The notes under the pieces were generated by a model. That model did no database searches. It was not told the DNA's origin and saw only the letters and a program-made list of their open reading frames with translations. From Pseudomonadota bacterium (lineage in GTDB: Bacteria; Pseudomonadota; Gammaproteobacteria; Pseudomonadales; Pseudohongiellaceae): 64,000 nt of DNA. The translations under genes were made by a program, and so were the position numbers. The DNA lies in the NCBI GenBank assembly GCA_027592275.1, contig JAQCKF010000004.1, forward strand, positions 62,001 to 126,000, written 5' to 3'. Of this stretch, positions 1 to 64,000 are shown one piece after another. Within the stretch, counting starts at the first letter, position 1. Each line of letters starts with the position of its first letter.

Positions 1-572
1 GATTCGTCTGTATCCGTACCGGTCACTTGTCGCACCGTGATCAATAGGTCTTCACGTTCTTCATCGGTGATGATTCCGTCTTCAAGTATGATTGTTAGAC
101 GCTGCACGATGACACTCGCTGGCCACACCTCTCTCACCGATTCGTTGTGCTCAAGCCAAGAAGACATCGCAGTGATTTCTTGATCGTTCAACACTCCGTC
201 GGAGGCGGTACCGGTGAGAAAACCCACCAGCTCTTCGATGTGACCCACGCTTTCTGGAGTCTCGGAGTCTTTGTCGCTGATGATCTGTTCGATGTGTGTC
301 TGCATCTGGCTCAATTCATCAGGATTAATTTCTCCATCCTCAAGAATGTCGCCGACTAGGCTAAGAATGGCTCGCACATCTGCGTCATCGGAAAGATATT
401 CTTGAGATTGCAGCCAGGAATCCAAAAACAGCAACTCCATCTCGTTGAGACGCTGATCTGCAACAACGCCTGCCAGTATGCCTTTCAATCCGTACAGCGC
501 CCTATCCTTCTCGTTGCTAAAGCTAAAAGCTCGCTCGAGAGGCTGGCTGTCAATTTCTTTACGAATGTCCAC
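1..572 (-). CDS. TerB-like acidic protein, 3' end outside window
   Basis: An open frame runs on the minus strand from a GTG at 572 to the window edge, giving 190 visible residues with no stop. An AGG about 9 nt upstream supports the GTG. The protein is acidic and carries four spaced copies of a D-G/Q-x-I/L-x-x-x-E pattern (ADQRLNEME, EDGEINPDE, SDGVLNDQE, EDGIITDEE). This is the periodicity of TerB-like helical metal-binding repeats. Proteins with this kind of N-terminus can continue into a C-terminal BRCT domain, but that part lies outside the window, so this is only a suggestion. The function is not known. Confidence 0.6.
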   Translation of the reverse strand, partial: MDIRKEIDSQPLERAFSFSNEKDRALYGLKGILAGVVADQRLNEMELLFLDSWLQSQEYLSDDADVRAILSLVGDILEDGEINPDELSQMQTHIEQIISDKDSETPESVGHIEELVGFLTGTASDGVLNDQEITAMSSWLEHNESVREVWPASVIVQRLTIILEDGIITDEEREDLLITVRQVTGTDTDE

Positions 573-684
573 GATCGATAACCTGATTCTTTTTCTTAGT
601 CACAATCATAAGACTTTACTATATAGCTGTCGAAGCATTTGATTGCCTATCTAGCCATATCTCCCCCTGATTGGCCCCATACGC

Positions 685-710
685 AAAAACCCACCGGATG
701 GCGGGTTTTT
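685..710 (-). terminator. Hairpin terminator, probably bidirectional
   Basis: AAAAACCC and GGGTTTTT arms close a short hairpin (inner CC/GG pair, one mismatch, GGAT loop). On the minus strand it lies 39 nt after the stop of the TonB receptor gene and ends in a T run. On the plus strand it also ends in TTTTT. Confidence 0.7.
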
Positions 711-748
711 GAGGCTCAGCATTACTGTGGCGCTTGGGGTCAGCTAAT

Positions 749-2929
749 TCAAAACGTACCATTAATCTTCAGCGAGACAACACGGCCAGATGTGGCACAT
801 TGGTCTTCTATCTCTTCCAATATTCCAGTGTTAATACGCCCGATGTAGCGCTGTCTCTCCCTACACTGCAAATTACTAGTCGCGTTTCTAGCATCGAAGC
901 GATAGGTGATGCCGCGAGAATCCACGAACTGCACAAATGCCGTCGTATTTGGTTCCCCGATATAGTCCGCTATATCATCGATATCGTAGATTTTCTCATT
1001 ACTATCGAAGCGATTGCTCCACTCCAGGCCATAGTTCATGTTCCATTTAGGCACATCATGACGAAAACCAAGATTCAAGCGCCCGCGGCCAAAGCGCGAA
1101 AAACGGCGATCAATGCCCAGGAATGGGTCGGTAATATTGGAGTCGCGCACGTTTAGCCTAGAAGTCACGAGCAGGTTGGGCATATTGAACATGCGCATGC
1201 GGATGCTAGCGTTGAGGGTAATCCCGTACATATCACCCTCGCCAATATTGCCATTGGCCGACTGCAGATCGTCTTCGGAGGGGGATACGTCGATCCGTGA
1301 AATAACATCAGTATGGCGGTGATAGAAAATGTTCGCATCGACTACGCCGATGTCATTCGGCAAGCGATACTCAGCGTTAATATCGTATTTCCAAAACCAT
1401 TCCTGACGCAGATTCTCGTTTCCAGCAAGCGTGAGGGAATCATTGTCCTGTGGATCATTAGACGCAACGAAATCACTAAAGCGTAACTGTTGTACTACCT
1501 TCTCGATCGAGCCGCGCAGCTGCAGCTGCGGAGTTAGGTTGTAGCGCAGATCAACCTTGGGCTTAATGAAATCGAAGTCGCGCTTTCGATTCACGTCGCC
1601 CGATTGGCTAATCTGAGAGAGCTCATACAATAAGGTGCTCTCCAAAGACGTGCGCGAATTGATATTCCAGTTATAAATTATGAAGGGCTCTAGGCGAATC
1701 TCCTCAACCGTGGAATTTGCATTGGATACATTCTGCGGCACCAATCCGCCGAAGTCTGCCGACGGAGTACCCGTTGAATCGGGCAAGCCCAGATCTAGGC
1801 TCGAGGCTAGCGTAGTCTGTGCGCGTTCCGCGCCAAACTCGATATCCTGATCCTCTAGAAAGCCCCTCGTGAAAGAAGCACGCACAATACGTTCTGTCGT
1901 GGTGCTGGCTAGGTCAAGAAACAGATCCTTGGACTCGCTACCATCAGCAAACACATCGAACCGCTCTCTTGTCGAGGCACTATCATTTCTGTTGCTGATA
2001 AAGAGAAACTTGAAACGGCTGCCGCTGTCCATCACATACTCATAGTCGCCGCCGATCTCCCAGTTATCTCGATCGCCAGGAATCTCTTCGCGTTCTATGG
2101 CGGTCAAACTCGGGTTGACTCGAAAGTCGGTGGTGTAGCGCAGTACATCCGTCGGATTGTCATTCTGAGAGTAAAGCCCATTGAGTCTGGCACTGCTCTT
2201 AAGATTGATTTCATAGTCGAGGTTTACACTCAAATCATAGCTGTCCTGCTCCCGTATTCTCTCTTCTCGCACCTCATCGTTGAGAGAGAAATCTGCGAGC
2301 ACACTAGTCTCTTTACTAACACCATGATCGTAACGAGGCTCGGCAGCCGCACTAAGCACATAGTTCAGGGCACCGCTCTGACCGCTATAGGCTAGAGAAC
2401 CACCAGGGGCAGTGTTGTGGTCAAGGTAGCGGTCCATGTTCGCTTCAAAGCTCAGACTGTTGGACGAAAGCTCCTCAAACAACACGACGTTTACCACTTG
2501 GCTACTGCCGCGCACATCAAGCTCGCCCGAGGTACCCCGAATGATCTGAATGTAGTCCACCTGCTCGGCCGTAATGCGATCCATTTGCCCACTAGTCTGA
2601 TTGTTCTTGCCGGCTGTCCGCTTGCCGTTAATGATTATCTGACTGCCACCGCTGCCGCTGCCAAGGCCTCTGCCACCATTACCGCCTCCCTGACGAGAAC
2701 CCCCAAAGTTTCCTCCACCACCAGTTGCCGAACCCACTCCAGGTATCCGGTCCAACATATCCTGCGCGGTAACCGGGTTGAATTCAGCGAAGTAGCTCGC
2801 AGGATAGACGACGGTCGAATCATCACCCACATTGTCCTGAGCACTCACGAACTGAGCAGCCAAGAGAAGCAGAGTTAGCGTCACAAAACGGCTTGATAGG
2901 GCGCGAAACACAAGAGTCTTAATGCTCAT
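749..2929 (-). CDS. TonB-dependent receptor with glycine-rich plug insertion
   Basis: This is an outer-membrane receptor of 726 aa that would import a ligand using TonB energy. A signal peptide ends near residue 30 (AQFVSA-QD). The plug domain includes the AQDMLDRIPGVG region, then an unusual Gly/Ser/Arg-rich stretch at about residues 66-96, then IIINGKRTAGK and an arginine-glycine segment before the barrel. The C-terminus ends in phenylalanine (SLKINGTF), as beta-barrel proteins require. No clear TonB box is visible. The ATG at 2929 gives a good signal peptide. The ligand is unknown. A hairpin terminator follows the stop. Confidence 0.88.
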   Translation of the reverse strand: MSIKTLVFRALSSRFVTLTLLLLAAQFVSAQDNVGDDSTVVYPASYFAEFNPVTAQDMLDRIPGVGSATGGGGNFGGSRQGGGNGGRGLGSGSGGSQIIINGKRTAGKNNQTSGQMDRITAEQVDYIQIIRGTSGELDVRGSSQVVNVVLFEELSSNSLSFEANMDRYLDHNTAPGGSLAYSGQSGALNYVLSAAAEPRYDHGVSKETSVLADFSLNDEVREERIREQDSYDLSVNLDYEINLKSSARLNGLYSQNDNPTDVLRYTTDFRVNPSLTAIEREEIPGDRDNWEIGGDYEYVMDSGSRFKFLFISNRNDSASTRERFDVFADGSESKDLFLDLASTTTERIVRASFTRGFLEDQDIEFGAERAQTTLASSLDLGLPDSTGTPSADFGGLVPQNVSNANSTVEEIRLEPFIIYNWNINSRTSLESTLLYELSQISQSGDVNRKRDFDFIKPKVDLRYNLTPQLQLRGSIEKVVQQLRFSDFVASNDPQDNDSLTLAGNENLRQEWFWKYDINAEYRLPNDIGVVDANIFYHRHTDVISRIDVSPSEDDLQSANGNIGEGDMYGITLNASIRMRMFNMPNLLVTSRLNVRDSNITDPFLGIDRRFSRFGRGRLNLGFRHDVPKWNMNYGLEWSNRFDSNEKIYDIDDIADYIGEPNTTAFVQFVDSRGITYRFDARNATSNLQCRERQRYIGRINTGILEEIEDQCATSGRVVSLKINGTF

Positions 2930-3029
2930 AGATGGATCTCATTGCAAAATGGCTACTTGGGGTCAACCAAAGTGATTAGAAGGATCAGAATTCAGGATAT
3001 CGGCTACCGCCGATTTTTGACCTGAAATC

Positions 3030-3084
3030 GTCACAAACTGTTGAATCGCGGATTATAGAAGAAGCTTCGCCTCTGGTTTGTGAC
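3030..3084. repeat. 9-bp inverted repeat between divergent genes
   Basis: GTCACAAAC (3030-3038) and GTTTGTGAC (3076-3084) are perfect inverted arms about 37 nt apart. They lie between the divergently transcribed TonB receptor gene (start 2929) and the small membrane protein gene (start 3203). The position suits an operator or a looping site. No matching regulator is known. Confidence 0.35.
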
Positions 3085-3202
3085 AAATTGTAGGCAATTC
3101 TGCCTCTTACACACTTCTTGGGGCTGCTGCTATTGCGTACCCAGCGGATTTCTTAATTTAGGCGGCCTGCGTTACACTTAGCGTCTTATTGAGAGTGGTT
3201 AT

Positions 3203-3547
3203 ATGAGCGACGTAGAACAAGCAGTGGATAGCGAGTCTGCGGGCGAAAAGTCCCTCCTAGCCAAGATGTTAGCAGGCGACTTTGGTCTTGCCACCACCTA
3301 TTGGGCTCTGTATTTCGTTGGAGCTGGCTTATTTGCGGCATTTGGATCTCGGGCCGTCGACGACGAACGCTGGATACCCTACCTACTTATGGTCGCCGCA
3401 ATGATGGCGTATACGGTCACACTAATCATCGGCATTCGTGCTGCCTACAAAGGGCCGCAGTTATGGAAGGTTATGTCTAGGACATCTTCGGTGTTCATGA
3501 TCATCAATATTCTCATCGGTATATCAACTCTAGGATTTGTCTACTAG
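3203..3547 (+). CDS. Small three-helix membrane protein, unknown function
   Basis: The 114-aa product has a polar, acidic N-terminus (residues 1-25) and three hydrophobic segments at about 30-48, 58-80 and 96-113. The stop follows directly after the last helix. No catalytic or binding motif is recognised. It begins with ATG at 3203 and lies 60 bp upstream of the thioredoxin-like gene on the same strand. It may belong to that transcription unit, with a role at the inner membrane, but that is inference only. Confidence 0.7.
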   Translation: MSDVEQAVDSESAGEKSLLAKMLAGDFGLATTYWALYFVGAGLFAAFGSRAVDDERWIPYLLMVAAMMAYTVTLIIGIRAAYKGPQLWKVMSRTSSVFMIINILIGISTLGFVY

Positions 3548-3607
3548 GCCAATTTGAGACAGAAACCAAGCCTCGATAACCCCGGCTTGAAATAAGGAAT
3601 TCCTTTA

Positions 3608-5068
3608 TTGAACCAAGCACTTGAAACCCAGCCAGCAAACTATGTACTGGTAGTTAAAAAAGACTGTCCTACTTGCACCTTGATCGAACCTGTCATTCAG
3701 GCTCTGGCGAGAAGCACAGCACTTTCCCTGAAAGTCTATGTACAGGACGACCCCTCGTTTCCAGCGAACTTAGACGGCGTAATCGACGATTCAAGTCTGG
3801 AGTATTCGTATCAAGCCGACATTGAAGTTGTTCCAACCCTAATTCGCCTTACAGATGGCTTCGACCCGCACTCTGAAGAGTCCCGAATCTATGGCTGGGA
3901 TAAGGAGCAGTGGCAGAGCTTTACGCGCATAAAAGACCTGGGCGCCGAGCTTGTTAATTTTAAACCTGGCTGCGGATCCAAGACACAAGACCCCGGCATG
4001 AGCGAAGTCTTAGCACTGCGTTTCGGCAAGCAGATACTGCAGGCTCGATCCATTGAGGTGGCCGAGGCCGAGGACATCATGGAGGCCTGCTACGACCGAG
4101 GCTGGAGCGATGGTCTGCCGGTAGTGCCACCCACTCCCCTTCGCGTTATGCGCATGCTAGGTGGCAGCGAACGTGATGCCGCCGAGATTGTCGGCAAGGC
4201 GCCTCCTGACAATGTGCCTTGCACCATCGAGAAGATCGCAATTAACGCGGTCATGGCCGGTTGCAAACCCGAATACTTCCCCGTTGTTATCGCCAGCGTC
4301 GAGGCAGCCTTGCAAGATCGCTTCTGTATGCACGGTCTACTCTGTACCACCTATTTCTCTTCACCTGTGATGGTGGTCAACGGGCCGATTACAAAACAGA
4401 TTGGCATGAACTCGGGCGTCAATGCGCTTGGTCAGGGTAATCGTGCTAACGCTACAATAGGCAGAGCGCTGCAGCTGATAATCCGTAACGTCGGCGGCGG
4501 TGTGCCCGGTGGTATCGATCGAGCGAATATGGGCAACCCGGGCAAATACACCTACTGTTTCGCCGAAGACGAGAGCGATGAGAATTGGGCAAGTCTCTCT
4601 ATGGATCGCGGCTTCGAGCGCAAAGACTCTGTTATCAGCCTGTTCGCGGGCGACGGTCTGCAACCGGTGCTCGATCAACAATCGCGCACGCCACAATCAC
4701 TCGCCAAGAGCATGGCAATGAGCCTGCGCAGCGTGGCACATACCAAACTATTCGGCATGGCAGATGCTATTCTCGTGGTCTGTCCAGAACATCGCCGTGT
4801 TTTCCGTGAAGGCGGCTGGAATAAAGAGGACCTACGCAAAGCACTGTATGAAGAACTAATGACACCTGGCGCTGAGGTTATTCGCGGAGCCAATGACATA
4901 GCCGAAGGCATGCCGGCAAAGTTCAAAGACAAGATGCTCAACAAATTTCGAGACGATGGCCTGCATATCGTTACCACTGGTGGCACGGCAGGAATGTTCT
5001 CTGCCATCATCGGTGGCTGGGTTGCCTCAGGTGAACGTGGCAGCCAGTTAACATCACAAAAGATTTAA
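3608..5068 (+). CDS. Thioredoxin-like two-domain protein, likely UGSC-system partner
   Basis: This is a cytoplasmic 486-aa protein with no signal peptide. Residues 1-110 look like a thioredoxin fold: CPTC at 20-23 and a VVPT cis-proline loop near 75-77. A GCGSKT motif follows at 121-126, then a second domain of about 350 aa with RGWSDGLPVVPPT near 164-176 and a glycine-rich segment at RNVGGGVPGG. It starts with TTG at 3608, supported by AAGGAA about 9 nt upstream. The downstream gene encodes a UGSC selenoprotein, and the WSDGLPVVPPT region is, from memory, found with that family. A thiol-redox partnership is inferred; the substrate is unknown. Confidence 0.65.
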   Translation: MNQALETQPANYVLVVKKDCPTCTLIEPVIQALARSTALSLKVYVQDDPSFPANLDGVIDDSSLEYSYQADIEVVPTLIRLTDGFDPHSEESRIYGWDKEQWQSFTRIKDLGAELVNFKPGCGSKTQDPGMSEVLALRFGKQILQARSIEVAEAEDIMEACYDRGWSDGLPVVPPTPLRVMRMLGGSERDAAEIVGKAPPDNVPCTIEKIAINAVMAGCKPEYFPVVIASVEAALQDRFCMHGLLCTTYFSSPVMVVNGPITKQIGMNSGVNALGQGNRANATIGRALQLIIRNVGGGVPGGIDRANMGNPGKYTYCFAEDESDENWASLSMDRGFERKDSVISLFAGDGLQPVLDQQSRTPQSLAKSMAMSLRSVAHTKLFGMADAILVVCPEHRRVFREGGWNKEDLRKALYEELMTPGAEVIRGANDIAEGMPAKFKDKMLNKFRDDGLHIVTTGGTAGMFSAIIGGWVASGERGSQLTSQKI

Positions 5069-5081
5069 CCCTAGGTTGTAA

Positions 5082-5352
5082 TTAGGGCACCTCTGAACAA
5101 CGCGGATAGCGCTCAGCGGGGCATAAAGCACTCATATGCTAGGCGTGCTTTGAAGCTAATGGCCTTAGTCCTTAGCAAGAAGCACAACAACGCAGATGGG
5201 TGCTTTAGGCCCCGCCCGAAGGGGCTTACAAGCGAGCCCGCCCTCTTCGTTGCCACTTTTTGGCGTACGGACGTATGCCAGCAAAGTGACGTCTCGATGG
5301 CAAGCTCGCCTGTAAGCCTGAGTGCCAGCCGCGTTGTTCAGAGGCGCCCTAA
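5082..5352. mobile_element. MITE-like element with 24-bp terminal inverted repeats
   Basis: The first and last 24 bp (5082-5105 and 5329-5352) are inverted copies with one mismatch, each beginning TTAGGGC and containing CCTCTGAACAACGCGG. Inside, CTTACA/TGTAAG next to GCGAGC/GCTCGC form another inverted pair, and GCATAAAGCAC mirrors GTGCTTTAGGC, so the element folds into nested hairpins. It encodes no transposase. A TA target duplication is possible if GGGC is the true end. It sits between the thioredoxin-like gene and the selenoprotein gene and so separates their expression. Open frames inside it are by-products of the palindromes. Confidence 0.8.
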
Positions 5353-5399
5353 CAATCGATACACGTAGTAAACTGAAACTGAAAACGAAGAGGTACACT

Positions 5400-5930
5400 A
5401 TGCAAAACACTACCACCCTTCTGGATCCGACCGCGGAGCTGCAGAGCGCAGTGCGGCAGTTGTTACCCAGGCTAAAGAGTATCGCTGGCTTGACCGTTGG
5501 CTTGTTGGATATTTCCAAGCCCCGCGGCAAAGAATTTCTAGATGAAGTACAGAAGCATCTGGAAGAAGCCGGTGCGAAGGTAAAGCGCTATACCAAGCCC
5601 ACCTTCACACGTGTAGCGCCGACAGAGCTAACGCAGCAAATTAGCGTCGAGTGCGACGCAGTAATCGAAGGACTCGCCGACTGAGGCTCATGTACCTCGT
5701 GCAGTTTGCATGACATCATGGACTTAGAAAGCAGAGGCCTTCCGTCGGGCTTCATCGCCTCAAGAGAATTTATCGACGCCGCTGCCGCACAGGGAAAGTC
5801 TCTAGGCATTATCCCGGCGAGCGTGTTCGTTGCACATCCAATTCAGGATCGAACTGATGAAGAAATGGCGCAACTAGCACTTAGTTCGATCGACGCGATC
5901 ACAGCAATGATTTGCGAAAAGAGCCAGTAA
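5400..5930 (+). CDS. UGSC-family selenoprotein (in-frame UGA = selenocysteine)
   Basis: The gene starts with ATG at 5400 (AAGAGG 8 nt upstream) and ends with TAA at 5928-5930. It is interrupted by one in-frame TGA at 5682-5684. Reading TGA as selenocysteine gives a continuous 176-aa protein with the motif U95-G-S-C followed by T-S-C. Both halves are in the same frame, and coding quality continues to the TAA. UGSC proteins are a known bacterial selenoprotein family reported from marine metagenomes. A selenenyl-sulfide redox centre between U95 and the cysteine at 98 is likely. A bacterial SECIS-like hairpin lies directly downstream of the UGA. Automatic annotation would split this gene in two. 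The reaction is unknown. Confidence 0.9.
5682..5714 (+). promoter_or_regulatory. UGA selenocysteine codon with bacterial SECIS-like hairpin
   Basis: After the TGA at 5682-5684, arms TCGTGCA (5697-5703) and TGCATGA (5707-5713) pair fully, with one G-U wobble. The apical loop is GTT (5704-5706), and its first base is the G expected in bacterial SECIS loops for SelB. The loop begins 19 nt after the UGA, inside the usual spacing. The hairpin is itself translated. Confidence 0.8.
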
Positions 5931-6014
5931 AAGAATTGATTTCAAGTTAAGTGAAGCCAAGCTAATTAAATAGCCGCGCGAACTTTTTAAATAGATGGAC
6001 AGAGGAAGAGTAGA

Positions 6015-7199
6015 ATGACCAGAGAAGCAGTAATTGTATCAACAGCACGCACTCCAATTGGCAAAGCCTATAGAGGCGCATTCAATAATACGGACGCCCC
6101 TACACTGGGAGGACATGCAATTGCTGCAGCCGTTGAACGCGCAGGTATCGATCCTAGCGAAGTAGATGACGTAGTAATGGGTTGTGCCATGCAGCAAGGA
6201 TCTTCTGGCAACAACATAGGCCGCACTGCTGGTGTTGTAGCAGGACTACCGAGTTCTGTAGCCGGCATGAGCGTAGATCGCCAGTGTGCCTCCGGCATGA
6301 TGGCTATAGCTACTGCAGCGAAGCAGGTCATCGTTGATGGCATGCCTATCGTAGTTGGTGGTGGTCTGGATTCGATTTCTCTCGTGGCGAATGAGCACCG
6401 CAATTCCTATCGCGCGCAAGACCCGAATGTACTAGCCAAATCTCAACACGCCTATATGTCCATGATAGAGACAGCCGAAGTTGTAGCTAAGCGCTACGGT
6501 GTGTCCCGCGATGCACAGGACGAATATGCTCTTCGATCGCAACAGCGAACAGCCGCCGCACAACTGGCCGGTGCGTTTGATGATGAGATCGTACCCATGG
6601 TTTCTAAGATGCTGTTCATGGACAAGGAAACGAAAGAGCAGAGCGTACACGAGACGATGCTAGAGAAGGATGAGGGCAATCGTCCTACGACGACTCTCGA
6701 AGGCCTACAAGGCTTGAAGCCAGTCTATGAAGGCGGCGTAATTAGCGCCGGTAATGCCAGTCAGTTATCTGATGGCGCATCTGCTTCGGTGGTTATGGAT
6801 AGCAAATTGGCCGAACAGAGAGGCTTGCAACCACTTGGTGCCTATCGCGGCATGGCTGTTGCTGGCTTGGAGCCTGATGAGATGGGCATCGGTCCAATCT
6901 ACGCTGTGCCTAAGTTGCTGGAACGCAATAATCTGAAGATGGATGACATCGGGCTTTGGGAATTGAATGAGGCGTTTGCGGTACAGGTAATCTACTGCCG
7001 TGACCAACTGGGCATTCCTGATGAACTACTCAACGTAAATGGTGGTGCCATCTCAATCGGACACCCTTTTGGTATGAGCGGTGCACGCATGGTCGGACAC
7101 GCCCTTATCGAAGGCAAGCGACGCGGCGTTAAATACGTTGTTTGTACGATGTGTGTAGGCGGCGGAATGGGTGCTGCTGGACTATTTGAAGTTTACTAG
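6015..7199 (+). CDS. Thiolase / acetyl-CoA C-acyltransferase
   Basis: This 394-aa thiolase carries out CoA-dependent cleavage or condensation of 3-ketoacyl-CoA. The nucleophile lies in DRQCASGMM (C91). The histidine is in [14 protein letters not shown], and the second cysteine is in [12 protein letters not shown] close to the C-terminus. All three family signatures are intact and the length is typical. The ATG at 6015 follows AGAGGAAGAG. It lies 84 bp after the selenoprotein gene on the same strand, so cotranscription is possible. Its 3' end overlaps the convergent gene by 4 bp. It may act in fatty-acid breakdown or polyhydroxyalkanoate chemistry; the sequence does not decide. Confidence 0.92.
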
Positions 7200-7720
7200 C
7201 TACACATTGAGTCAAGAAAGTTAATCGTGGCTGCCTCATCGAAAGCAGATGATGGCAGCCGCTGATTACTCACTGACTCTACTTTGATTACATTAATATA
7301 ATCTAAAACTATTCGCCCAAACTGATCATCAACGTTGTCCTTGAATTCGACATTCACAGAAATGTATAACGTAATTCTATCTGCTAGATCACGCAGGAAG
7401 CTAAGACTTAACTCCGCCCGTTCTTCTATTGTCATCCTGCCATTTTCCGGATCCCTATAAAAACGGCACATGGCGCTTTCACTGTTAAACTCTCTGCTGA
7501 AACTCAGGTGTGACTCATCAAGAAGCGCAATAAAGAACTCTAAATCGGAACCATCGATCCCCGGGTTATTTATCAGCCTGCCGCTACCGCGAAAAGTCTG
7601 TAGCGTACTAGAGATATAACTGAAGCTCGCCTGGGCATCTTCGATGCCGTCTGCGGCATTCAGCCAAGGCGAAAAGCAAGCCAAAGACGAGAAACAGCAG
7701 GCTTTTAGCAATGAAGACAT
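7196..7720 (-). CDS. Secreted protein of unknown function
   Basis: The 174-aa product begins with a signal peptide ([22 protein letters not shown], cleavage near residue 22). The mature part is mixed alpha/beta in character and mostly polar, with one cysteine at 85 (SAMCRFYRD) and another near the C-terminus (SMCS). It could form a single disulfide in the periplasm. No family is recognised. It overlaps the 3' end of the thiolase gene and lies 33 bp after the VOC gene, which is on the same strand. Confidence 0.65.
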
Positions 7721-7753
7721 TCTATTCTTCTTTGAAATTTCTGGGGGCTCAGT

Positions 7754-8137
7754 TTAGCCAGGGCCAACAAGGTTATAGGGGTTTCCATATAGATCTCGAA
7801 TGACTCCGGAAAGCCCCCAGGGAACTTCTTCCGGTGGCCCGACGATATCGACACCTTCTCGCGCCAATCGCGCCATATCTGAAATGCAGTCGGTACTACT
7901 TAATACAGTCATTAGATTAGTGCCCACTCTGCTCTTGTCTGATTCTTCACGCACTAACATCAACACGAACTGTGTTGCAGCGTTCCCAGCAGGGCAGACC
8001 GTTAACCATCGCATCCCTGATACCACTTCATCGTTGTCCATGCAGACTTCAAAGCCCAACTTCTCTTGATACCAAGCTAGGGCTTCATCCTGATCTGTGA
8101 CATAGACGGTAATGTGGGTGACACGGTTTATGCTCAT
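7754..8137 (-). CDS. VOC-family protein (glyoxalase/dioxygenase-like)
   Basis: This single-module vicinal-oxygen-chelate protein has 127 aa. It shows the typical opening RVTHITVYVTDQDEALAWYQEKLGFEV, a MRWLTV strand, and a C-terminal DLYGNPYNLVGPG where DPxGN is usual. Such proteins bind a divalent metal as dimers and act on small substrates, or confer resistance by sequestration. The histidine in THITVYV is a likely metal ligand. It sits just downstream of arfB on the same strand. The substrate cannot be told. Confidence 0.85.
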   Translation of the reverse strand: MSINRVTHITVYVTDQDEALAWYQEKLGFEVCMDNDEVVSGMRWLTVCPAGNAATQFVLMLVREESDKSRVGTNLMTVLSSTDCISDMARLAREGVDIVGPPEEVPWGLSGVIRDLYGNPYNLVGPG

Positions 8138-8164
8138 CTGCGATTCTTTCCGTTGTTGGACTCA

Positions 8165-8569
8165 CTATTGGTCATAGGAACGGGGCGTACCTCGCTTCAA
8201 TTTTTTATCGCCGGTTTTCTTCTTCTGCTGTATTCGCCTCTCTTTCGATGCCCTGCCCGGCCGCGTCTCAATTCTCTTCTTGTCTACATGGGTAGCCGCC
8301 GCAATTAATTTTTCCAAACGCTCTACTGCATCTTGCTTGTTCTTTTCCTGGCTTCTGAAGCGCTGCGCCTTAATGACGACACAACCCTCGCTGTTAATTC
8401 GGCTATCAGCATAGACCAGCACCCTATCTTTAATTTCCCGGGAGAGGCTGGAGCGCCGCACATCGAATCGCAGCTGCACTGCCGTGGACACTTTATTTAC
8501 ATTCTGACCACCGGGCCCGCTGGCTCGAATTGCAGCGAATTCGATCTCAGATTCTGCGATTTTAACCAT
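8165..8569 (-). CDS. arfB: Alternative ribosome-rescue peptidyl-tRNA hydrolase ArfB
   Basis: The product is a 134-aa release-factor-like protein that hydrolyses peptidyl-tRNA on stalled ribosomes. The GGQ catalytic motif lies in RASGPGGQNVNKVSTAVQLRF (GGQ at about 20-22). The C-terminal tail is rich in lysine and arginine (KKKTGDKKLKRG) and would enter the empty mRNA channel. The start was set at the ATG at 8569, because family members begin a few residues before the first strand. The frame stays open to a methionine at 8608, which would add 13 residues. Length matches the family. Confidence 0.9.
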   Translation of the reverse strand: MVKIAESEIEFAAIRASGPGGQNVNKVSTAVQLRFDVRRSSLSREIKDRVLVYADSRINSEGCVVIKAQRFRSQEKNKQDAVERLEKLIAAATHVDKKRIETRPGRASKERRIQQKKKTGDKKLKRGTPRSYDQ

Positions 8570-8861
8570 TAGACATTCTGCTAGTTGTTTGCGGGTAGAG
8601 GCCATCATTTAAACAGCTAGGTCGAATCAACCCAATGGCTTGTGAGGGAAGTATATTCGGTTCCCGCCTCCATAACAGCCGCAAGTCACAACTTACTGAA
8701 ATTAAAGAGATTAGCTGCCAGATCAGCACAAGTTTCTGTCCGCTTATCGCATAGGGATGCTGATATCTTGATTCACGCAGGCTACTAGGTTACTGTCGAT
8801 ATTCGCTGTTTAACGCACAACCGACAGCCAAACAATAACTACTAAAAGTACTGCATTGCTT

Positions 8862-10145
8862 ATGAAAAAATCCCAACTCTCCAGCAAGATTTTCCGCTCA
8901 TTTCGTAAGCCGCTTATAGCTATCAGCCTAGTCTCAGTAGCTATATTGAATAGCACCAGCTCAGCACAAGAACCCGTGCGCATCGCCTTCATGGACCCTC
9001 TCTCCGGCACGTTTGCATCGATCGGCAACACTGGACTGAAGCTCTTGGAGTTTGCAGCGGACTACTACTACAATTCCAAGGGCGGAATATTAGGGGGACG
9101 CATGATCGAAATCCTTCCTCTGGACAACAAGCAAAGTCCTACTGAGACACAGCTACAGTTTCGCCGAGCGATAAGCGAAGAGATTCAAATTATCTTTCAG
9201 GGAAATAGCTCGGCAGTTGCCAGCACTCTGAGCCAGACTATCTCTCGACATAACCGACGCAATCCTGACCAAGAAGTCTTGCAGATAAACTATTCCGCAG
9301 TAGACCCCATCCTTACCGAAGACAACTGCAGCTTCTGGCATTTTCGTTTCGATGCGCATGCCAACATGAAGCTAGATATTCTCACCGATTACATCGCCCT
9401 CAACCCTGACATATCGCGCATGTACATCATCGGCCAGGACTATTCTTTCGGGCAAGTGGTATCAGACACCACAATCAAATTGTTGAATGAAAAACGTCCA
9501 GACATCGAAATTGTCGGCAATGAGTTTCATCCTATCGGTCAGGTAAAAGACTTTACTCCGTATGTAACCAAGATCGTCTCCTCAGGTGCTGATGCAGTAG
9601 TTACGGGTAATTTTGGAGCGGACATGGTTTCCCTTGCACGATCCATAATCGACTCAGGTCTCGATATACCCATCTACACTTTCTACGCTGCCTACGACGG
9701 CATTACCGCTACTCTCGGTGAAAGCGGTAAGAATAAGATCAGACTAATACACAACGGTGTCGCCAACCCTCTTCCAACGGAGGCGCGTAAGCAGCTCAAT
9801 CGAGATTTCAAAATAGCGAATCCAAATTACGATATAACACAGCCTCGCATAGTCAATGCATTACAAATGGTAGTCACGGCGATGGAAGAGACACAGAGTA
9901 CTGACCCGTATGACATTGCCATAGCTTTGGAAGACATGCGCTTCACCACAATTGGCGGCGAAGAGATTTGGATGCGCGGAGAAGATCACCAGATTTTTCA
10001 GAAACTGAGCATATCGGTACACACAGATGAAGGTGTGGAATTCGACGCAGATAATTCAGGCTATGGCTTAGTTACCGAGTACCAGGTTCCGCTAGAAGAG
10101 ACCATAGTTGAGTCAAGCTGCCAAATGAGACGACCCCGGCGTTGA
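8862..10145 (+). CDS. ABC transporter substrate-binding protein, branched-chain amino acid type
   Basis: This is a periplasmic type-1 binding protein of 427 aa. A signal peptide (cleavage near SSAQ-EP) is followed by RIAFMDPLSGTFASIGN, the ligand-binding opening of the LivJ/urea-type family. Further conserved stretches are IIFQGNSSAVAS, MYIIGQDYSFGQ and the ADAVVTGNFGADM strand. The ATG at 8862 was preferred to a TTG two codons upstream. It heads a run of five import genes. Ligands in this family include branched-chain amino acids, amides, urea and aromatic acids; the actual one is not evident. Confidence 0.88.
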   Translation: MKKSQLSSKIFRSFRKPLIAISLVSVAILNSTSSAQEPVRIAFMDPLSGTFASIGNTGLKLLEFAADYYYNSKGGILGGRMIEILPLDNKQSPTETQLQFRRAISEEIQIIFQGNSSAVASTLSQTISRHNRRNPDQEVLQINYSAVDPILTEDNCSFWHFRFDAHANMKLDILTDYIALNPDISRMYIIGQDYSFGQVVSDTTIKLLNEKRPDIEIVGNEFHPIGQVKDFTPYVTKIVSSGADAVVTGNFGADMVSLARSIIDSGLDIPIYTFYAAYDGITATLGESGKNKIRLIHNGVANPLPTEARKQLNRDFKIANPNYDITQPRIVNALQMVVTAMEETQSTDPYDIAIALEDMRFTTIGGEEIWMRGEDHQIFQKLSISVHTDEGVEFDADNSGYGLVTEYQVPLEETIVESSCQMRRPRR

Positions 10146-10205
10146 AATTTCTAACACTCCAGCTTAAAATAAGACACATGGAACCAGTTAAACGCTAAGG
10201 CCAGC

Positions 10206-11156
10206 ATGCTAGAAGTTTTAATCTTTGCCACACTAAATGGCCTAGTCACCGGATTCTTGTTGTTCATGTTGGCCAGTGGTCTGACGCTTATCTTCAGCAT
10301 GATGGGTGTGCTTAATTTCGCACACGCCAGTTTCTACATGCTCGGCGCCTACTTCGCCTATTCGCTTAGTCTCTATTTCGGTTTTTGGACCGGACTGATC
10401 TTTGCCCCTCTCATCGTCGGTGCGCTAGGCGCTCTTGTTGAACGCTACGGCCTAAGAAAGGTCCATGCCTCTGGGCACGTTGCCGAGCTCGTGTTTACAT
10501 TCGGGCTCGCTTTTCTCATAGAAGAATCTATACAGTTCTTCTGGGGTCGCGACACGAAGAACTACCAAACCCCCGACCTCTTAGATTTCCCATTGTTTAC
10601 CCTCTTCGGACAAGAGTTCTCTGCCTATCGTGGTTTCATGATGGCGATCTCCATCGGCATCTTTATCGCGCTTTACTACGTACTCACAAAGAGTCGAGTC
10701 GGCATTATTATTCAAGCGGCGATTACCCACCCGCAGACTGTTTCGAATCTCGGTCACAATGTTCCTCTGATCTTTATGGGAGTGTTCGGCGTAGGCACAG
10801 CGCTCGCAGGCCTCGCTGGAGTTATAGCAGGGCCAGTACTCACTACATTCCCCGGCATGGCTACTGTGTTGGGCAGCATCGTGTTTGTGATAGTGATAAT
10901 CGGCGGGCTAGGCTCACTAGCCGGCGCATTTATTGCCTCGCTGTTGATCGGTCTATTGCAGTCCTATGCTATCGCCTCCGATGTCGGCATGCCTGACTTG
11001 CTCAACTTACTAGGCATCTCCTTTGATCGAAGTCATCCGTTGAACGATCTGTGGACGATGAACCTTCCGCAGATTGCCCCAGTGTTACCGTATCTGTTGT
11101 TGGTTCTAGTGCTGATCTTCAGACCGACAGGCTTGTTGGGTAAGCGAGAAGAATAA
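10206..11156 (+). CDS. livH: Branched-chain-type ABC permease LivH-like
   Basis: This is an inner-membrane permease of 316 aa with about eight hydrophobic segments. LTLIFSMMGVLNFAHASFYMLGAY is the LivH signature region, and IGGLGSLAGAFIASLLIGLLQS is the conserved segment that contacts the ATPase. Its stop overlaps the next start as TAATG, which shows translational coupling with the second permease. It would pair with that protein to form the transport channel of the importer encoded here. Confidence 0.9.
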   Translation: MLEVLIFATLNGLVTGFLLFMLASGLTLIFSMMGVLNFAHASFYMLGAYFAYSLSLYFGFWTGLIFAPLIVGALGALVERYGLRKVHASGHVAELVFTFGLAFLIEESIQFFWGRDTKNYQTPDLLDFPLFTLFGQEFSAYRGFMMAISIGIFIALYYVLTKSRVGIIIQAAITHPQTVSNLGHNVPLIFMGVFGVGTALAGLAGVIAGPVLTTFPGMATVLGSIVFVIVIIGGLGSLAGAFIASLLIGLLQSYAIASDVGMPDLLNLLGISFDRSHPLNDLWTMNLPQIAPVLPYLLLVLVLIFRPTGLLGKREE

Positions 11157-12388
11157 TGGCGCTATTGAAAAAATCATCGATCTGGATTGCCTTTCTAGTT
11201 GCGTTGTTGGGGCTTCCGCTACTGTTCGACTCCATACTCGCGATCTCCATACTGAATCAGATGGCGATAGGTATCGTATTCGCCCTTAGCTACAATATGC
11301 TACTCGGCCAGGGTGGCATGCTCTCCTTCGGACATGCCGTCTACTTTGGGCTGGGAGGTTTTCTCTCGGTTCACGCGTTAATGCTCATCGAATACGAGAC
11401 GATGGTGTTCTCTATTCTTTGGATTCCATTGATAGGCGGTCTATTCGGTCTTCTGGCTGGAATATTTATTGGCAGCTTCTCCACGCGCAAGGCTGGCACC
11501 GTATTCGCGATGATTTCACTTGGCATCGGTGAACTCATCGCTGCCTCTTCGCTTATCTTCTCCAGCTTTTTCGGTGGCGAAGCAGGCATCAGTGGCGATC
11601 GCACATTCGGCCCCACTTTTTTCGGTTTTGACTTTGCACAGAATATCGAGATCTACTATGTCGCCGCCGTCTGGGCGTTCATTGCCACTCTGTTTACGTG
11701 GCTGTTTACACAGACGCCAGCGGGTAGAATGGCCAATGCCGTGCGTGACAACCCTGAGCGCGCTGAGTTTATTGGCTACAGTTCGAGAAAGGTACGCTTC
11801 ATCTCCTTCTGCGCATCGGGGATGTTTGCTGGAATCGCCGGCGGGCTATTTGCCCTCAACTACGAGTTCATCACCGAAGAAAACTTAAACGCTGCAACCT
11901 CAGGCCGCGTACTTCTAATGGCCTACATCGGTGGCTTGGGTTATTTCATAGGCCCGATAATTGGCGCAGTGGTACTGACGCTAATGAATTCTTTGCTAAG
12001 CAACTATTCCGAACTCTGGATGTTGTATCTGGGCATAATGTTTTTACTAACCGTGATGTTTCTACCGCGAGGCTTTGCCGGGTTCATCATGATGCATCAG
12101 GTCGCTTGGGTTCGCGGCAACATGAAGATGCTGATCAAGCCGTACATCATCACTGGTATTCCTGCGTTGCTATTCACAGCTTGCGCCATCGTACTGATTG
12201 AGATGAGTCATACTGATGATGAGGTTTTTCACTACCTTGGGCTCGCGCTGAATCCTGCTAGCCCAATTACTTGGATCGTTATTCTTGCCATTGCCGGCGG
12301 AGCCTTCTATGCCACCAAGAGGTCTCTGATACAACTGAATGACGCATGGGAGACCGCTAATGCGATTCCCAAGGAAGAGGAGGCTTAG
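11156..12388 (+). CDS. livM: Branched-chain-type ABC permease LivM-like
   Basis: The second permease has 410 aa. It has the LivM signatures ALSYNMLLGQGGMLSFGHAVYFGLGG and YIGGLGYFIGPIIGAVVLTLM. It is longer than many LivM proteins because about 70 extra residues follow the core, with two more hydrophobic segments (ITGIPALLFTACAIVLIE and ITWIVILAIAGGAFYAT). The start overlaps the stop of the first permease by one base. The ATPase gene follows after 3 bp. Confidence 0.9.
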   Translation: MALLKKSSIWIAFLVALLGLPLLFDSILAISILNQMAIGIVFALSYNMLLGQGGMLSFGHAVYFGLGGFLSVHALMLIEYETMVFSILWIPLIGGLFGLLAGIFIGSFSTRKAGTVFAMISLGIGELIAASSLIFSSFFGGEAGISGDRTFGPTFFGFDFAQNIEIYYVAAVWAFIATLFTWLFTQTPAGRMANAVRDNPERAEFIGYSSRKVRFISFCASGMFAGIAGGLFALNYEFITEENLNAATSGRVLLMAYIGGLGYFIGPIIGAVVLTLMNSLLSNYSELWMLYLGIMFLLTVMFLPRGFAGFIMMHQVAWVRGNMKMLIKPYIITGIPALLFTACAIVLIEMSHTDDEVFHYLGLALNPASPITWIVILAIAGGAFYATKRSLIQLNDAWETANAIPKEEEA

Positions 12389-12391
12389 CGC

Positions 12392-13141
12392 GTGGCTATT
12401 CTTTCCCTTATCGATGTGAAGAAAAGTTTCGGTATCACGGAAATTATCCGTGGCGTCTCGCTCGATATAGTCGAGGGCGAGAAGCACGCCATCATTGGGC
12501 CCAATGGCGCTGGAAAGTCCACGCTATTCCATCTCATCAGCGGGCGCTACAACGTAAGCGCCGGCAGCATCCACTTCAAGGAACAACAGATAGAGAACAA
12601 GCCGCCCTATGAGATTGCTCGCATGGGCCTCGCGCGCAGTTTTCAGGTTACGAATATATTCCAGCGCATGAGCGTATTCGAGAATATTCGCTGCGCCTTG
12701 TTCTGGTCGAAAGGTTACGGCTATTCCTTCTGGCACCTACTAGGCAAGCAAACAGAATTGAACGATGAGGCCATGCATGTACTCGAACAGATCGGCCTCG
12801 CAGACAGGGCAAAGTTTCCTTCCGGAGAACTCGCCTACGCAGAACTGAGGGCGCTAGAGCTGGGTGTAGCCATAGCCAGCGGTTCAGAACTTATTATGCT
12901 GGATGAGCCGGTTGCGGGCATGAGCCATAGCGAAGCGCAGAATGCGGTTGAGCTGATCCGCAAGATTACCGAGGGCAAGACGCTGATTATGGTTGAGCAC
13001 GATATGAATATCGTCTTTGATGTCGCGGATCGCATCTCAGTCCTCGTATACGGTGAAATTATTGCAACGGACGAGCCGAAAAACATCCGCGCCAATTCCA
13101 AGGTTCAAGAAGCCTATCTCGGCGAGGTGCCTAGTGCTTAA
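12392..13141 (+). CDS. livG: ABC transporter ATPase LivG-like
   Basis: This is a cytoplasmic ATPase of 249 aa. Walker A is GPNGAGKST, Walker B is LIMLDEPVAGM and the switch histidine is in MVEHDMNIVF. The signature motif is degenerate (LAYAELRALELG instead of LSYGEQR), which occurs in one LivG subgroup. It starts with GTG at 12392 behind a strong GGAAGAGGAGG. Its 3' end overlaps the next gene. Confidence 0.9.
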   Translation: MAILSLIDVKKSFGITEIIRGVSLDIVEGEKHAIIGPNGAGKSTLFHLISGRYNVSAGSIHFKEQQIENKPPYEIARMGLARSFQVTNIFQRMSVFENIRCALFWSKGYGYSFWHLLGKQTELNDEAMHVLEQIGLADRAKFPSGELAYAELRALELGVAIASGSELIMLDEPVAGMSHSEAQNAVELIRKITEGKTLIMVEHDMNIVFDVADRISVLVYGEIIATDEPKNIRANSKVQEAYLGEVPSA

Positions 13142-13829
13142 AGTCAGCGATCTTCATGCCTTTTACGGCAAAAGCCACATCCTGCAAGGCGTCAATTTCG
13201 ACGTTGCCGAGGGCGAGATTGTAAGCTTGCTCGGGCGCAACGGTGTCGGCCGCTCTACGACTGTTAAAACTATAATGGGCGAAGTCGAACCGCAGGGCTC
13301 TATCCAATTCAAAGGTAAAGAGATCGCAGGCAAAAAGAGTTTTGAGATCGCGCACTTAGGACTGGGTTATGTTCCGGAGAATCGTGACATCTTCCCGACG
13401 CTCAGCGTCCGCCAGAACCTTGTTCTGGGGATGAAGACGAATACTCCCCAGGGCCGCTGGAATATCGATGAAATGTTTAACATGTTTCCAAATCTAGCTG
13501 AGCGCGCCGATGTGCCCGGCGGGGCGCTCAGTGGTGGCGAGCAGCAGATGTTGTGTATGTGTCGCACGCTAATGGGCGATCCTGACATGATCATGATCGA
13601 TGAACCTACCGAGGGCTTGGCCCCGAAAATTGTCGAGCAACTCGCGCAATTACTGCAGGAAATCGCAAAGCGAGGCGTATCCATCTTATTGGTAGAGCAG
13701 AAGTTGTCTATCGCCCTCAAAATTTCTAATCGCCTCTACGTGATGGGTCACGGCAAGATCGTTTACGAAGGCACTCCAGAAAGTTTGCTACAGGCAGACG
13801 ATGTCAAAGCTGAGTGGCTGGAAGTATAA
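13134..13829 (+). CDS. livF: ABC transporter ATPase LivF-like with arginine in Walker A
   Basis: The second ATPase has 231 aa. It starts with GTG at 13134, inside the end of livG (8-bp overlap), which places the first strand LKVSDLHAFYG correctly; the frame is open further upstream but that part is livG in another frame. The signature LSGGEQQML and Walker B MIMIDEPTEGL are normal. Walker A reads GRNGVGRST, with arginine where lysine is expected (codon CGC). From memory some beta- and gammaproteobacterial LivF proteins share this change. It completes the importer. Confidence 0.9.
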   Translation: MLKVSDLHAFYGKSHILQGVNFDVAEGEIVSLLGRNGVGRSTTVKTIMGEVEPQGSIQFKGKEIAGKKSFEIAHLGLGYVPENRDIFPTLSVRQNLVLGMKTNTPQGRWNIDEMFNMFPNLAERADVPGGALSGGEQQMLCMCRTLMGDPDMIMIDEPTEGLAPKIVEQLAQLLQEIAKRGVSILLVEQKLSIALKISNRLYVMGHGKIVYEGTPESLLQADDVKAEWLEV

Positions 13830-13889
13830 TCCAGCCCTGTGTCATCAAAATTTCAAGCTGTGAACATTCATCACAGCGAGTCGCAACTC

Positions 13890-14891
13890 ATGATCCGCTA
13901 CCGTAAATACCTCCTATTCGCTCTATTTACAGCTCTAGCATCTCTGTTCATGCAAAGCGCTCTAGCCTGGGACTCCGTCGGCCACCGTCTGTCAGCGGCA
14001 ATAGCGGTTCACTACCTAAGTGACGGCTCAAAGGCAGAACTACTGGGAATCCTGCAGCAACACCCGCGCTATCAGCAGGACTTTGTAGAGCAAATGTCCG
14101 CATCGATTAGCCGAGGCGATAACGAGGCTCGATTGAATTGGCTGTTAGGTCAGGCTGCATTCTGGCCAGATATCACCCGCGGCCTACCGGAAATTGAGCG
14201 AAACAAATACAACCGAGCCAACTGGCATTACATCGATGGCGCATGGCTACGCGGCCAAGCCAACACTCAAGGCAATACCTACATTGGCATTTCCCCCTTC
14301 GACGATATCCCAGGGCTAGCGGCTCAAAATATTCGCTCTGAAGCGAGCGTAGATAATGTGATGAACGCTTTGGACTTCAATACTGCCCTGCTCGCTAATT
14401 CGCAGGCCCCAATGCCACAACGTGCAATTGCTTTGTGTTGGGTGTTACACCTTGTTGGTGACATTCATCAGCCGCTGCACGTAGGGTCGCTCTATTCTAC
14501 GAACCGATTTTCAGATGGAGATCGCGGAGGAAACGGTATCGATACCGGCAACAGAAATTTACACGCTCGCTGGGACAGAGCCGTCAGCAGCATCGGAGTA
14601 AATTCCAATCTCGAAACTGTGTTGGCACAACATTCTACGACACTGGAAAAAATGGATGAGCAAGACGATGGAGATTGGTCGCTCTGGATGAAGGAGAGTC
14701 GAGCGCTACTGCTCAACACGGTTTACACCGAGGAAATGAAATCGGCGATCGCGCGTACCGACAGATCCAATCAAAAATTGCGCGAGTTTAATTTAAACGA
14801 TGACTATGTCGCGACAATGCAATATCACGCACGCATGCGGCTCGCCCTTGCAGGCCGTCGCCTCGCAATCTGGTTCGACGACAACCTATAA
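13890..14891 (+). CDS. S1/P1-family zinc nuclease, secreted
   Basis: This is a periplasmic or exported nuclease of 333 aa for single-stranded nucleic acid or 3'-nucleotides. The signal peptide ends at SALA, so the mature protein begins with tryptophan (W27 of the precursor), as this family requires for zinc binding. Further ligands appear in WDSVGH, NWHYID, HLVGDIHQPLHVG and GNRNLHARWD. The ATG at 13890 was chosen over a GTG at 13839, because it gives a clean signal peptide. It lies 60 bp after livF on the same strand; a functional link is not evident. Confidence 0.92.
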   Translation: MIRYRKYLLFALFTALASLFMQSALAWDSVGHRLSAAIAVHYLSDGSKAELLGILQQHPRYQQDFVEQMSASISRGDNEARLNWLLGQAAFWPDITRGLPEIERNKYNRANWHYIDGAWLRGQANTQGNTYIGISPFDDIPGLAAQNIRSEASVDNVMNALDFNTALLANSQAPMPQRAIALCWVLHLVGDIHQPLHVGSLYSTNRFSDGDRGGNGIDTGNRNLHARWDRAVSSIGVNSNLETVLAQHSTTLEKMDEQDDGDWSLWMKESRALLLNTVYTEEMKSAIARTDRSNQKLREFNLNDDYVATMQYHARMRLALAGRRLAIWFDDNL

Positions 14892-14909
14892 GTAACTCTT
14901 CTACACGGC

Positions 14910-17096
14910 CTAGGCTATCGACTTGTGCTGCGCTACCAATTTGACTGCGTTGCGAATGAGCGCGTGTCCCGCTGCGTTTCGCAGACTCATTATCGATTCC
15001 GGGTGGAACTGCACGGCACGAATAGGAAGACTTGTATGGGCAATGGCCATTACGTTCCCATCTTCAGTTTTAGCTGTGATTTTCAGACAATCGGGTACGG
15101 ACCTCGCCACCAGTGAATGATAGCGTCCGGCAGCGAACGGTGATTCGATACCTGCAAATAACTCGCTAGCATCATGGCTTACATCAGACTGCTTCCCGTG
15201 CATTGGATGGCCTAACTCTTCTAGATCCCCACCGAAGTATTCAACCAGTCCTTGCAGCCCGAGGCAGACACCAAATAGTGGAATAGACCTCGATAGCGCC
15301 GCCTCAATAGTCTCATTCATAGAAAAGTGTTTCGGAGTAGAAGGGCCTGGCGAAAGAATTACCAAGTCCACGCTGTTATTCTCCAAATACTTGCGCGCCG
15401 CTTCAGGGCGCAGCGTAAGTACATCAACGCCACACTGCCTGAAATAGGTGCCGAGATTGTGTACGAAGGAATCCTGATGATCGACCATGAGCGCCGTAAT
15501 ACCAACTCCCTGGGTGCTACTAAACACCCTATCCGCACCACTTAAGGCCTTCTTGGCTGTGCCGCGAATCGAATCGATTAACGCCGAGGCTTTCAGCCGC
15601 GTCTCCAGCTCCTCTTCTACGGGGTCGGAATCAATTAGCAAGGTTGCGCCCGCTCTAACTTCTGCGATGCCATTCTTGATACGGATTGTTCGTAGAGTAA
15701 GGCCTGTATTCAAATTACCATCGAAGCCGATATGGCCAATGGCGCCACCGTACCAGTGACGTTGTGATTTCTCATTCTGCTCGATGAACTGCATGGCGGC
15801 GAGTTTCGGTGCGCCGGTTACAGTCACGGCCCAGGTATGTGCCAAGAACCCATCGAGAGCGTCGAATTCCGGCTTCAGTATTCCCTTCACATGATCGGCA
15901 GTATGAATGAGCCGGGAGTACATTTCGATCTGCCTCCGCCCTACCACACGCACCGAACCGGGCTCACAGACCCGCGACTTATCGTTGCGATCTACATCGG
16001 TACACATCGATAATTCCGATTCATCTTTGTCCGAGTTAAGTAGCGTTTTTATCTGATTCGCATCATCGATAGCATCGATGCCACGTTTGATGGTTCCAGA
16101 AATTGGGCAAGTCTCGATCTGAGAACCCTCGACACGAACGAACATCTCCGGTGAGGCAGCTACTAGGTATTCCTGCTCACCGAGGTTCATCAGTGCGCCA
16201 TAGGGTGACGGATTACTCTGCTTGAGCCGTTTGAATACTGACGCGGGACTGTCTTTGCAGGGCTCAAAGAAGACCTGACCGGGAACAACTTCGAACAGAT
16301 CTCCACGGCGGAAATAGTCCAGCGCCTTTTCGACCTGCTCAGCATATTCTCCTTCAACGTGATCGCAGTCTTTCTCAACTTCTGTTGCTGGCACATAGTC
16401 GGCGCATGGGCCGCTACGACGGAACCCCCCAGTAGTTTCGGAGAATTCATCAGAATCCCATCCTCTGCAGACAAATTCATAGCTATAGCAGAATGTCTTC
16501 TCAATGCGATGATCTGACACCGTGATTTGATCCGGCAGGTACAGCACCAGATCTCTATCTTCATCACTGCGCGATTGATGACGAATGACGTCTTCGAATT
16601 GAAACGTCAGGTCGTAGCCGAAGGCTCCGAACAGTCCCAAATAGGGGTCACTAGGGCTTGAGAAACAGGACACAATTTCTCTAAGCACAGAGAATAGGCT
16701 CGCCTTCCTGCTGCGCATTTCTTCCGCGAACTCTTCTGGCTCATCACTCACGGTTACCATAATCGATTTCTGTTTTACATCCATGGATGCAATGGCAGCG
16801 CAGTTTTGTAACGCTCGGTGAACTTCGGGTAGGAGAATTTCCCCCCGAACATTCAAAGCGGCGATCTCTAAGTTTCTATCTTTCCCCGTTATCTTTAGCG
16901 GGGGATTAACGAAGCCTATATCCCAGCGCGTATAGCGGCCAGGAAATTCGAAGCTAGAGGCGAGCAAGACACCCGGCGATTCATCCAGCGAATCCGCAAG
17001 CTGATCGATGGCTGTGGCATAGTCCAGCTGTGAAGTGAGGCGACGAACTTGTACACCGCTAGTACAGCGGTATTGAATGTGATTACTGATTGGCAT
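14910..17096 (-). CDS. trpE(G): Fused anthranilate synthase TrpE(G)
   Basis: This 728-aa enzyme converts chorismate and glutamine to anthranilate, the first step to tryptophan. Residues 1 to about 520 form the chorismate-binding component (PISGTIKRG, TGAPKLAAMQFI, RAGATLLIDSDPVEEE). The remainder is a class-I glutamine amidotransferase with FGVCLGLQG (nucleophile Cys), and VQFHPES (His-Glu). The ATG at 17096 has AGAGGA at good spacing. A single-chain TrpE(G) is usual in rhizobia and related alphaproteobacteria; gammaproteobacteria normally have separate trpE and trpG. A Trp-rich leader ORF lies upstream, so attenuation is likely. The fusion could also make a related aromatic amine, but the leader argues for tryptophan. 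Confidence 0.93.
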   Translation of the reverse strand: MPISNHIQYRCTSGVQVRRLTSQLDYATAIDQLADSLDESPGVLLASSFEFPGRYTRWDIGFVNPPLKITGKDRNLEIAALNVRGEILLPEVHRALQNCAAIASMDVKQKSIMVTVSDEPEEFAEEMRSRKASLFSVLREIVSCFSSPSDPYLGLFGAFGYDLTFQFEDVIRHQSRSDEDRDLVLYLPDQITVSDHRIEKTFCYSYEFVCRGWDSDEFSETTGGFRRSGPCADYVPATEVEKDCDHVEGEYAEQVEKALDYFRRGDLFEVVPGQVFFEPCKDSPASVFKRLKQSNPSPYGALMNLGEQEYLVAASPEMFVRVEGSQIETCPISGTIKRGIDAIDDANQIKTLLNSDKDESELSMCTDVDRNDKSRVCEPGSVRVVGRRQIEMYSRLIHTADHVKGILKPEFDALDGFLAHTWAVTVTGAPKLAAMQFIEQNEKSQRHWYGGAIGHIGFDGNLNTGLTLRTIRIKNGIAEVRAGATLLIDSDPVEEELETRLKASALIDSIRGTAKKALSGADRVFSSTQGVGITALMVDHQDSFVHNLGTYFRQCGVDVLTLRPEAARKYLENNSVDLVILSPGPSTPKHFSMNETIEAALSRSIPLFGVCLGLQGLVEYFGGDLEELGHPMHGKQSDVSHDASELFAGIESPFAAGRYHSLVARSVPDCLKITAKTEDGNVMAIAHTSLPIRAVQFHPESIMSLRNAAGHALIRNAVKLVAQHKSIA

Positions 17097-17160
17097 TACC
17101 AATTCCTCTTAATCCGATATGACGGTAAGAGCTATGGCGAGGGAGTATTTTGAGGAGCAA

Positions 17161-17187
17161 TAGACCGCCATAACTCTTGGCGGCCAT
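17161..17187 (-). terminator. Attenuator hairpin of the trpL-trpE(G) leader
   Basis: Transcribed on the minus strand, GGCCGCCA and TGGCGGTC pair (8 bp with one G-U) around a 7-nt loop, 12 nt after the trpL stop and about 65 nt before the trpE(G) start. The following T tract is weak. The Trp-codon region of trpL (TGGTGGCC) can partly compete for the same arms, as an attenuator needs. Confidence 0.5.
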
Positions 17188-17198
17188 AGAAAGAAAAC

Positions 17199-17261
17199 CT
17201 AGATGTTGTTCTCCTGGCTACCCGCAGATTCCGGCCACCAGAAATAAAATCGTGTATTCAT
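17199..17261 (-). CDS. trpL: Tryptophan leader peptide TrpL
   Basis: A 20-codon ORF, ATG at 17261 and TAG at 17199, encodes a peptide with FYFWW at residues 5-9. Two consecutive tryptophan codons and three neighbouring aromatic codons are the hallmark of an attenuation leader. It lies about 100 bp upstream of trpE(G) on the same strand, followed by a hairpin. A ribosome stalling on the TGG pair when charged tRNA-Trp is short would alter folding downstream. No ribosome-binding site is apparent, and the predicted transcript start is almost at the ATG, as for leaderless trpL in Sinorhizobium. Confidence 0.75.
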   Translation of the reverse strand: MNTRFYFWWPESAGSQENNI

Positions 17262-17270
17262 AGCGGCGCG

Positions 17271-17299
17271 ATGATGCGCCAGCAATAAAATGATGTCAA
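17271..17299 (-). promoter_or_regulatory. Probable sigma-70 promoter of trpL-trpE(G)
   Basis: On the minus strand a perfect TTGACA (17294-17299) stands 17 bp from CATCAT (17271-17276), which matches the -10 consensus at four of six positions. The predicted start is 17262-17265, directly before the trpL ATG at 17261. Confidence 0.6.
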
Positions 17300-17463
17300 C
17301 CCAAACCCTCTAAATTTGAAACTAATTTCTAATTAGTTCATTCTTATCAATTAGTTAACAAAAGAAAAAATAAGTCTAAAAACACGCAACATCACTACTT
17401 GCATGGACCATGGCCAACATTGATAATCGCTATAATCGCACAATAACTAGAGAGAGAATCTCC

Positions 17464-18735
17464 ATGCAAAAAATTTCGATTCGTCTTATCGCTCCACTAC
17501 TTCTATTACTACTTTGCACTGCCAGTATCGCAGCCGATTTCGATCGCGCACGTCCTGAACGCTTAGGCATGTCTTCGGATCGGCTCGAACGTCTTGATGC
17601 GGTGCTCAAGTCCTACGTCGACAATGATCAATTAGCTGGGCAAGTGGTCATGGTGCTACGCAAGGGCAGAATCGCTTACTCCAGCGCGAATGGTATGCAG
17701 GACATTGCAGCTGGCATTCCGATGAGTGACGACACCATGTTTCGTATCGCCTCGCAGACCAAGGCGATAGTCAGCACAGGCATCATGATTCTGCATGAAC
17801 GTGGCGCGCTAGATATTAGTCACCCTCTCGAGCGGTATATTCCGGAATGGGAAGATATGCAGGTCGCAGTGCCAAATGACAATGGCGGCTACAGCCTTGA
17901 GCCCTCCAGGAGCTCTATCACTCTGCGCAACCTGTTAACCCATACTGGCGGCATGAGCTATGGCAGCGGACCAGCGGCCGATGAGTGGGACGAAGCAGGC
18001 TTTCAGGGTTGGTACTTCGCCGATCGTAATGAGCCGGTTGGCGATACCATTGCTCGCATGGCTTCCCTACCTCTGGATGAACATCCTGGTGAGCGTTGGA
18101 TATACGGTTATAACACTGACATTTTGGGCGCCGTTATCGAAAAGGCAAGCGGCATGGATTTGAACAGTTTTCTTAAGAAAGAAATTTTCGAACCCCTAGA
18201 CATGATTGATACACACTTCTATCTACCCGAAGAAAAGAAGGGCCGCCTCGCAACGGTATACCGCCCTAAAGCAGGCGGTGGTATTGAGGCACGACCTGAG
18301 ACTAATGGCATGCAAAGCCAGGGCATGTACTACAATGGCCCTAGGGTTAGTTTCTCTGGCGGCGCAGGGCTGCTGTCGACTGCTAGCGACTATGCGAAAT
18401 TTCTACAGATGACCCTCAACGGTGGCCAGCTCAATGGCGAGAGACTCCTCTCCCCCAAAACCATCGAACTAATGACTACTAATCATCTAGGGGATATTCC
18501 CTTTCGAAGTGGCACAGGGTTTGGCTTGGGCTTCTCCGTAGTCACGGATTTAGGGGAGCGCGGCAGTCTAGGCTCAGTCGGTGAATATGGCTGGGGCGGA
18601 GCCTATCACTCTACCTATTGGGTCGATCCACAGGAAGAGTTGGTCGTCGTGTACCTAACACAAATCATTCCCGCAACAGGCTTGGACGATTACGCCAAGC
18701 TGCGTAGTGGCATCTATCAAGCGATAGTCGATTAA
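17464..18735 (+). CDS. Serine hydrolase, beta-lactamase class C fold, exported
   Basis: The product is a 423-aa periplasmic hydrolase. The signal peptide ends at ASIA-ADF. The nucleophile motif SxxK is SQTK in MFRIASQTKAIVS. The general-base tyrosine is in WIYGYNTDILG, and GWGGAYHSTYWVDP near the C-terminus takes the place of the KTG strand. Such enzymes are usually esterases or peptidases rather than true beta-lactamases. The start was set at ATG 17464; a frame-open ATG at 17410 would put 18 polar residues before the signal peptide. It lies 9 bp before the oxygenase gene, so they may be cotranscribed. Confidence 0.9.
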   Translation: MQKISIRLIAPLLLLLLCTASIAADFDRARPERLGMSSDRLERLDAVLKSYVDNDQLAGQVVMVLRKGRIAYSSANGMQDIAAGIPMSDDTMFRIASQTKAIVSTGIMILHERGALDISHPLERYIPEWEDMQVAVPNDNGGYSLEPSRSSITLRNLLTHTGGMSYGSGPAADEWDEAGFQGWYFADRNEPVGDTIARMASLPLDEHPGERWIYGYNTDILGAVIEKASGMDLNSFLKKEIFEPLDMIDTHFYLPEEKKGRLATVYRPKAGGGIEARPETNGMQSQGMYYNGPRVSFSGGAGLLSTASDYAKFLQMTLNGGQLNGERLLSPKTIELMTTNHLGDIPFRSGTGFGLGFSVVTDLGERGSLGSVGEYGWGGAYHSTYWVDPQEELVVVYLTQIIPATGLDDYAKLRSGIYQAIVD

Positions 18736-18744
18736 GGGCAGAAC

Positions 18745-19389
18745 ATGGCCGGCAACACACAGAAGAGAGATGGGCTTCGGGTTCTATTCCCGACACTTAT
18801 CTACGAGGCATGGTATCCCGAGTTCTCTACATCGGAGGATGAACTCGTCTCCTATGTAGAGACACTACGCGACCGAGATGAAGAAGGACGGAAAATTAGC
18901 GCTGAGCAATATCCCAGCGGCTATACGTCTTATTACACCAATAGCAGTCTATTTAACGATAGCAAGCTGGAGGGACTTGTTAGATTCTTTCATCAGTGTG
19001 CGCAGAATTACGCGCGGGATCATCACTGGGATACGACAAACTATCAGCCGGAAATGAATTCGTTATTCGCGAACATCAATCCGAAACACAGTTTTCACCC
19101 AGAGCATCTGCATCCCTATTCTCACATCAGTGGCGTTTTCTATGTGAAGAGCGATGTGAACAGCCCAGCTATCGGCTTCAAAGACCCGCGGATGGCGCGC
19201 TGGATGATGCCGCCGGCTGCGGATGGTCAGCGGGCCGAGAACTCTTTCCATGCCAAGCTGGCGCCAGAGCCGGGCAAGCTGTTTCTATTTCCTTCATGGT
19301 TGGAACACGGTGTCGCGCAGAATCAATCTGATAGAGAACGCATCAGCATGTCGTTCAACTTCGAGATGAGACAGAAGCCGGCTACATAA
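18745..19389 (+). CDS. 2-oxoglutarate/Fe(II) oxygenase-like protein (TIGR02466 type)
   Basis: The 214-aa protein matches the putative 2OG-Fe(II) oxygenase family defined by an N-terminal VLFPTLIYEAWYP and a double-stranded beta-helix. Candidate iron ligands lie in HPEHLHPYSHISGVFYV and FPSWLEHGV; the arginine in RERISMSFNFE would hold 2-oxoglutarate. The family is often found in marine bacteria and phages, and its substrate is unknown. It follows the serine hydrolase by 9 bp and is followed by a hairpin terminator. Confidence 0.82.
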   Translation: MAGNTQKRDGLRVLFPTLIYEAWYPEFSTSEDELVSYVETLRDRDEEGRKISAEQYPSGYTSYYTNSSLFNDSKLEGLVRFFHQCAQNYARDHHWDTTNYQPEMNSLFANINPKHSFHPEHLHPYSHISGVFYVKSDVNSPAIGFKDPRMARWMMPPAADGQRAENSFHAKLAPEPGKLFLFPSWLEHGVAQNQSDRERISMSFNFEMRQKPAT

Positions 19390-19443
19390 CTCCCCAGCTT
19401 CAAGCTCAGAAATTCCTAGAAACCAACATTCTCAAGACGAAAA

Positions 19444-19473
19444 AAAACGGCGATGATTTCTCATCGCCGTTTT
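19444..19473. terminator. Bidirectional intrinsic terminator
   Basis: AAAACGGCGATGA and TCATCGCCGTTTT form a 13-bp perfect stem with a TTTC loop. It ends the plus-strand oxygenase gene and the minus-strand TonB receptor gene, which converge here. Confidence 0.9.
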
Positions 19474-19497
19474 CCAAATTACTAAACTAGTCAGTAA

Positions 19498-22400
19498 TTA
19501 GAACTGCCACAATGCTCGGGCATAGAGTCTTCGACCGCGAGGATCGAATACTGTTGCATCGTAGTTCAAGCCATTAACTTCACGATAGGGAATATCCTCA
19601 TCAAACATGTCGAGAACACCAAACGTGAAAATAGTATTACCCAGATTGCTATTACCCCAATCGTGAGAATAGCGATACTGAATATCCCAAGTGTTGTAAC
19701 TACTTACAGATTTCTCTACCAGAGATCTCACCAGATCATTACCTAGTTCATAAACAGTATCATAGGCCAGATCCCTATAAGAGCCGATATGACGATTAAT
19801 CAAGGTCACACCATGCTGATCGCGTTGCCAGCTAAAGGTCACATTGCCTTTGTTATCTGGTAATGAACGCACATGTAAATTATTACCCGAGGTACCCGCA
19901 GCATTGAACACGCCAGTATCCAGCAAGCCTAACTCTAGACCAGGAACACCGACTAACTCGTACAAATTTACGTGGGTGTAGTCCGTACTGACACGGAATC
20001 TGCCCCAATCATTATCCCAGCTATAACCCATCTTCACGTCGACACCATCAGCATTGATCCGTCCAGCATTTATAGCCGCCAAAGTCAGGGTAATCATACT
20101 GGCGTCTTCGTCCCTGAACGCACGGCTGATACCAACCCCTTGTGTAGCGTCGGTGTAAAGCGATGGATTAACCACACAATTCAATCGCTCGTCAGAGTCA
20201 ACTCCATACTGCGCAGCAATTGCATTAGGGTCACATTTCACATCTAACACAGCTGAATCTGCGGAGATAGAATCGTTCAGGATGTAGTTATTGGGATCAC
20301 CCACGACCGTTTTAAATCTTTCGATTTCCGGCTGCACTGCTCTAATTGCAGGTTCAGGCAACACGCGGTCGGTTACCTCAAAGCGCCAGACATCTGCCTG
20401 GATGCTGAGACCCTCGAGAGCGCCACCCGGGGTCCAGATAAATCCGAGACTATACGTGTCGGCATACTCATTACCCACAAATGGCGCAGGGCCACCTAGC
20501 GTATAAGAAAATTCGGTCTCACCATTTTCAGGAGTCGGAGGAATCAAGCCAGCTCTAACCTTCTGGTTCGAGATCGGGTCTTTGAACACGGTGCTGCTAG
20601 CTTCCAATCCTTCCTCGACGATACCGATGTTCGGCGCGCGGAATGACTGAGAGTAAGAACCCCTAAGCAGTAGTGATTCTATGGGTCGCCAGCTCATAGC
20701 AAGCTTAGGCGATATATCACTGCCTATAAAACCGCCATAATCCTCATAACGAACCGCTATCTGTGTTTCTATATTCTCCATGAACGGCAAGGCAATCTCG
20801 AAGAACACTGCCGTTGTGTCACGTTGATTCTCGAAGTTAAAGATACAATTTGCACATTCGTAATTGTTATCCACCTTATGAAATGCATTGGGCACACCGT
20901 TATCGTCATAACCCAGGATCGCATTCGGAATACCCGGAAAGTTCAATGAAGGGGCTCTGGATTTTGCGTCTCTCTGTCTGTACTGGGCTCCCATTGCTAT
21001 CGCCGCTGGGCCACCAGCCATATCGAATAATTCACCACCAACTACTGCATCTAACACAGCTAGCGTATTACGCTTGTCCGCCCTGAGTACAGTCTGGTTG
21101 AGATACTCCATCAACTCGGGAGAGTTAGCCACGTTGGGGTTGGTAAACTGAGTGAGGTAAGGATTATAGAATTCACATCCTCCCTGACCCTGGTTACTAC
21201 TGGTCAGCCCCTGAGAAATACTCTCCCTAGTAGTTAACACGTAGTTCGGGAAGAAGGTCTGCGAATAGCCACTGCCGTAGTAGTCCCAGGCTGTGGGTAT
21301 AGCTCCACCGAAAGGTCCTGGCTGGCCTTGCCAATCAAAATCTGACCTACCGTTTGGCGTGCAGTTTGGACCACCCAAACCCATCGCGGCCATCTCCGTT
21401 CGCTCACGATTAAAAGTTTGATAGGTCTGTTCATTGCTAGACTGACTCCAGGACACGCCTACGTCGTAGCTCCAAGGCCGATCCTGATAATCAAAATCAC
21501 CACGCAAACCCGCCTGGACTATCGTTGATTCTGAAGTATTGAAGTTGGAACGCTCACCGTTTCTGGGGATTCCGTCCCGCGGATAGATGATATTGGATAC
21601 GTTCGGACCACCATTTGCGAGGGAATTAGGATTATTCGTAATATCCGCTGCAGTTGGCCGGATATTACCCGCTGCCGCTGCATAATAACCAAGCTCAGCC
21701 GGTTGACCGATCGCATAGCCGCCCCAGGCTGGATTACCTATATAAGAACCAGGTGTAGCCAGCTGCACTGTAGGTCCACGAGTCCGGCTGGAACCACCGG
21801 TATTGTTCAAGCCGCCACCCTCGAGAGTGATCTTATTCTCCATATAGTTAACGAAGGAATAAAACTCTGCCGCTTCGCTGAAGGTATGGTCGAATGCCAT
21901 TGCCACACTAGAACGCTCAGTATCTCTTGATAGGAAATTAAATCGAGACACTTCCTCGTTACAAGCGCCTCCGCGCTCACCGCGCGTCTCCCTCAGGCTA
22001 CCAGTATAGAATGGCCTGCCTAGTTCGTCGGTAAGTGATTCACACAACGGGTCACTAAGGATAAGTTGATCAGTACCGCCCTGAGAGACGTTATAGGCCA
22101 TAATATCCGAAGCAATGTACGCTGGATTTAGATTTGCGCCGAAAGCAGGACTGGCAATACCCGCGTTTGGATTAGAAACCGCGCCGTTAAACTGACTATT
22201 TTCATCGATGAAATTGCCGTCTGAAACACTCAGATTATCGCGTTCAAAACGCTCAGCTGAGACAACAAAGTGAGTATCTCCGTCATCGCTAGCCCAGCCC
22301 CAGATACCACTGAGTGTAGTATCAAAGGCGTCGCCTGCAGCCTCAACACCTTGCAGGTCACCGTAGAGTTCAAATCCTTCGAAGTCGGTACGCATGATAA

Positions 22401-22902
22401 CGTTCACCACACCGGCTACCGCGTCTGACCCATATAACGCAGAACCGCCATCTGTGAGGACTTCAACACGGTCCGTCATCACCAGAGGTATCGCGTTAAT
22501 ATCAACAAATTCGCCACCATTATTAGTTATGGCCGCATAAGGGGCAACTCGCTTACCGTTTATCAATGTTAGCGTTGAGTTCTCACCCAAGTTACGCAAA
22601 TTTATTTGCGCCGTACCTTCTACTTGAGAGCGTTCGCCGGAACCTGAGTTCGTAAATGAACCGGAGTTCACTTCGAGGTTTTTTATCACGTCCCAAATAA
22701 GCGCGGCACCCTGTGCCTCGATACTTGTTCTGTCGACGACCTGGACAGGTGATGGAGCATCGAGAGCGGAGCCACGAATAAATGAGCCCGTTACTATCAC
22801 CTCTTCAACTTCTACATCCTGAGCAACTACCGGAGCTGCTAGTCCAGCAAGGATTACACCAAGTGTAATCGCCTTGCGTTTACTAGGAAAATTTTTTCGC
22901 AT
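19498..22902 (-). CDS. Large TonB-dependent receptor
   Basis: This is an outer-membrane receptor of 1134 aa. The signal peptide ends near APVVAQ-DV and is followed by a TonB box (EVEEVIVTG). The plug domain shows SPVQVVDR, INLRNLGENSTLTLINGKR, and YGSDAVAGVVNVIMR. The barrel ends with YARALWQF, the terminal phenylalanine needed for assembly. The length and the ILNLGxxxTLVLVDGRR-like plug resemble receptors of sphingomonads and marine gammaproteobacteria for oligosaccharides, peptides or aromatic compounds. The start codon at 22902 is well placed before the lysine-rich signal peptide. The ligand is unknown. Confidence 0.93.
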   Translation of the reverse strand: MRKNFPSKRKAITLGVILAGLAAPVVAQDVEVEEVIVTGSFIRGSALDAPSPVQVVDRTSIEAQGAALIWDVIKNLEVNSGSFTNSGSGERSQVEGTAQINLRNLGENSTLTLINGKRVAPYAAITNNGGEFVDINAIPLVMTDRVEVLTDGGSALYGSDAVAGVVNVIMRTDFEGFELYGDLQGVEAAGDAFDTTLSGIWGWASDDGDTHFVVSAERFERDNLSVSDGNFIDENSQFNGAVSNPNAGIASPAFGANLNPAYIASDIMAYNVSQGGTDQLILSDPLCESLTDELGRPFYTGSLRETRGERGGACNEEVSRFNFLSRDTERSSVAMAFDHTFSEAAEFYSFVNYMENKITLEGGGLNNTGGSSRTRGPTVQLATPGSYIGNPAWGGYAIGQPAELGYYAAAAGNIRPTAADITNNPNSLANGGPNVSNIIYPRDGIPRNGERSNFNTSESTIVQAGLRGDFDYQDRPWSYDVGVSWSQSSNEQTYQTFNRERTEMAAMGLGGPNCTPNGRSDFDWQGQPGPFGGAIPTAWDYYGSGYSQTFFPNYVLTTRESISQGLTSSNQGQGGCEFYNPYLTQFTNPNVANSPELMEYLNQTVLRADKRNTLAVLDAVVGGELFDMAGGPAAIAMGAQYRQRDAKSRAPSLNFPGIPNAILGYDDNGVPNAFHKVDNNYECANCIFNFENQRDTTAVFFEIALPFMENIETQIAVRYEDYGGFIGSDISPKLAMSWRPIESLLLRGSYSQSFRAPNIGIVEEGLEASSTVFKDPISNQKVRAGLIPPTPENGETEFSYTLGGPAPFVGNEYADTYSLGFIWTPGGALEGLSIQADVWRFEVTDRVLPEPAIRAVQPEIERFKTVVGDPNNYILNDSISADSAVLDVKCDPNAIAAQYGVDSDERLNCVVNPSLYTDATQGVGISRAFRDEDASMITLTLAAINAGRINADGVDVKMGYSWDNDWGRFRVSTDYTHVNLYELVGVPGLELGLLDTGVFNAAGTSGNNLHVRSLPDNKGNVTFSWQRDQHGVTLINRHIGSYRDLAYDTVYELGNDLVRSLVEKSVSSYNTWDIQYRYSHDWGNSNLGNTIFTFGVLDMFDEDIPYREVNGLNYDATVFDPRGRRLYARALWQF

Positions 22903-22994
22903 TCTTACTCCCCTTTACTGTATAGGTAAATCTTATAAACTAGTGGTTATTTTTTAAATTTCGTCACTGAATTTCACAATCACTCACTCACTCA

Positions 22995-23066
22995 TTCCAG
23001 AGTGAATTCCAGAGTGAATTCCAGAGTGAATTCCAGAGTGAATTCCAGAGTGAATTCCAGAGTGAA
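22995..23066. repeat. Six perfect 12-bp tandem repeats
   Basis: The unit TTCCAGAGTGAA is repeated six times without a mismatch, preceded by (CACT)-like repeats at 22981-22992. It lies in the divergent space between the TonB receptor (start 22902) and the flavin oxidoreductase gene. The unit length is a multiple of three, so an open frame of repeated NSRV appears by chance. It may be a variable regulator-binding array. Confidence 0.9.
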
Positions 23067-23238
23067 TTCTCATATTAAACCAGAACTGCTTTGGTTACTA
23101 AATATTTTCTCATTAAAAACGGTCAGAATACACTGTTTTAGGCATACAGAGGCGATGTGTTACCATATTTCACACTTTGTTAAAGTTACTTAGTCCGCGT
23201 AGGATTTGACCCCTGAATTTCAGATAACAATGGTAATT

Positions 23239-24240
23239 ATGAAAACTAAAATAAAGCTCTCTGTGCTCGACCAGTCACCTGTCAAAACCGGCTCCAACGC
23301 TGTAGCCGCACTACAAGAAACAATCGAGCTAGCGTCTCTGTGTGACCAACTCGGCTATCACCGTTATTGGGTTGCAGAGCATCATGCTTCCGATGCTCTA
23401 GCTGGTTGTTCACCCGAAGTATTACTGGGAAGGCTGGGTGCAGAAACCACGCAGATTCGCCTCGGTTCTGGCGGCGTCATGTTGCCCTACTACAGCCCGT
23501 ATAAAGTCGCAGAAAATTTTAAGATTCTGCAAACCCTGTACCCCGACAGAATTGATCTAGGTGTAGGAAGAGCGCCTGGAACCGACCCCTTCACGGCTTC
23601 GGCTATTCGCTACGGCTCGCGCGTAGGCGCAGAACATTTTCCCAACATGGTCGTCGATCTGCAGGCACTGCTCAACGACAATGACCCACGCACGCCAGGC
23701 ATGGAAAACGCGCGCGCCTTTCCGAAGGTAGCGACACCACCCGAGATGTGGATGCTGGGTTCGAGTGAAGACAGTGCCGTGTTGGCTGCACTGACTGGCC
23801 TGCCTTACAACTTCGCTTATTTTATTAATCCTAATATACGAACAGATATTTTCGAGCTCTATCGTGAGCGCTTCACTGCGGGACCGAACTTGGATGCCCC
23901 ATGGACCTGTCTTAGTCTATTCAGCATCACCGCCGACACTGAGGAAGAGGCGATGCGCTTATCGCGCAGCCGCGATCTCTGGTACTGTCGCTTACTACAA
24001 GGCAACCCAGGACCCTTTCCTAGCGTGGCCGAGGCACTAGCCTATCCGTACTCCCCCGGTGAATTGCGAACGCTAGAGGAGAACAGAGGAAAGCGAGCCG
24101 TCGGGACACCCGAACAAGTCAAAGAGAAGCTATTGCAACTCGCGGATCAGTTTCAAGCCGACGAGATCATGTTAGTGACGATCACTCATGATATTGAGGC
24201 CCGACGCCGCTCTTACGAGTTGTTAGCCGACATCTGGTAA
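23239..24240 (+). CDS. LLM-class flavin-dependent oxidoreductase
   Basis: This 333-aa protein is of the bacterial-luciferase superfamily, probably a monooxygenase that uses reduced FMN. Marks are LSVLDQSPVKTGSNA, the YHRYWVAEHHASDALAG stretch, LGSGGVMLPYYSPYKVAE, and LGVGRAPGTDP. The YWVAEHH and DLGVGR segments define the MsnO8-type group. The ATG at 23239 is preferred; the frame stays open to a TTG at 23206. The substrate is unknown. Confidence 0.9.
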   Translation: MKTKIKLSVLDQSPVKTGSNAVAALQETIELASLCDQLGYHRYWVAEHHASDALAGCSPEVLLGRLGAETTQIRLGSGGVMLPYYSPYKVAENFKILQTLYPDRIDLGVGRAPGTDPFTASAIRYGSRVGAEHFPNMVVDLQALLNDNDPRTPGMENARAFPKVATPPEMWMLGSSEDSAVLAALTGLPYNFAYFINPNIRTDIFELYRERFTAGPNLDAPWTCLSLFSITADTEEEAMRLSRSRDLWYCRLLQGNPGPFPSVAEALAYPYSPGELRTLEENRGKRAVGTPEQVKEKLLQLADQFQADEIMLVTITHDIEARRRSYELLADIW

Positions 24241-24393
24241 GCATCGAGATCAGCCTTTTAGATTAATCACCGTAGCGCAGCTGGTGTGTGAATCCATGGA
24301 CTCGGAGTCCACAAGCTACTATTCTTAATTCAACTATTTCTAATTCACTTATTTTTTAACCCTGCGCCCTACAATAAGAAAGGATTTAGCACC

Positions 24394-25191
24394 ATGAGAC
24401 TTCTATCTGCTTTACTACTTTTCGCCCTTACGACTACCGCACAAGCTCAACTTGCCACACCGAATCCAGCTGGCCTTACCTATGGCCATGTTCACCTTAA
24501 TGTTGTGGACATGGATCGGCATAAAGAGATTTGGGTCGAACACTTCAACGGTGTGGTCGTGGAGAAAGGACCGCTAACAGCGGTTCGCCTACCGAATATG
24601 CTCGTTGCGTTAACAGAAAAGGAACCGACTCTGGCGATGCAGGAAACTATCATGGATCATTTTGGTTTCAAGGTACGCAACATGGATACCTTCCTCGCTA
24701 AATGGCGTGCAGATGGCCTAGAAGTCGGTCGAGTTTTCATTGGCGCAGAAGGCCAGACCAATGCCTACATCATGCTGCCCGGCAATGTGTATGTGGAAAT
24801 GCAGGAAGATCAGGGGTTGTCCGAGGAGATCACTGGATACCATATTCATTTCATCTCACCGGACTATGAAGAGATGCTCGCCTGGTACACCGATATTTTC
24901 TCACTCGAGGTTAAGCCTCGTGGATCTATTCAGACCACGACAAATGCACCGGGCATGAACATCAGTTTTGGCAATTCAACTTCTCCCAGACTGCCAACAC
25001 GTGGCGCTGCGCTGGATCACATCGGTTTTGAATTCGATGACCTTGAGGCTTTTTGCGATGAGCTAACGGCAAAAGGCATTGTGTTCGATGTGCCCTATCG
25101 TGACATACCTGCAATAGGCCTGAAGATTGCTTTCATCACAGATCCTTGGGGAGGCTATATCGAGTTGACAGAAGGCTATGACGAATTCTAA
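24394..25191 (+). CDS. Exported two-module VOC-family protein
   Basis: The product has 265 aa with a signal peptide (cleavage near AQA-QL). It has two vicinal-oxygen-chelate modules: GLTYGHVHLNVVDMDRHKEIWVEHF and GYHIHFISPDYEEMLAWYTDIF, with a final DPWGGYIELTEGY. Candidate metal ligands are the histidines in GHVHLNV, DHIGFEF and the glutamate in YIELTEG. An exported VOC protein is less usual. RBS AAGGA precedes the ATG. It is 31 bp upstream of the enolase-superfamily gene, so the two are probably one operon and may act on the same compound. Confidence 0.85.
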   Translation: MRLLSALLLFALTTTAQAQLATPNPAGLTYGHVHLNVVDMDRHKEIWVEHFNGVVVEKGPLTAVRLPNMLVALTEKEPTLAMQETIMDHFGFKVRNMDTFLAKWRADGLEVGRVFIGAEGQTNAYIMLPGNVYVEMQEDQGLSEEITGYHIHFISPDYEEMLAWYTDIFSLEVKPRGSIQTTTNAPGMNISFGNSTSPRLPTRGAALDHIGFEFDDLEAFCDELTAKGIVFDVPYRDIPAIGLKIAFITDPWGGYIELTEGYDEF

Positions 25192-25222
25192 TTAGCTTTC
25201 ACCCAAGCAAACAGGATTTACT

Positions 25223-26443
25223 ATGAAGCGTCGACAATTTCTTTCCAGTCTATCTTCTAGCGCCGCTGCGCTGGCTTCTCTATCGCTGCCCGGCGTTGCC
25301 TTGGCCCAGAATGAGCGCCCGCGCATCACCGATGTTCGCGTACATAGGCTGCGCACTCTCGGTGAGACTGGAATCATGGAATCTGCGTGGGCACCTGGAC
25401 GCCCTTATATGCGCCGAATCGGTGGCGGCAGCTTCACAGAAATATTGACCGATCAGGGCATCACTGGCATTGCTCCGGGCATGAACCCCGCCGGCATTAA
25501 TCGTATGAAACAATTACTGGTCGGCCAAGATCCCTTCGACAACGAGACTCTCGGTCACCAGATGCGCTACACGAATGGCGCAGCGAATAACTGGCGCGAT
25601 GTTGGCTGCATCGAGATAGCGCTCTGGGATATCGTTGGAAAGGTGACAGGTCAGCCACTTTATAAGTTATGGGGAGCACAGAAAAATAAGGTGCCGGCAT
25701 ACGCCAGTATGATCCAGCTATCTACGCCGGAGGAACGCGCTGAAACTGCAGCCAAACTGAAGACACAAGGTTGGCAAGGGGTGAAGATTCGCCTGCATCA
25801 CCTAGACATGAAAGAAGACATTCGAACTATCGAGCTAGTAAGAGATGCGGTCGGTGATGACTTTACGATAATGACCGATGCCAATCAGGCGCAGTCCAGC
25901 GGCATCTGGCAACCAGGAGTACAGTGGGATTTTACTCGTGCACTGGACACCGCTAGAGCATTAAAAGACCTGAACGTGTACTGGCTGGAAGAACCACTCA
26001 GACGTTATGACTTCGATGGCTTAAGCGAACTCAATCGCATGGTGGATATTCCACTAGCCGGTGGTGAAAACAATCAAGGTATACAGGAATTCCAATGGAT
26101 TCTGGAACGCGGTGTCTACGATATTCTGCAGCCCGAGATTCTGGTAACTGAGGGAATACAAGGTCTGCGTGCCGTTGCGGCACTGGCTCTGGCGAACCAC
26201 AAGCTGGTTATTCCACATCACGGCGGCGGTCAGCTCGGCACCATTGCCCAGCTGCATATGATCGGTACTTGGCCCCACTGCCCTTGGATTGAAATTTTGA
26301 ACGACCCACCCATCTCGCCCTATACGAATGGTTTCGCCGTCATGGAGAATCCACCAATAGTAGATAGCGAAGGGTTCATGGCGATGCCAAGCGGGCCTGG
26401 CCTAGGTGTAGAGATTAATAGAGAGCTAATTATCGCCGACTAG
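25223..26443 (+). CDS. Mandelate racemase/muconate lactonizing enzyme family, Tat-exported
   Basis: The 406-aa protein is from the enolase superfamily. A twin-arginine signal (MKRRQFLSSLSSSAAALASL) suggests export in folded form. Metal ligands are visible in TDANQAQ (Asp), WLEEPL (Glu) and GGENNQG (Glu). VKIRLHH holds the KxK position, with arginine in place of the second lysine, and VIPHHGGG supplies the histidine. It is therefore likely a dehydratase or epimerase of acid sugars or a related acid. It pairs with the preceding exported VOC gene. The 3' end overlaps the convergent gene by 14 bp. Confidence 0.88.
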   Translation: MKRRQFLSSLSSSAAALASLSLPGVALAQNERPRITDVRVHRLRTLGETGIMESAWAPGRPYMRRIGGGSFTEILTDQGITGIAPGMNPAGINRMKQLLVGQDPFDNETLGHQMRYTNGAANNWRDVGCIEIALWDIVGKVTGQPLYKLWGAQKNKVPAYASMIQLSTPEERAETAAKLKTQGWQGVKIRLHHLDMKEDIRTIELVRDAVGDDFTIMTDANQAQSSGIWQPGVQWDFTRALDTARALKDLNVYWLEEPLRRYDFDGLSELNRMVDIPLAGGENNQGIQEFQWILERGVYDILQPEILVTEGIQGLRAVAALALANHKLVIPHHGGGQLGTIAQLHMIGTWPHCPWIEILNDPPISPYTNGFAVMENPPIVDSEGFMAMPSGPGLGVEINRELIIAD

Positions 26444-26984
26444 GGAACAGCGAATTCAACTTACGCAATAGTTCTTGGACCATCGGCAAATCCTCACTTC
26501 TTCGGGCCACCTCCACACCGATCCAATAACCAACGTAGGCCACCAATAGCGACACAATGACTCCATCGTCCGACCAATAGCTAAACCAAACGAAGGCCTT
26601 TACTAGATTGGAAAATTGATTCACCACTAGGTTTACTACGGCGGCCACGAGACCATCATCAAAAGACTCAGAGATCAGGGAAGGATTGACCATAACGCGA
26701 AAGACGTCGATAAATTCAATGACTGCAAAAGTCCAAAGACCCGCAAGTCCGTAGAAGCCACTGCCAAACCACATCCACTTCTCGACCATGTAGTTCGAGG
26801 TTCCGCCATCTTTCTTTTTCTTGAAGGACTTCTTCATCTTCTTGACCTGCTTGTTGATAGATTTTCTATCCGCGTCTCGATCTAAGTCACCGCCGCCATA
26901 GAGCCAAGTAAAGATAACCCAGCTGAGGACAACCATGGGAATTCCTAACTTGATGATCGTTTCCAAGATTGCAATAAAATCCAT
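26430..26984 (-). CDS. Membrane protein of unknown function
   Basis: The 184-aa protein has an N-terminal hydrophobic segment (about 10-30), then a strongly basic stretch KQVKKMKKSFKKKK at about 46-60, then further hydrophobic segments near 74-92, 112-135 and 140-160. The basic loop should be cytoplasmic by the positive-inside rule. No family is recognised. RBS AAAGG precedes the ATG at 26984. It lies 62 bp downstream of the SGNH hydrolase gene on the same strand. Confidence 0.65.
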   Translation of the reverse strand: MDFIAILETIIKLGIPMVVLSWVIFTWLYGGGDLDRDADRKSINKQVKKMKKSFKKKKDGGTSNYMVEKWMWFGSGFYGLAGLWTFAVIEFIDVFRVMVNPSLISESFDDGLVAAVVNLVVNQFSNLVKAFVWFSYWSDDGVIVSLLVAYVGYWIGVEVARRSEDLPMVQELLRKLNSLFPSRR

Positions 26985-27046
26985 GTTTAACCTTTAATCT
27001 AGACCCTGTCGACCACAATCACTCTGACTCAGAACTCGTGACTCGA

Positions 27047-27751
27047 CTATTCAAACTGACCTTCAATTTTCATCAAGCCGGCCTTAATTGCCGTGCCCCA
27101 TATCGCATTTCCCTTGTCGTTCAGATGTAATCCATCCTCCACGAAAATATCGGTCATCACCGAGCCATCGGATTTCAGAAACGGTGAGGCAACGTCAATG
27201 TAGTACACAAGAGAATCAGATTCGGCGATAGCGTGCATTCGAGCGCTCACTTGCTGCGCAGCTGGCCACACACTTACCCGTGCCACACTCGGTTTAACCG
27301 AGAGCGCATACACGCGAGTTTCAGGCAGAACTTCGTGTACTCTTGCAACAATCTCTTCGAACTGACCGATGATCTTTTCTTCCGATTGCTTGTACCAAGT
27401 ATCGTTATCACCTTCGTAGATAAGAATGGCACGTGGCTTGTAGGTCAGCGCGACACGGTCTAAATAGTGCAGGACATCGCCCATAACGCTACCCCCGAAT
27501 CCGCGCGGTATCACCGACAGAGGCGCCAAAGCTGCCTCCGCCTGATCGTTCCAGCGCGCAATACTGGAACTGCCAGTGAGCAAAATAGCGCCTTCTTCTG
27601 GCTGTGACTTCGTATCACTAGCCTCGAAACCAAGTATCGTATTCTCAAACCGAGTTGGGTCTAGATTTTGCCCGCCTGCTAGTGAAGCAGTCGCACTCAA
27701 GACCAATAAAAGTACTATTTGAACTGTACGTCGAGCATCATAAATAACCAT
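27047..27751 (-). CDS. SGNH/GDSL-family hydrolase, exported
   Basis: This is an exported esterase-type hydrolase of 234 aa. The signal peptide ends near SLAGG. The nucleophile serine lies in LLTGSSSIARW, block III is IYEGDNDTW, and the Asp-His pair is in VEDGLHLNDKG. The fold resembles acyl-esterases acting on polysaccharides or lipids. The ATG at 27751 has AGAAGG upstream. Immediately upstream lies a (CAA)7 tract on the coding strand, which may affect translation. Confidence 0.88.
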   Translation of the reverse strand: MVIYDARRTVQIVLLLVLSATASLAGGQNLDPTRFENTILGFEASDTKSQPEEGAILLTGSSSIARWNDQAEAALAPLSVIPRGFGGSVMGDVLHYLDRVALTYKPRAILIYEGDNDTWYKQSEEKIIGQFEEIVARVHEVLPETRVYALSVKPSVARVSVWPAAQQVSARMHAIAESDSLVYYIDVASPFLKSDGSVMTDIFVEDGLHLNDKGNAIWGTAIKAGLMKIEGQFE

Positions 27752-27769
27752 TTTTTCACCTTCTTCTTA

Positions 27770-27790
27770 TTGTTGTTGTTGTTGTTGTTG
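27770..27790. repeat. Trinucleotide repeat (TTG)7 upstream of hydrolase gene
   Basis: Seven TTG units, read as (CAA)7 in the direction of the SGNH hydrolase gene, end 18 nt before its ATG, just before the ribosome-binding site. CAA tracts keep the leader unstructured; slippage could vary expression. Confidence 0.85.
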
Positions 27791-27989
27791 TTATCACTAT
27801 TGAGTGTGCTACTAGAATATTTATCCCAAAATAATTCATACCTGCGAGCGCGTTATAAGCCAAGCAGTTTATTATCCACTGGCACCGATGCGTTGCTTGC
27901 GATCGATATAGCTACATTCATAATCTCGAAAAGCTCGCGCTGCGCAGCAACTGCCGCCACTAGCTTTTTCTCCTTAAAATCCCTTCAAA

Positions 27990-28493
27990 CTAATATTTCT
28001 GATTAGCTCTGGAACCATTAACCACATCAGCATACTGCTTTCGCACTACCAGAAAAATGCCAATCGCCATAAAAAGTAAGCCCATGAGCCGCGGCAGTGT
28101 TAACGACGTCTGCGGCGCACCCATCAGGCCAAACTGATCTATCGTTGCCATCGATATTAGCTGACCAAGAAGTACAAAGGAAACCGCATTGCCGATTCCA
28201 AACTGTGGAGCGATCCATGTCACGCTTAGCACATAGAAGACGACGAACAAGCCACCGAGATAATAATAAATCGGCGTCGAGGGTGCCGAGAACGATGTGG
28301 GAATCCCCTCTACCAACAATAGGTAGGAGAGTGACGCTACCATGGCTACAAGAAAAAGAATGCCACCTGCCAGCGCTGGACTCTGCAATTTTGTTCCTAG
28401 CCCCGCATTTAGAGCGGCCATGATTGGAATCCCAATGCCTGCGAACAGCATTGTCACGGCATAGACGGTTGAATTCTGCGGAATCTCAATCAT
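27990..28493 (-). CDS. DMT-superfamily transporter of the YdcZ (DUF606) type
   Basis: The product is a 167-aa inner-membrane protein with five hydrophobic segments. ALNAGLGTKLQSPALAGGILFLVA and FGIGNAVSFVLLGQLISMATIDQFGLMG are typical for YdcZ proteins, which are half-size drug/metabolite transporters thought to work as dimers. The C-terminus ends shortly after the last helix. The substrate is unknown. Confidence 0.88.
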   Translation of the reverse strand: MIEIPQNSTVYAVTMLFAGIGIPIMAALNAGLGTKLQSPALAGGILFLVAMVASLSYLLLVEGIPTSFSAPSTPIYYYLGGLFVVFYVLSVTWIAPQFGIGNAVSFVLLGQLISMATIDQFGLMGAPQTSLTLPRLMGLLFMAIGIFLVVRKQYADVVNGSRANQKY

Positions 28494-28584
28494 GTAAAGT
28501 TATCTCCAAGGTCGAGGTAAATATTTATTCTTGCTCATAAGAACTAGACAGGGCCACGTATCTACTGTGGTAGCTAGGAGACTC

Positions 28585-28683
28585 CTATTCTGCCGGCTCG
28601 CTTTTCACCTCGCAGCTCACCAACACTAAGCCAATCGCAATCACAGAAATTCCAGTGAGATAACGATGCAAACTTATGGCCAC
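28585..28683 (-). CDS. Possible 32-aa lipoprotein (small ORF)
   Basis: A GTG at 28683 overlaps the stop of the preceding DUF2237 gene as TAGTG, and the frame ends with TAG at 28585. The 32-aa product would be a basic N-terminus (LHRYL), a hydrophobic segment and a lipobox-like LVSC, leaving a mature part of nine residues (CEVKSEPAE). The overlap suggests translational coupling. It may also be chance; no homolog is known to me. Confidence 0.35.
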   Translation of the reverse strand: MAISLHRYLTGISVIAIGLVLVSCEVKSEPAE

Positions 28684-29054
28684 TAGTTTAAGTCTGCAGC
28701 AAACTCTTTCAGCTTGTCGATGCTAACTATCTCCAGAGCACGTTTGTGAGTGCGCGTTAGGTAAACCTTAGGCGCCATATCCTGCTCATAAGCTTCCAGC
28801 CACCGCGCAGCACATAGACACCAGCTGTCGCCCGGACTCAGCCCTGGAAACCCAAAGTCTGGCATGGGCGTGGAAAGATCGTTGCCGCGAAATCGTGAAT
28901 ATTGCAGGAATCGCTCGTCGACCCGGATGCATGCCGTATGCAAACCCGGATCGTCATCGCTCGTATTGCAGCAACCGTCGCGATAAAACCCAGTAACCGG
29001 ATCAGTGCCACAAGGCACTAATTCTTCATCGAATACATTGAGTGAGTCATCCAT
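28683..29054 (-). CDS. DUF2237-family protein
   Basis: The 123-aa cytoplasmic protein shows the DUF2237 pattern: LNVFDEELVPCGTDPVTGFYRDGCC near the start, the LHTACIRVDERFLQYSRFRGNDLSTP centre and the GDSWCLCAARWLEAYEQDMAP segment. Several cysteines and the tryptophan are conserved. Family function is unknown. It is one gene after the metallopeptidase gene on the same strand (14-bp gap), so they probably share a transcript. Confidence 0.88.
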   Translation of the reverse strand: MDDSLNVFDEELVPCGTDPVTGFYRDGCCNTSDDDPGLHTACIRVDERFLQYSRFRGNDLSTPMPDFGFPGLSPGDSWCLCAARWLEAYEQDMAPKVYLTRTHKRALEIVSIDKLKEFAADLN

Positions 29055-29068
29055 TTCCTACCCCTTCA

Positions 29069-29755
29069 TTAACGTCTTAGTAGCATAAACCAGCGACCGA
29101 CATGGAGAACATTCGCCAATGCGGCCGCAAAATACGTTAGCGCCGCCGCCTTCAGCACCTGTCGAACGGCGGGCATGTGTGCCGGTTCTATGTATCTGCC
29201 TTCGATTAGGACAGGCAATGCCTTGTTAAAACTCGCGTCCCATTCTTCGGGCAAAATAATCAAGTAGGCAAAGGCACCTGCAAGCTGAAGTAACAAACTT
29301 AGTGCTATAACTCCACCTATCACCAGCGGCATGCGAATCAGCAGCGCAATAAAGGGAATCGTCATCATGATGACAACGCCAACCCGATTGAGCCTGGTAG
29401 CCAGAGGAAGATAGCGTTTACGTAGCTCAAATATTTTTTCCCCACGATGAAACTGCATAGCATGACCGACCTCATGTGCCGCTACCGCTACAGCCGTAAG
29501 CGATCTACCGTTGAAGTTGTCCGGGCTTAGCCGAACGACAGGTCCACAAGGGTCGAAGTGATCGCTATTCGGCGCTGCCTCTTCGACAGTGATACCGGTT
29601 AGCTCGAAACGCTCTATCAGGTGCTTCGCTAGCTCACCGCCGGTGCCTGGCAATTCTGCAATCTCCTTGCTGTGCTTGGACATAATATGGCGCACCCAAA
29701 AGCTTGGCACATAGACCAAAATCGCTAGTACAGCACCAACAATCAGCAAGGGCAT
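29069..29755 (-). CDS. Zinc metallopeptidase, YugP type
   Basis: This is a membrane-bound peptidase of 228 aa. The zinc site HEVGH lies in VAVAAHEVGHAMQFHRGEK. An N-terminal helix (LLIVGAVLAILVYVPSFW) is followed by the soluble part and then two central helices and a C-terminal hydrophobic region. The SPDNFNGRSLTAVAVAAHE block is characteristic of the family. It lies 11 bp after the hydroxylase gene on the same strand. The target is unknown; quality control of membrane proteins is possible. Confidence 0.88.
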   Translation of the reverse strand: MPLLIVGAVLAILVYVPSFWVRHIMSKHSKEIAELPGTGGELAKHLIERFELTGITVEEAAPNSDHFDPCGPVVRLSPDNFNGRSLTAVAVAAHEVGHAMQFHRGEKIFELRKRYLPLATRLNRVGVVIMMTIPFIALLIRMPLVIGGVIALSLLLQLAGAFAYLIILPEEWDASFNKALPVLIEGRYIEPAHMPAVRQVLKAAALTYFAAALANVLHVGRWFMLLRR

Positions 29756-29766
29756 GATTTATCTCA

Positions 29767-30456
29767 TTAGATAACGCGACTGTATTTGGGTGGAACAGCT
29801 GTGCCCACAGGCTCGGTTGGAACAGTTCCGGGAGCTTGATACACCAGCTCTCGAAACCAAAAATTACAGGCCCATTTCTCGCCCTTCAGAACGGGCATGC
29901 CACCATGCAGACTGTCCGGGTGACGAACAGTGCTGCCCTCGTGGCAATTATGAAACAGTACCATCCGCCCCTTCTTAGCCCTAATTTCCATGTCTAGATT
30001 TGGGAAGGATGTCCCGCCCCCTTCTTCTACATCATTTAGATAAAGCAGACAGGTGACCATGCGCTGACCACCCTTTTCCATACAACGCTGGCCTCGCTGA
30101 GAGGCCTTATCCCAGGCATCAAAATGCGGGGCGTACTGCTCATTCTCGTTATAGTGAATTACCTGCAAGGATTCGGCGTATTCGAGACCATTACCAACGA
30201 TTTCGGCAATACGCAGAGATAGTTTTTCGATAACTCCATCATAGCCATGGGGAATCCAGCAATTACTACCCGAGCGCCCCGCGCTCGTCACACCGAATTT
30301 TTCTGAGCTGACCAATGCCTGCTTGAGCTTTGGCTGAGCAGAGGCAAGCACGTGTTCAACCTCACTATCGCTTAAGAAATCTTCGAAAACACAAACCAGC
30401 GGCTCATCGTTAACCTGATTACCGGTTTCGTAAAACTTGCGAAGCTTCGCGGTCAT
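29767..30456 (-). CDS. Prolyl 4-hydroxylase-like 2OG-Fe(II) oxygenase
   Basis: The 229-aa enzyme hydroxylates a proline or similar residue with 2-oxoglutarate and oxygen. Iron ligands are H111 and D113 in QYAPHFDAWD and H184 in DSLHGG; K191 in VLKGEKW binds the cosubstrate. TCLLYLNDVEEGGGTSFPNL is the conserved jelly-roll core. The ATG at 30456 has AGGAG at ideal spacing; the frame extends to 30480 without a ribosome-binding site. The product may modify an elongation factor, ribosomal protein or unknown target. Confidence 0.9.
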   Translation of the reverse strand: MTAKLRKFYETGNQVNDEPLVCVFEDFLSDSEVEHVLASAQPKLKQALVSSEKFGVTSAGRSGSNCWIPHGYDGVIEKLSLRIAEIVGNGLEYAESLQVIHYNENEQYAPHFDAWDKASQRGQRCMEKGGQRMVTCLLYLNDVEEGGGTSFPNLDMEIRAKKGRMVLFHNCHEGSTVRHPDSLHGGMPVLKGEKWACNFWFRELVYQAPGTVPTEPVGTAVPPKYSRVI

Positions 30457-30504
30457 CTTCAGACTCCTACTAAGGAACAAGCTCTAGTGAATTTTCGAAT
30501 AATC

Positions 30505-31653
30505 TTAAAAACCGTTTAGGGTCGCATATCGATCTCGGTGAAATGAAGCATCACCCAAAAACTGTTGAGCAACTCGCGCACGCTTGATGAAAAAGCCTAC
30601 ATCGAATTCGTCAGTCATACCTATACCGCCGTGCATCTGTATGCCTTCGTTACTCACGAGGAAAAAAACCTCGGAGAGCTTCGCTTTGGTCATGCTAGCG
30701 AGTTCTGCTCGCTCAGCCAGAGTCGTATCAGGGTCATCCAGACCCGCTAAGGCCGCACGAACAGCTGACTTACAGAGCTCTATCTCACTGTACATCTCTG
30801 CGGCGCGATGCTGAAGCCCCTGAAAAGAGCCTATCAATACACCGAATTGTTCGCGCTGTTTCAGAAATTCCAAAATGCTCTCGAAAACCGCCTGCATGCT
30901 ACCCAACATCTCGGCAGCAATTCCTATGCGCGCGATATCCAGCACCGAATCCAGGCCATTGAAACCTTGGTCCAGTTCTCCGAGAAGAGCATCCTCGGCA
31001 ACGACTACATTGTTGAATTGAATATTAGAAGAGTTACGGCTATCCACCATGATAGTGCGAGCAACGTTAAGCCCCTCGGCGTTAGCATCCACTAGAAATA
31101 GCGATATCCCCCGCTCACTATCAGTCTCACCAGATGTTCGCGCAACAACAATTAACACGTTCGCAATATGTCCATCGAGGACAAACGTCTTACTGCCATT
31201 CAGACTGTAACCACCGTCAACCTTCGTTGCAGTAGTCGCTATCTTGCTGGGATTGTGATTCGTGTGTTCATCGAGCGCTAATGCTATGAGCAGCTCGCCA
31301 GCGACAATTTTCGGTAGTAAGTCTTGCTTCTGTGTTTCATTCCCCAGCTGGACAATGGCAGTAGCACCGACTAGCACAGTGGAAATCAACGGAGAACTAA
31401 CCAGTGTCTTCCCCGTTTCTTCCAAGACAACACCGAGCCCGCCGTAGCCAAAATCGAATCCGCCGTAAGCCTCTGGTATTGCCATTCCTGCCCAACCTAG
31501 CTCGAGCATCTGCGACCATATCGCCTGGTCGTAGCCTTGCTCATCTTTGCTATCGCGCAGTCCTCTAAGTACTGAGACTGGCGCATTCTGCTCGCAGAAA
31601 CTCTTTGCCGAGTCTTTCAACAACTGCTGGTCTTCACTTAACACTAAAGCCAT
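30505..31653 (-). CDS. Acyl-CoA dehydrogenase (non-catalytic-type partner subunit?)
   Basis: This is an FAD-dependent enzyme of 382 aa of the acyl-CoA dehydrogenase family. Marks are LGWAGMAIPEAYGGFDFGYGGLGVVLEE, the substrate loop ALDEHTNH and the C-terminal HGGIGMTDEFDVGFFIKR. The usual catalytic EGTS region is not present; the end is QFLGDASFHRDRYATL. The next gene (407 aa) has it. Adjacent pairs with this division form alpha2beta2 enzymes in steroid and related catabolism in actinobacteria, so a heteromer is inferred. RBS AAGGAAGG precedes the ATG. Confidence 0.9.
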   Translation of the reverse strand: MALVLSEDQQLLKDSAKSFCEQNAPVSVLRGLRDSKDEQGYDQAIWSQMLELGWAGMAIPEAYGGFDFGYGGLGVVLEETGKTLVSSPLISTVLVGATAIVQLGNETQKQDLLPKIVAGELLIALALDEHTNHNPSKIATTATKVDGGYSLNGSKTFVLDGHIANVLIVVARTSGETDSERGISLFLVDANAEGLNVARTIMVDSRNSSNIQFNNVVVAEDALLGELDQGFNGLDSVLDIARIGIAAEMLGSMQAVFESILEFLKQREQFGVLIGSFQGLQHRAAEMYSEIELCKSAVRAALAGLDDPDTTLAERAELASMTKAKLSEVFFLVSNEGIQMHGGIGMTDEFDVGFFIKRARVAQQFLGDASFHRDRYATLNGF

Positions 31654-31696
31654 TATTCAAACCTTCCTTACAAGTAATATCATTCGAGCCAGACGA

Positions 31697-32920
31697 CTAT
31701 TTTCGCGCCAGACTTAGAATGTCAGGCAAGCCCAGCACTCTTTTGGCAATTATATTTAACTGCACTTCCGATGTGCCGCCTTCGATGGAGTTCGCCTTGG
31801 AGCGCAGCCATTCGCGAGTCAGCTGCAACTCTTCATCACTAAAACCTTCGCCTTCCCAACCTAGACCCTGGCTTCCGATCGCTTGCAACATTAATTCGTA
31901 GCGTCGTTTGTTCAATTCACAGCCATAGTTCTTCAGCATGGAGGAAGTTGCGTTCGGCCCTTGCTTGGATTCTTCTACCGAGCGTCTTGATGTATGAGCG
32001 AATGCGTCAGCATCTATCTTAAATCGCGCAATCTGATCGCGCAGCACCGGATCTGATAACTTTTTAGTATCGCCGCGATAATGCATGGCGGTGCCTTCCA
32101 AACTTGAAATGGTAGACGTGGTGCCACCGTTATCAGATTGGCCAGCGCTTAAACCGAAACCAGAAATCATCGTGCGCTCGTGCTGTAATAAACGTTTGGC
32201 TATGCTCCAGCCTTCGTTGAGGCGACCTATTAAATTGCGCGCGGGCGCTTTCACGTCATCAAAAAATGTTTCGCAGAACGGCGACGAACCACTGATCAAT
32301 TGAATCGGTTTAGTTGATATGCCTTCGCTGGCCATATCGAACAAGATAAAACTAATGCCTGAATGCTTCGGGACATCGAAGTCGGTGCGCACGAGACAGA
32401 ATATCCAATCGGCCTTGTCAGCATAGGAGGTCCATACCTTGGAGCCATTGATGAGGTAGTTGTCTCCCTGCAATTCTGCCTTGGTGGAAAGGCTTGCAAG
32501 GTCCGACCCGGAGCCCGGCTCAGAATAACCCTGACACCAGCGAATTTCGCCACGCACGATCTTCGGTATATGCTCCGCCTTCTGCTGATGATTGCCGTAT
32601 TCCAGCAGCACCGGACCCAGCATGCTGATACCGAAACTCGTCAACGCAGGTCGTGCATTAATCCTAGCCAATTCCTCGCCCAATACGATCGCCTGATCCT
32701 TGTCCAGACCCCCGCCACCATACTCAGCAGGCCAAGAGGGACAGGTCCATCCCTTCTGTGCCATCCGCTGTAGCCAAGTTTCGCTGTCGGGGTTGGCAAA
32801 CTCAGCATTGCGCCCGCCCCAGACAACTTCCTCTTGTACCATTGAGGTTCGCATCGACTCTGGGCAGTTTTGCTCCAACCAGATTCGAGTCTCGTTTCTA
32901 AATTCTTGTTGGGACTGCAA
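31697..32920 (-). CDS. Acyl-CoA dehydrogenase, catalytic-type subunit
   Basis: This 407-aa flavoenzyme oxidises acyl-CoA to enoyl-CoA. GWTCPSWPAEYGGGG, the CQGYSEPGSGSDLASL substrate/FAD loop and the C-terminal SIEGGTSEVQLNIIAKRVLGLP are characteristic; the Glu in IEGG is the likely base. It starts with TTG at 32920 behind AGGAGG. It lies 43 bp upstream of the 382-aa dehydrogenase gene and 57 bp downstream of the alcohol dehydrogenase gene in the same direction, which points to one catabolic operon. Confidence 0.9.
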   Translation of the reverse strand: MQSQQEFRNETRIWLEQNCPESMRTSMVQEEVVWGGRNAEFANPDSETWLQRMAQKGWTCPSWPAEYGGGGLDKDQAIVLGEELARINARPALTSFGISMLGPVLLEYGNHQQKAEHIPKIVRGEIRWCQGYSEPGSGSDLASLSTKAELQGDNYLINGSKVWTSYADKADWIFCLVRTDFDVPKHSGISFILFDMASEGISTKPIQLISGSSPFCETFFDDVKAPARNLIGRLNEGWSIAKRLLQHERTMISGFGLSAGQSDNGGTTSTISSLEGTAMHYRGDTKKLSDPVLRDQIARFKIDADAFAHTSRRSVEESKQGPNATSSMLKNYGCELNKRRYELMLQAIGSQGLGWEGEGFSDEELQLTREWLRSKANSIEGGTSEVQLNIIAKRVLGLPDILSLARK

Positions 32921-32977
32921 GGCAAGCCTCCTATCTATTCAATCTACAAATTAAATTTCTATGCATTACTAAACAAG

Positions 32978-34018
32978 CTAACCGGTAATCAGAACTTGGC
33001 GCCCCTGTACCTTACCCGCCTTAAGATCTGCTAATGCCGCAGAAACTTCGGACAGCGGTCGCTCGTGTATCTCGATTGGCGCAATCTTACCCGCGCGCAC
33101 CAACTCCATGAGCTCGGCCATATCTTGCGGCGTTCCCACGTAGCTGCCTTGAATAACGCGCGCATTCATCGGTATGAAGGGGATAGGTATATTCAATGCT
33201 CCGCCAAAGAGGCCGACGATGACCAACATACCGCCCTTACGCAGGCAGCCTAGGCCATAATTAACCGACGCTTCTGCGCCAACGAAGTCTAGTACAGCGA
33301 ATGCACCGCCGGTTGCCTTACGAAGCGCTTTCGAAGTCTGTGGATCGGAAGAATTAAATGTTCGAGTTACGCCAAGCTCCCGCGCTGCTGCTAGTTTTGT
33401 CTCGTCGATATCGACCACAATTGGATCGATACCCATCGATGAGATCGCGATCTGAATAGCCATCATACCAACGCCGCCAGCACCGATGATGACTACAGCG
33501 TCATCATCGTGAAGCTCGCCAACTTTCTTTAGAGCACTGTAGGCAGTGAGACCGGAACAGGCATAGGTTGCTGCCAAGGCATCAGACACATCGCCTTTGT
33601 CGAACAAATAACGACTGTGAGGAATGATCACATGATCGGCAAAACCGCCGCTGACTGCGATGCCTAGAGCGCGACCGGGTGTACAGAGCTGTTCTTCACC
33701 GCGTTTGCAGGCTGCACATTCGCCACAACCTATCCAAGGATAGACTACCCGGCGATCGCCAACCTGTACGTCCTGAGCATCAGGGCCTACAGCTACAACT
33801 TCTCCAAATATCTCATGACCCAGCACCATGCCCTCTCGACCCACTTCGAGCTGCTTGTCATTACCAAGGTTGAAAACACCATCATGCATGTGTATATCGG
33901 AGTGACATACACCGCAGGCGATTGTCTTAACCAACACCTCGGTACCGGTGGGCACTGGCGTCTGGGATTCTACTTCTACCAGAGCCGCACCGGGTGCAGC
34001 GGTTTGATATGAAATCAT
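32978..34018 (-). CDS. Zinc-dependent alcohol dehydrogenase (MDR family)
   Basis: The 346-aa NAD(P)-dependent alcohol dehydrogenase is of the medium-chain family. Catalytic zinc ligands are in CGVCHSDIHMHDG and GHEIFGEV; structural zinc cysteines are in CGECAACKRGEEQLC; the nucleotide fold is VVIIGAGGVGMMAIQIA. Family length is normal. It would feed an alcohol or aldehyde substrate into the beta-oxidation block where it lies. Confidence 0.92.
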   Translation of the reverse strand: MISYQTAAPGAALVEVESQTPVPTGTEVLVKTIACGVCHSDIHMHDGVFNLGNDKQLEVGREGMVLGHEIFGEVVAVGPDAQDVQVGDRRVVYPWIGCGECAACKRGEEQLCTPGRALGIAVSGGFADHVIIPHSRYLFDKGDVSDALAATYACSGLTAYSALKKVGELHDDDAVVIIGAGGVGMMAIQIAISSMGIDPIVVDIDETKLAAARELGVTRTFNSSDPQTSKALRKATGGAFAVLDFVGAEASVNYGLGCLRKGGMLVIVGLFGGALNIPIPFIPMNARVIQGSYVGTPQDMAELMELVRAGKIAPIEIHERPLSEVSAALADLKAGKVQGRQVLITG

Positions 34019-34075
34019 GTTGTAGTCTCTTCTATAAAATCATGTGAATAAAACAGAAAACTTTAAACGAGAGCT

Positions 34076-36181
34076 CTATCCGTTTTCGGATCCCCACTCT
34101 GCGAACGTCTTACCCTCTTTCGCTAGCTTCTCCAAAAGCGGAGCCGGCTTCCAATACATCTCGCCGTCGCGCTCTCTGAACTCACAGATTTTATCGTAGA
34201 CATTCTTCAGCCCGATTTGATCGGCATAGTGCATCGGCCCACCTTTAGCTGCCGGGAATGCATAACCAAACACGTAGACAACATCGATGTCGCTAGGACG
34301 CTGAGCAATGCCCTCTTCAAGAATCAGTGCGCCTTCATTGATCAGCGGATAGAGACAACGCTGTAGGATTTCTTCGTCGGAGATATCTCGTTGCTCGAGG
34401 TTTAACTTCGCCGCCTCTTCCTTAATCATCGACTCGACTTCCGGGTCTGACAGGCGACGTCTAGTCTCGGGGTCGTATTTATAGAAGCCGGAGCCAGTCT
34501 TCTGGCCATGCCGACCCATCTCAACTAGCAGCGTACCCATACGATAGAGTTTTGGGTCGTCGGGTAGATCCGTGCGCCCCTCACGTGCCTTGTAGCCAAC
34601 GTCCAGACCTGCCAGATCGCCCATGGCCAAAGGACCCATCGCCATACCAAATTTTTCTAGCGCTGAATCGACCTGCGCTGGCGTACAGCCATCCATTAGC
34701 AACATCTGCGCCTCGCGGCCATAGCCGCCTAGCATGCGGTTTCCGATGAAGCCGTAGCACACTCTTGATAACGCACATACTTTGCCAATCTTCTTGCCGA
34801 TTTGCATAGACGTTGCCAAGGCATCGTCAGCAGTCTTCTCGCCGCGCACGATTTCCAATAGCTTCATCACATTAGCCGGGCTAAAGAAATGCAGTCCCAG
34901 CACGTCCTGTGGTCGGTTAGTAGCAGCAGCGATGGCGTCCACGTCTTGATAAGAAGTGTTTGTCGCCAGGATTGCACCTGGCTTACAGACTGCATCTAAT
35001 TTCGCAAAAATCTCTTTCTTGAGTTCTAGATTCTCGAAGACAGCTTCGATGACTAAATCGACATCGCCTAAGTCTGCGTAATCAGTTGTGCCAGTAATTG
35101 TACTAATTAATTGCTCCATCTTGTCCGCAGGGAGCTTTCCTTTGGCCACGGTAATCGTGTAGTTCTTGCGGATGATCTTCATGCCACGCGCAAGCGCTTC
35201 GTCATTAATCTCTACCATGACAACGGGAATGCCTACATTCGCGAAACACATGGCAATACCGCCGCCCATAGTGCCGCCGCCGATGATGGCAACCTTCTTA
35301 ATGTCTCGTAGCGGGGTATCTTTAGGCAGGTCTTTGATCTTCGCCGCTTGGCGCTCTGCGAAGAAGATATGGCGCATAGCTGCGGACTCTGGGGACGTTA
35401 CCAATTCACGGAACAATTCTCGTTCTCGCTCTAAGCCTTCATCCATAAGCAGATTCACCGCCGCTTCGATGCAAGACACGATCTTATCTGGAGCTATCTG
35501 CCCGCGGGCGCGCAAGGCAAGCTTCTTTCTAGCGGCGTCAAAAAAACCAGGCTCAATAGTTGAAGCATCGATAGTAATGTCGCGAACTCTCTTCAATGGA
35601 GCGCCGGAGGCCACCAAATCACTTGCATACTTAATCGCTGCCGCCTGCAGATCATCGCCTTCGACGACTTCATCTATCAGACCCATGCTATTTGCCTTCG
35701 CCGCCGCAACCGGGTTGCCAGTAGTGATCATATCCAGTGCTGCTTCCACCCCAGCCAATCGCGGTACACGCTGTGTTCCGCCGGCACCTGGAAGAAGACC
35801 TAACTTAACCTCTGGCAAGCCAACCTTTGCTGACGCAATAGCGCAGCGGTAGTGACAGGCAAGAGCAACTTCAAATCCACCGCCCAGCGCCGTGCCATGA
35901 ATAGCTGCGATTACTGGCTTCTTCGAATTCTCAATGGCCGAGAGGACTTCTGGTAAACCAGGCTCCATCGGTGGCTTGCCAAACTCTGTGATGTCCGCGC
36001 CTGCGATAAAGGTACGACCCTCGCAGCGCAACACCACCGCTTCAGATGCATCTTCAGCTGCAGCATTCACAGTATTTAGGATGCCCTCGCGTACTGCTTG
36101 TGAGAGTGCGTTCACTGGGGGGCTGTTGACACTGATTACGCCAATATTTCCAACTAATTCATAACTAACGACATTCGACAT
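34076..36181 (-). CDS. Bifunctional enoyl-CoA hydratase/3-hydroxyacyl-CoA dehydrogenase
   Basis: This 701-aa enzyme performs two consecutive beta-oxidation steps. Residues 1 to about 190 are the crotonase-fold hydratase (GTALGGGFEVALACHYR, VKLGLLPGAGGTQR). A Rossmann domain from about 295 (VAIIGGGTMGGGIAM) and the LGLHFFSPANVMKLLEIVRG catalytic segment form the dehydrogenase, followed by two C-terminal helical domains. Its order resembles peroxisomal-type multifunctional enzymes and FadJ. The thiolase gene lies upstream in the same direction (60-bp gap), so together they close the cycle. Confidence 0.93.
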   Translation of the reverse strand: MSNVVSYELVGNIGVISVNSPPVNALSQAVREGILNTVNAAAEDASEAVVLRCEGRTFIAGADITEFGKPPMEPGLPEVLSAIENSKKPVIAAIHGTALGGGFEVALACHYRCAIASAKVGLPEVKLGLLPGAGGTQRVPRLAGVEAALDMITTGNPVAAAKANSMGLIDEVVEGDDLQAAAIKYASDLVASGAPLKRVRDITIDASTIEPGFFDAARKKLALRARGQIAPDKIVSCIEAAVNLLMDEGLERERELFRELVTSPESAAMRHIFFAERQAAKIKDLPKDTPLRDIKKVAIIGGGTMGGGIAMCFANVGIPVVMVEINDEALARGMKIIRKNYTITVAKGKLPADKMEQLISTITGTTDYADLGDVDLVIEAVFENLELKKEIFAKLDAVCKPGAILATNTSYQDVDAIAAATNRPQDVLGLHFFSPANVMKLLEIVRGEKTADDALATSMQIGKKIGKVCALSRVCYGFIGNRMLGGYGREAQMLLMDGCTPAQVDSALEKFGMAMGPLAMGDLAGLDVGYKAREGRTDLPDDPKLYRMGTLLVEMGRHGQKTGSGFYKYDPETRRRLSDPEVESMIKEEAAKLNLEQRDISDEEILQRCLYPLINEGALILEEGIAQRPSDIDVVYVFGYAFPAAKGGPMHYADQIGLKNVYDKICEFRERDGEMYWKPAPLLEKLAKEGKTFAEWGSENG

Positions 36182-36241
36182 GTTTAATTCCTGTGTTGCT
36201 GATTTGTGTGTAAGAAGTACTATTAACTACTTTTTAATTAA

Positions 36242-37462
36242 TTAATCTACTCGCTCAATAATCGCGGCAACACCCTGGCCGATTCCGATACAGAGACTTA
36301 TAGCCGCATAGCGGCCACCGGTTCTTTCTAGCTGACGCATCGCCGTGATAGCGATTCTCGCGCCTGATGCTCCTAAGGGGTGCCCCAACGCTATCGCACC
36401 ACCATTTGGGTTTACACGCGAGTCACTAAAATCGACTTCCAACATCTTCAGACAACCCAGAACCTGCGCTGAGAATGCCTCGTTGATCTCAATGATATCC
36501 ATATCCTTAAGTTCTAGGTTAGCTCGCAGCAATGCCTTACGAATTGCGAACACCGGGCCTAGCCCCATGACGCGAGGCTCAACACCTGCAACCGCACCAG
36601 CTATAATGCGTACTCGTGGCTTGACTGAATATTTTTCTCCGATAGCGGCACTACCAACAATAAGTGCTGCCGCACCGTCGTTAATACCACTCGCGCTGCC
36701 CGCAGTGACCACGCCATCCGCAGACAGTGAACGCAGCCCAGCTAGAACTTCGAGTGTAGAGGAAGGCCGTGGATGTTCATCGGCATCGACTGTCAGATCC
36801 GGCTTCTTTCGGCCTTGGGGCACGTCGATAGCTATGATCTCGTCCTTAAAGAAACCGTCGGCTCGAGCTGCCTCGTATTTGGCCTGAGACGCAGCGGCGA
36901 AGACATCGCAGTCTTCTCTGGAGATATCCAGATCGCTAGCAATATTATCTGCCGTCTGTGGCATCGTGTCGTTTCCGAACTCGGCTGCGTAGGCGGGGTT
37001 TGTGAATCTTGCACCTAGAGTGCTGTCTGCTATTTGCTGCCCGCGATCGAATGCGGTGTGCGCCTTGGACATAACGATCGGCGCGCGGCTCATGGACTCA
37101 ACGCCGCCTGCCAGAAATAATTCGCCCTCGCCTGCTTTGACTCCCCTTGCCGCATCTAGCGTTGCCGCTAAACCCGAGCCACAAAGCCTATTCACCGTTA
37201 AGCCTGCGACGGACGTTGGCATACCAGCTCGCAGTGAAGCAAAGCGCGCAACATTGCGGCAGTCTTCACCAGCGCCATTAGTATTTCCCATGATGACATC
37301 TTCATAGGCATCTGCTTCGAAGGCATTTCGCTCAACAACCGACTTGATTACATGGGCCAATAGATCATCGGGACGAACTGGGGAAAGCGCACCCGCATGT
37401 CGACCGAAGGCGGTACGACCACCGTCATAGATAAAGGCATCGCGCTGAGGATTATCAAGCAT
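36242..37462 (-). CDS. 3-ketoacyl-CoA thiolase
   Basis: This 406-aa thiolase cleaves 3-ketoacyl-CoA to acetyl-CoA and a shortened acyl-CoA. The nucleophile is in VNRLCGSGLAATLDAARG, the histidine in NPNGGAIALGHPLGASGAR and the second cysteine in AISLCIGIGQG. It is the first gene of the minus-strand block that continues with the hydratase/dehydrogenase. A short inverted repeat lies about 120 bp upstream of its start and could be an operator. Confidence 0.93.
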   Translation of the reverse strand: MLDNPQRDAFIYDGGRTAFGRHAGALSPVRPDDLLAHVIKSVVERNAFEADAYEDVIMGNTNGAGEDCRNVARFASLRAGMPTSVAGLTVNRLCGSGLAATLDAARGVKAGEGELFLAGGVESMSRAPIVMSKAHTAFDRGQQIADSTLGARFTNPAYAAEFGNDTMPQTADNIASDLDISREDCDVFAAASQAKYEAARADGFFKDEIIAIDVPQGRKKPDLTVDADEHPRPSSTLEVLAGLRSLSADGVVTAGSASGINDGAAALIVGSAAIGEKYSVKPRVRIIAGAVAGVEPRVMGLGPVFAIRKALLRANLELKDMDIIEINEAFSAQVLGCLKMLEVDFSDSRVNPNGGAIALGHPLGASGARIAITAMRQLERTGGRYAAISLCIGIGQGVAAIIERVD

Positions 37463-37866
37463 GTTTCACTCTCACTCTGTTTTGTAGGTAGGGGAAATAG
37501 TTTTAGGACAGAATCAATTACAGCTCATTCTTACTGAAACTTATCTACTTCTAATATATCTAATGCGAGGTCACTCGCTCTTTCGGTATTGGTTCTCCTT
37601 GAATCCAATACCAAACCTCCCTCTGCAGCGGTATATACCGATATTACAGACACGAGGCCGGACATTCTAGCATAGCCATTCGGCCTAGGGTATTGGGCCG
37701 AACTCCAGCAATTACGCCGCATGCAGTCGCATCAAACAGACAATTATGCTAGCTTAAAGCCGATACCTTCTGAGCATTCAGGCTCTGCGATTTAAGTACA
37801 TCACAAGGACTGAACTGCTCAGATTTTGGCTACACTACTAATTCAGGAACTCAGGTAAATAACCCA
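37463..37866. other. Divergent intergenic region with inverted repeat
   Basis: This space separates the divergent thiolase and acyl-CoA dehydrogenase genes and holds no convincing gene. At 37585-37612 GGTATTGG and CCAATACC form an 8-bp perfect inverted repeat around 12 bases, with further TTC/GAA pairing inside. It may be an operator for both beta-oxidation transcripts. No clear -35/-10 pair was found. Confidence 0.5.
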
Positions 37867-39015
37867 ATGATACGAGACCCAGAAACACTCAAACTACTGG
37901 TCGATCTAGTCGAGCGCTTTGTGAACGAAAAATTGATTCCCGCCGAGAACCAAATGGCCGAAGAGGGAAAACTATCTGAGGCGCTCCTCGAAGAGATGAA
38001 AAACCTAGGCCTGTTCGGCCTGACCATTCCAGAAGAATACGGCGGACTGGGGCTGACCATGGAGGAAGAGCTTCTCGTCTCAATGGCGCTGGGGCATACC
38101 TCCCCCGCTTTTCGTTCTATCTTAGGAACGAATAACGGCATCGGTTCCGCTGCCATCGTGTTCGCAGGAACGCAGGAGCAGAAACAAAAGTACTTGCCCA
38201 AGTACGCCAGTGGCGAATGGGTGAGTTGTTTCTGTCTAACAGAGCCCGAAGCCGGTTCTGATGCGGCGTCACTTCGAACCACAGCTAGGCGCGAGGGCGA
38301 TCAGTACATACTGAATGGAACGAAGCGCTATATCACCAATGCGGCAGTAGCCGACACCTTTAACGTCATGGCCCGAACCAATCCCGACATCAAAGGCGCG
38401 CGTGGCATCTCATCATTTATAGTTGAGAAGGGCACACCTGGCATCACTTTAGGGCCTATCGATAAAAAGATGGGCCAATCTGGCTCCATGACCTGCGACG
38501 TCATCTTCGAAGACTGCCCGGTTCCCGCAGCAAACATCATCGGCGAGGAAGGCACTGGGTTTATTACCGCAATGAAGGTACTCGACCGCGGACGCCTGCA
38601 CATATCCGGCGTTAGTGTCGGCGTAGCAAAGCGTCTAATCAAAGACGCATTAGACTATGCTATGCAGCGCAAACAGTTTGGTGTACCCCTGTCGGATCAG
38701 CAACTCATCCAGGCGATGCTTGCCGATTCCCAGACAGAAACCTACGCGGCAGAATGCATGATTTTAGAAACGGCGCGCAAGCGAGACAATGGCGAGAATG
38801 TCAGTACCGAATCCTCTGCATGTAAGTTGTTTGCGACAGAAATGGTTGGCCGAGTTGCCGACCGTGCCGTGCAAATACATGGTGGTGCGGGCTATATGTC
38901 AGAATATGCAGTGGAAAGATTCTATCGCGATGTTCGCCTGTTCCGACTCTACGAAGGCACGAGCCAGATTCAACAAATTATCATCGCTCGAAATATGATT
39001 AGAGACGCACAGTAG
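37867..39015 (+). CDS. Acyl-CoA dehydrogenase
   Basis: This 382-aa flavoenzyme is of the classical short/medium-chain type: LGLFGLTIPEEYGGLGLTMEEE, CLTEPEAGSDAASL, the HISGVSVGVAKRLI helix and the C-terminal RDVRLFRLYEGTSQIQQIIIARNM, where YEGTSQ holds the catalytic Glu. All expected elements are present. It is transcribed away from the minus-strand beta-oxidation genes and is likely its first-step enzyme. The pore-less channel gene starts 8 bp later. Confidence 0.93.
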   Translation: MIRDPETLKLLVDLVERFVNEKLIPAENQMAEEGKLSEALLEEMKNLGLFGLTIPEEYGGLGLTMEEELLVSMALGHTSPAFRSILGTNNGIGSAAIVFAGTQEQKQKYLPKYASGEWVSCFCLTEPEAGSDAASLRTTARREGDQYILNGTKRYITNAAVADTFNVMARTNPDIKGARGISSFIVEKGTPGITLGPIDKKMGQSGSMTCDVIFEDCPVPAANIIGEEGTGFITAMKVLDRGRLHISGVSVGVAKRLIKDALDYAMQRKQFGVPLSDQQLIQAMLADSQTETYAAECMILETARKRDNGENVSTESSACKLFATEMVGRVADRAVQIHGGAGYMSEYAVERFYRDVRLFRLYEGTSQIQQIIIARNMIRDAQ

Positions 39016-39022
39016 GTAGACG

Positions 39023-39618
39023 TTGGATAGCCAGAGCACAGCACAGAAGAAAATCTACGAAGTAATTTTCGGCTACGAGACGAGGGCTGGTAGGTGGTTC
39101 GATATCCTACTTATCTTGCTGATAATCATTAGTGTTTCAGCTGTGCTTCTGGATTCGATAGCCTCGGTGCACGCACGCTATAGCGATCTGCTCTATCGGC
39201 TGGAGCTGATTTTTACTGTACTGTTCACTCTCGAGTATGCACTTCGGCTCTATAGCACTCCCGATAAGCGCCGCTACCTATTTAGCTTCTACGGCGTGAT
39301 AGATCTACTCTCTATACTCCCAACTTATATCGCCTTCTTCTATCCTTCGGCGGTATACCTAATCGTTGTGCGCATAATGCGCGTGCTTCGCGTATTTAGA
39401 ATCTTAAAACTTATGCGCTATATGGGTGAGGCGAACATGCTCTACGCCGCATTGCTGTACCAACAGGAATAATCGGCGCTGAACTCATGCAGCAGGTTCA
39501 TGATCAGAAAAATACACCAAAAACTCTGGACAGCGAATGCACTAGTTGCAAGGCAACGGGTCATGACCTAGACGCGCGCCACTGCAAATACTGCGGCAAC
39601 CTCATACACCAAAACTGA
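39023..39618 (+). pseudogene. Voltage-gated ion channel remnant lacking the pore
   Basis: The frame from TTG 39023 encodes 149 aa with the voltage-sensor helices S1-S4 (an LEYALRLY segment and the arginine series VRIMRVLRVFRILKLMRY) and stops at 39470-39472. In the next frame from 39454, AVPTGIIGAEL continues as the C-terminal part, and a zinc-ribbon tail with CTSC and CKYC ends at 39616-39618. The S5-pore-S6 region, about 85 residues in relatives, is missing at the junction. An out-of-frame deletion is the simple reading. A free voltage-sensor protein is possible but less likely. Confidence 0.8.
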
Positions 39619-39699
39619 TCGCCGCAAACTCTCAACTCCCCCTATCAAGCCCAACGCAGGCGCTAGCTAGACTGTCTTCTCCCACTACTCACTTTCGAC

Positions 39700-39713
39700 T
39701 TGACATACATCAA
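39700..39713 (+). promoter_or_regulatory. FNR/Anr-like box upstream of universal stress gene
   Basis: TTGAC-ATAC-ATCAA matches the FNR consensus TTGAT-N4-ATCAA at nine of ten positions. Its centre is about 93 bp before the start of the universal stress gene. A TAGAGT about 30 bp downstream could be the -10, putting the box near -41 to -47, the place for activation. An FNR-type regulator gene lies nearby. Confidence 0.65.
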
Positions 39714-39799
39714 GAGGCTACAGGAAGATAAAGGTTGCAATAGAGTTATGGAAAAAAGTCTCAAAGTAAGATCTAGAAATTAGTTGAGGAGAAAACACA

Positions 39800-40234
39800 A
39801 TGTATAACACTATTCTGGTAGCGGTAGATTTATCCAAAGATTCCCTAAAGGTGCTCGACAAGGCCATTGCTGCAGCAAACGGTGACAACAGCAACATCCA
39901 CCTAGTGCATGTCGTGGAACCGGTTGCCGCTGCATATAGCATGGACATCTATGCAATTAACATTACCGAGTTACAACAAGAAGCAATCTCAATGACAGAG
40001 AAAAAACTAAAAGAGATCGCGAAGCAACTGGGTATTGATGAGATTAAAGCGCATACGTTATTAGGCGCACCTGGACCGGAGATTAGAAACCTCGCTGCAG
40101 AAATAAATGCTGACGCAATCGTTATTGGTAGCCACGGACATTCCGGGTGGAAAATATTGCTTGGCTCTACGGCCATCAAGGTACTACATGGCGCGACCTG
40201 TGATGTGCTGACTGTGCATGTGGGCGAAGGTTAA
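39800..40234 (+). CDS. Universal stress protein UspA family
   Basis: This cytoplasmic protein of 144 aa has MYNTILVAVDLSKDS at the start and the nucleotide-binding loop GSHGHSGWKILLGSTA near the end, so it probably binds ATP. RBS GAGGAG precedes the ATG. An FNR/Anr-like box upstream suggests induction at low oxygen, as for Usp genes in pseudomonads. It sits next to the FNR-family regulator gene. Confidence 0.92.
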   Translation: MYNTILVAVDLSKDSLKVLDKAIAAANGDNSNIHLVHVVEPVAAAYSMDIYAINITELQQEAISMTEKKLKEIAKQLGIDEIKAHTLLGAPGPEIRNLAAEINADAIVIGSHGHSGWKILLGSTAIKVLHGATCDVLTVHVGEG

Positions 40235-40347
40235 GAGAACGAGAACGAGAAACATTGCGCCGCAAAGGATTGCGATATCAATCGTTCGGTTATTAAAGCC
40301 GTCACTATTCACGCCGAGGCCATTCCTGCGCGCCTGATCGATTCTCA

Positions 40348-40364
40348 CTATACAAATTGTATAG
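40348..40364. promoter_or_regulatory. 17-bp palindrome upstream of the FNR-family gene
   Basis: CTATACAAATTGTATAG is a perfect palindrome around one central base. It lies 64 bp before the GTG start of the regulator gene, where an operator would be expected. It does not match the FNR box, so another factor may bind it. Confidence 0.5.
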
Positions 40365-40427
40365 CTATCATTTTAATGTCACAATTCTTGCTTAAAGACC
40401 GACTCCGACGATTCGAGAGCAATTATT

Positions 40428-41240
40428 GTGGCCAATTCAGTAGAGAACAATGCAGATATAGAAGAGGGCAGACTAACTACGGCAAAAGGTAATATCTCCG
40501 TACGACCGAGTGCAACAGTACTAAAAATTTGCCCTCACAACCCCACCGTGTCCTGCGCCAGCTGTCGTCTTAACGAACTCTGCCTCCCTCTAGCCCTAAA
40601 TAAGTCTGAGATACACAAACTAGATGCCATAGTAGAAAGGAACCGTCCCTTCACGAAAGGCGATCACCTCTACCGGCAGAGTGATGAGTTTAAATCCGTC
40701 TATGCAGTTCGCTCCGGAAGTTTTAAGTCCTACTTTCTAAGCGACAGCGGTAAAGGTCGGGTTACAGGCTTCTATCTGCCGGGTGAGATTATCGGAATGG
40801 ACGGCATCGCGAGCAACAAGTACGCGAACTCCACATCGGCGCTAGAACATTCTTCTATCTGCGATATTCCTTTTTCACAACTGGAGAAACTCAGTCGAGA
40901 ACTGCCATCTCTGCAGCATCATTTCTTCGCAATAATGGGCAATGAAATAGCGAAAGACCAGCAAGTGCATACGCTGCTCAGCAGTTACAGCGCCGAAGAA
41001 CGTACCGCATCTTTTCTTTTGGGCCTATCGAGTCGCTACGCTCGCGTATCGCTATCCCCAACTCGATTCCTGCTCTCTATGACTCGCGGTGATATTGGAG
41101 AATATTTAGGGCTAACTGTAGAAACTGTTAGCCGAATCTTCACATCCTTGCAGAAAAAAGGATTGATAAGTGTAGACAATCGAGAGATTGAACTACTTGA
41201 TATCAAGAGACTTCGAGACATCTTCAGCCGCGGCGAGTAA
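40428..41240 (+). CDS. fnr: FNR/Anr-type oxygen-sensing transcriptional regulator
   Basis: This is a 270-aa regulator of the Crp/Fnr family. Cysteines in CASCRLNELC (43, 46, 52) keep the C-x2-C-x5-C spacing of the FNR [4Fe-4S] cluster, and C145 in SSICDIPF supplies the fourth ligand. A cyclic-nucleotide-type beta-roll lies in the middle. The recognition helix contains VETVSRIF, with the E-x-x-S-R pattern that reads TTGAT. The frame starts with GTG at 40428. The N-terminal tail is longer than in E. coli FNR. It would control anaerobic genes, including the nearby Usp gene. Confidence 0.93.
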   Translation: MANSVENNADIEEGRLTTAKGNISVRPSATVLKICPHNPTVSCASCRLNELCLPLALNKSEIHKLDAIVERNRPFTKGDHLYRQSDEFKSVYAVRSGSFKSYFLSDSGKGRVTGFYLPGEIIGMDGIASNKYANSTSALEHSSICDIPFSQLEKLSRELPSLQHHFFAIMGNEIAKDQQVHTLLSSYSAEERTASFLLGLSSRYARVSLSPTRFLLSMTRGDIGEYLGLTVETVSRIFTSLQKKGLISVDNREIELLDIKRLRDIFSRGE

Positions 41241-41263
41241 GCGCTCAAACATTCAGCCAGGGC

Positions 41264-41306
41264 AAAAAAATCGCCGTAGCTTTTGCAAACCACAGCGACT
41301 CTTTTT
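41264..41306. terminator. Hairpin terminator between convergent genes
   Basis: TCGCCGT (41271-41277) and ACAGCGA (41292-41298) pair with one mismatch, flanked by A-rich sequence on the left and CTCTTTTTC on the right. It lies between the FNR-family gene and the convergent hydrolase gene. Confidence 0.6.
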
Positions 41307-41318
41307 CTAATCAATTTT

Positions 41319-42158
41319 CTACAGCAGGTGTTTCTTAAACCATTCCAGACTAGCTGCCGCGGCAGTGTCCGCATCATCACCTCGAAAACCGTGCCCTGCA
41401 CCTGGAATAGTGATGAATTCAGTGGTCACGTTTTTCTTCTTAAACTCGGCATACATGATCTGGGAATTGCTAATGTTTACAAGCTCATCAGCATCGCCAT
41501 GTATAAGTAAAGTAGGCGGATCACCTGCATCTGCGTAGAGAATCGGCGAAATTGCAGCTGCCTTTTCCTGCGAGAAATTCAGAGCGGGAAATCGATCATT
41601 GGGGCCGGTAATCTCACGCAGATCAACGGGTGGGAAATAGGCAACAACTGCAGCCACATCGTTGGCTTGACGCATGATTATATCCTGCGAGTCTGCTGTC
41701 CCGTGATCTGAATTGAGGCCAAGCATCAAGGACAAATGTCCACCTGCACTGCCACCAATCACGCCAATTCGGTCTGCATCAATACCGTGTGCCTCACCGT
41801 GCATTTTTATGTGCCTGATAGCACGGCTCACATCGGAGTAAGCCTCGGGCACGACGTACCGTGGCGCGCTTCCATGATGCACTGGAATGACTGTAAACCC
41901 TGCATCCAACAGATAGGCGAATTGTTCTACACGATTCTCCGGTGGTGCCCAACGGGAATACCAACCACCACTAACCATATACACAATGGCGGCACCATTG
42001 GGATTTACCGGTTTAATTACGTCATACACTAGCGCCATTCCATCTTTATGACCGTAGACTACATCTGCATCGATGTGATCATTGCCAAAACTATTTGCAG
42101 CAAACACAAATAGCGATGTGACTAGAATTAGACCTTTCAGGATCATTCGATTTTGCAT
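41319..42158 (-). CDS. Exported alpha/beta hydrolase (esterase type)
   Basis: This is a periplasmic hydrolase of 279 aa with a signal peptide (cleavage near ANSFG-ND). The nucleophile elbow is GVIGGSAGGHLS, the Asp lies in LLIHGDADELV and the His in PGAGHGF. The oxyanion region IVYMVSGGWYSRW fits BD-FAE/esterase-lipase relatives. AAGGAG precedes the ATG at 42158. It might remove acyl groups from sugars or small esters. It lies 31 bp downstream of the spermidine-synthase-like gene. Confidence 0.88.
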   Translation of the reverse strand: MQNRMILKGLILVTSLFVFAANSFGNDHIDADVVYGHKDGMALVYDVIKPVNPNGAAIVYMVSGGWYSRWAPPENRVEQFAYLLDAGFTVIPVHHGSAPRYVVPEAYSDVSRAIRHIKMHGEAHGIDADRIGVIGGSAGGHLSLMLGLNSDHGTADSQDIIMRQANDVAAVVAYFPPVDLREITGPNDRFPALNFSQEKAAAISPILYADAGDPPTLLIHGDADELVNISNSQIMYAEFKKKNVTTEFITIPGAGHGFRGDDADTAAAASLEWFKKHLL

Positions 42159-42189
42159 AATCTATCTTCTCCTTATGTAATTCTTTTTA

Positions 42190-43086
42190 TTAGTTATTTT
42201 GCAGCAGATTCGCCGGCGCATACTGATCGGTAAGAACACGACGACTCATATCCCAGTCAACGCGTGTAGAGAGACGGGCTGGATATTCGAGCAAAGGCAC
42301 TCCATATTTCTCTAGCGAGGGAGCTAGAGACTGCGCTTGAGTAATTAGATTTCCGCGAGGTGGCAACGGGTCTAGCTGCGTAATTATCATGCGATTACCA
42401 CTGGCGGGCAGTTTGAAGTTAAAAAACTCGCCAAACACGCGCTGATACGTTACAGACTCATGATCATAGAAGCGGCTGGTAGAGAATGTATTAGCAACTA
42501 ACACGGCATCTTCCGTCATGATCTGCTTAACTTCTTCAAGGAACTCCCTAGTCAGCAGATGTTCGGGTATGTAGTCACCACCGAAAGCATCGAGAATTAT
42601 GTAGTCGTACTTCTCGCCTAGGATACCGGCGCGTTTTACGAACACCCTAGCGTCATTAACTGCCACGCTCATGTTCGCATTCTCTTCAAAAAAGAAGAAC
42701 TCTTTCGCGACATTCACTACTGCTTGATCAACTTCTACCACATCTATCTGTGCATCGGGAAATAAGTCATTGAATGCCAGGGGAAGAGTTCCTCCACCAA
42801 GCCCTGCTATTAGTATCTTCTTCGGCTGGGGCGTTAAAAGTAAGCCAGCGAAACTCATCTTGGTATAGCTGAATATCAATTCATCGCGATTGTTCACGTT
42901 GAGGCAGGTTTGGTTTCTATCACCTCTATGTACATTGAATATCAGACATCGTCGATTGCCCGTTTGCACAACATTGATATCTCGATAGAGCGATTTTTCT
43001 TCATGAATTACCTCCGCTGCAATGAGGGTCTGCGTAACCGCCATCAGTCCACAAAGTGAAAGTAGTAGCCTAAGTTTATTTTTCAT
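42190..43086 (-). CDS. Spermidine synthase-like methyltransferase-fold protein (soluble half)
   Basis: The 298-aa protein has a hydrophobic N-terminus (TM or signal) followed by a spermidine-synthase fold: IAGLGGGTLPLAFNDLFPDAQIDVVEVDQAVV binds a nucleoside such as decarboxylated S-adenosylmethionine, and YIILDAFGGDYIPEHLL is the following strand. In many bacteria this domain is fused to a membrane part; here the membrane part is the separate upstream gene, overlapping it by 11 bp. True aminopropyl transfer is unproven in this exported group. Confidence 0.82.
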   Translation of the reverse strand: MKNKLRLLLSLCGLMAVTQTLIAAEVIHEEKSLYRDINVVQTGNRRCLIFNVHRGDRNQTCLNVNNRDELIFSYTKMSFAGLLLTPQPKKILIAGLGGGTLPLAFNDLFPDAQIDVVEVDQAVVNVAKEFFFFEENANMSVAVNDARVFVKRAGILGEKYDYIILDAFGGDYIPEHLLTREFLEEVKQIMTEDAVLVANTFSTSRFYDHESVTYQRVFGEFFNFKLPASGNRMIITQLDPLPPRGNLITQAQSLAPSLEKYGVPLLEYPARLSTRVDWDMSRRVLTDQYAPANLLQNN

Positions 43087-43723
43087 AGCGCGAAGCCTGA
43101 GCGTCTGCAGCTCTTTTTTGCAATAAATAATTGATAAGAAGAATTACTGAGCCCGCCAGAAGCAACACAGCTACGGCGCCCCAGAGAATCTGATTTACAT
43201 CGAACCACAAGACAAAATAGAAACTAGTTGCTAGCGTTCCTCCTGCACTACCGATCGTAGAGACAAAGAACAGTAAGCCTGCCATATGACCGCTGTGTTC
43301 ATGTGAGTCCACCATCAGGCGCACGGAATAAGGCGAGATCATCCCAAGTATGCTCGTAGGAATGAAATACAGAAAGATAGAGGCGAGCAATGACCCATAA
43401 CGAGGATCTTCTATCGCCAGGAATATCGGGCGCATAATCGCATCGGCGAAGAGAATAATGGGAATTGACGAGATGGCCGCGCCGATAAAAAAGAGTGCGA
43501 ATGTCTTGGGATTGGGATTACGTGTCGAGAGACGGCCGCCGATTAGGTAACCCACAGATAACGCCAACATAAAAACCGTAATGAGGCTGCCCCAAACGGA
43601 AATGCTTCCACCAAAATACGGCGCCATAATCCGCGCACCCAACATCTCCACCGTCATAATGCAAAATCCACTTACGAAGGCGACACAGACTACGACTATT
43701 TTAGGAAGGCTAACTGGGTTCAC
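43076..43723 (-). CDS. Membrane half of a split MFS/spermidine-synthase protein
   Basis: The product is a 215-aa protein with about six hydrophobic segments. VVCVAFVSGFCIMTVEMLGARIMAPYFGGSISVWGSLITVFMLALSVGYLIGGRL is the signature of the membrane part of fused spermidine synthases (the MLGARIMAPYFG segment). It starts with GTG at 43723 and overlaps the soluble half by 11 bp. Translational coupling of the two is likely and they would act as one complex. Confidence 0.82.
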   Translation of the reverse strand: MNPVSLPKIVVVCVAFVSGFCIMTVEMLGARIMAPYFGGSISVWGSLITVFMLALSVGYLIGGRLSTRNPNPKTFALFFIGAAISSIPIILFADAIMRPIFLAIEDPRYGSLLASIFLYFIPTSILGMISPYSVRLMVDSHEHSGHMAGLLFFVSTIGSAGGTLATSFYFVLWFDVNQILWGAVAVLLLAGSVILLINYLLQKRAADAQASRYEK

Positions 43724-43886
43724 GGGCTACTCTTATCTACGAATACTAAAGAGCGGTAAAAGTACCATTGAAGCGCACCACAATGAAGGGGTTTCGCGAC
43801 AAAACGCCCTTCTATGGGCGCCAGATAACTTAAGTCATGCAGTGAGGACGGGAATCAGCGAGGATGGATTCGATAGGGGAAAGAAG

Positions 43887-44672
43887 CTAGCGGGAGCCTA
43901 AGTTGCGCCCGCCGTCGATAGCTATCACCTGCCCCGTCATATATTTGGATGCATTAGAGGCCAAAAATAGCGCCAGCCCTGCCATATCAGTCGGACGGCC
44001 TATTCGACCCAGCGGGTTTTCCTCTTCTATCTTGTCGCGGAATTTACTCAGTGTGTGATCCATCATTTGGCTCTCAAAAGCCCCTGGTGCGATCGCATTC
44101 ACCGTCAGCCCCTTTGACGCCAATCGTACTGCCAAATTCTTAGTGAGAAAGTGCACGGCCGCCTTACTCGCCCCATAGGCAAAATTATCCATAGAAGAGA
44201 CACGCAGTCCGTCTATAGAGCCTATGTTAATGACTCTACTGGGCTCTTCCGAGCTTGAATCTTTACAAAGTAAGGGCATTAGGTCCCGGGTTAGCGTGAA
44301 TATCGCCTTCACATTGATGTCCATAACCTTGTCATAGCCTTCGTCTGGATATTCTTCGAAGGGAGCGCCCCAAGCAGCGCCTGCATTATTTACGAGTATG
44401 TCGATCTTCTGTTCGCGCCTTTTAATTTCATTCACAAAAGAGTCTCTACCTTCTTTGGTAGATAGATCCGCTGGAATCGCAATGCACTCTCCCTGGGCAG
44501 ATAGCTCTTTGGCAGTTGCCTCACAGGCATCAGCTTTACGAGCAGTGATATAGGTTTTTACACCATTGGCAACATAGCCCTCGGCGATCATCTTACCTAT
44601 GCCTCTGGAGCCACCGGTGACTATTGCCACCTTACCTGCTACTGAAAAAAGTTCACCGATATCGAAAGTCAT
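43887..44672 (-). CDS. Short-chain dehydrogenase/reductase
   Basis: The 261-aa NAD(P)-dependent enzyme has the TGGSRGIGKMIA cofactor loop, LVNNAGAAWG, a catalytic serine in INIGSIDGLRVSS, and YGASKAAVH with the Tyr-x3-Lys pair. The ATG at 44672 has AGGA about 9 nt upstream and places the Rossmann strand correctly; the frame is open further upstream. It lies 3' to the kinase/phosphatase/dehydrogenase set and probably oxidises a hydroxyacyl intermediate there. Confidence 0.9.
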   Translation of the reverse strand: MTFDIGELFSVAGKVAIVTGGSRGIGKMIAEGYVANGVKTYITARKADACEATAKELSAQGECIAIPADLSTKEGRDSFVNEIKRREQKIDILVNNAGAAWGAPFEEYPDEGYDKVMDINVKAIFTLTRDLMPLLCKDSSSEEPSRVINIGSIDGLRVSSMDNFAYGASKAAVHFLTKNLAVRLASKGLTVNAIAPGAFESQMMDHTLSKFRDKIEEENPLGRIGRPTDMAGLALFLASNASKYMTGQVIAIDGGRNLGSR

Positions 44673-44823
44673 TTTTATTAATCCTAATTCTAGCCAAGTG
44701 CAAATAAATAGCATCTCAACAATGCTGAGATGGAGAGTTTCTATGTGTGTGTCTTCCTAAGAATTCTTAATTCTAGCAATTTACAAATAGCACTGATCTA
44801 CAACGCGCCAATAGACAGAGTTC

Positions 44824-45903
44824 TTACGTGGTTACTTCTCCAGCCATAATCAGCTCACACATCTGCTGCAGGATATGGGTTTTCTTCACCATCATCGCGA
44901 AGCGTTTGTCCTTGGTCAGACCCTGGTAATAGCGATAGTAGATCTGCTGACCGATCACCGCTAGCCGAAACAGACCGAAGCAAAAGTAGAACGGAAAGTT
45001 GTCAACCGCAATGCCCGTCTTCTCTTGGAAGCGCGCGACTATCTCCGCACGGGTAGGCGCACCTTCGATATCACTTGGCATCGTTCTATACTCGCGAAAG
45101 AAGGCGGGATCCCCTGTTTCGACCCAGTAACCGAGAGTACAACCTAGGTCCATCAATGGATCACCAACGGTAGCCATCTCCCAATCTAGAACACCAATCA
45201 CGTTCAAGGGGTTCTCAGCAGAGAAGATCGCATTATCCATCTTATAGTCGTTATGAATAACGCTGGCCTTGCCACTCTCGGCCGGCATATTGTCGTGCAA
45301 CCACTGCATGGTTGAATCACAGTTAATCGTGTCCGGCGTTACCGCATCGCCCCAGCGTTTGAACCAACCCTCTACCTGCCTTTTAACATAGCCTTCGGGT
45401 CGACCGAAGGTGTCAAGGCCAGCGGCAACAAGATCAACAGAGTGTAGCTCGCTTAGAACGTCGAAGAAATTGAAGAGCTGCTGACGAATCTGGTCCGGAC
45501 TAAGATTTAGGCTTTGCGGATATTCTCTACGGATAACCAATCCTTCGATATAGGACATCAAGTAGAAATCGCAGCCAAGGATTTCGTGATCTTCACAGAA
45601 ATGAATGGGCACCGGTCCGTAGGAATAGACTTTCTGCAGAGCCGAGAGAATCTTAAACTCTCGCGACATGTCATGAGCTGATTTTACGGTGCTACCAAAG
45701 GGTGGTCTGCGCAGCACCCACTTATCATCCCCGCTACTCAACAGGTAGGTAAGATTGGAAAATCCTCCGGGGAACTGCTTAACTTCTAAGGTTGCCACAG
45801 CACTGCCTAGCACAGGCTCTAGGTACTGACGAAGACAATCGAGATCTAACTCCTCACCCTCGCGTATGCTGCCGGCTTGATCGACTAGTTCGTTATTCGT
45901 CAA
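44824..45903 (-). CDS. APH-family phosphotransferase linked to acyl-CoA metabolism
   Basis: The 359-aa protein has the aminoglycoside-phosphotransferase fold: GGFSNLTYLLSSGDDKWVLRRPPFGSTVKSAHDMSREF at the start, VIHNDYKMDNAIF as catalytic loop and VLDWEMATVGDPLMDLGCTLGYW as metal loop. Relatives are the kinase domains of ACAD10/11 and the Pseudomonas LvaA kinase, which phosphorylate 4-hydroxyacyl-CoA. It starts with TTG at 45903 behind AAAGGA. Neighbours are two acyl-CoA dehydrogenases and an SDR, so a role in 4-hydroxy acid entry into beta-oxidation is likely. Confidence 0.88.
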   Translation of the reverse strand: MTNNELVDQAGSIREGEELDLDCLRQYLEPVLGSAVATLEVKQFPGGFSNLTYLLSSGDDKWVLRRPPFGSTVKSAHDMSREFKILSALQKVYSYGPVPIHFCEDHEILGCDFYLMSYIEGLVIRREYPQSLNLSPDQIRQQLFNFFDVLSELHSVDLVAAGLDTFGRPEGYVKRQVEGWFKRWGDAVTPDTINCDSTMQWLHDNMPAESGKASVIHNDYKMDNAIFSAENPLNVIGVLDWEMATVGDPLMDLGCTLGYWVETGDPAFFREYRTMPSDIEGAPTRAEIVARFQEKTGIAVDNFPFYFCFGLFRLAVIGQQIYYRYYQGLTKDKRFAMMVKKTHILQQMCELIMAGEVTT

Positions 45904-45919
45904 AGCGAATTCCTTTGCT

Positions 45920-46630
45920 TTATCTGTAGGTGATCATTTCTTGCAAGCCCGGTCGTTCGAGATGGGGCAAGCTATTGAATTGGATCAAGGATACCTTTCC
46001 TTGCCCGTATTTAACACGGCTCACGGAACTATTGCGCACCATCCAGTTTGTCGTGATCACTGCTTGATCAGGAAATTGTAATACTCTTTGCAGCGCCATG
46101 GCTATCACACCGCCGGAGGTAGAAATTAAGACTCGCGAACCGCTGCTGTGCCTGGCCATGATTTCATCAATTGCGGTATAGACGCGATGCTGGAAATTTT
46201 CCCAATATTCAAAGTTAGCATCTTCCGAACCTGGCTTCAGCTCACCCAGTATCCACTTCGCGCAAGCAGCCTCGAATACGGTTTGAAATAGGCGTTCATC
46301 TTTTATGGGCCAAGAGAAAGGCGTATCAAAGCCATCCTCTGCTGCGTGGTCACGCAAATATACGCGCATCAAGGGATCGCCGTTGTATTCATTGAATGCC
46401 GGATTTTCGATAGAGGCCGTCGGCGCGCCTTTGACTAAGGACAGCAACTCGTTGGCCGTCTCTTTCTGACGCAGCAATGTGCCGCTATAGACATGATCGA
46501 ACTGCTCGCCGATGTCGTGCCAGTGCCGCGCAAGAATCTTAACTTGCTCAACACCTTTCTCGCTTAGCTTGTCGTAAGAAGCCTCGCCGAATGACGCCTG
46601 CCCGTGGCGAACTAATATAAGTTCGCTCAC
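45920..46630 (-). CDS. Histidine phosphatase family protein
   Basis: The product is a 236-aa member of the phosphoglycerate-mutase-like family. The phosphohistidine motif is LILVRHGQASFG; the second arginine lies in YSGTLLRQKETA, and STSGGVIAMAL replaces the usual H-G pair near the C-terminus, so the second catalytic histidine seems absent or moved. It starts with GTG at 46630. The start of the APH kinase gene is 17 bp downstream. Whether it removes a phosphate put on by the kinase is an open possibility. Confidence 0.85.
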   Translation of the reverse strand: MSELILVRHGQASFGEASYDKLSEKGVEQVKILARHWHDIGEQFDHVYSGTLLRQKETANELLSLVKGAPTASIENPAFNEYNGDPLMRVYLRDHAAEDGFDTPFSWPIKDERLFQTVFEAACAKWILGELKPGSEDANFEYWENFQHRVYTAIDEIMARHSSGSRVLISTSGGVIAMALQRVLQFPDQAVITTNWMVRNSSVSRVKYGQGKVSLIQFNSLPHLERPGLQEMITYR

Positions 46631-46682
46631 GGCGTAGATACCCGGTTACGGGGATTAGAAGAGAGTGTCATGAAAACTTCTC

Positions 46683-47816
46683 TTACAGCGACGCGAATCG
46701 CTGGGTGTGGAAATCGGTATTGCCAAACATAATTTCGGCAGCGGTAACCGACTTGAAAAGATGACCTACATCTAATTCCTCAGTCATGCCGATACCGCCA
46801 TGAATCTGAATAGCTTCCTGACCAACTTTTTGTATGGCCTTGCCGATGCGGCTCTTCGCAGCAGAAACCGACTTGGTTTTTTCAATCGCGTCTTCGCCGC
46901 CATCTAATTTCATAGCTGCCATGATCACGATTGAACGCGCCAATTGGCATTCGATAAACATATCTGCCATGCGGTGTTGCAAAGCCTGGAACGTACCAAT
47001 AGCCGTGCCGAACTGCTTGCGCGTCTTACTGTACTCTACAGTCTTGTGTAACAACGATTCCATCGCTCCAACTGCTTCGGCGCTCACTGCTAGCGTGGCG
47101 CGATCGACGCTATCTTGCAATGCCTGCAAGGCAGAGCCTGAAGCTCCCAGCCTTTGTGTAAGCGGCACACTGACATCTTTCAAGCCGATTTCTGCAGACT
47201 TCTTCCCGTCCACATTAGCAAAGGCTTGAATAGTAACGCCTGCGCTTGCTGCATCAACCATAAACACCGAGATACCCTCGCTATCCGTTGCCGCACCAGA
47301 CTCTCGCGCTACAACCAAGAGGATCTCGGCATTCGGCCCATTCAAAACTGCGGTCTTGCCGCCATTAAGCACGACAGTGTCACCAGAAACTGTAGCCGAC
47401 GTCTTGATATGTGCGAGATTGAAGCGACTGCCTTGTTCTGCATAGGCACAGGCCAACTGCAATTTTCCTTCCATAATCTTAGGAAGTAGCTCAGCCTTCT
47501 GCTGGGCACTGCCCTGCTCGCTTATCACTCCACCGGAAAGTACGGCGCTCGCAATAAAGGGCTCGACCAACATCGCCTTACCGAATTCTTCCATCATCAC
47601 CGCGAGGTCTACGGCAGATCCACCGAAGCCACCATCTTCTTCCTTAAAGGGCACGGTCAGCCAACCTAGCTCGGCGAAGAGATCCCAGTTTTCCTGGCTA
47701 AACCCTTTCTCGCTAGCGATAATTTTGGTGCGAGTATCAAAGTCATAACTTTTTTGAACAAACTTCTGCACGCTTTCTTGCAGCATCTGCTGCTCTTCAG
47801 TGTTCGAAAAATCCAC
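46683..47816 (-). CDS. Acyl-CoA dehydrogenase (partner-type subunit)
   Basis: The 377-aa flavoprotein has the family opening FSNTEEQQMLQESVQKFVQKSYDF, LGWLTVPFKEEDGGFGGSAVDLAVMMEE, and HGGIGMTEELDVGHLFK near the end. As in the first block, the typical EGTS catalytic segment is missing and the end is IMFGNTDFHTQRFASL. It lies directly downstream of a 399-aa dehydrogenase gene on the same strand; the pair may form a heteromer. It starts with GTG behind GAGAGG. Confidence 0.9.
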   Translation of the reverse strand: MDFSNTEEQQMLQESVQKFVQKSYDFDTRTKIIASEKGFSQENWDLFAELGWLTVPFKEEDGGFGGSAVDLAVMMEEFGKAMLVEPFIASAVLSGGVISEQGSAQQKAELLPKIMEGKLQLACAYAEQGSRFNLAHIKTSATVSGDTVVLNGGKTAVLNGPNAEILLVVARESGAATDSEGISVFMVDAASAGVTIQAFANVDGKKSAEIGLKDVSVPLTQRLGASGSALQALQDSVDRATLAVSAEAVGAMESLLHKTVEYSKTRKQFGTAIGTFQALQHRMADMFIECQLARSIVIMAAMKLDGGEDAIEKTKSVSAAKSRIGKAIQKVGQEAIQIHGGIGMTEELDVGHLFKSVTAAEIMFGNTDFHTQRFASL

Positions 47817-47883
47817 AATAATTCCTCTCTAAATCTGTATACAATTTCAGCTCAAAATCTTAGTCGATACTATTTCAAGTCCA

Positions 47884-49083
47884 CTAAAGACCCAATACGG
47901 CCTTGCTGATAATGTTGCGTTGAATTTCATTTGAGCCACCGAATATCGTTAGCTTTCTGTTATTAAAATAGGTCAGTGCTGCAGCCGCGGTGTTTCCGGG
48001 GCCAATTGCCACACCTTGGAAGCCGTCTTCAAACTGCTCAGGCACGAAGGGTAAGCAATTGTAACCAGCCAGATCGACGAACAATTCATCCATCTCTTGA
48101 GCCAGCTCTGTTCCTACAATTTTTAAGATTGATGATTCAGGGCCAGGTGCCTTGCCTACGCTCAATGCTGCCAAAGTTCGTAGCTCTGAATATTCCAAGG
48201 CCTGAAGTTCGATTTCAACCTCGGCGAGTTTCGTTCTGAATGCCGCGTTCGCTAACATTGTGTTACCGAAACCATCATCCGTATTGCCGGCCAATCGCTT
48301 CAGCGCGGCGAGGCGACGCTTGCCACGAGGAACGCCCGAAATATTCGTGCGTTCGTGAGTTAGCAATACCTTCGCGTAGGTCCAACCCTTGTTCTCTTCG
48401 CCTATCAGATTGCTGACAGGTACCCGAACGTCATCGAAGAATACTTCGTTAACCTCCGCGTGGCCGTCTAACAACACGATCGGTTTAAGGGTAATACCCG
48501 GTGTCTTCATATCGATCAATAAGAAACTAATACCTTCCTGCTTCTTAACGCCGGTATCGGTACGTACCAGGCAGAAGATCCAATCTGCATATTGTCCGTA
48601 GGTATTCCAGGTTTTACTGCCATTCACAACATATTCGTCACCGTCTCTCACAGCAGATGTCTTCAGTGAAGCCAAGTCTGAACCCGAGTTAGGCTCAGAG
48701 TATCCCTGACACCACCACACATTGCTCTGAAGGATGTCTGGCAGAAACCTCTGCTTTTGTTCATCCGAGCCGTAGGCCATGATGACCGGTGCCACCATCT
48801 TCATCCCGAAAGGGACCGGTTCTGGAGCGCCGATCAACCCCATCTCAGTCGCGAAGATATGCTTCTGAGTTGCGGTCCAGCCAGTACCACCGTATTCAGC
48901 GGGCCAGTTTGGTGCAGCCCAACCCTTCTTGTAGAGAATTTTCTGCCACAGCACTAGTTCATCTTTGCTCAGACGAATGCCTGCATCTACCTTTTCACGG
49001 TATTCGGCTGGGAAATCGTTCTGCAAAAACTCCTGAACTTCGATCTCAAATTGCAGTTCGTCAGCGGTAAAGTCAGCGTTCAA
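47884..49083 (-). CDS. Acyl-CoA dehydrogenase (catalytic-type subunit)
   Basis: This 399-aa enzyme shows GWAAPNWPAEYGGTGWTATQK, CQGYSEPNSGSDLASL and the C-terminal LTIFGGSNEIQRNIISKAVLGL. The GGSNE form at the end is found in dehydrogenases for branched, polycyclic or steroid-derived acyl-CoA. The start was set at a TTG at 49083, with AGGAG 7 nt upstream; the frame is open to 49128. It is the promoter-proximal gene of the second acyl-CoA block. Confidence 0.9.
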   Translation of the reverse strand: MNADFTADELQFEIEVQEFLQNDFPAEYREKVDAGIRLSKDELVLWQKILYKKGWAAPNWPAEYGGTGWTATQKHIFATEMGLIGAPEPVPFGMKMVAPVIMAYGSDEQKQRFLPDILQSNVWWCQGYSEPNSGSDLASLKTSAVRDGDEYVVNGSKTWNTYGQYADWIFCLVRTDTGVKKQEGISFLLIDMKTPGITLKPIVLLDGHAEVNEVFFDDVRVPVSNLIGEENKGWTYAKVLLTHERTNISGVPRGKRRLAALKRLAGNTDDGFGNTMLANAAFRTKLAEVEIELQALEYSELRTLAALSVGKAPGPESSILKIVGTELAQEMDELFVDLAGYNCLPFVPEQFEDGFQGVAIGPGNTAAAALTYFNNRKLTIFGGSNEIQRNIISKAVLGL

Positions 49084-49448
49084 TGGAAATCTCCTGTTGT
49101 TCCGGGCCATTTCGGCCCTAATCATCACGCTTATAGGCTAGTCGCAGCGAGTGACGTGTCTAATTAGTAATAATGTGTCGAAATTGAAAGTGGTCGAAGA
49201 TTACCATTATTCCCAGTTCTTGATAAGCAATAATCGAGCGATTGCTCGGAATTTCGCAGACCCCGCGAGCTGGATTGATGCAGCACCGTTACCTGTACTT
49301 ATTTAACAGTAAATAGCCATCACTTGTTGGCTTTAAATCTTCAATTACGTTATCCTTCTCCCTCTTTCTAAGACGCTGTAATTCCAAGCAAAAATTGGTA
49401 AAAGCAGCGAAAATATAGACCACCACTAGATACTCCTTAGGAGATGAC
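49084..49448. other. Intergenic region upstream of pal
   Basis: About 365 bp lie between the divergent dehydrogenase and pal genes. A small hairpin (AGCCA/TGGCT near 49313) and AT-rich stretches are visible, and TAGGAG precedes the pal ATG. No convincing gene, and no tolB, is seen here. Confidence 0.5.
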
Positions 49449-49991
49449 ATGAAATTCTCTCAATCAACTAAATTTGCCCTGCTGTTTGTTGCCCTATTCA
49501 GCCTGGCCGCATGTAGCTCAACAGGCGAAGAAGAAGCCGCGACTGAAGAGGTAGCGGAGACTGAATCCGGCATAGATGCAACTACCCGTCGCACACAAGA
49601 GCTTGCAGCCGAAGCAGCTGCCCGCGCCGCGGCCGCCGAAGCACGAATTGCGGCAGCAGCACTCAACACTAACGTCTTCTATTTCGACTTTGATGTATCT
49701 GAGTTCCGCCCAGCAGACCGCGACGTATTAACTTTTCACGCCAGAGACCTCGCCGCGAATTCAAACAAGCGAATTCGTCTAGAAGGTCATGCTGATGAGC
49801 GTGGCACAAGAGAATATAACCTAGCACTGGGCGAACGCCGTGCTCAGGGAATCCAGAACTATCTCATCGTTAATGGCGCATCACGCAGCCAGATAGAGAT
49901 TGTTAGTTATGGCGAGGAACAACCTGCAGATCGCGGATCAAACGATAGCGCCTATCAGCAGAATCGTCGAGTACAAATCTCTACTCCCTAG
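49449..49991 (+). CDS. pal: Peptidoglycan-associated lipoprotein Pal (OmpA family)
   Basis: This is a lipoprotein of 180 aa that anchors the outer membrane to peptidoglycan. The lipobox is LAAC (C22). A linker rich in Glu and Ala follows (residues 28-72), then the OmpA C-terminal domain: VFYFDFDVSEFRPADRD, IRLEGHADERGTREYNLALGERRAQGI. The peptidoglycan-binding Asp and Arg are present. In most gammaproteobacteria pal follows tolB; here neither tolB nor ybgF is next to it. An intrinsic terminator follows. Confidence 0.9.
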   Translation: MKFSQSTKFALLFVALFSLAACSSTGEEEAATEEVAETESGIDATTRRTQELAAEAAARAAAAEARIAAAALNTNVFYFDFDVSEFRPADRDVLTFHARDLAANSNKRIRLEGHADERGTREYNLALGERRAQGIQNYLIVNGASRSQIEIVSYGEEQPADRGSNDSAYQQNRRVQISTP

Positions 49992-50053
49992 TAGCTGACT
50001 GCTGTTACATTTGTACTTTCTTAGTAGCAACTGAATTTTTCAGTTTGGAAGTT

Positions 50054-50082
50054 AGGCCGAACCTTGTGTTCGGCCTTTTTTT
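50054..50082 (+). terminator. Intrinsic terminator after pal
   Basis: AGGCCGAAC and GTTCGGCCT form a perfect 9-bp stem with a 5-nt loop, followed by seven T. Confidence 0.92.
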
Positions 50083-50117
50083 GTCTAAAAAAAAGCAAAA
50101 GCAAAAAATATCAATGC

Positions 50118-51089
50118 CTACTTGCTAGAGAACACTCGCTGCAGCTGCTCACCTATCTTTTCCAGTGCAGTCATTCCAGCAGGAATTCCACCGGCGAAAG
50201 ACACGAACGCGTGAATCATATCTGTGTAGCACACGTGCTCTACCTCGACGCCGTGGTCCGACAGACGTTTTGCGAAGGCTTCGCCTTCATCGCGCAGTGG
50301 GTCGAAACCAGCGGTAATCACTAGGCCGGGAGGAAGGCCGGTAAGATCGGCCAGAAGCGATGAAACCAACGGGTCGCTAGCGCGCTCTTCAGATTCAAGG
50401 AACTGACTTCTAAACCACTGCTTGTCAGCCTTGGTGAGAAAATATCCTTCCGCAAATTCGTCGATTGAGGGGTAACCCATTTGATAATCGATACCAGGAT
50501 ATATCTGTACCTGATAATTCGGCTGCCTAATCTTATGCTGCTTACACTGCAGCATAACGGCTATCGAAATATTGCCACCGGCACTGTCGCCACCAATAGC
50601 GATGCGCCCGGTGTCGATGCCTAGCTCTTCACCTGAGCTCAAAAGCCAGGCATAGACATCGAAGCCATCTTGATAGATTCCTGCGGATTTTGTTTCCGGC
50701 GCTAAACGGTATTCGACCGACAACACCACACAATTCCCCAATCGCGCCAGCTGCTGGGCGAACGTGTCGTAACCATCCAGTGTACCCAAAACATGGCCAC
50801 CTCCATGAAAAAACAACAGCGCTGGCTGCAGATCAGAACAGAGTGACTTGGGGTGATAGCGCCTCACTCTTAACTCGCCGCCACTACTTGGCAACCAATG
50901 GTCTTTGATACTCTCCATTTCGCAGCTAGGGGGAGCAAACGGGTTGCCTAGCGTCTCACGCATGGTACGCGCTTCTTCAGCCGTGCATTCACACAACGGT
51001 TTCTGCCGCGCGGAAGCTCGGGCCACCTTCGCGGCCATAGGATGCAGTTCATCGGCACGCTTGGCTACCGAACTAATTAATTCCGTCAT
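50118..51089 (-). CDS. Alpha/beta hydrolase of the HSL family
   Basis: The product is a 323-aa esterase of the hormone-sensitive-lipase group. The oxyanion motif is LLFFHGGGHVLGTLDGYD, the nucleophile is in IGGDSAGGNISIAV, the Asp in TAGFDPLRDEG and the His near MIHAFVSF. No signal peptide is seen, so it is cytoplasmic. AGGAAAGG lies before the ATG. The substrate is a short ester. Confidence 0.9.
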   Translation of the reverse strand: MTELISSVAKRADELHPMAAKVARASARQKPLCECTAEEARTMRETLGNPFAPPSCEMESIKDHWLPSSGGELRVRRYHPKSLCSDLQPALLFFHGGGHVLGTLDGYDTFAQQLARLGNCVVLSVEYRLAPETKSAGIYQDGFDVYAWLLSSGEELGIDTGRIAIGGDSAGGNISIAVMLQCKQHKIRQPNYQVQIYPGIDYQMGYPSIDEFAEGYFLTKADKQWFRSQFLESEERASDPLVSSLLADLTGLPPGLVITAGFDPLRDEGEAFAKRLSDHGVEVEHVCYTDMIHAFVSFAGGIPAGMTALEKIGEQLQRVFSSK

Positions 51090-51122
51090 AATGAGCCTTT
51101 CCTGCGACTTGAAAGCGATAGA

Positions 51123-52478
51123 TCAGAAGAATTTGTTTTTCGGCTTAGCAGGCTCAAAACCCACGAGCCAAATTAGCACTGTAAATAGGGCAAAACCGGG
51201 TAACACGTACACAGCGATATCCATAGTGGACTGTTCAATTAGCTGCAAGAAGGTCACCCCTGCATAGGCCATCATGCTGAGCAGATGCGCCATCATGTAG
51301 TAATTCAAAAATGGTGTGCTGTTATGGGTCATGGGCCAGGGCTTGCAAAACACTAACCAGCGCATCGCTACTATTAAGCCCAACAGGTCGGTAGGCCAGA
51401 ACAACAGAAGATTAATATTGTGGTGTAGATCTAGGTGCTGGGATACAAACCAACTCCCCAACATGAGTATGCCGTAGATACCACTGAACAAAGCCGTGAC
51501 GATACCCAGCAAGCCTAGCAAGCGATAATTAATGCTAGGAAATTTTAATCCTATTCGAGAGTGGGTCGCAAAATACGACATGGGGATCTTCTTTAGCATC
51601 AACAACAGCATCAGCACCGGGGCTAATAGACCAACAGAGGCTATCTGATAGGGGTCTGTCTCCACCGTTGGTGGTGCAAATAGCATTATCTCCTGTGGGT
51701 CGGACAAGAGCTTATTGCGCACACCGTTCTCTGCGACATCCGATTCAATTAGATACAGTCGCTCCCTAAGTTTGAGTGGCAGAAACATCTCATCCCATTG
51801 GCTTAGGGGTGCCTCGATATTGCTATTCATCAACACATCAAGGGAGAAGCCTATTAGCGCTACGGATTCATAGTGCCCCTGAACCTGATCACGAAAAGTC
51901 AGAGTCGGGAGGTCGTAATTGGAAGTCTGCGCTGTAATTCTGCTCGAAAGAGCTTCATTCAAGTAGTCACGTACACGGGTCGTACAGTTATCAAAAAAGT
52001 ACTGATACGGATAAACAATATTTTCTGGCTGCAAATTCCAAAGCAGGCGCCGGTAAAGGATTTCTTTCTGCGGATTCGTGAGGTTGATTTTATCCTGCCA
52101 AACACTGCGCTCCTGAGAGCGATACATCGCGAATTCCTGACTGGGTGATTGTGTTCCCAATTCGTAGTTCATTATTCCCTTGAAGAAATTGTAGGAAAAT
52201 GAAACTGGACCGCCATTTATGCGGAATAGGCCCCAGTTAAAAACCACATCAGTATTGGTATTTTCGTCGATTACCCGCAGCGCCGTATGACCGAAGTTGT
52301 CCCAGACCTTGTCGCCCACATCGACTGTAATCAAATAGAAATGAACGCCATCCATATCCGCCGGCAAGGCGTACTGATCCGGCGACTCGATAGGCTCTAG
52401 AGCCGAAGCACGAGAGACCGGAAATATTGTTAGGCCAAGTGCTAAGAGAATTAGCAGGAACGCAGAATAGACACGCAT
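51123..52478 (-). CDS. DUF4105-family membrane protein
   Basis: The 451-aa protein has a signal-like N-terminus (MRVYSAFLLILLALGLTIFPVSRASA) and then a DUF4105 domain with WDNFGHTALRVID and YQYFFDNCTTRVRDYLNEAL; the His and Cys positions match those of NlpC/P60-like papain folds, so it may be a peptidase or amidase at the periplasmic face. The second half has several TM segments (near residues 275-430). The methionine at 52478 was chosen; a frame-open TTG or ATG further upstream adds up to 22 polar residues. Function is unknown. Confidence 0.82.
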   Translation of the reverse strand: MRVYSAFLLILLALGLTIFPVSRASALEPIESPDQYALPADMDGVHFYLITVDVGDKVWDNFGHTALRVIDENTNTDVVFNWGLFRINGGPVSFSYNFFKGIMNYELGTQSPSQEFAMYRSQERSVWQDKINLTNPQKEILYRRLLWNLQPENIVYPYQYFFDNCTTRVRDYLNEALSSRITAQTSNYDLPTLTFRDQVQGHYESVALIGFSLDVLMNSNIEAPLSQWDEMFLPLKLRERLYLIESDVAENGVRNKLLSDPQEIMLFAPPTVETDPYQIASVGLLAPVLMLLLMLKKIPMSYFATHSRIGLKFPSINYRLLGLLGIVTALFSGIYGILMLGSWFVSQHLDLHHNINLLLFWPTDLLGLIVAMRWLVFCKPWPMTHNSTPFLNYYMMAHLLSMMAYAGVTFLQLIEQSTMDIAVYVLPGFALFTVLIWLVGFEPAKPKNKFF

Positions 52479-52907
52479 AGAGCGCCCACACGGTGCATAT
52501 AGATCTGATCGAAGAGAGGAAATCATCTGGACTTTAGGGGCCACGGTCTAGTTCTTATGATAGCGGTAATTTTGCAATCTTATCAAAGATTTACTATTGA
52601 TCAAACCAGCAGAGACAGATGCTCTCAGGCCCAGTTTATCGACGATACCGCCTGCTCGATTCCCAGATCGATTGACATAAAAAATCCCCACTCTCTAACC
52701 GCCATTAGTTGAGTGAGGATTTGCGGCAGACTGTGCTACCAGCAAACAGGTTAATTAGTGTGCGTTTTGCGAGGCTGCCTGTCGCTAGTTCTTTTCCGCT
52801 AAGGGTTGAAGAGTACGCGAGCGAATCTGAACAGAATCTGAATGAGAACTAACATGATAGAATCTCTACCATTTTAACGGGCACTACAGTGTGGATATAA
52901 ACAAATC
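52479..52907. other. Divergent intergenic region
   Basis: About 430 bp separate the DUF4105 and aldo/keto reductase genes. An imperfect inverted repeat, AAATCCCCACTC (52683-52694) and GAGTGAGGATTT (52712-52723), is the only structure seen. No gene is supported. Confidence 0.5.
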
Positions 52908-53891
52908 ATGAAAACACGGCAACTCGGAGAATTACAGGTTTCCGCCCTAGGATTGGGCTGCATGAGCATGTCGCAATCCTACGGAGAGGCGAATCGTCAG
53001 GAGTCGGAGCGAACCATGCACCGCGCATTGGATGTGGGCTATACCTTTCTGGACACCGCCAGCCTATATGGCCTCGGCCACAACGAGACTCTGCTGGGCG
53101 AGGTTCTGCCTGCCCGGCGCAATGAATTCATTCTTGCTAGTAAGTGCGGGATTGTCGACAGAGAGGGAAAGCGCGCTATCGATTGTACCCCCGAGAACAT
53201 AAAGAAGACCTGCGAAGACAGCCTACGCCGGCTGAATACCGATGTCATCGATCTGTATTATCTGCATCGCCGTGATTTCAATGTCCCTATCGAAGAAAGT
53301 GTAGGCGCACTGGCAGACTGTGTCAGTGCCGGTAAGATTCGCGCTATCGGTCTGTCCGAGTGTTCTTCCACTACCATAAGGAAGGCTCATGACGAGCACC
53401 CGATCTGCGCGGTGCAATCGGAATATTCTCTGTGGAGCCGCGAACCTGAAAACAAGGTGTTCGATTGCTGTAGGGAATTGGGGATAGGCTTCGTGCCCTT
53501 TAGCCCCCTTGGCAGAGGATTTCTTACTGGCGTAATCACTGACATGTCTGCCCTAGGCGATGACGATATGCGACACACCATGCCAAGATTCCTTGGCGAT
53601 GATTTTAAACAGAACCTTAAACAGTTAAGCGTTCTGAGGGAGATAGCGGCCTCGAATTCTTGCACTTTGGCGCAACTCGCCTTAGCTTGGGTGCTTGCAC
53701 AAGATCCTAACTTCGTGCCAATTCCCGGCACCAAACACGTAAAATATGTAGAAGAGAATGCGCAGGCGACTGAGCTATCGATCAGCAGCGAGGAGCTAGC
53801 CCGAGTGGGAGAGGTGTTTAGTGGGGATTCGGTATATGGCGATCGCTATGCAAAGTCACATATGATCTCGCTTGACCCTGAGGAATCATAG
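52908..53891 (+). CDS. Aldo/keto reductase
   Basis: The 327-aa NADPH-dependent reductase has the TIM-barrel fold: LGELQVSALGLGCMSMSQSYG, the catalytic D and Y in FLDTASLYGLGHNE, K in ILASKCG and H in IDLYYLHRRDFN. The cofactor end reads VPIPGTKHVKYVEENAQA. It resembles the YakC/AKR13 group. No operon partners are visible. Confidence 0.92.
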   Translation: MKTRQLGELQVSALGLGCMSMSQSYGEANRQESERTMHRALDVGYTFLDTASLYGLGHNETLLGEVLPARRNEFILASKCGIVDREGKRAIDCTPENIKKTCEDSLRRLNTDVIDLYYLHRRDFNVPIEESVGALADCVSAGKIRAIGLSECSSTTIRKAHDEHPICAVQSEYSLWSREPENKVFDCCRELGIGFVPFSPLGRGFLTGVITDMSALGDDDMRHTMPRFLGDDFKQNLKQLSVLREIAASNSCTLAQLALAWVLAQDPNFVPIPGTKHVKYVEENAQATELSISSEELARVGEVFSGDSVYGDRYAKSHMISLDPEES

Positions 53892-53961
53892 AACTTAACT
53901 GAGCTGGTGCTGCTTGAACTAGAGGAGAAAGCGAGCCTAAGCCCGCTTCCTCACTTGTAGT

Positions 53962-54957
53962 CTATTGACCGTTCTCGCTGGCCCGCTGTTCTTCCATACG
54001 CTCACCGCGCAGTATATTGACCATGCCGTAGTTACCCTCATGGCAGGCATACTCGTACATCAAACCATCAAGTTTCGCCATCGGTATTACAGCAGTGATC
54101 TTGTCTTTGAATGTACTCGGGTCATCGACTGTGAACTCATAGTTAACAGTGAATTCATCGACACGCGTAAATTTCTCCGTAAGAACCTTATCGATGGAAC
54201 TACCGAAGACACTGAAACTCTGCGTTAGGTCGTTGAAGTTTCTAGTCTCAACAACCAGGGTATCACCTTCCCAATAACCGCGTGAGTCACCGGACCATTG
54301 ACTAATGCTATCGTCAATGTGATCGCGGCCGTCTAGTGGCACAATACGCGCATCGTGAATCATCTCAGTCATGATCACGGCGGTATCCTTACCCAGAACC
54401 AACTGCACATTATTGTTATACAAGTTTGGTGTGAATGGTGGTCCCGAGTTGAAGCCCACGATACATCGCTCGGAGATACCCCTGTCTTCTGGGCCGTCTT
54501 TTGCAATACCGCCCACAACCATACGCACTGGTCGTGTGCCAGGCTCGTCCGGCCCAAGCCCGCCGATTTGAACTGGCACGCCCTCAACTGTTTCAGGTAC
54601 TCGACCATTGCGAGGATAGGTAATAAGTGAGGTACGAGTGTTATCGCCCCTTCCAGCGTTCTCAACCCAGAACGTGTTGTAGCCACCGACTCCGATGTTA
54701 TTCAATGCTTGCAGACCCGCTTCGGTCTGGCTCGCAATCAAGGCGATGTCTTCGGGTGTAAGAAACTCTTTGTCAGCAAATTGCCTAGGACGCTGCATAG
54801 GAACGAAGGAACTAAAATTCCACACCCCGTTTAGATCAGGCTGGCCATATTCGGTACGCGGTACGACATAGTCGCCATCCTGCGCCTGCGCTGATGTCAC
54901 ACTAAGACCCAGGACAGCAGCGGTTACTGCACCGAGAGTAAGAAGTCGAGATTTCAT
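53962..54957 (-). CDS. Exported protein of unknown function
   Basis: The 331-aa product has a signal peptide (cleavage after TSAQA). The mature start DYVVPRTEYGQPDLNGVWNFSSFVPMQRP is a pattern seen in many uncharacterised exported proteins of marine gammaproteobacteria and acidobacteria. The centre has the RGISERCIVGFNSGPPFTPNLYNNN segment. The ATG at 54957 has AGGGG at good spacing. No catalytic motif is recognised. Confidence 0.75.
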   Translation of the reverse strand: MKSRLLTLGAVTAAVLGLSVTSAQAQDGDYVVPRTEYGQPDLNGVWNFSSFVPMQRPRQFADKEFLTPEDIALIASQTEAGLQALNNIGVGGYNTFWVENAGRGDNTRTSLITYPRNGRVPETVEGVPVQIGGLGPDEPGTRPVRMVVGGIAKDGPEDRGISERCIVGFNSGPPFTPNLYNNNVQLVLGKDTAVIMTEMIHDARIVPLDGRDHIDDSISQWSGDSRGYWEGDTLVVETRNFNDLTQSFSVFGSSIDKVLTEKFTRVDEFTVNYEFTVDDPSTFKDKITAVIPMAKLDGLMYEYACHEGNYGMVNILRGERMEEQRASENGQ

Positions 54958-55136
54958 GGAATGCCCCTGGACAACCAATTTACGAAGCGCTGAGTGTACA
55001 CTAATTGACCATCAGCAGCTATTGCTTGGCTTCGCCTAACGCGTTGCTCGATGCTTATAGCCACTACGGACTCCTGTGACGCCTATCGATCTCGTACTTA
55101 CCCGTTCAATCTTTGATGCTATGATAGCCAGCTTTT

Positions 55137-55213
55137 CCACGAATAGATTCGCGGCTCCAACTTTCCCGCAAATAGATTCGCGGGTCCAATCCTCCCGCGA
55201 ATAAATTCGCGGG
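55137..55213. repeat. Three REP-like short palindromes
   Basis: Three related 18-20-bp palindromes follow one another: 55137-55154, 55165-55184 and 55194-55213, the last being CCCGCGAATAAATTCGCGGG. They are separated by CTCCAAC/GTCCAAT-like spacers. They lie just upstream of the acetolactate-synthase-like gene and resemble repetitive extragenic palindromes. Confidence 0.75.
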
Positions 55214-55241
55214 TTATTCTAGATCGAAGGAGAGCCTCAAC

Positions 55242-56807
55242 ATGAACGGAGCAACCGCATTAATTGAAACATTGGCAGACTGCGGAGTCGAGCTTTGCAT
55301 TGCAAATCCTGGTACCTCCGAGATGCATCTAGTCCAGGCACTCGACAGCGTTCCACAAATGAAATCTGTGCTCGCACTTTTCGAAGGGGTTTGCACTGGC
55401 GCCGCCGATGGCTACGCGCGCATGACAGGCAAGCCTGCCGCCACACTACTGCACTTAGGGCCAGGACTAGCGAACGGTATAGCAAATCTGCACAATGCAC
55501 GCCGTGCGAATTCTCCAATGATCAATATTGTTGGAAACCATCCGAATTACCATGTTGGCTTCGATGCACCACTTACTTCAGATATTGAAACCCTCGCGAA
55601 GAATTATTCTTCTTGGATCAAGTCTTGTAGTACTAATGAAACTCTCGCACAAGACGGCGCGGACGCATACACCGCCACCCTACGTCAGAGCACAGGTTCT
55701 AATGGCCAGATAGCTACCCTGATTATGGGTGCGGATGCAGCCTGGGGCGAGAGCTCGGGGCCGGTGATGCCGAATGCGCTGCCTCAGCGCAGCAAAATAG
55801 ACGAACAGCCGATCGAAAGGATAGCGCCGCTTCTAGAGAAAGGTGGTCGCAGCATGATGCTTCTAGAGCATCATGCTACTGACCCAGCTGCTCTGGCAGC
55901 TGCTAGCAAGATAGCGAGTAAAACAGGTTGTCGATTGATGACCGGCACCTTCCCCGGGCGCGTAGATGGCGGCCCTGGGGCGGTAGCTGTAGAACGTCTA
56001 CCCTACTTCCCCGAGCAGGTTCTTCAGACCTTAGATGGTGTTGAGCACCTCATCATAGTTGGCGGGCAGGTTCCCGCGAGCTTCTTCGCCTATAAGGGCA
56101 TACCTGGACAGCTCGTTCCGAAAGGCTGCAAAGTTAGTCGCCTGACGCACATCGAAGAAGACTCCATCGATGCACTACAACGATTGGCTGAAAGACTCGG
56201 CGCGCAAAACGAAGTCATTAAGAATTTTGAGAAAGTTGAAATCGGCAAGCCAAGCGGTGAGCTCGACACGAAATCTATTATTCAATCTGTCGCGGCAACG
56301 ATGCCTGAAAATCTAATTGTTGCAACTGACTCTGGTGGCGGCAATGCAGCCTACCCTTACTGCCAAAACTCTGCGCCGAATACTTGGCTTAGTCTTACCG
56401 GCGGCGCCATTGGTCAGGGCGGCCCTTGCGCTACTGGCGCGGCTCTTGCCTGCCCAGATCGGCAGGTACTCGCCATGCTTGGTGACGGTGGTGCAGCCTA
56501 TACGAATCAAAGTTTCTGGACTCAGGCGAGAGAAGGCCTAAATGTTACAACGGTTATTTTCGCGAACCGCTCTTACAATATTCTCAATGTGGAATATGCT
56601 CGACTAGGCGTCACCGAAGTTGGCGACATAGCCGCGAGCCTTTTCGATATCGGCAATCCAGCGCTAAATTGGGTCGATATGGCCAGAGGCTTTGGAGTGC
56701 CAGGCGCTACTGCTGATACTGCCGAGGAGCTAACCACTTTGCTTGAGAAGAGTTATGAGACACCCGGCCCCTTCGTGATTCAGGCCAACGCTGAAATGCA
56801 AAGATAG
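55242..56807 (+). CDS. Acetolactate synthase large-subunit-like thiamine-diphosphate enzyme
   Basis: The 521-aa protein has the three-domain ThDP fold. The catalytic Glu is in ALFEGVCTGAADGYARM, and the ThDP/Mg site is LGDGGAAYTNQSFWTQAREGLNVTTVIFANRSYN. It is somewhat shorter than IlvB/IlvI (about 560 aa) and no small-subunit gene is adjacent, so it may act as another 2-oxoacid-dependent lyase or decarboxylase. RBS AAGGAG precedes the ATG. Confidence 0.88.
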   Translation: MNGATALIETLADCGVELCIANPGTSEMHLVQALDSVPQMKSVLALFEGVCTGAADGYARMTGKPAATLLHLGPGLANGIANLHNARRANSPMINIVGNHPNYHVGFDAPLTSDIETLAKNYSSWIKSCSTNETLAQDGADAYTATLRQSTGSNGQIATLIMGADAAWGESSGPVMPNALPQRSKIDEQPIERIAPLLEKGGRSMMLLEHHATDPAALAAASKIASKTGCRLMTGTFPGRVDGGPGAVAVERLPYFPEQVLQTLDGVEHLIIVGGQVPASFFAYKGIPGQLVPKGCKVSRLTHIEEDSIDALQRLAERLGAQNEVIKNFEKVEIGKPSGELDTKSIIQSVAATMPENLIVATDSGGGNAAYPYCQNSAPNTWLSLTGGAIGQGGPCATGAALACPDRQVLAMLGDGGAAYTNQSFWTQAREGLNVTTVIFANRSYNILNVEYARLGVTEVGDIAASLFDIGNPALNWVDMARGFGVPGATADTAEELTTLLEKSYETPGPFVIQANAEMQR

Positions 56808-56889
56808 AGAAAAATCTGTGACGAGAGCTAAATTCTAGCTCTCGTCATCCGAACTCCCCTGAGATTTCAATGCCCGTGCGTAGAACAGA

Positions 56890-58437
56890 CTAAACCCAGT
56901 CAAAATTGCGCTGAATCCTTCCCAAGTCTTTGTAGAACGTAGCCGATATCTCTGTGTCTGCTGCGCTATCCTTAGCGGGAAACATCAGGGTGACTATCGG
57001 AATCGTGAAGACCGGCAGTAATAGCGTTAGGAACGATGGATCGCGCCACTCCCCTAGATACTGACAAAGCTCATACCAAGTCTGTGCAAATCCACCTACG
57101 TCGGCATTCTCGGCACCGGAGTACCAGTTGTTTAGCAGCCACATGAGCAAGCCACTTATAAATCCAATCAACATTCCCCAGAACGCCGCCTTCTCGGTCG
57201 TCTTCTTCCAGTAAAACACGTATGTCACTGCTATAGCGGGCGGCACTACCATGGCAAAGCCCAACAGCAGAAATTGCAGCACCGAACCGAAGTTAAAATA
57301 CCAAGCGCAGAATGCTGCAGTAGAGCCATAGAGCACTGTCACCAGCTTATACAGGCGCAGCTTCTTCTCGCTAGTAAAATTCTTTGAGCCCGGTATCCAG
57401 TCACTAACCAACATCGTTGCACTAGCCAAGAGAATAGGTGCTCCAGAAGAGATCACGGCGGCCAACACCGCTGCCAGCGCAATACCCCCGAGTAGTGGCC
57501 CGGTATCCATCGCAAGTTGCGCAATATTTAGATAGCCAGACAATCCGGATTCTGAGCCATAGCTCACCATCGTTAAGATACCGATAAATCCTGCAACCAT
57601 CGGCATCAATGCGGCGATTACCCCAGCCAGGAAAAAGCCCGGGATAAGATATTCCTGCTTCGCTGCCGAACTCGCATAGTTCGCATATATCGATGCCGCC
57701 GGTGTATGAATCGTGGCAGAAATAAATAGTGCGATGATTGTTGCCCAGCCGATACCGGTAAAGCTCCACCATGACGGAATATCTTTGCCCGCCTCAGTTA
57801 GCCTAATTTCAGATTGCGCGACCACTGACTCCCAGCCACCTAGATTCTGCATCGCTATATAACCAACCGCAGACAGGCCGAAGATAATGACAGTGCAGTG
57901 CACAATATTTGTTATTGCCGTGCCTTTCAGGCCACCGGTGACGGTGAACAACACAATCACTACCGCACCGATGATGATGCACAATCCAAATGGCCATCCC
58001 GTCACGCCGCTGACAATGGTCGCTATTACGTAAGGCTCAATAATATTTACAACCAGATATTCGGCCTGCACACACAGGCTAGTCAGAGACTGACAACGGC
58101 TTGAGCCGAAGCGTCTATCGAATACCTCGCCTACACTGGTAAGTCTCAACTTACGATAAGGTATAGCGAAGAACAAACCAACCATAAACAGGGCGGCGAA
58201 GGAATTGACACCGTACCACAGGTGACCGATGCCCTCTGTAATAACATCGCCCGCGACACCATAGGTACCCGCACCACCGATGCGAGTTCCGGCTATGCCG
58301 GCTGCGAGCATGCCTACGCCCAGCGTGCCCCCACCGATTGCCCAGTCAGAAGAGCTTTTATTGCCACTACTGATATAAATCCCCACCGCGATGAAGAACA
58401 ACAAATACCCGAGGATCACATAAGCGGTCAAATCCAT
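56890..58437 (-). CDS. Sodium:solute symporter family protein
   Basis: This is an inner-membrane symporter of 515 aa with about 13 hydrophobic segments. GILTMVSYGSESGLSGYLN, IGGAGTYGVAGDVITEGIGHLWYGV and LLLGFAMVVPPAIAVTYVFYWKK fit the SSS family. The ATG at 58437 has GGAG before it; the frame is open to 58449 via TTG. A hexanucleotide repeat lies just upstream. The solute is unknown. Confidence 0.9.
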   Translation of the reverse strand: MDLTAYVILGYLLFFIAVGIYISSGNKSSSDWAIGGGTLGVGMLAAGIAGTRIGGAGTYGVAGDVITEGIGHLWYGVNSFAALFMVGLFFAIPYRKLRLTSVGEVFDRRFGSSRCQSLTSLCVQAEYLVVNIIEPYVIATIVSGVTGWPFGLCIIIGAVVIVLFTVTGGLKGTAITNIVHCTVIIFGLSAVGYIAMQNLGGWESVVAQSEIRLTEAGKDIPSWWSFTGIGWATIIALFISATIHTPAASIYANYASSAAKQEYLIPGFFLAGVIAALMPMVAGFIGILTMVSYGSESGLSGYLNIAQLAMDTGPLLGGIALAAVLAAVISSGAPILLASATMLVSDWIPGSKNFTSEKKLRLYKLVTVLYGSTAAFCAWYFNFGSVLQFLLLGFAMVVPPAIAVTYVFYWKKTTEKAAFWGMLIGFISGLLMWLLNNWYSGAENADVGGFAQTWYELCQYLGEWRDPSFLTLLLPVFTIPIVTLMFPAKDSAADTEISATFYKDLGRIQRNFDWV

Positions 58438-58450
58438 GTACAACTCCAAC

Positions 58451-58480
58451 TCTAATTCTAATTCTAATTCTAATTCTAAT
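58451..58480. repeat. Hexanucleotide repeat (TCTAAT)5 upstream of symporter gene
   Basis: Five perfect TCTAAT units plus one degenerate unit (to 58486) stand 13 bp before the symporter ATG on the minus strand (coding sense ATTAGA). They lie just upstream of the ribosome-binding site. Length change by slippage could vary translation. Confidence 0.88.
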
Positions 58481-58688
58481 TCTAGTTATTCCACAATCAG
58501 CTGATAGAGAGCAAACGATCCAGACCAGACTGACATGTATCAACCTATTGTTCTAATGCTTACGCATACTACACGATGGCAATTGTAAGGCAACAGATGG
58601 GCAGCAAACTCCTGCCGCTATTCCCATAAATACAACCTGATGCTAACGTGACTGCTTGATTTGTATATAAGCATCAACAGGAAATATT

Positions 58689-59720
58689 ATGTCTGAATTA
58701 GAACCAGGTTCCGACCCATGGCTGGCTCAAATTGAGGAAGAAATCCTCGATCCTGACCGAGCAATCATCGACCCACATCATCACCTGTGGAAGAAGCGCT
58801 TCAATCGCGACTATCTATTAGCTGAACTATGGGGAGACACCGGCTCAGGTCACAATATTGTAAAGACAGTTTTCATAGAATGTCGAGCGTTCTATCGGCG
58901 CGAGGGAGAAGAACATCTCAAGTCCGTAGGAGAAACGGAAACAATTGCGGCGCTAGCCTCGCAGAGCCTGGCCAATAATTCGAATAAAGCCTACATCGCC
59001 GGCATCGTTGCACACAGCGATCTCACCCTAGCCGGCGAATCTGAAGAGAAGTTGCTTGAGGCGCTAGAGCAACATCGCGCTGCGAGCAATGGCCTGCTGC
59101 GTGGTATTCGCCACTCTGCCGCGCGTGACAACCGCCCGGAAGACTTATTTATCGTAGGATCTGCCCCGCCCTACCTGCACGGCAAGGAAGCATTTCGCAA
59201 AGGTCTTCGAATCATCGCGGAACAAGACCTAACTTATGATACTTGGCATTATCATCATCAGAATCTGGACTTCTTAGACCTCGCTCGAGCGGTGCCAGAA
59301 TGCACGATGGTCCTCGATCATTTCGGCACACCACTCGGTGTTGGCATCTATAAGCATTGCAGAGATGAAATCTTTCAGGAATGGAAAGCGGAGATTCGCG
59401 AGATTTCGGAGTGCCCGAATGTCTATGCGAAGCTAGGCGGGCTAGCAATGCCCGACAATGGATTCGACTGGCACTTGCAAAGCAGGCCGCCAAGCTCCGA
59501 TGAATTCATCAAGGAGCAACAGAGGTACTACATGCACGCCATCGACTGTTTCGGCCCCGAGCGCTGCATGTTCGAGAGCAACTTCCCCGTGGATCGACTA
59601 TCAATTAACTATCATGTCTTGTTTAATGCCTACAAGAAAATGGTCGCCGAGTTTAGCGAAGAAGAGAAGCATGCCATGTTCTATGGCACAGCGGAAAAGG
59701 TCTACAGCCTACAGGACTAG
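58689..59720 (+). CDS. Amidohydrolase-family metal hydrolase
   Basis: The 343-aa TIM-barrel enzyme starts with AIIDPHHHLWKKRF, the paired metal histidines of the 2-pyrone-4,6-dicarboxylate lactonase group. CTMVLDHFGTPLG holds another histidine and MFESNFPVDR supplies the Asp. It could be a lactonase or decarboxylase acting on an aromatic ring-cleavage product. It precedes the HAD gene by 2 bp. RBS AGGA. Confidence 0.9.
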   Translation: MSELEPGSDPWLAQIEEEILDPDRAIIDPHHHLWKKRFNRDYLLAELWGDTGSGHNIVKTVFIECRAFYRREGEEHLKSVGETETIAALASQSLANNSNKAYIAGIVAHSDLTLAGESEEKLLEALEQHRAASNGLLRGIRHSAARDNRPEDLFIVGSAPPYLHGKEAFRKGLRIIAEQDLTYDTWHYHHQNLDFLDLARAVPECTMVLDHFGTPLGVGIYKHCRDEIFQEWKAEIREISECPNVYAKLGGLAMPDNGFDWHLQSRPPSSDEFIKEQQRYYMHAIDCFGPERCMFESNFPVDRLSINYHVLFNAYKKMVAEFSEEEKHAMFYGTAEKVYSLQD

Positions 59721-59722
59721 CG

Positions 59723-60373
59723 ATGTCTTACCACAGCTTAATATTCGATTTAGACGGAACCCTAACCGACCCACTTACCGGCATCGTGCGCTGCATGAAC
59801 TATGCCCTGAGCAGTCATGACCATCAGGTGAAATCCGAGCAGGAGATCAGACCCTATATCGGGCCGCCTCTGGAAATCGCGTTGAGCGACCTATCGGGAA
59901 GCACTGACGAAGCTCACATCAAAGAATTGATAGCCACCTACAGAGAGCGCTATGGGGAACTAGGTTATACAGAGAATGTCGTCTACGACGGTATCTACGA
60001 ACTATTAGACACCCTACAAGGACAAGGCTTTCGAATGGGGGTGTGCACCTCCAAGTTCGAACAATACGCGATCAAGGTGCTGGAAGAATTTAAGCTGGAT
60101 AAGTACTTTACGTTCGTGAGTGGAAGCGGTGCTTATGGGACCACTAAGTCGGATCAGCTGCGTGATTTATTAGAGTCTAAAACTGTCTTAGTTACCTCGC
60201 TAATGATCGGTGATCGCTACATCGACCTGACCTCTGCCCATAAAGTGGGCCTGCGTTGTGCCGGCGTTCTTTGGGGATACGGTAGTTTAGAAGAACTAGC
60301 TGCAGAAGAACCCACGTTCATCGCCGAATCCCCCGCTCAATTAAGCGCAACCATCATAAAGAATAGCCAATAA
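59723..60373 (+). CDS. HAD-superfamily phosphatase (Gph type)
   Basis: This 216-aa hydrolase has the nucleophile motif FDLDGTLTDP, motif II MGVCTSKFE and the acidic motif IGDRYIDLTSA. The helical cap (residues 15-85) suits a phosphoglycolate-phosphatase-type enzyme. It starts 2 bp after the amidohydrolase stop, so it is translationally linked with it. Substrate is unknown. Confidence 0.9.
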   Translation: MSYHSLIFDLDGTLTDPLTGIVRCMNYALSSHDHQVKSEQEIRPYIGPPLEIALSDLSGSTDEAHIKELIATYRERYGELGYTENVVYDGIYELLDTLQGQGFRMGVCTSKFEQYAIKVLEEFKLDKYFTFVSGSGAYGTTKSDQLRDLLESKTVLVTSLMIGDRYIDLTSAHKVGLRCAGVLWGYGSLEELAAEEPTFIAESPAQLSATIIKNSQ

Positions 60374-60376
60374 GAA

Positions 60377-60796
60377 CTATTTCTTTCTAAGCATTTTGAT
60401 CACGGCACTGCTCGTTAGCACGACAGTTTCACCAACAAAAAGTTGGCAGCGTGAGAACACCATCGATCCACCGCGCCGAGTCAGCTCTCCCCGACCCTCC
60501 ACCAAATCTCCTTTGAAGGCTGGAGCAATGAATTCGCTGTTGCAACTTACCGTAACGACACTATCAGTTTCTCCCCCATTTGCACAGATGCACAGCGTGT
60601 AGTCTGCCAATGCCATCATCACGCCACCGTGCAAGGAATCATGCGCATTGCAGTGATGCTCCTGCACTCGAAATGCTGTCCGGGTATTCTCGCCATCCAT
60701 TACAAAGAAGAATGGGCCAATATAGTCCTCGGCCTTGTCTCCTTCCCAATGACGATAGTTAGAATCTATCTCGTAGTCTTCGGGCTTTATACTCAT
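60377..60796 (-). CDS. PaaI-type hotdog thioesterase
   Basis: The product is a 139-aa acyl-CoA thioesterase-like protein. NAHDSLHGGVMMALADYTLCICA has the HGG-motif and catalytic Asp region; VSCNSEFIAPAFKGDLVEGRGELTRRG is the hotdog strand. It would hydrolyse phenylacetyl- or hydroxyaryl/alkyl-CoA. The gene converges with the HAD gene (3-bp gap). Confidence 0.9.
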   Translation of the reverse strand: MSIKPEDYEIDSNYRHWEGDKAEDYIGPFFFVMDGENTRTAFRVQEHHCNAHDSLHGGVMMALADYTLCICANGGETDSVVTVSCNSEFIAPAFKGDLVEGRGELTRRGGSMVFSRCQLFVGETVVLTSSAVIKMLRKK

Positions 60797-60830
60797 CTAA
60801 TAATCTCTTCGATCTACACTCGATTTTTTA

Positions 60831-61019
60831 CTAGTCATCGTCATCAGGCACGGCTAAATCTACGGCAGCCCCGACGACCTTAAAGGGCACCTTCACCACC
60901 TCGATCGTCGTATCTACCACAGCACCGACTACGGCACCAACGCAGGAAAATAGCAGCAGACAGAGAGCTATCAACATGAGCGATCTGAATTTTCTGAATT
61001 GAATAGTAAGTAGTTTCAT
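60831..61019 (-). CDS. Small lipoprotein, unknown function
   Basis: The product is a 62-aa lipoprotein: a basic start (MKLLTIQFRKFR), a hydrophobic segment and the lipobox LLFSC, then a short Val-rich mature part ending in DDDD. The ATG at 61019 overlaps the TGA of the acetyltransferase remnant upstream. The frame is open to a TTG at 61034. Confidence 0.6.
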   Translation of the reverse strand: MKLLTIQFRKFRSLMLIALCLLLFSCVGAVVGAVVDTTIEVVKVPFKVVGAAVDLAVPDDDD

Positions 61020-61254
61020 AACTTTAATTTCCAATACCCTACATCTACGAACTTACCAGATTTGTATCCGATCTCAGAGAACTGACCTGCCTTAACAAAT
61101 CCGAGGTTCTCATGCAATGCAACACTACTCACATTGGGCAGAGCGATACTTACGATTAGACACTGTATCGGCTTCTTGCGTAATTCATCAATAAGATGTT
61201 AATACAACTACCTACAGCACCTATTCCCTGTCGCTTATTAGTATAGATTGACCG
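61016..61254 (-). pseudogene. GNAT acetyltransferase remnant (frameshifted, N-terminus missing)
   Basis: Two frames together make the C-terminal half of a phosphinothricin-type GNAT enzyme. The first has YTNKRQGIGAVGSC, motif A; in another frame LIDELRKKPIQCLI, then ALPNVSSVALHENLGFVKAGQF and DVGYWKLKL to a TGA at 61016-61018. The N-terminal half is absent, replaced by the end of the patatin gene. A frameshift and truncation are thus both visible. Confidence 0.75.
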
Positions 61255-62325
61255 CTAGCGCTCGCCGGTAAAAGGCTGCACGTCCTCAATCCCCGCCCCG
61301 CTGCCTACCAACGCGGCGAAGTCATCAGCCAGACGCTTACTCTTCTCGAGAACGGTAGACCAATAGGCAACGCGACTGGAATAGTCGAGAGTCTCGAAGT
61401 CGGTTCGATCTGGAATCTTGCCATAGGGTAGGCTGGCAACGAATTCTTTAGAGGGAACAACCATTACCACGTTCTCGAAGTTCTTAAGGTCAACCCGCCG
61501 CCAGGGAATTCGCTTATCAAACCAACCTGGTATGACAGCTGCTGAGAAATGTGGATACAAGACAAGATCGTCGCCCGCGTGAAAGGGAAAGTCAAAATGG
61601 TAATCTGTGATGCCGCCATCCCAATACATGCCGCGCTTCGCACTGTGAATATCACGCACTCCATTTAGCACGAAGGGAATAGAACCGCTCGCCATCATGG
61701 CATCCATTAGGTTTTCTTTACTCATAGCAACGTGAGCAGTCTTAAGATCGCTGGCATTCGAGAAGGGTGATGTTTGCCCCATGTTGGAAAAGATATTTCG
61801 CTCAAAGAAAAGGGAGAGCGTCTTCCTGCTGGCGGTATTCAGCAAGGCACTGCTGAGTAACTGCAACATGCGCAGAGCTTTGACTTGTGATGAGCCAATC
61901 CCTCGCGCGCGGTCGGCAATTATATGCGTCCTGAAAATCTCGTTCTCAACGATCTCTTTTACGCCATCCGGGCCAAGAGTCTGCGCAAGCATCTCTCGCG
62001 CCTGGTCAGTTATCTCGTCGGTGGTTGGTTGTTCGCTGTACTGCTCCTGGCTGTAGAGTTTCGCGAGACGTTCGATAGCTGCCACGGGGTCGGAGGTAGC
62101 GAGACAGCACATTCTCCAGGCCCCTGCGGAGGAACCAAGCGTTATCAACTCCCGCTCTCTATTCGCGAAGAACTCACCGAAGATATAGCGATCCAGACCA
62201 AACAACACAAACCATTTAGGGCCGCCAGAGGCACCGAGCATCACTTTAAACTGATCGGCATTGAGTCCTTCGCTACGAAGGCGCTGCAAAGCGTGGGGAC
62301 CGGCAAAAATAGTAAGAGATGACAT
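61255..62325 (-). CDS. Patatin-like phospholipase
   Basis: The 356-aa protein shows the serine hydrolase site ITLGSSAGAWR (G-x-S-x-G), an oxyanion segment FKVMLGASGGPKW and the dyad Asp in YWDGGITDYHFDFPF. It would cleave acyl chains from phospholipids or related lipids. The ATG at 62325 was used; a TTG precedes it. It is divergent from the MFS gene. Confidence 0.88.
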   Translation of the reverse strand: MSSLTIFAGPHALQRLRSEGLNADQFKVMLGASGGPKWFVLFGLDRYIFGEFFANRERELITLGSSAGAWRMCCLATSDPVAAIERLAKLYSQEQYSEQPTTDEITDQAREMLAQTLGPDGVKEIVENEIFRTHIIADRARGIGSSQVKALRMLQLLSSALLNTASRKTLSLFFERNIFSNMGQTSPFSNASDLKTAHVAMSKENLMDAMMASGSIPFVLNGVRDIHSAKRGMYWDGGITDYHFDFPFHAGDDLVLYPHFSAAVIPGWFDKRIPWRRVDLKNFENVVMVVPSKEFVASLPYGKIPDRTDFETLDYSSRVAYWSTVLEKSKRLADDFAALVGSGAGIEDVQPFTGER

Positions 62326-62419
62326 CAAGCGCTAATGATATAATCGTCGGCGCTCTCAGGCTATAGCCATCATTCGTAGCAATCGAGCAATCCCACTCAC
62401 CAAGCCTTGTAGTGCATCC

Positions 62420-63601
62420 ATGTTCAGCAAGCTACTCACCGAGCGCAAGACACTCCTGTATCTGCTGGCGATAGGCAACACGATCGCCTTTGCCACGTGG
62501 CAGGTAATGCTTAATAATTTTGCCGTAGAGCATGCCGCCTTTACCGGCGAAGAGATCGGCATCCTGCAAAGTCTGCGTGAAGTGCCGGGTTTCCTCGCCT
62601 TCACCGCTATCTTGGTGATGATATTCATCAGGCAACAGACCTTCGCCATACTCGCCCTACTCACGCTAGGCATAGGCACCGCCATTACCGCCATCTATCC
62701 AACTGCCCTGTGGCTGTATTTCGCCACGGTTGTGATGTCGATAGGTTTTCACTACCTCGAGACTCTGCACAATTCCTTAAGTCTGCAGTGGCTAAGTAAA
62801 GACGAAGCACCGAAAGTGCTCGGAAAAATACTGAGTGTCCGCGCCCTGTGTAATTTTATGATTCTGGGCACGCTCTACATCTATCTGATGTTCTTTGCAG
62901 CCAACTACAACCTCATTTATATGCTCGCAGGATTCACCGCCGCGGCTATCGGCATTTTCTGCTGGCTCGCCATCCCGCATTTCGACGATGGCGTCGCGCA
63001 GAAGAAAACCCTGTTCCTGCGTAAGAAATACTGGCTGTACTACCTGCTGACCTTCTTCGCTGGAGCCAGGCGTCAGATATTCGTCGTGTTCGCTGGGTTT
63101 CTACTCGTAGAGAAATTCGATTTTCCGATCGAGGACGTAGTGATGCTGACGCTCGTAAACGCGGCACTCACTTTCTATCTAGCGCCAAAGATTGGCCGTT
63201 TGATCAGTTACATTGGCGAGAGGCGCGCACTAACGCTCGAATACATTGGGCTGATAGTCATCTTCGTCAGCTACGCCTTCGTGGACACTATCGAATTCGC
63301 GATCGCGCTGTATCTGCTTGACCATATGTTCTTTGCCATGGCGATTGCAATCAAGACCTATTTTCAGAAGATCGCCGACCCAGCAGATATTGCCGCCACG
63401 TCCAGCATCAGCTTTACCATCAACCACATAGCGGCAGTCGTACTGCCTGCACTGCTGGGGCTTGTATGGATGGTTAATCACAGCGCCGTGTTCCTTATAG
63501 GCGCAGCGATTGCCTGCGCCTCCTTAGTCCTATCACAGCTCATACCAGACCATCCGCGGCCCGAAGCTGCGACTCGATTAACAAGAGCGCAGCTACTCTG
63601 A
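62420..63601 (+). CDS. MFS transporter
   Basis: The 393-aa inner-membrane protein has about 12 hydrophobic segments, with the loop LLSVRALCN and MIFIRQQTF between helices. FAGARRQIFVVFAGFLLVEKF marks the second half. The substrate is unknown. The ATG at 62420 is 94 bp from the divergent patatin start. No partner gene is evident downstream before the TonB receptor. Confidence 0.88.
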   Translation: MFSKLLTERKTLLYLLAIGNTIAFATWQVMLNNFAVEHAAFTGEEIGILQSLREVPGFLAFTAILVMIFIRQQTFAILALLTLGIGTAITAIYPTALWLYFATVVMSIGFHYLETLHNSLSLQWLSKDEAPKVLGKILSVRALCNFMILGTLYIYLMFFAANYNLIYMLAGFTAAAIGIFCWLAIPHFDDGVAQKKTLFLRKKYWLYYLLTFFAGARRQIFVVFAGFLLVEKFDFPIEDVVMLTLVNAALTFYLAPKIGRLISYIGERRALTLEYIGLIVIFVSYAFVDTIEFAIALYLLDHMFFAMAIAIKTYFQKIADPADIAATSSISFTINHIAAVVLPALLGLVWMVNHSAVFLIGAAIACASLVLSQLIPDHPRPEAATRLTRAQLL

Positions 63602-63754
63602 GCTGATTCTCGCCTTCCTTAACTTTAAATAACGTTACTTCACTTATTCTGCGTGATTTTTTGCCGTATCTTTCGATTCCAAACTAGCAATCTGCTTATG
63701 CATTAGAGCCTAACCGCCCTAGGAAATGAGCAAGTAGAACCAAACGAGAGAGCC

Positions 63755-64000
63755 GTGACAAGACGCACTATATCCCCCGCCATCACTACCGCCATCGCCT
63801 GCTTCCTAGGCAGCCAACTGGCGCACTCACAAGATACCGAGCAGGTCGAGGAGGTCGTCGTTTGGGGACGCTCTCTGCAACTTTTAGGCAACTCCAATTC
63901 TGCATCACAGGGGGTTGTCGGCTATAGCGACTTCTCAACTCGACCACTATCGCGAGTCGCAGAACTGGTCGAGGTTGTTCCCGGCATGATTGCCACTCAG
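63755..64000 (+). CDS. TonB-dependent receptor, 3' end outside window
   Basis: The first 82 codons of a receptor, from GTG at 63755 behind GAGAG, run to the window end. A signal peptide (cleavage near AHSQ-DT) is followed by a TonB box EQVEEVVVWG and the plug opening PLSRVAELVEVVPGMIATQ. The family call is firm, the ligand unknown. Confidence 0.85.
   Translation, partial: MTRRTISPAITTAIACFLGSQLAHSQDTEQVEEVVVWGRSLQLLGNSNSASQGVVGYSDFSTRPLSRVAELVEVVPGMIATQ

Follow-up and report, generated by a model that had tools for sequence, protein, structure and literature searches.

Comparison with homologous loci shows that one gene of the window, the whole 64,000-nt stretch of DNA analyzed, is a predicted selenoprotein gene of the UGSC family, expressed by SelB/SECIS-directed recoding of a single UGA (Table 1). 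Curated models of this family exist (PF24696, NF041046), and the gene is an additional member of it. What is new here is a constant partner, in which a thioredoxin domain is fused to an unnamed domain that we call Unk1, together with a remote link to the selenocysteine (Sec) domains of PrdB and GrdB. Genome comparison strongly supports a two-protein enzyme in which the UGSC protein would be the subunit that bears Sec and the adjacent thioredoxin-Unk1 protein the other subunit, and the partner gene is the best clue to UGSC function.

Table 1. Features of the window around the UGSC gene
Feature	Positions	Strand	Remarks
Partner gene, thioredoxin domain (C20-P-T-C23) fused to unnamed Unk1 (about residues 120-486)	3608..5068	+	
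MITE-like insertion, 35-nt terminal inverted repeats (89% complementary)	5082..5352	.	Between partner and UGSC; not part of the system
UGSC selenoprotein gene (predicted), 176 aa with U95	5400..5930	+	PF24696 E 3.2e-39; NF041046 142.1 bits
Sec codon UGA (U95)	5682..5684	+	TGA in 90/90 loci read; Cys in genome G337
SECIS hairpin (putative), 7-bp stem, loop GUU 5704-5706	5697..5713	+	Synonymous freeze, pairing, fold
Acetyl-CoA acyltransferase (thiolase)	6015..7199	+	Not considered part of the system

Recoding of the UGSC gene and its SECIS element

The initial annotation described two adjacent open frames sharing one reading frame and split only by a TGA, which, read as Sec, gives the U-G-S-C-T-S-C motif of the UGSC family. 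Both the coordinates and the family assignment are borne out. A single frame runs from the ATG at 5400 through the TGA to a TAA at 5928-5930, and the read-through product matches PF24696 over its whole length (135.2 bits, cut-off of 25) and exceeds the cut-off of 125 of NF041046, "UGSC family (seleno)protein." The piece 3' of the TGA matches PF24696 by itself (5706-5927, E value of 1.1e-7), so the frame downstream of the TGA is not due to chance. The gene resembles the curated family in its whole-length match, Sec position, U-G-S-C motif, and SECIS, and differs from it in nothing important, although the tie to a thioredoxin-Unk1 partner does not appear in the available parts of the family's published descriptions. 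These passages give no function for the family either, in line with the initial annotation. Its expectation that such genes would be annotated as two truncated hypothetical proteins stands in part: 107 of the 120 UGSC proteins listed are short products of 96 to 111 aa, but the current PF24696 and NF041046 models can name the family.

We read the codon at the Sec position in 90 places, comprising the window, 80 relative loci (the best 80 of at least 584 relatives), and 9 of 14 class-mate loci, and it was TGA in every one. Among the five remaining class-mate loci, L022, L028, L030, and L032 have one TGA each and L024, from genome G337, has none. Cys occupies the Sec position in G337 and in proteins P0002 and P0005, and Arg does so in P0006. 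Some database proteins have W or G there (e.g., P0003, P0004, P0008, and P0011), and our guess is that these residues may come from TGA read by other codes. The region after the TGA, whose lack of conservation the initial annotation would have taken as evidence against recoding, is conserved, as seen in the PF24696 match, the invariant TGA, and the pattern of codon conservation described below.

Bacterial SECIS elements are hairpins lying just after the UGA, with a G starting the loop. The hairpin that the initial annotation had put forward as a SECIS has this layout: its arms (5697-5703 and 5707-5713) enclose a GTT loop placed 19 nt after the TGA. Its folding energy alone is ordinary (z scores of -1.4 and -1.9). 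In the window and the 80 loci (the best 80 of at least 584 relatives), the relative codon entropies at positions +5, +6, +7, +10, and +11 after the TGA are 0.10, 0.17, 0.00, 0.28, and 0.38, while every other conserved codon scored lies between 0.57 and 1.00, with synonyms used freely. The first four of these codons are inside the hairpin and +11 directly follows it. In the same set, Ser+7 is AGT in 78/78 sequences, Ser+5 is TCG in 70/73, and Cys+6 is TGC in 79/81. Codon +9 of the hairpin is free (0.86), and the stem tolerates G-U and G-C alike at that place. This freezing of synonymous sites in hairpin codons argues that the hairpin is a real SECIS. We also counted stem pairing in 51 of the 94 hairpin sequences: standard pairs form in 94.3% of stem cells, against 1.0 to 56.8% when the stem is slid by 1 to 3 columns, and two pairs have changed on both sides. 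In the distant class-mate loci the sequences differ, and most of them form a hairpin in roughly the same position, with a GGUC loop in several cases; folding at this position is poor in L021 and L032.

The genome of the window (43 contigs, 95% complete) has one UGSC gene. The four Sec genes that the initial annotation proposed to look for, counting their absence against recoding, are all present: selA (574.8 bits), selB (382.9 bits), selD (286.3 bits), and the tRNA-Sec gene selC (66.9 bits, anticodon TCA). More widely, a selA match passes the cut-off in 27 of the 29 genomes that carry Sec-type UGSC but fails to do so in the single Cys-type genome, G337. The misses among these 30 UGSC genomes are thus G337 itself, which is 75% complete, and the Sec-type genomes G135 (97% complete) and G395. 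As a side observation, the selD match (G000:C41:130070-130990) sits in a 759-aa open frame, far longer than the 311-position model; Ndh-SelD fusions are mentioned in the available part of PMC2398784.

A constant thioredoxin-Unk1 partner

The partner gene, about which the initial annotation says nothing, is the upstream neighbor of the UGSC gene. Unk1 lies within 362 nt of UGSC on the same strand in 90/90 loci, and the thioredoxin part is present in 80 of them. The CxxC motif is kept in 72 of 74 partner proteins; this set was drawn from 80 proteins, five having been left out for stops or unclear letters and L051 having given no gene. Among the neighbor clusters of the 80 loci, which were annotated in part, the partner comes first (71 loci), ahead of the thiolase cluster in 33 loci and an ABC ATPase cluster in 30, and only the partner recurs beside UGSC across groups. 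UGSC and Unk1 were found in the identical 6 of 369 genomes, in a scoring that for some genomes took in just a subset of the candidates and so left copies uncounted (e.g., L162 and L163 of G332). Where places with Unk1 were rechecked in other genomes, a UGSC domain adjoined in 8/8, and the two domains are fused in G332, G135, and G337. The available part of PMC2398784 (Figure S1A) contains a UGSC/Unknown_1 fusion, in which UGSC is likewise joined to a conserved domain that may be Unk1, whereas here Unk1 is in a gene of its own, with a thioredoxin domain in place of UGSC.

Other elements of the neighborhood are less constant. Of the 80 loci (the best 80 of at least 584 relatives), the 33 that most resemble the window have the thiolase gene next to UGSC, and none of the other 47 does. 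Downstream of it, a Liv-type ABC transporter (8856-13829; binding protein, two permeases, and two ATPases) is kept in many close relatives. A second copy of the MITE-like insertion, 86% identical, is on contig C10 of the same genome. The distance from the partner to the UGSC match is 335 nt in the window versus 68 to 70 nt in L034, L035, L037, L038, and L041 (68 nt in L034, L035, and L041).

The fused UGSC proteins are without the thioredoxin domain. Genes resembling thioredoxin reductase occur near fused UGSC in 3 of 9 stretches (L148, L150, and L152), the other 6 showing none by eye. Such a gene adjoins the fusion in L148 and L152; in L150, where fused UGSC is flanked by selB and selA, it is about 2 kb off, beyond selB. 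We assessed the neighborhoods of the fused copies by eye and tested 8 proteins; the reductase-like genes score 226, 264, and 139 bits, under the thioredoxin-reductase cut-off of 343. This arrangement hints at, without demonstrating, a need of the UGSC-Unk1 unit for thioredoxin-type electrons.

Genome G332 has at least 11 UGSC copies, made up of nine fused to Unk1 (L022 and L026-L033) plus L162 and L163, each with some stop codon at the Sec place. The fused homologs (P0243-P0258 among them) include 17 of full length, and in 15 of these the residue at the Sec position is neither Sec nor Cys, a count biased against Sec since full-length database proteins cannot hold an unread TGA; the other two, P0256 and P0259, have Cys. 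Because of these 15 proteins, part of the family appears to work without Sec, a point against the selenoreductase proposed below.

Relation to PrdB and GrdB

PrdB-like selenoproteins co-occur with UGSC: PF07355 matched in 14 of 34 UGSC genomes, with read-through of a TGA in 28 of 30 loci. Such selenoproteins, their TGA left unread, are numerous at L114-L143 in UGSC genomes of several phyla. Three PrdB-like proteins tested against TIGR04483 gave E values from 1.1e-46 to 7e-27, below the model's cut-off. We compared UGSC profiles with a profile of 28 PrdB-like proteins, which came from UGSC genomes and are not clostridial PrdB or GrdB. The fused-UGSC profile reached 91.6% (E value of 8.1e-7, 74 columns) and the all-UGSC profile 88.1% (E value of 3.1e-6), and the Sec columns were aligned with each other. 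A spacing of U-x2-C-x10-[LI]E-x2-G-[ILV]P is common to both groups by eye. Controls (1 reversed and 21 column-shuffled profiles) gave at most 0.6%, and 20 real neighbor families, in a comparison made with the standalone profile left out, gave at most 12.4%, the top one being a periplasmic binding protein (E value of 0.0023, against the fused profile).

The standalone profile, which is the window's type and is shallow (Neff of 2.2), gave 19.0% (E value of 0.0012) with the trimmed PrdB-like set and 15.7% (E value of 0.0017) with the untrimmed one. Given these values by themselves, and a neighbor family at up to 12.4%, the PrdB link runs through the fused subfamily; it reaches the window protein because the standalone UGSC domain matches the fused one (99.9% over 171 columns). 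PF07355 had no match to the window protein (P0001) up to an E value of 10. In the predicted model the structural elements alternate in a Rossmann-like order, and the Sec site (model residue C121) immediately precedes a helix. Profile comparison and the predicted model thus support a UGSC domain that is probably Rossmann-like and remotely related, mainly via the fused subfamily, to the Sec domain of PrdB/GrdB (D-proline/glycine reductase).

According to the available part of PMC13188914, UxxCxxC is the GrdB motif and thioredoxin is a reductant in glycine reductase; U-G-S-C-T-S-C of the window protein fits this motif. UGSC is like PrdB/GrdB (TIGR04483, PF07355) in its UxxC Sec site, its spacing to the LE..GIP stretch, and the 88 to 92% of fused-containing profiles, but unlike them in lacking a direct family match and in having a thioredoxin-Unk1 partner rather than a known pyruvoyl subunit. 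PF09338, the pyruvoyl partner of Prd/Grd, matched in 0/18 UGSC genomes, in searches whose controls likewise matched nowhere, and is absent from the families listed for Unk1 proteins. The available part of PMC10838667 is about fluoroacetate breakdown.

A possible selenoreductase and other readings

By analogy with proline and glycine reductases, we infer that UGSC and thioredoxin-Unk1 may form a thioredoxin-fed two-protein selenoreductase that reductively cleaves a small substrate. Unk1 would hold the substrate, and the selenolate of U95 would attack it and reductively cleave a bond, in the manner of proline or glycine reductase. C98 and U95 would then close a selenenylsulfide, to be reduced by the CxxC (C20/C23) of the fused thioredoxin domain, itself fed by thioredoxin reductase. 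Taken as a whole, a recoded, Rossmann-like, PrdB/GrdB-related UGSC protein acting with thioredoxin-Unk1 in reductive cleavage is the best explanation we can offer, and we consider it somewhat probable. A broader proposal, which we advance tentatively and would rather bet against, is that the pair represents a self-contained selenoenzyme of the proline/glycine-reductase type, spread over several phyla, in which Unk1, as a new substrate-binding domain, replaced the pyruvoyl subunit, thioredoxin is its own, and paralog expansions such as that in G332 reflect substrate range.

The Sec residue could instead be a ligand, the pair binding or detoxifying a metal or metalloid with no substrate cleaved. 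UxxCxxC would offer three soft ligands in standalone members, and metal-ligand roles are suggested for some other selenoproteins in the available part of PMC13188914. However, in most fused members U and the Cys at +3 are all that remain, and no metal-handling gene recurs beside the pair across groups in the partly annotated neighbor clusters, which makes this reading unlikely. A little less likely still is the supposition of the literature that UGSC itself is a thioredoxin-fold thiol oxidoreductase or peroxidase-like protein, with the partner merely its reductant. UxxC would serve as the redox motif, but the domain is predicted to be Rossmann-like with its Sec site just before a helix, its comparison with the thioredoxin domain of the partner family gave 1.5% and 0.5%, and no thioredoxin was among the 50 matches listed for it, in a search that cannot exclude one. 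That the TGA is a true stop, leaving a decayed gene or two proteins, is hardly credible: gene callers do yield two pieces, seen as the short products, but TGA stands in all 90 loci, residues on either side are conserved with free synonyms while hairpin codons are frozen, and the Sec machinery of the genome is complete.

The constant partner, the fold class, and the remote link to characterized selenoreductases make UGSC function testable biochemically on two proteins. UGSC ranks among the most frequent selenoprotein families of the GOS ocean and water metagenomes, with 255 Sec sequences, according to the available part of PMC2398784. A cultured strain, Marinobacter daqiaonensis (L094), carries UGSC, the partner gene, and selA.
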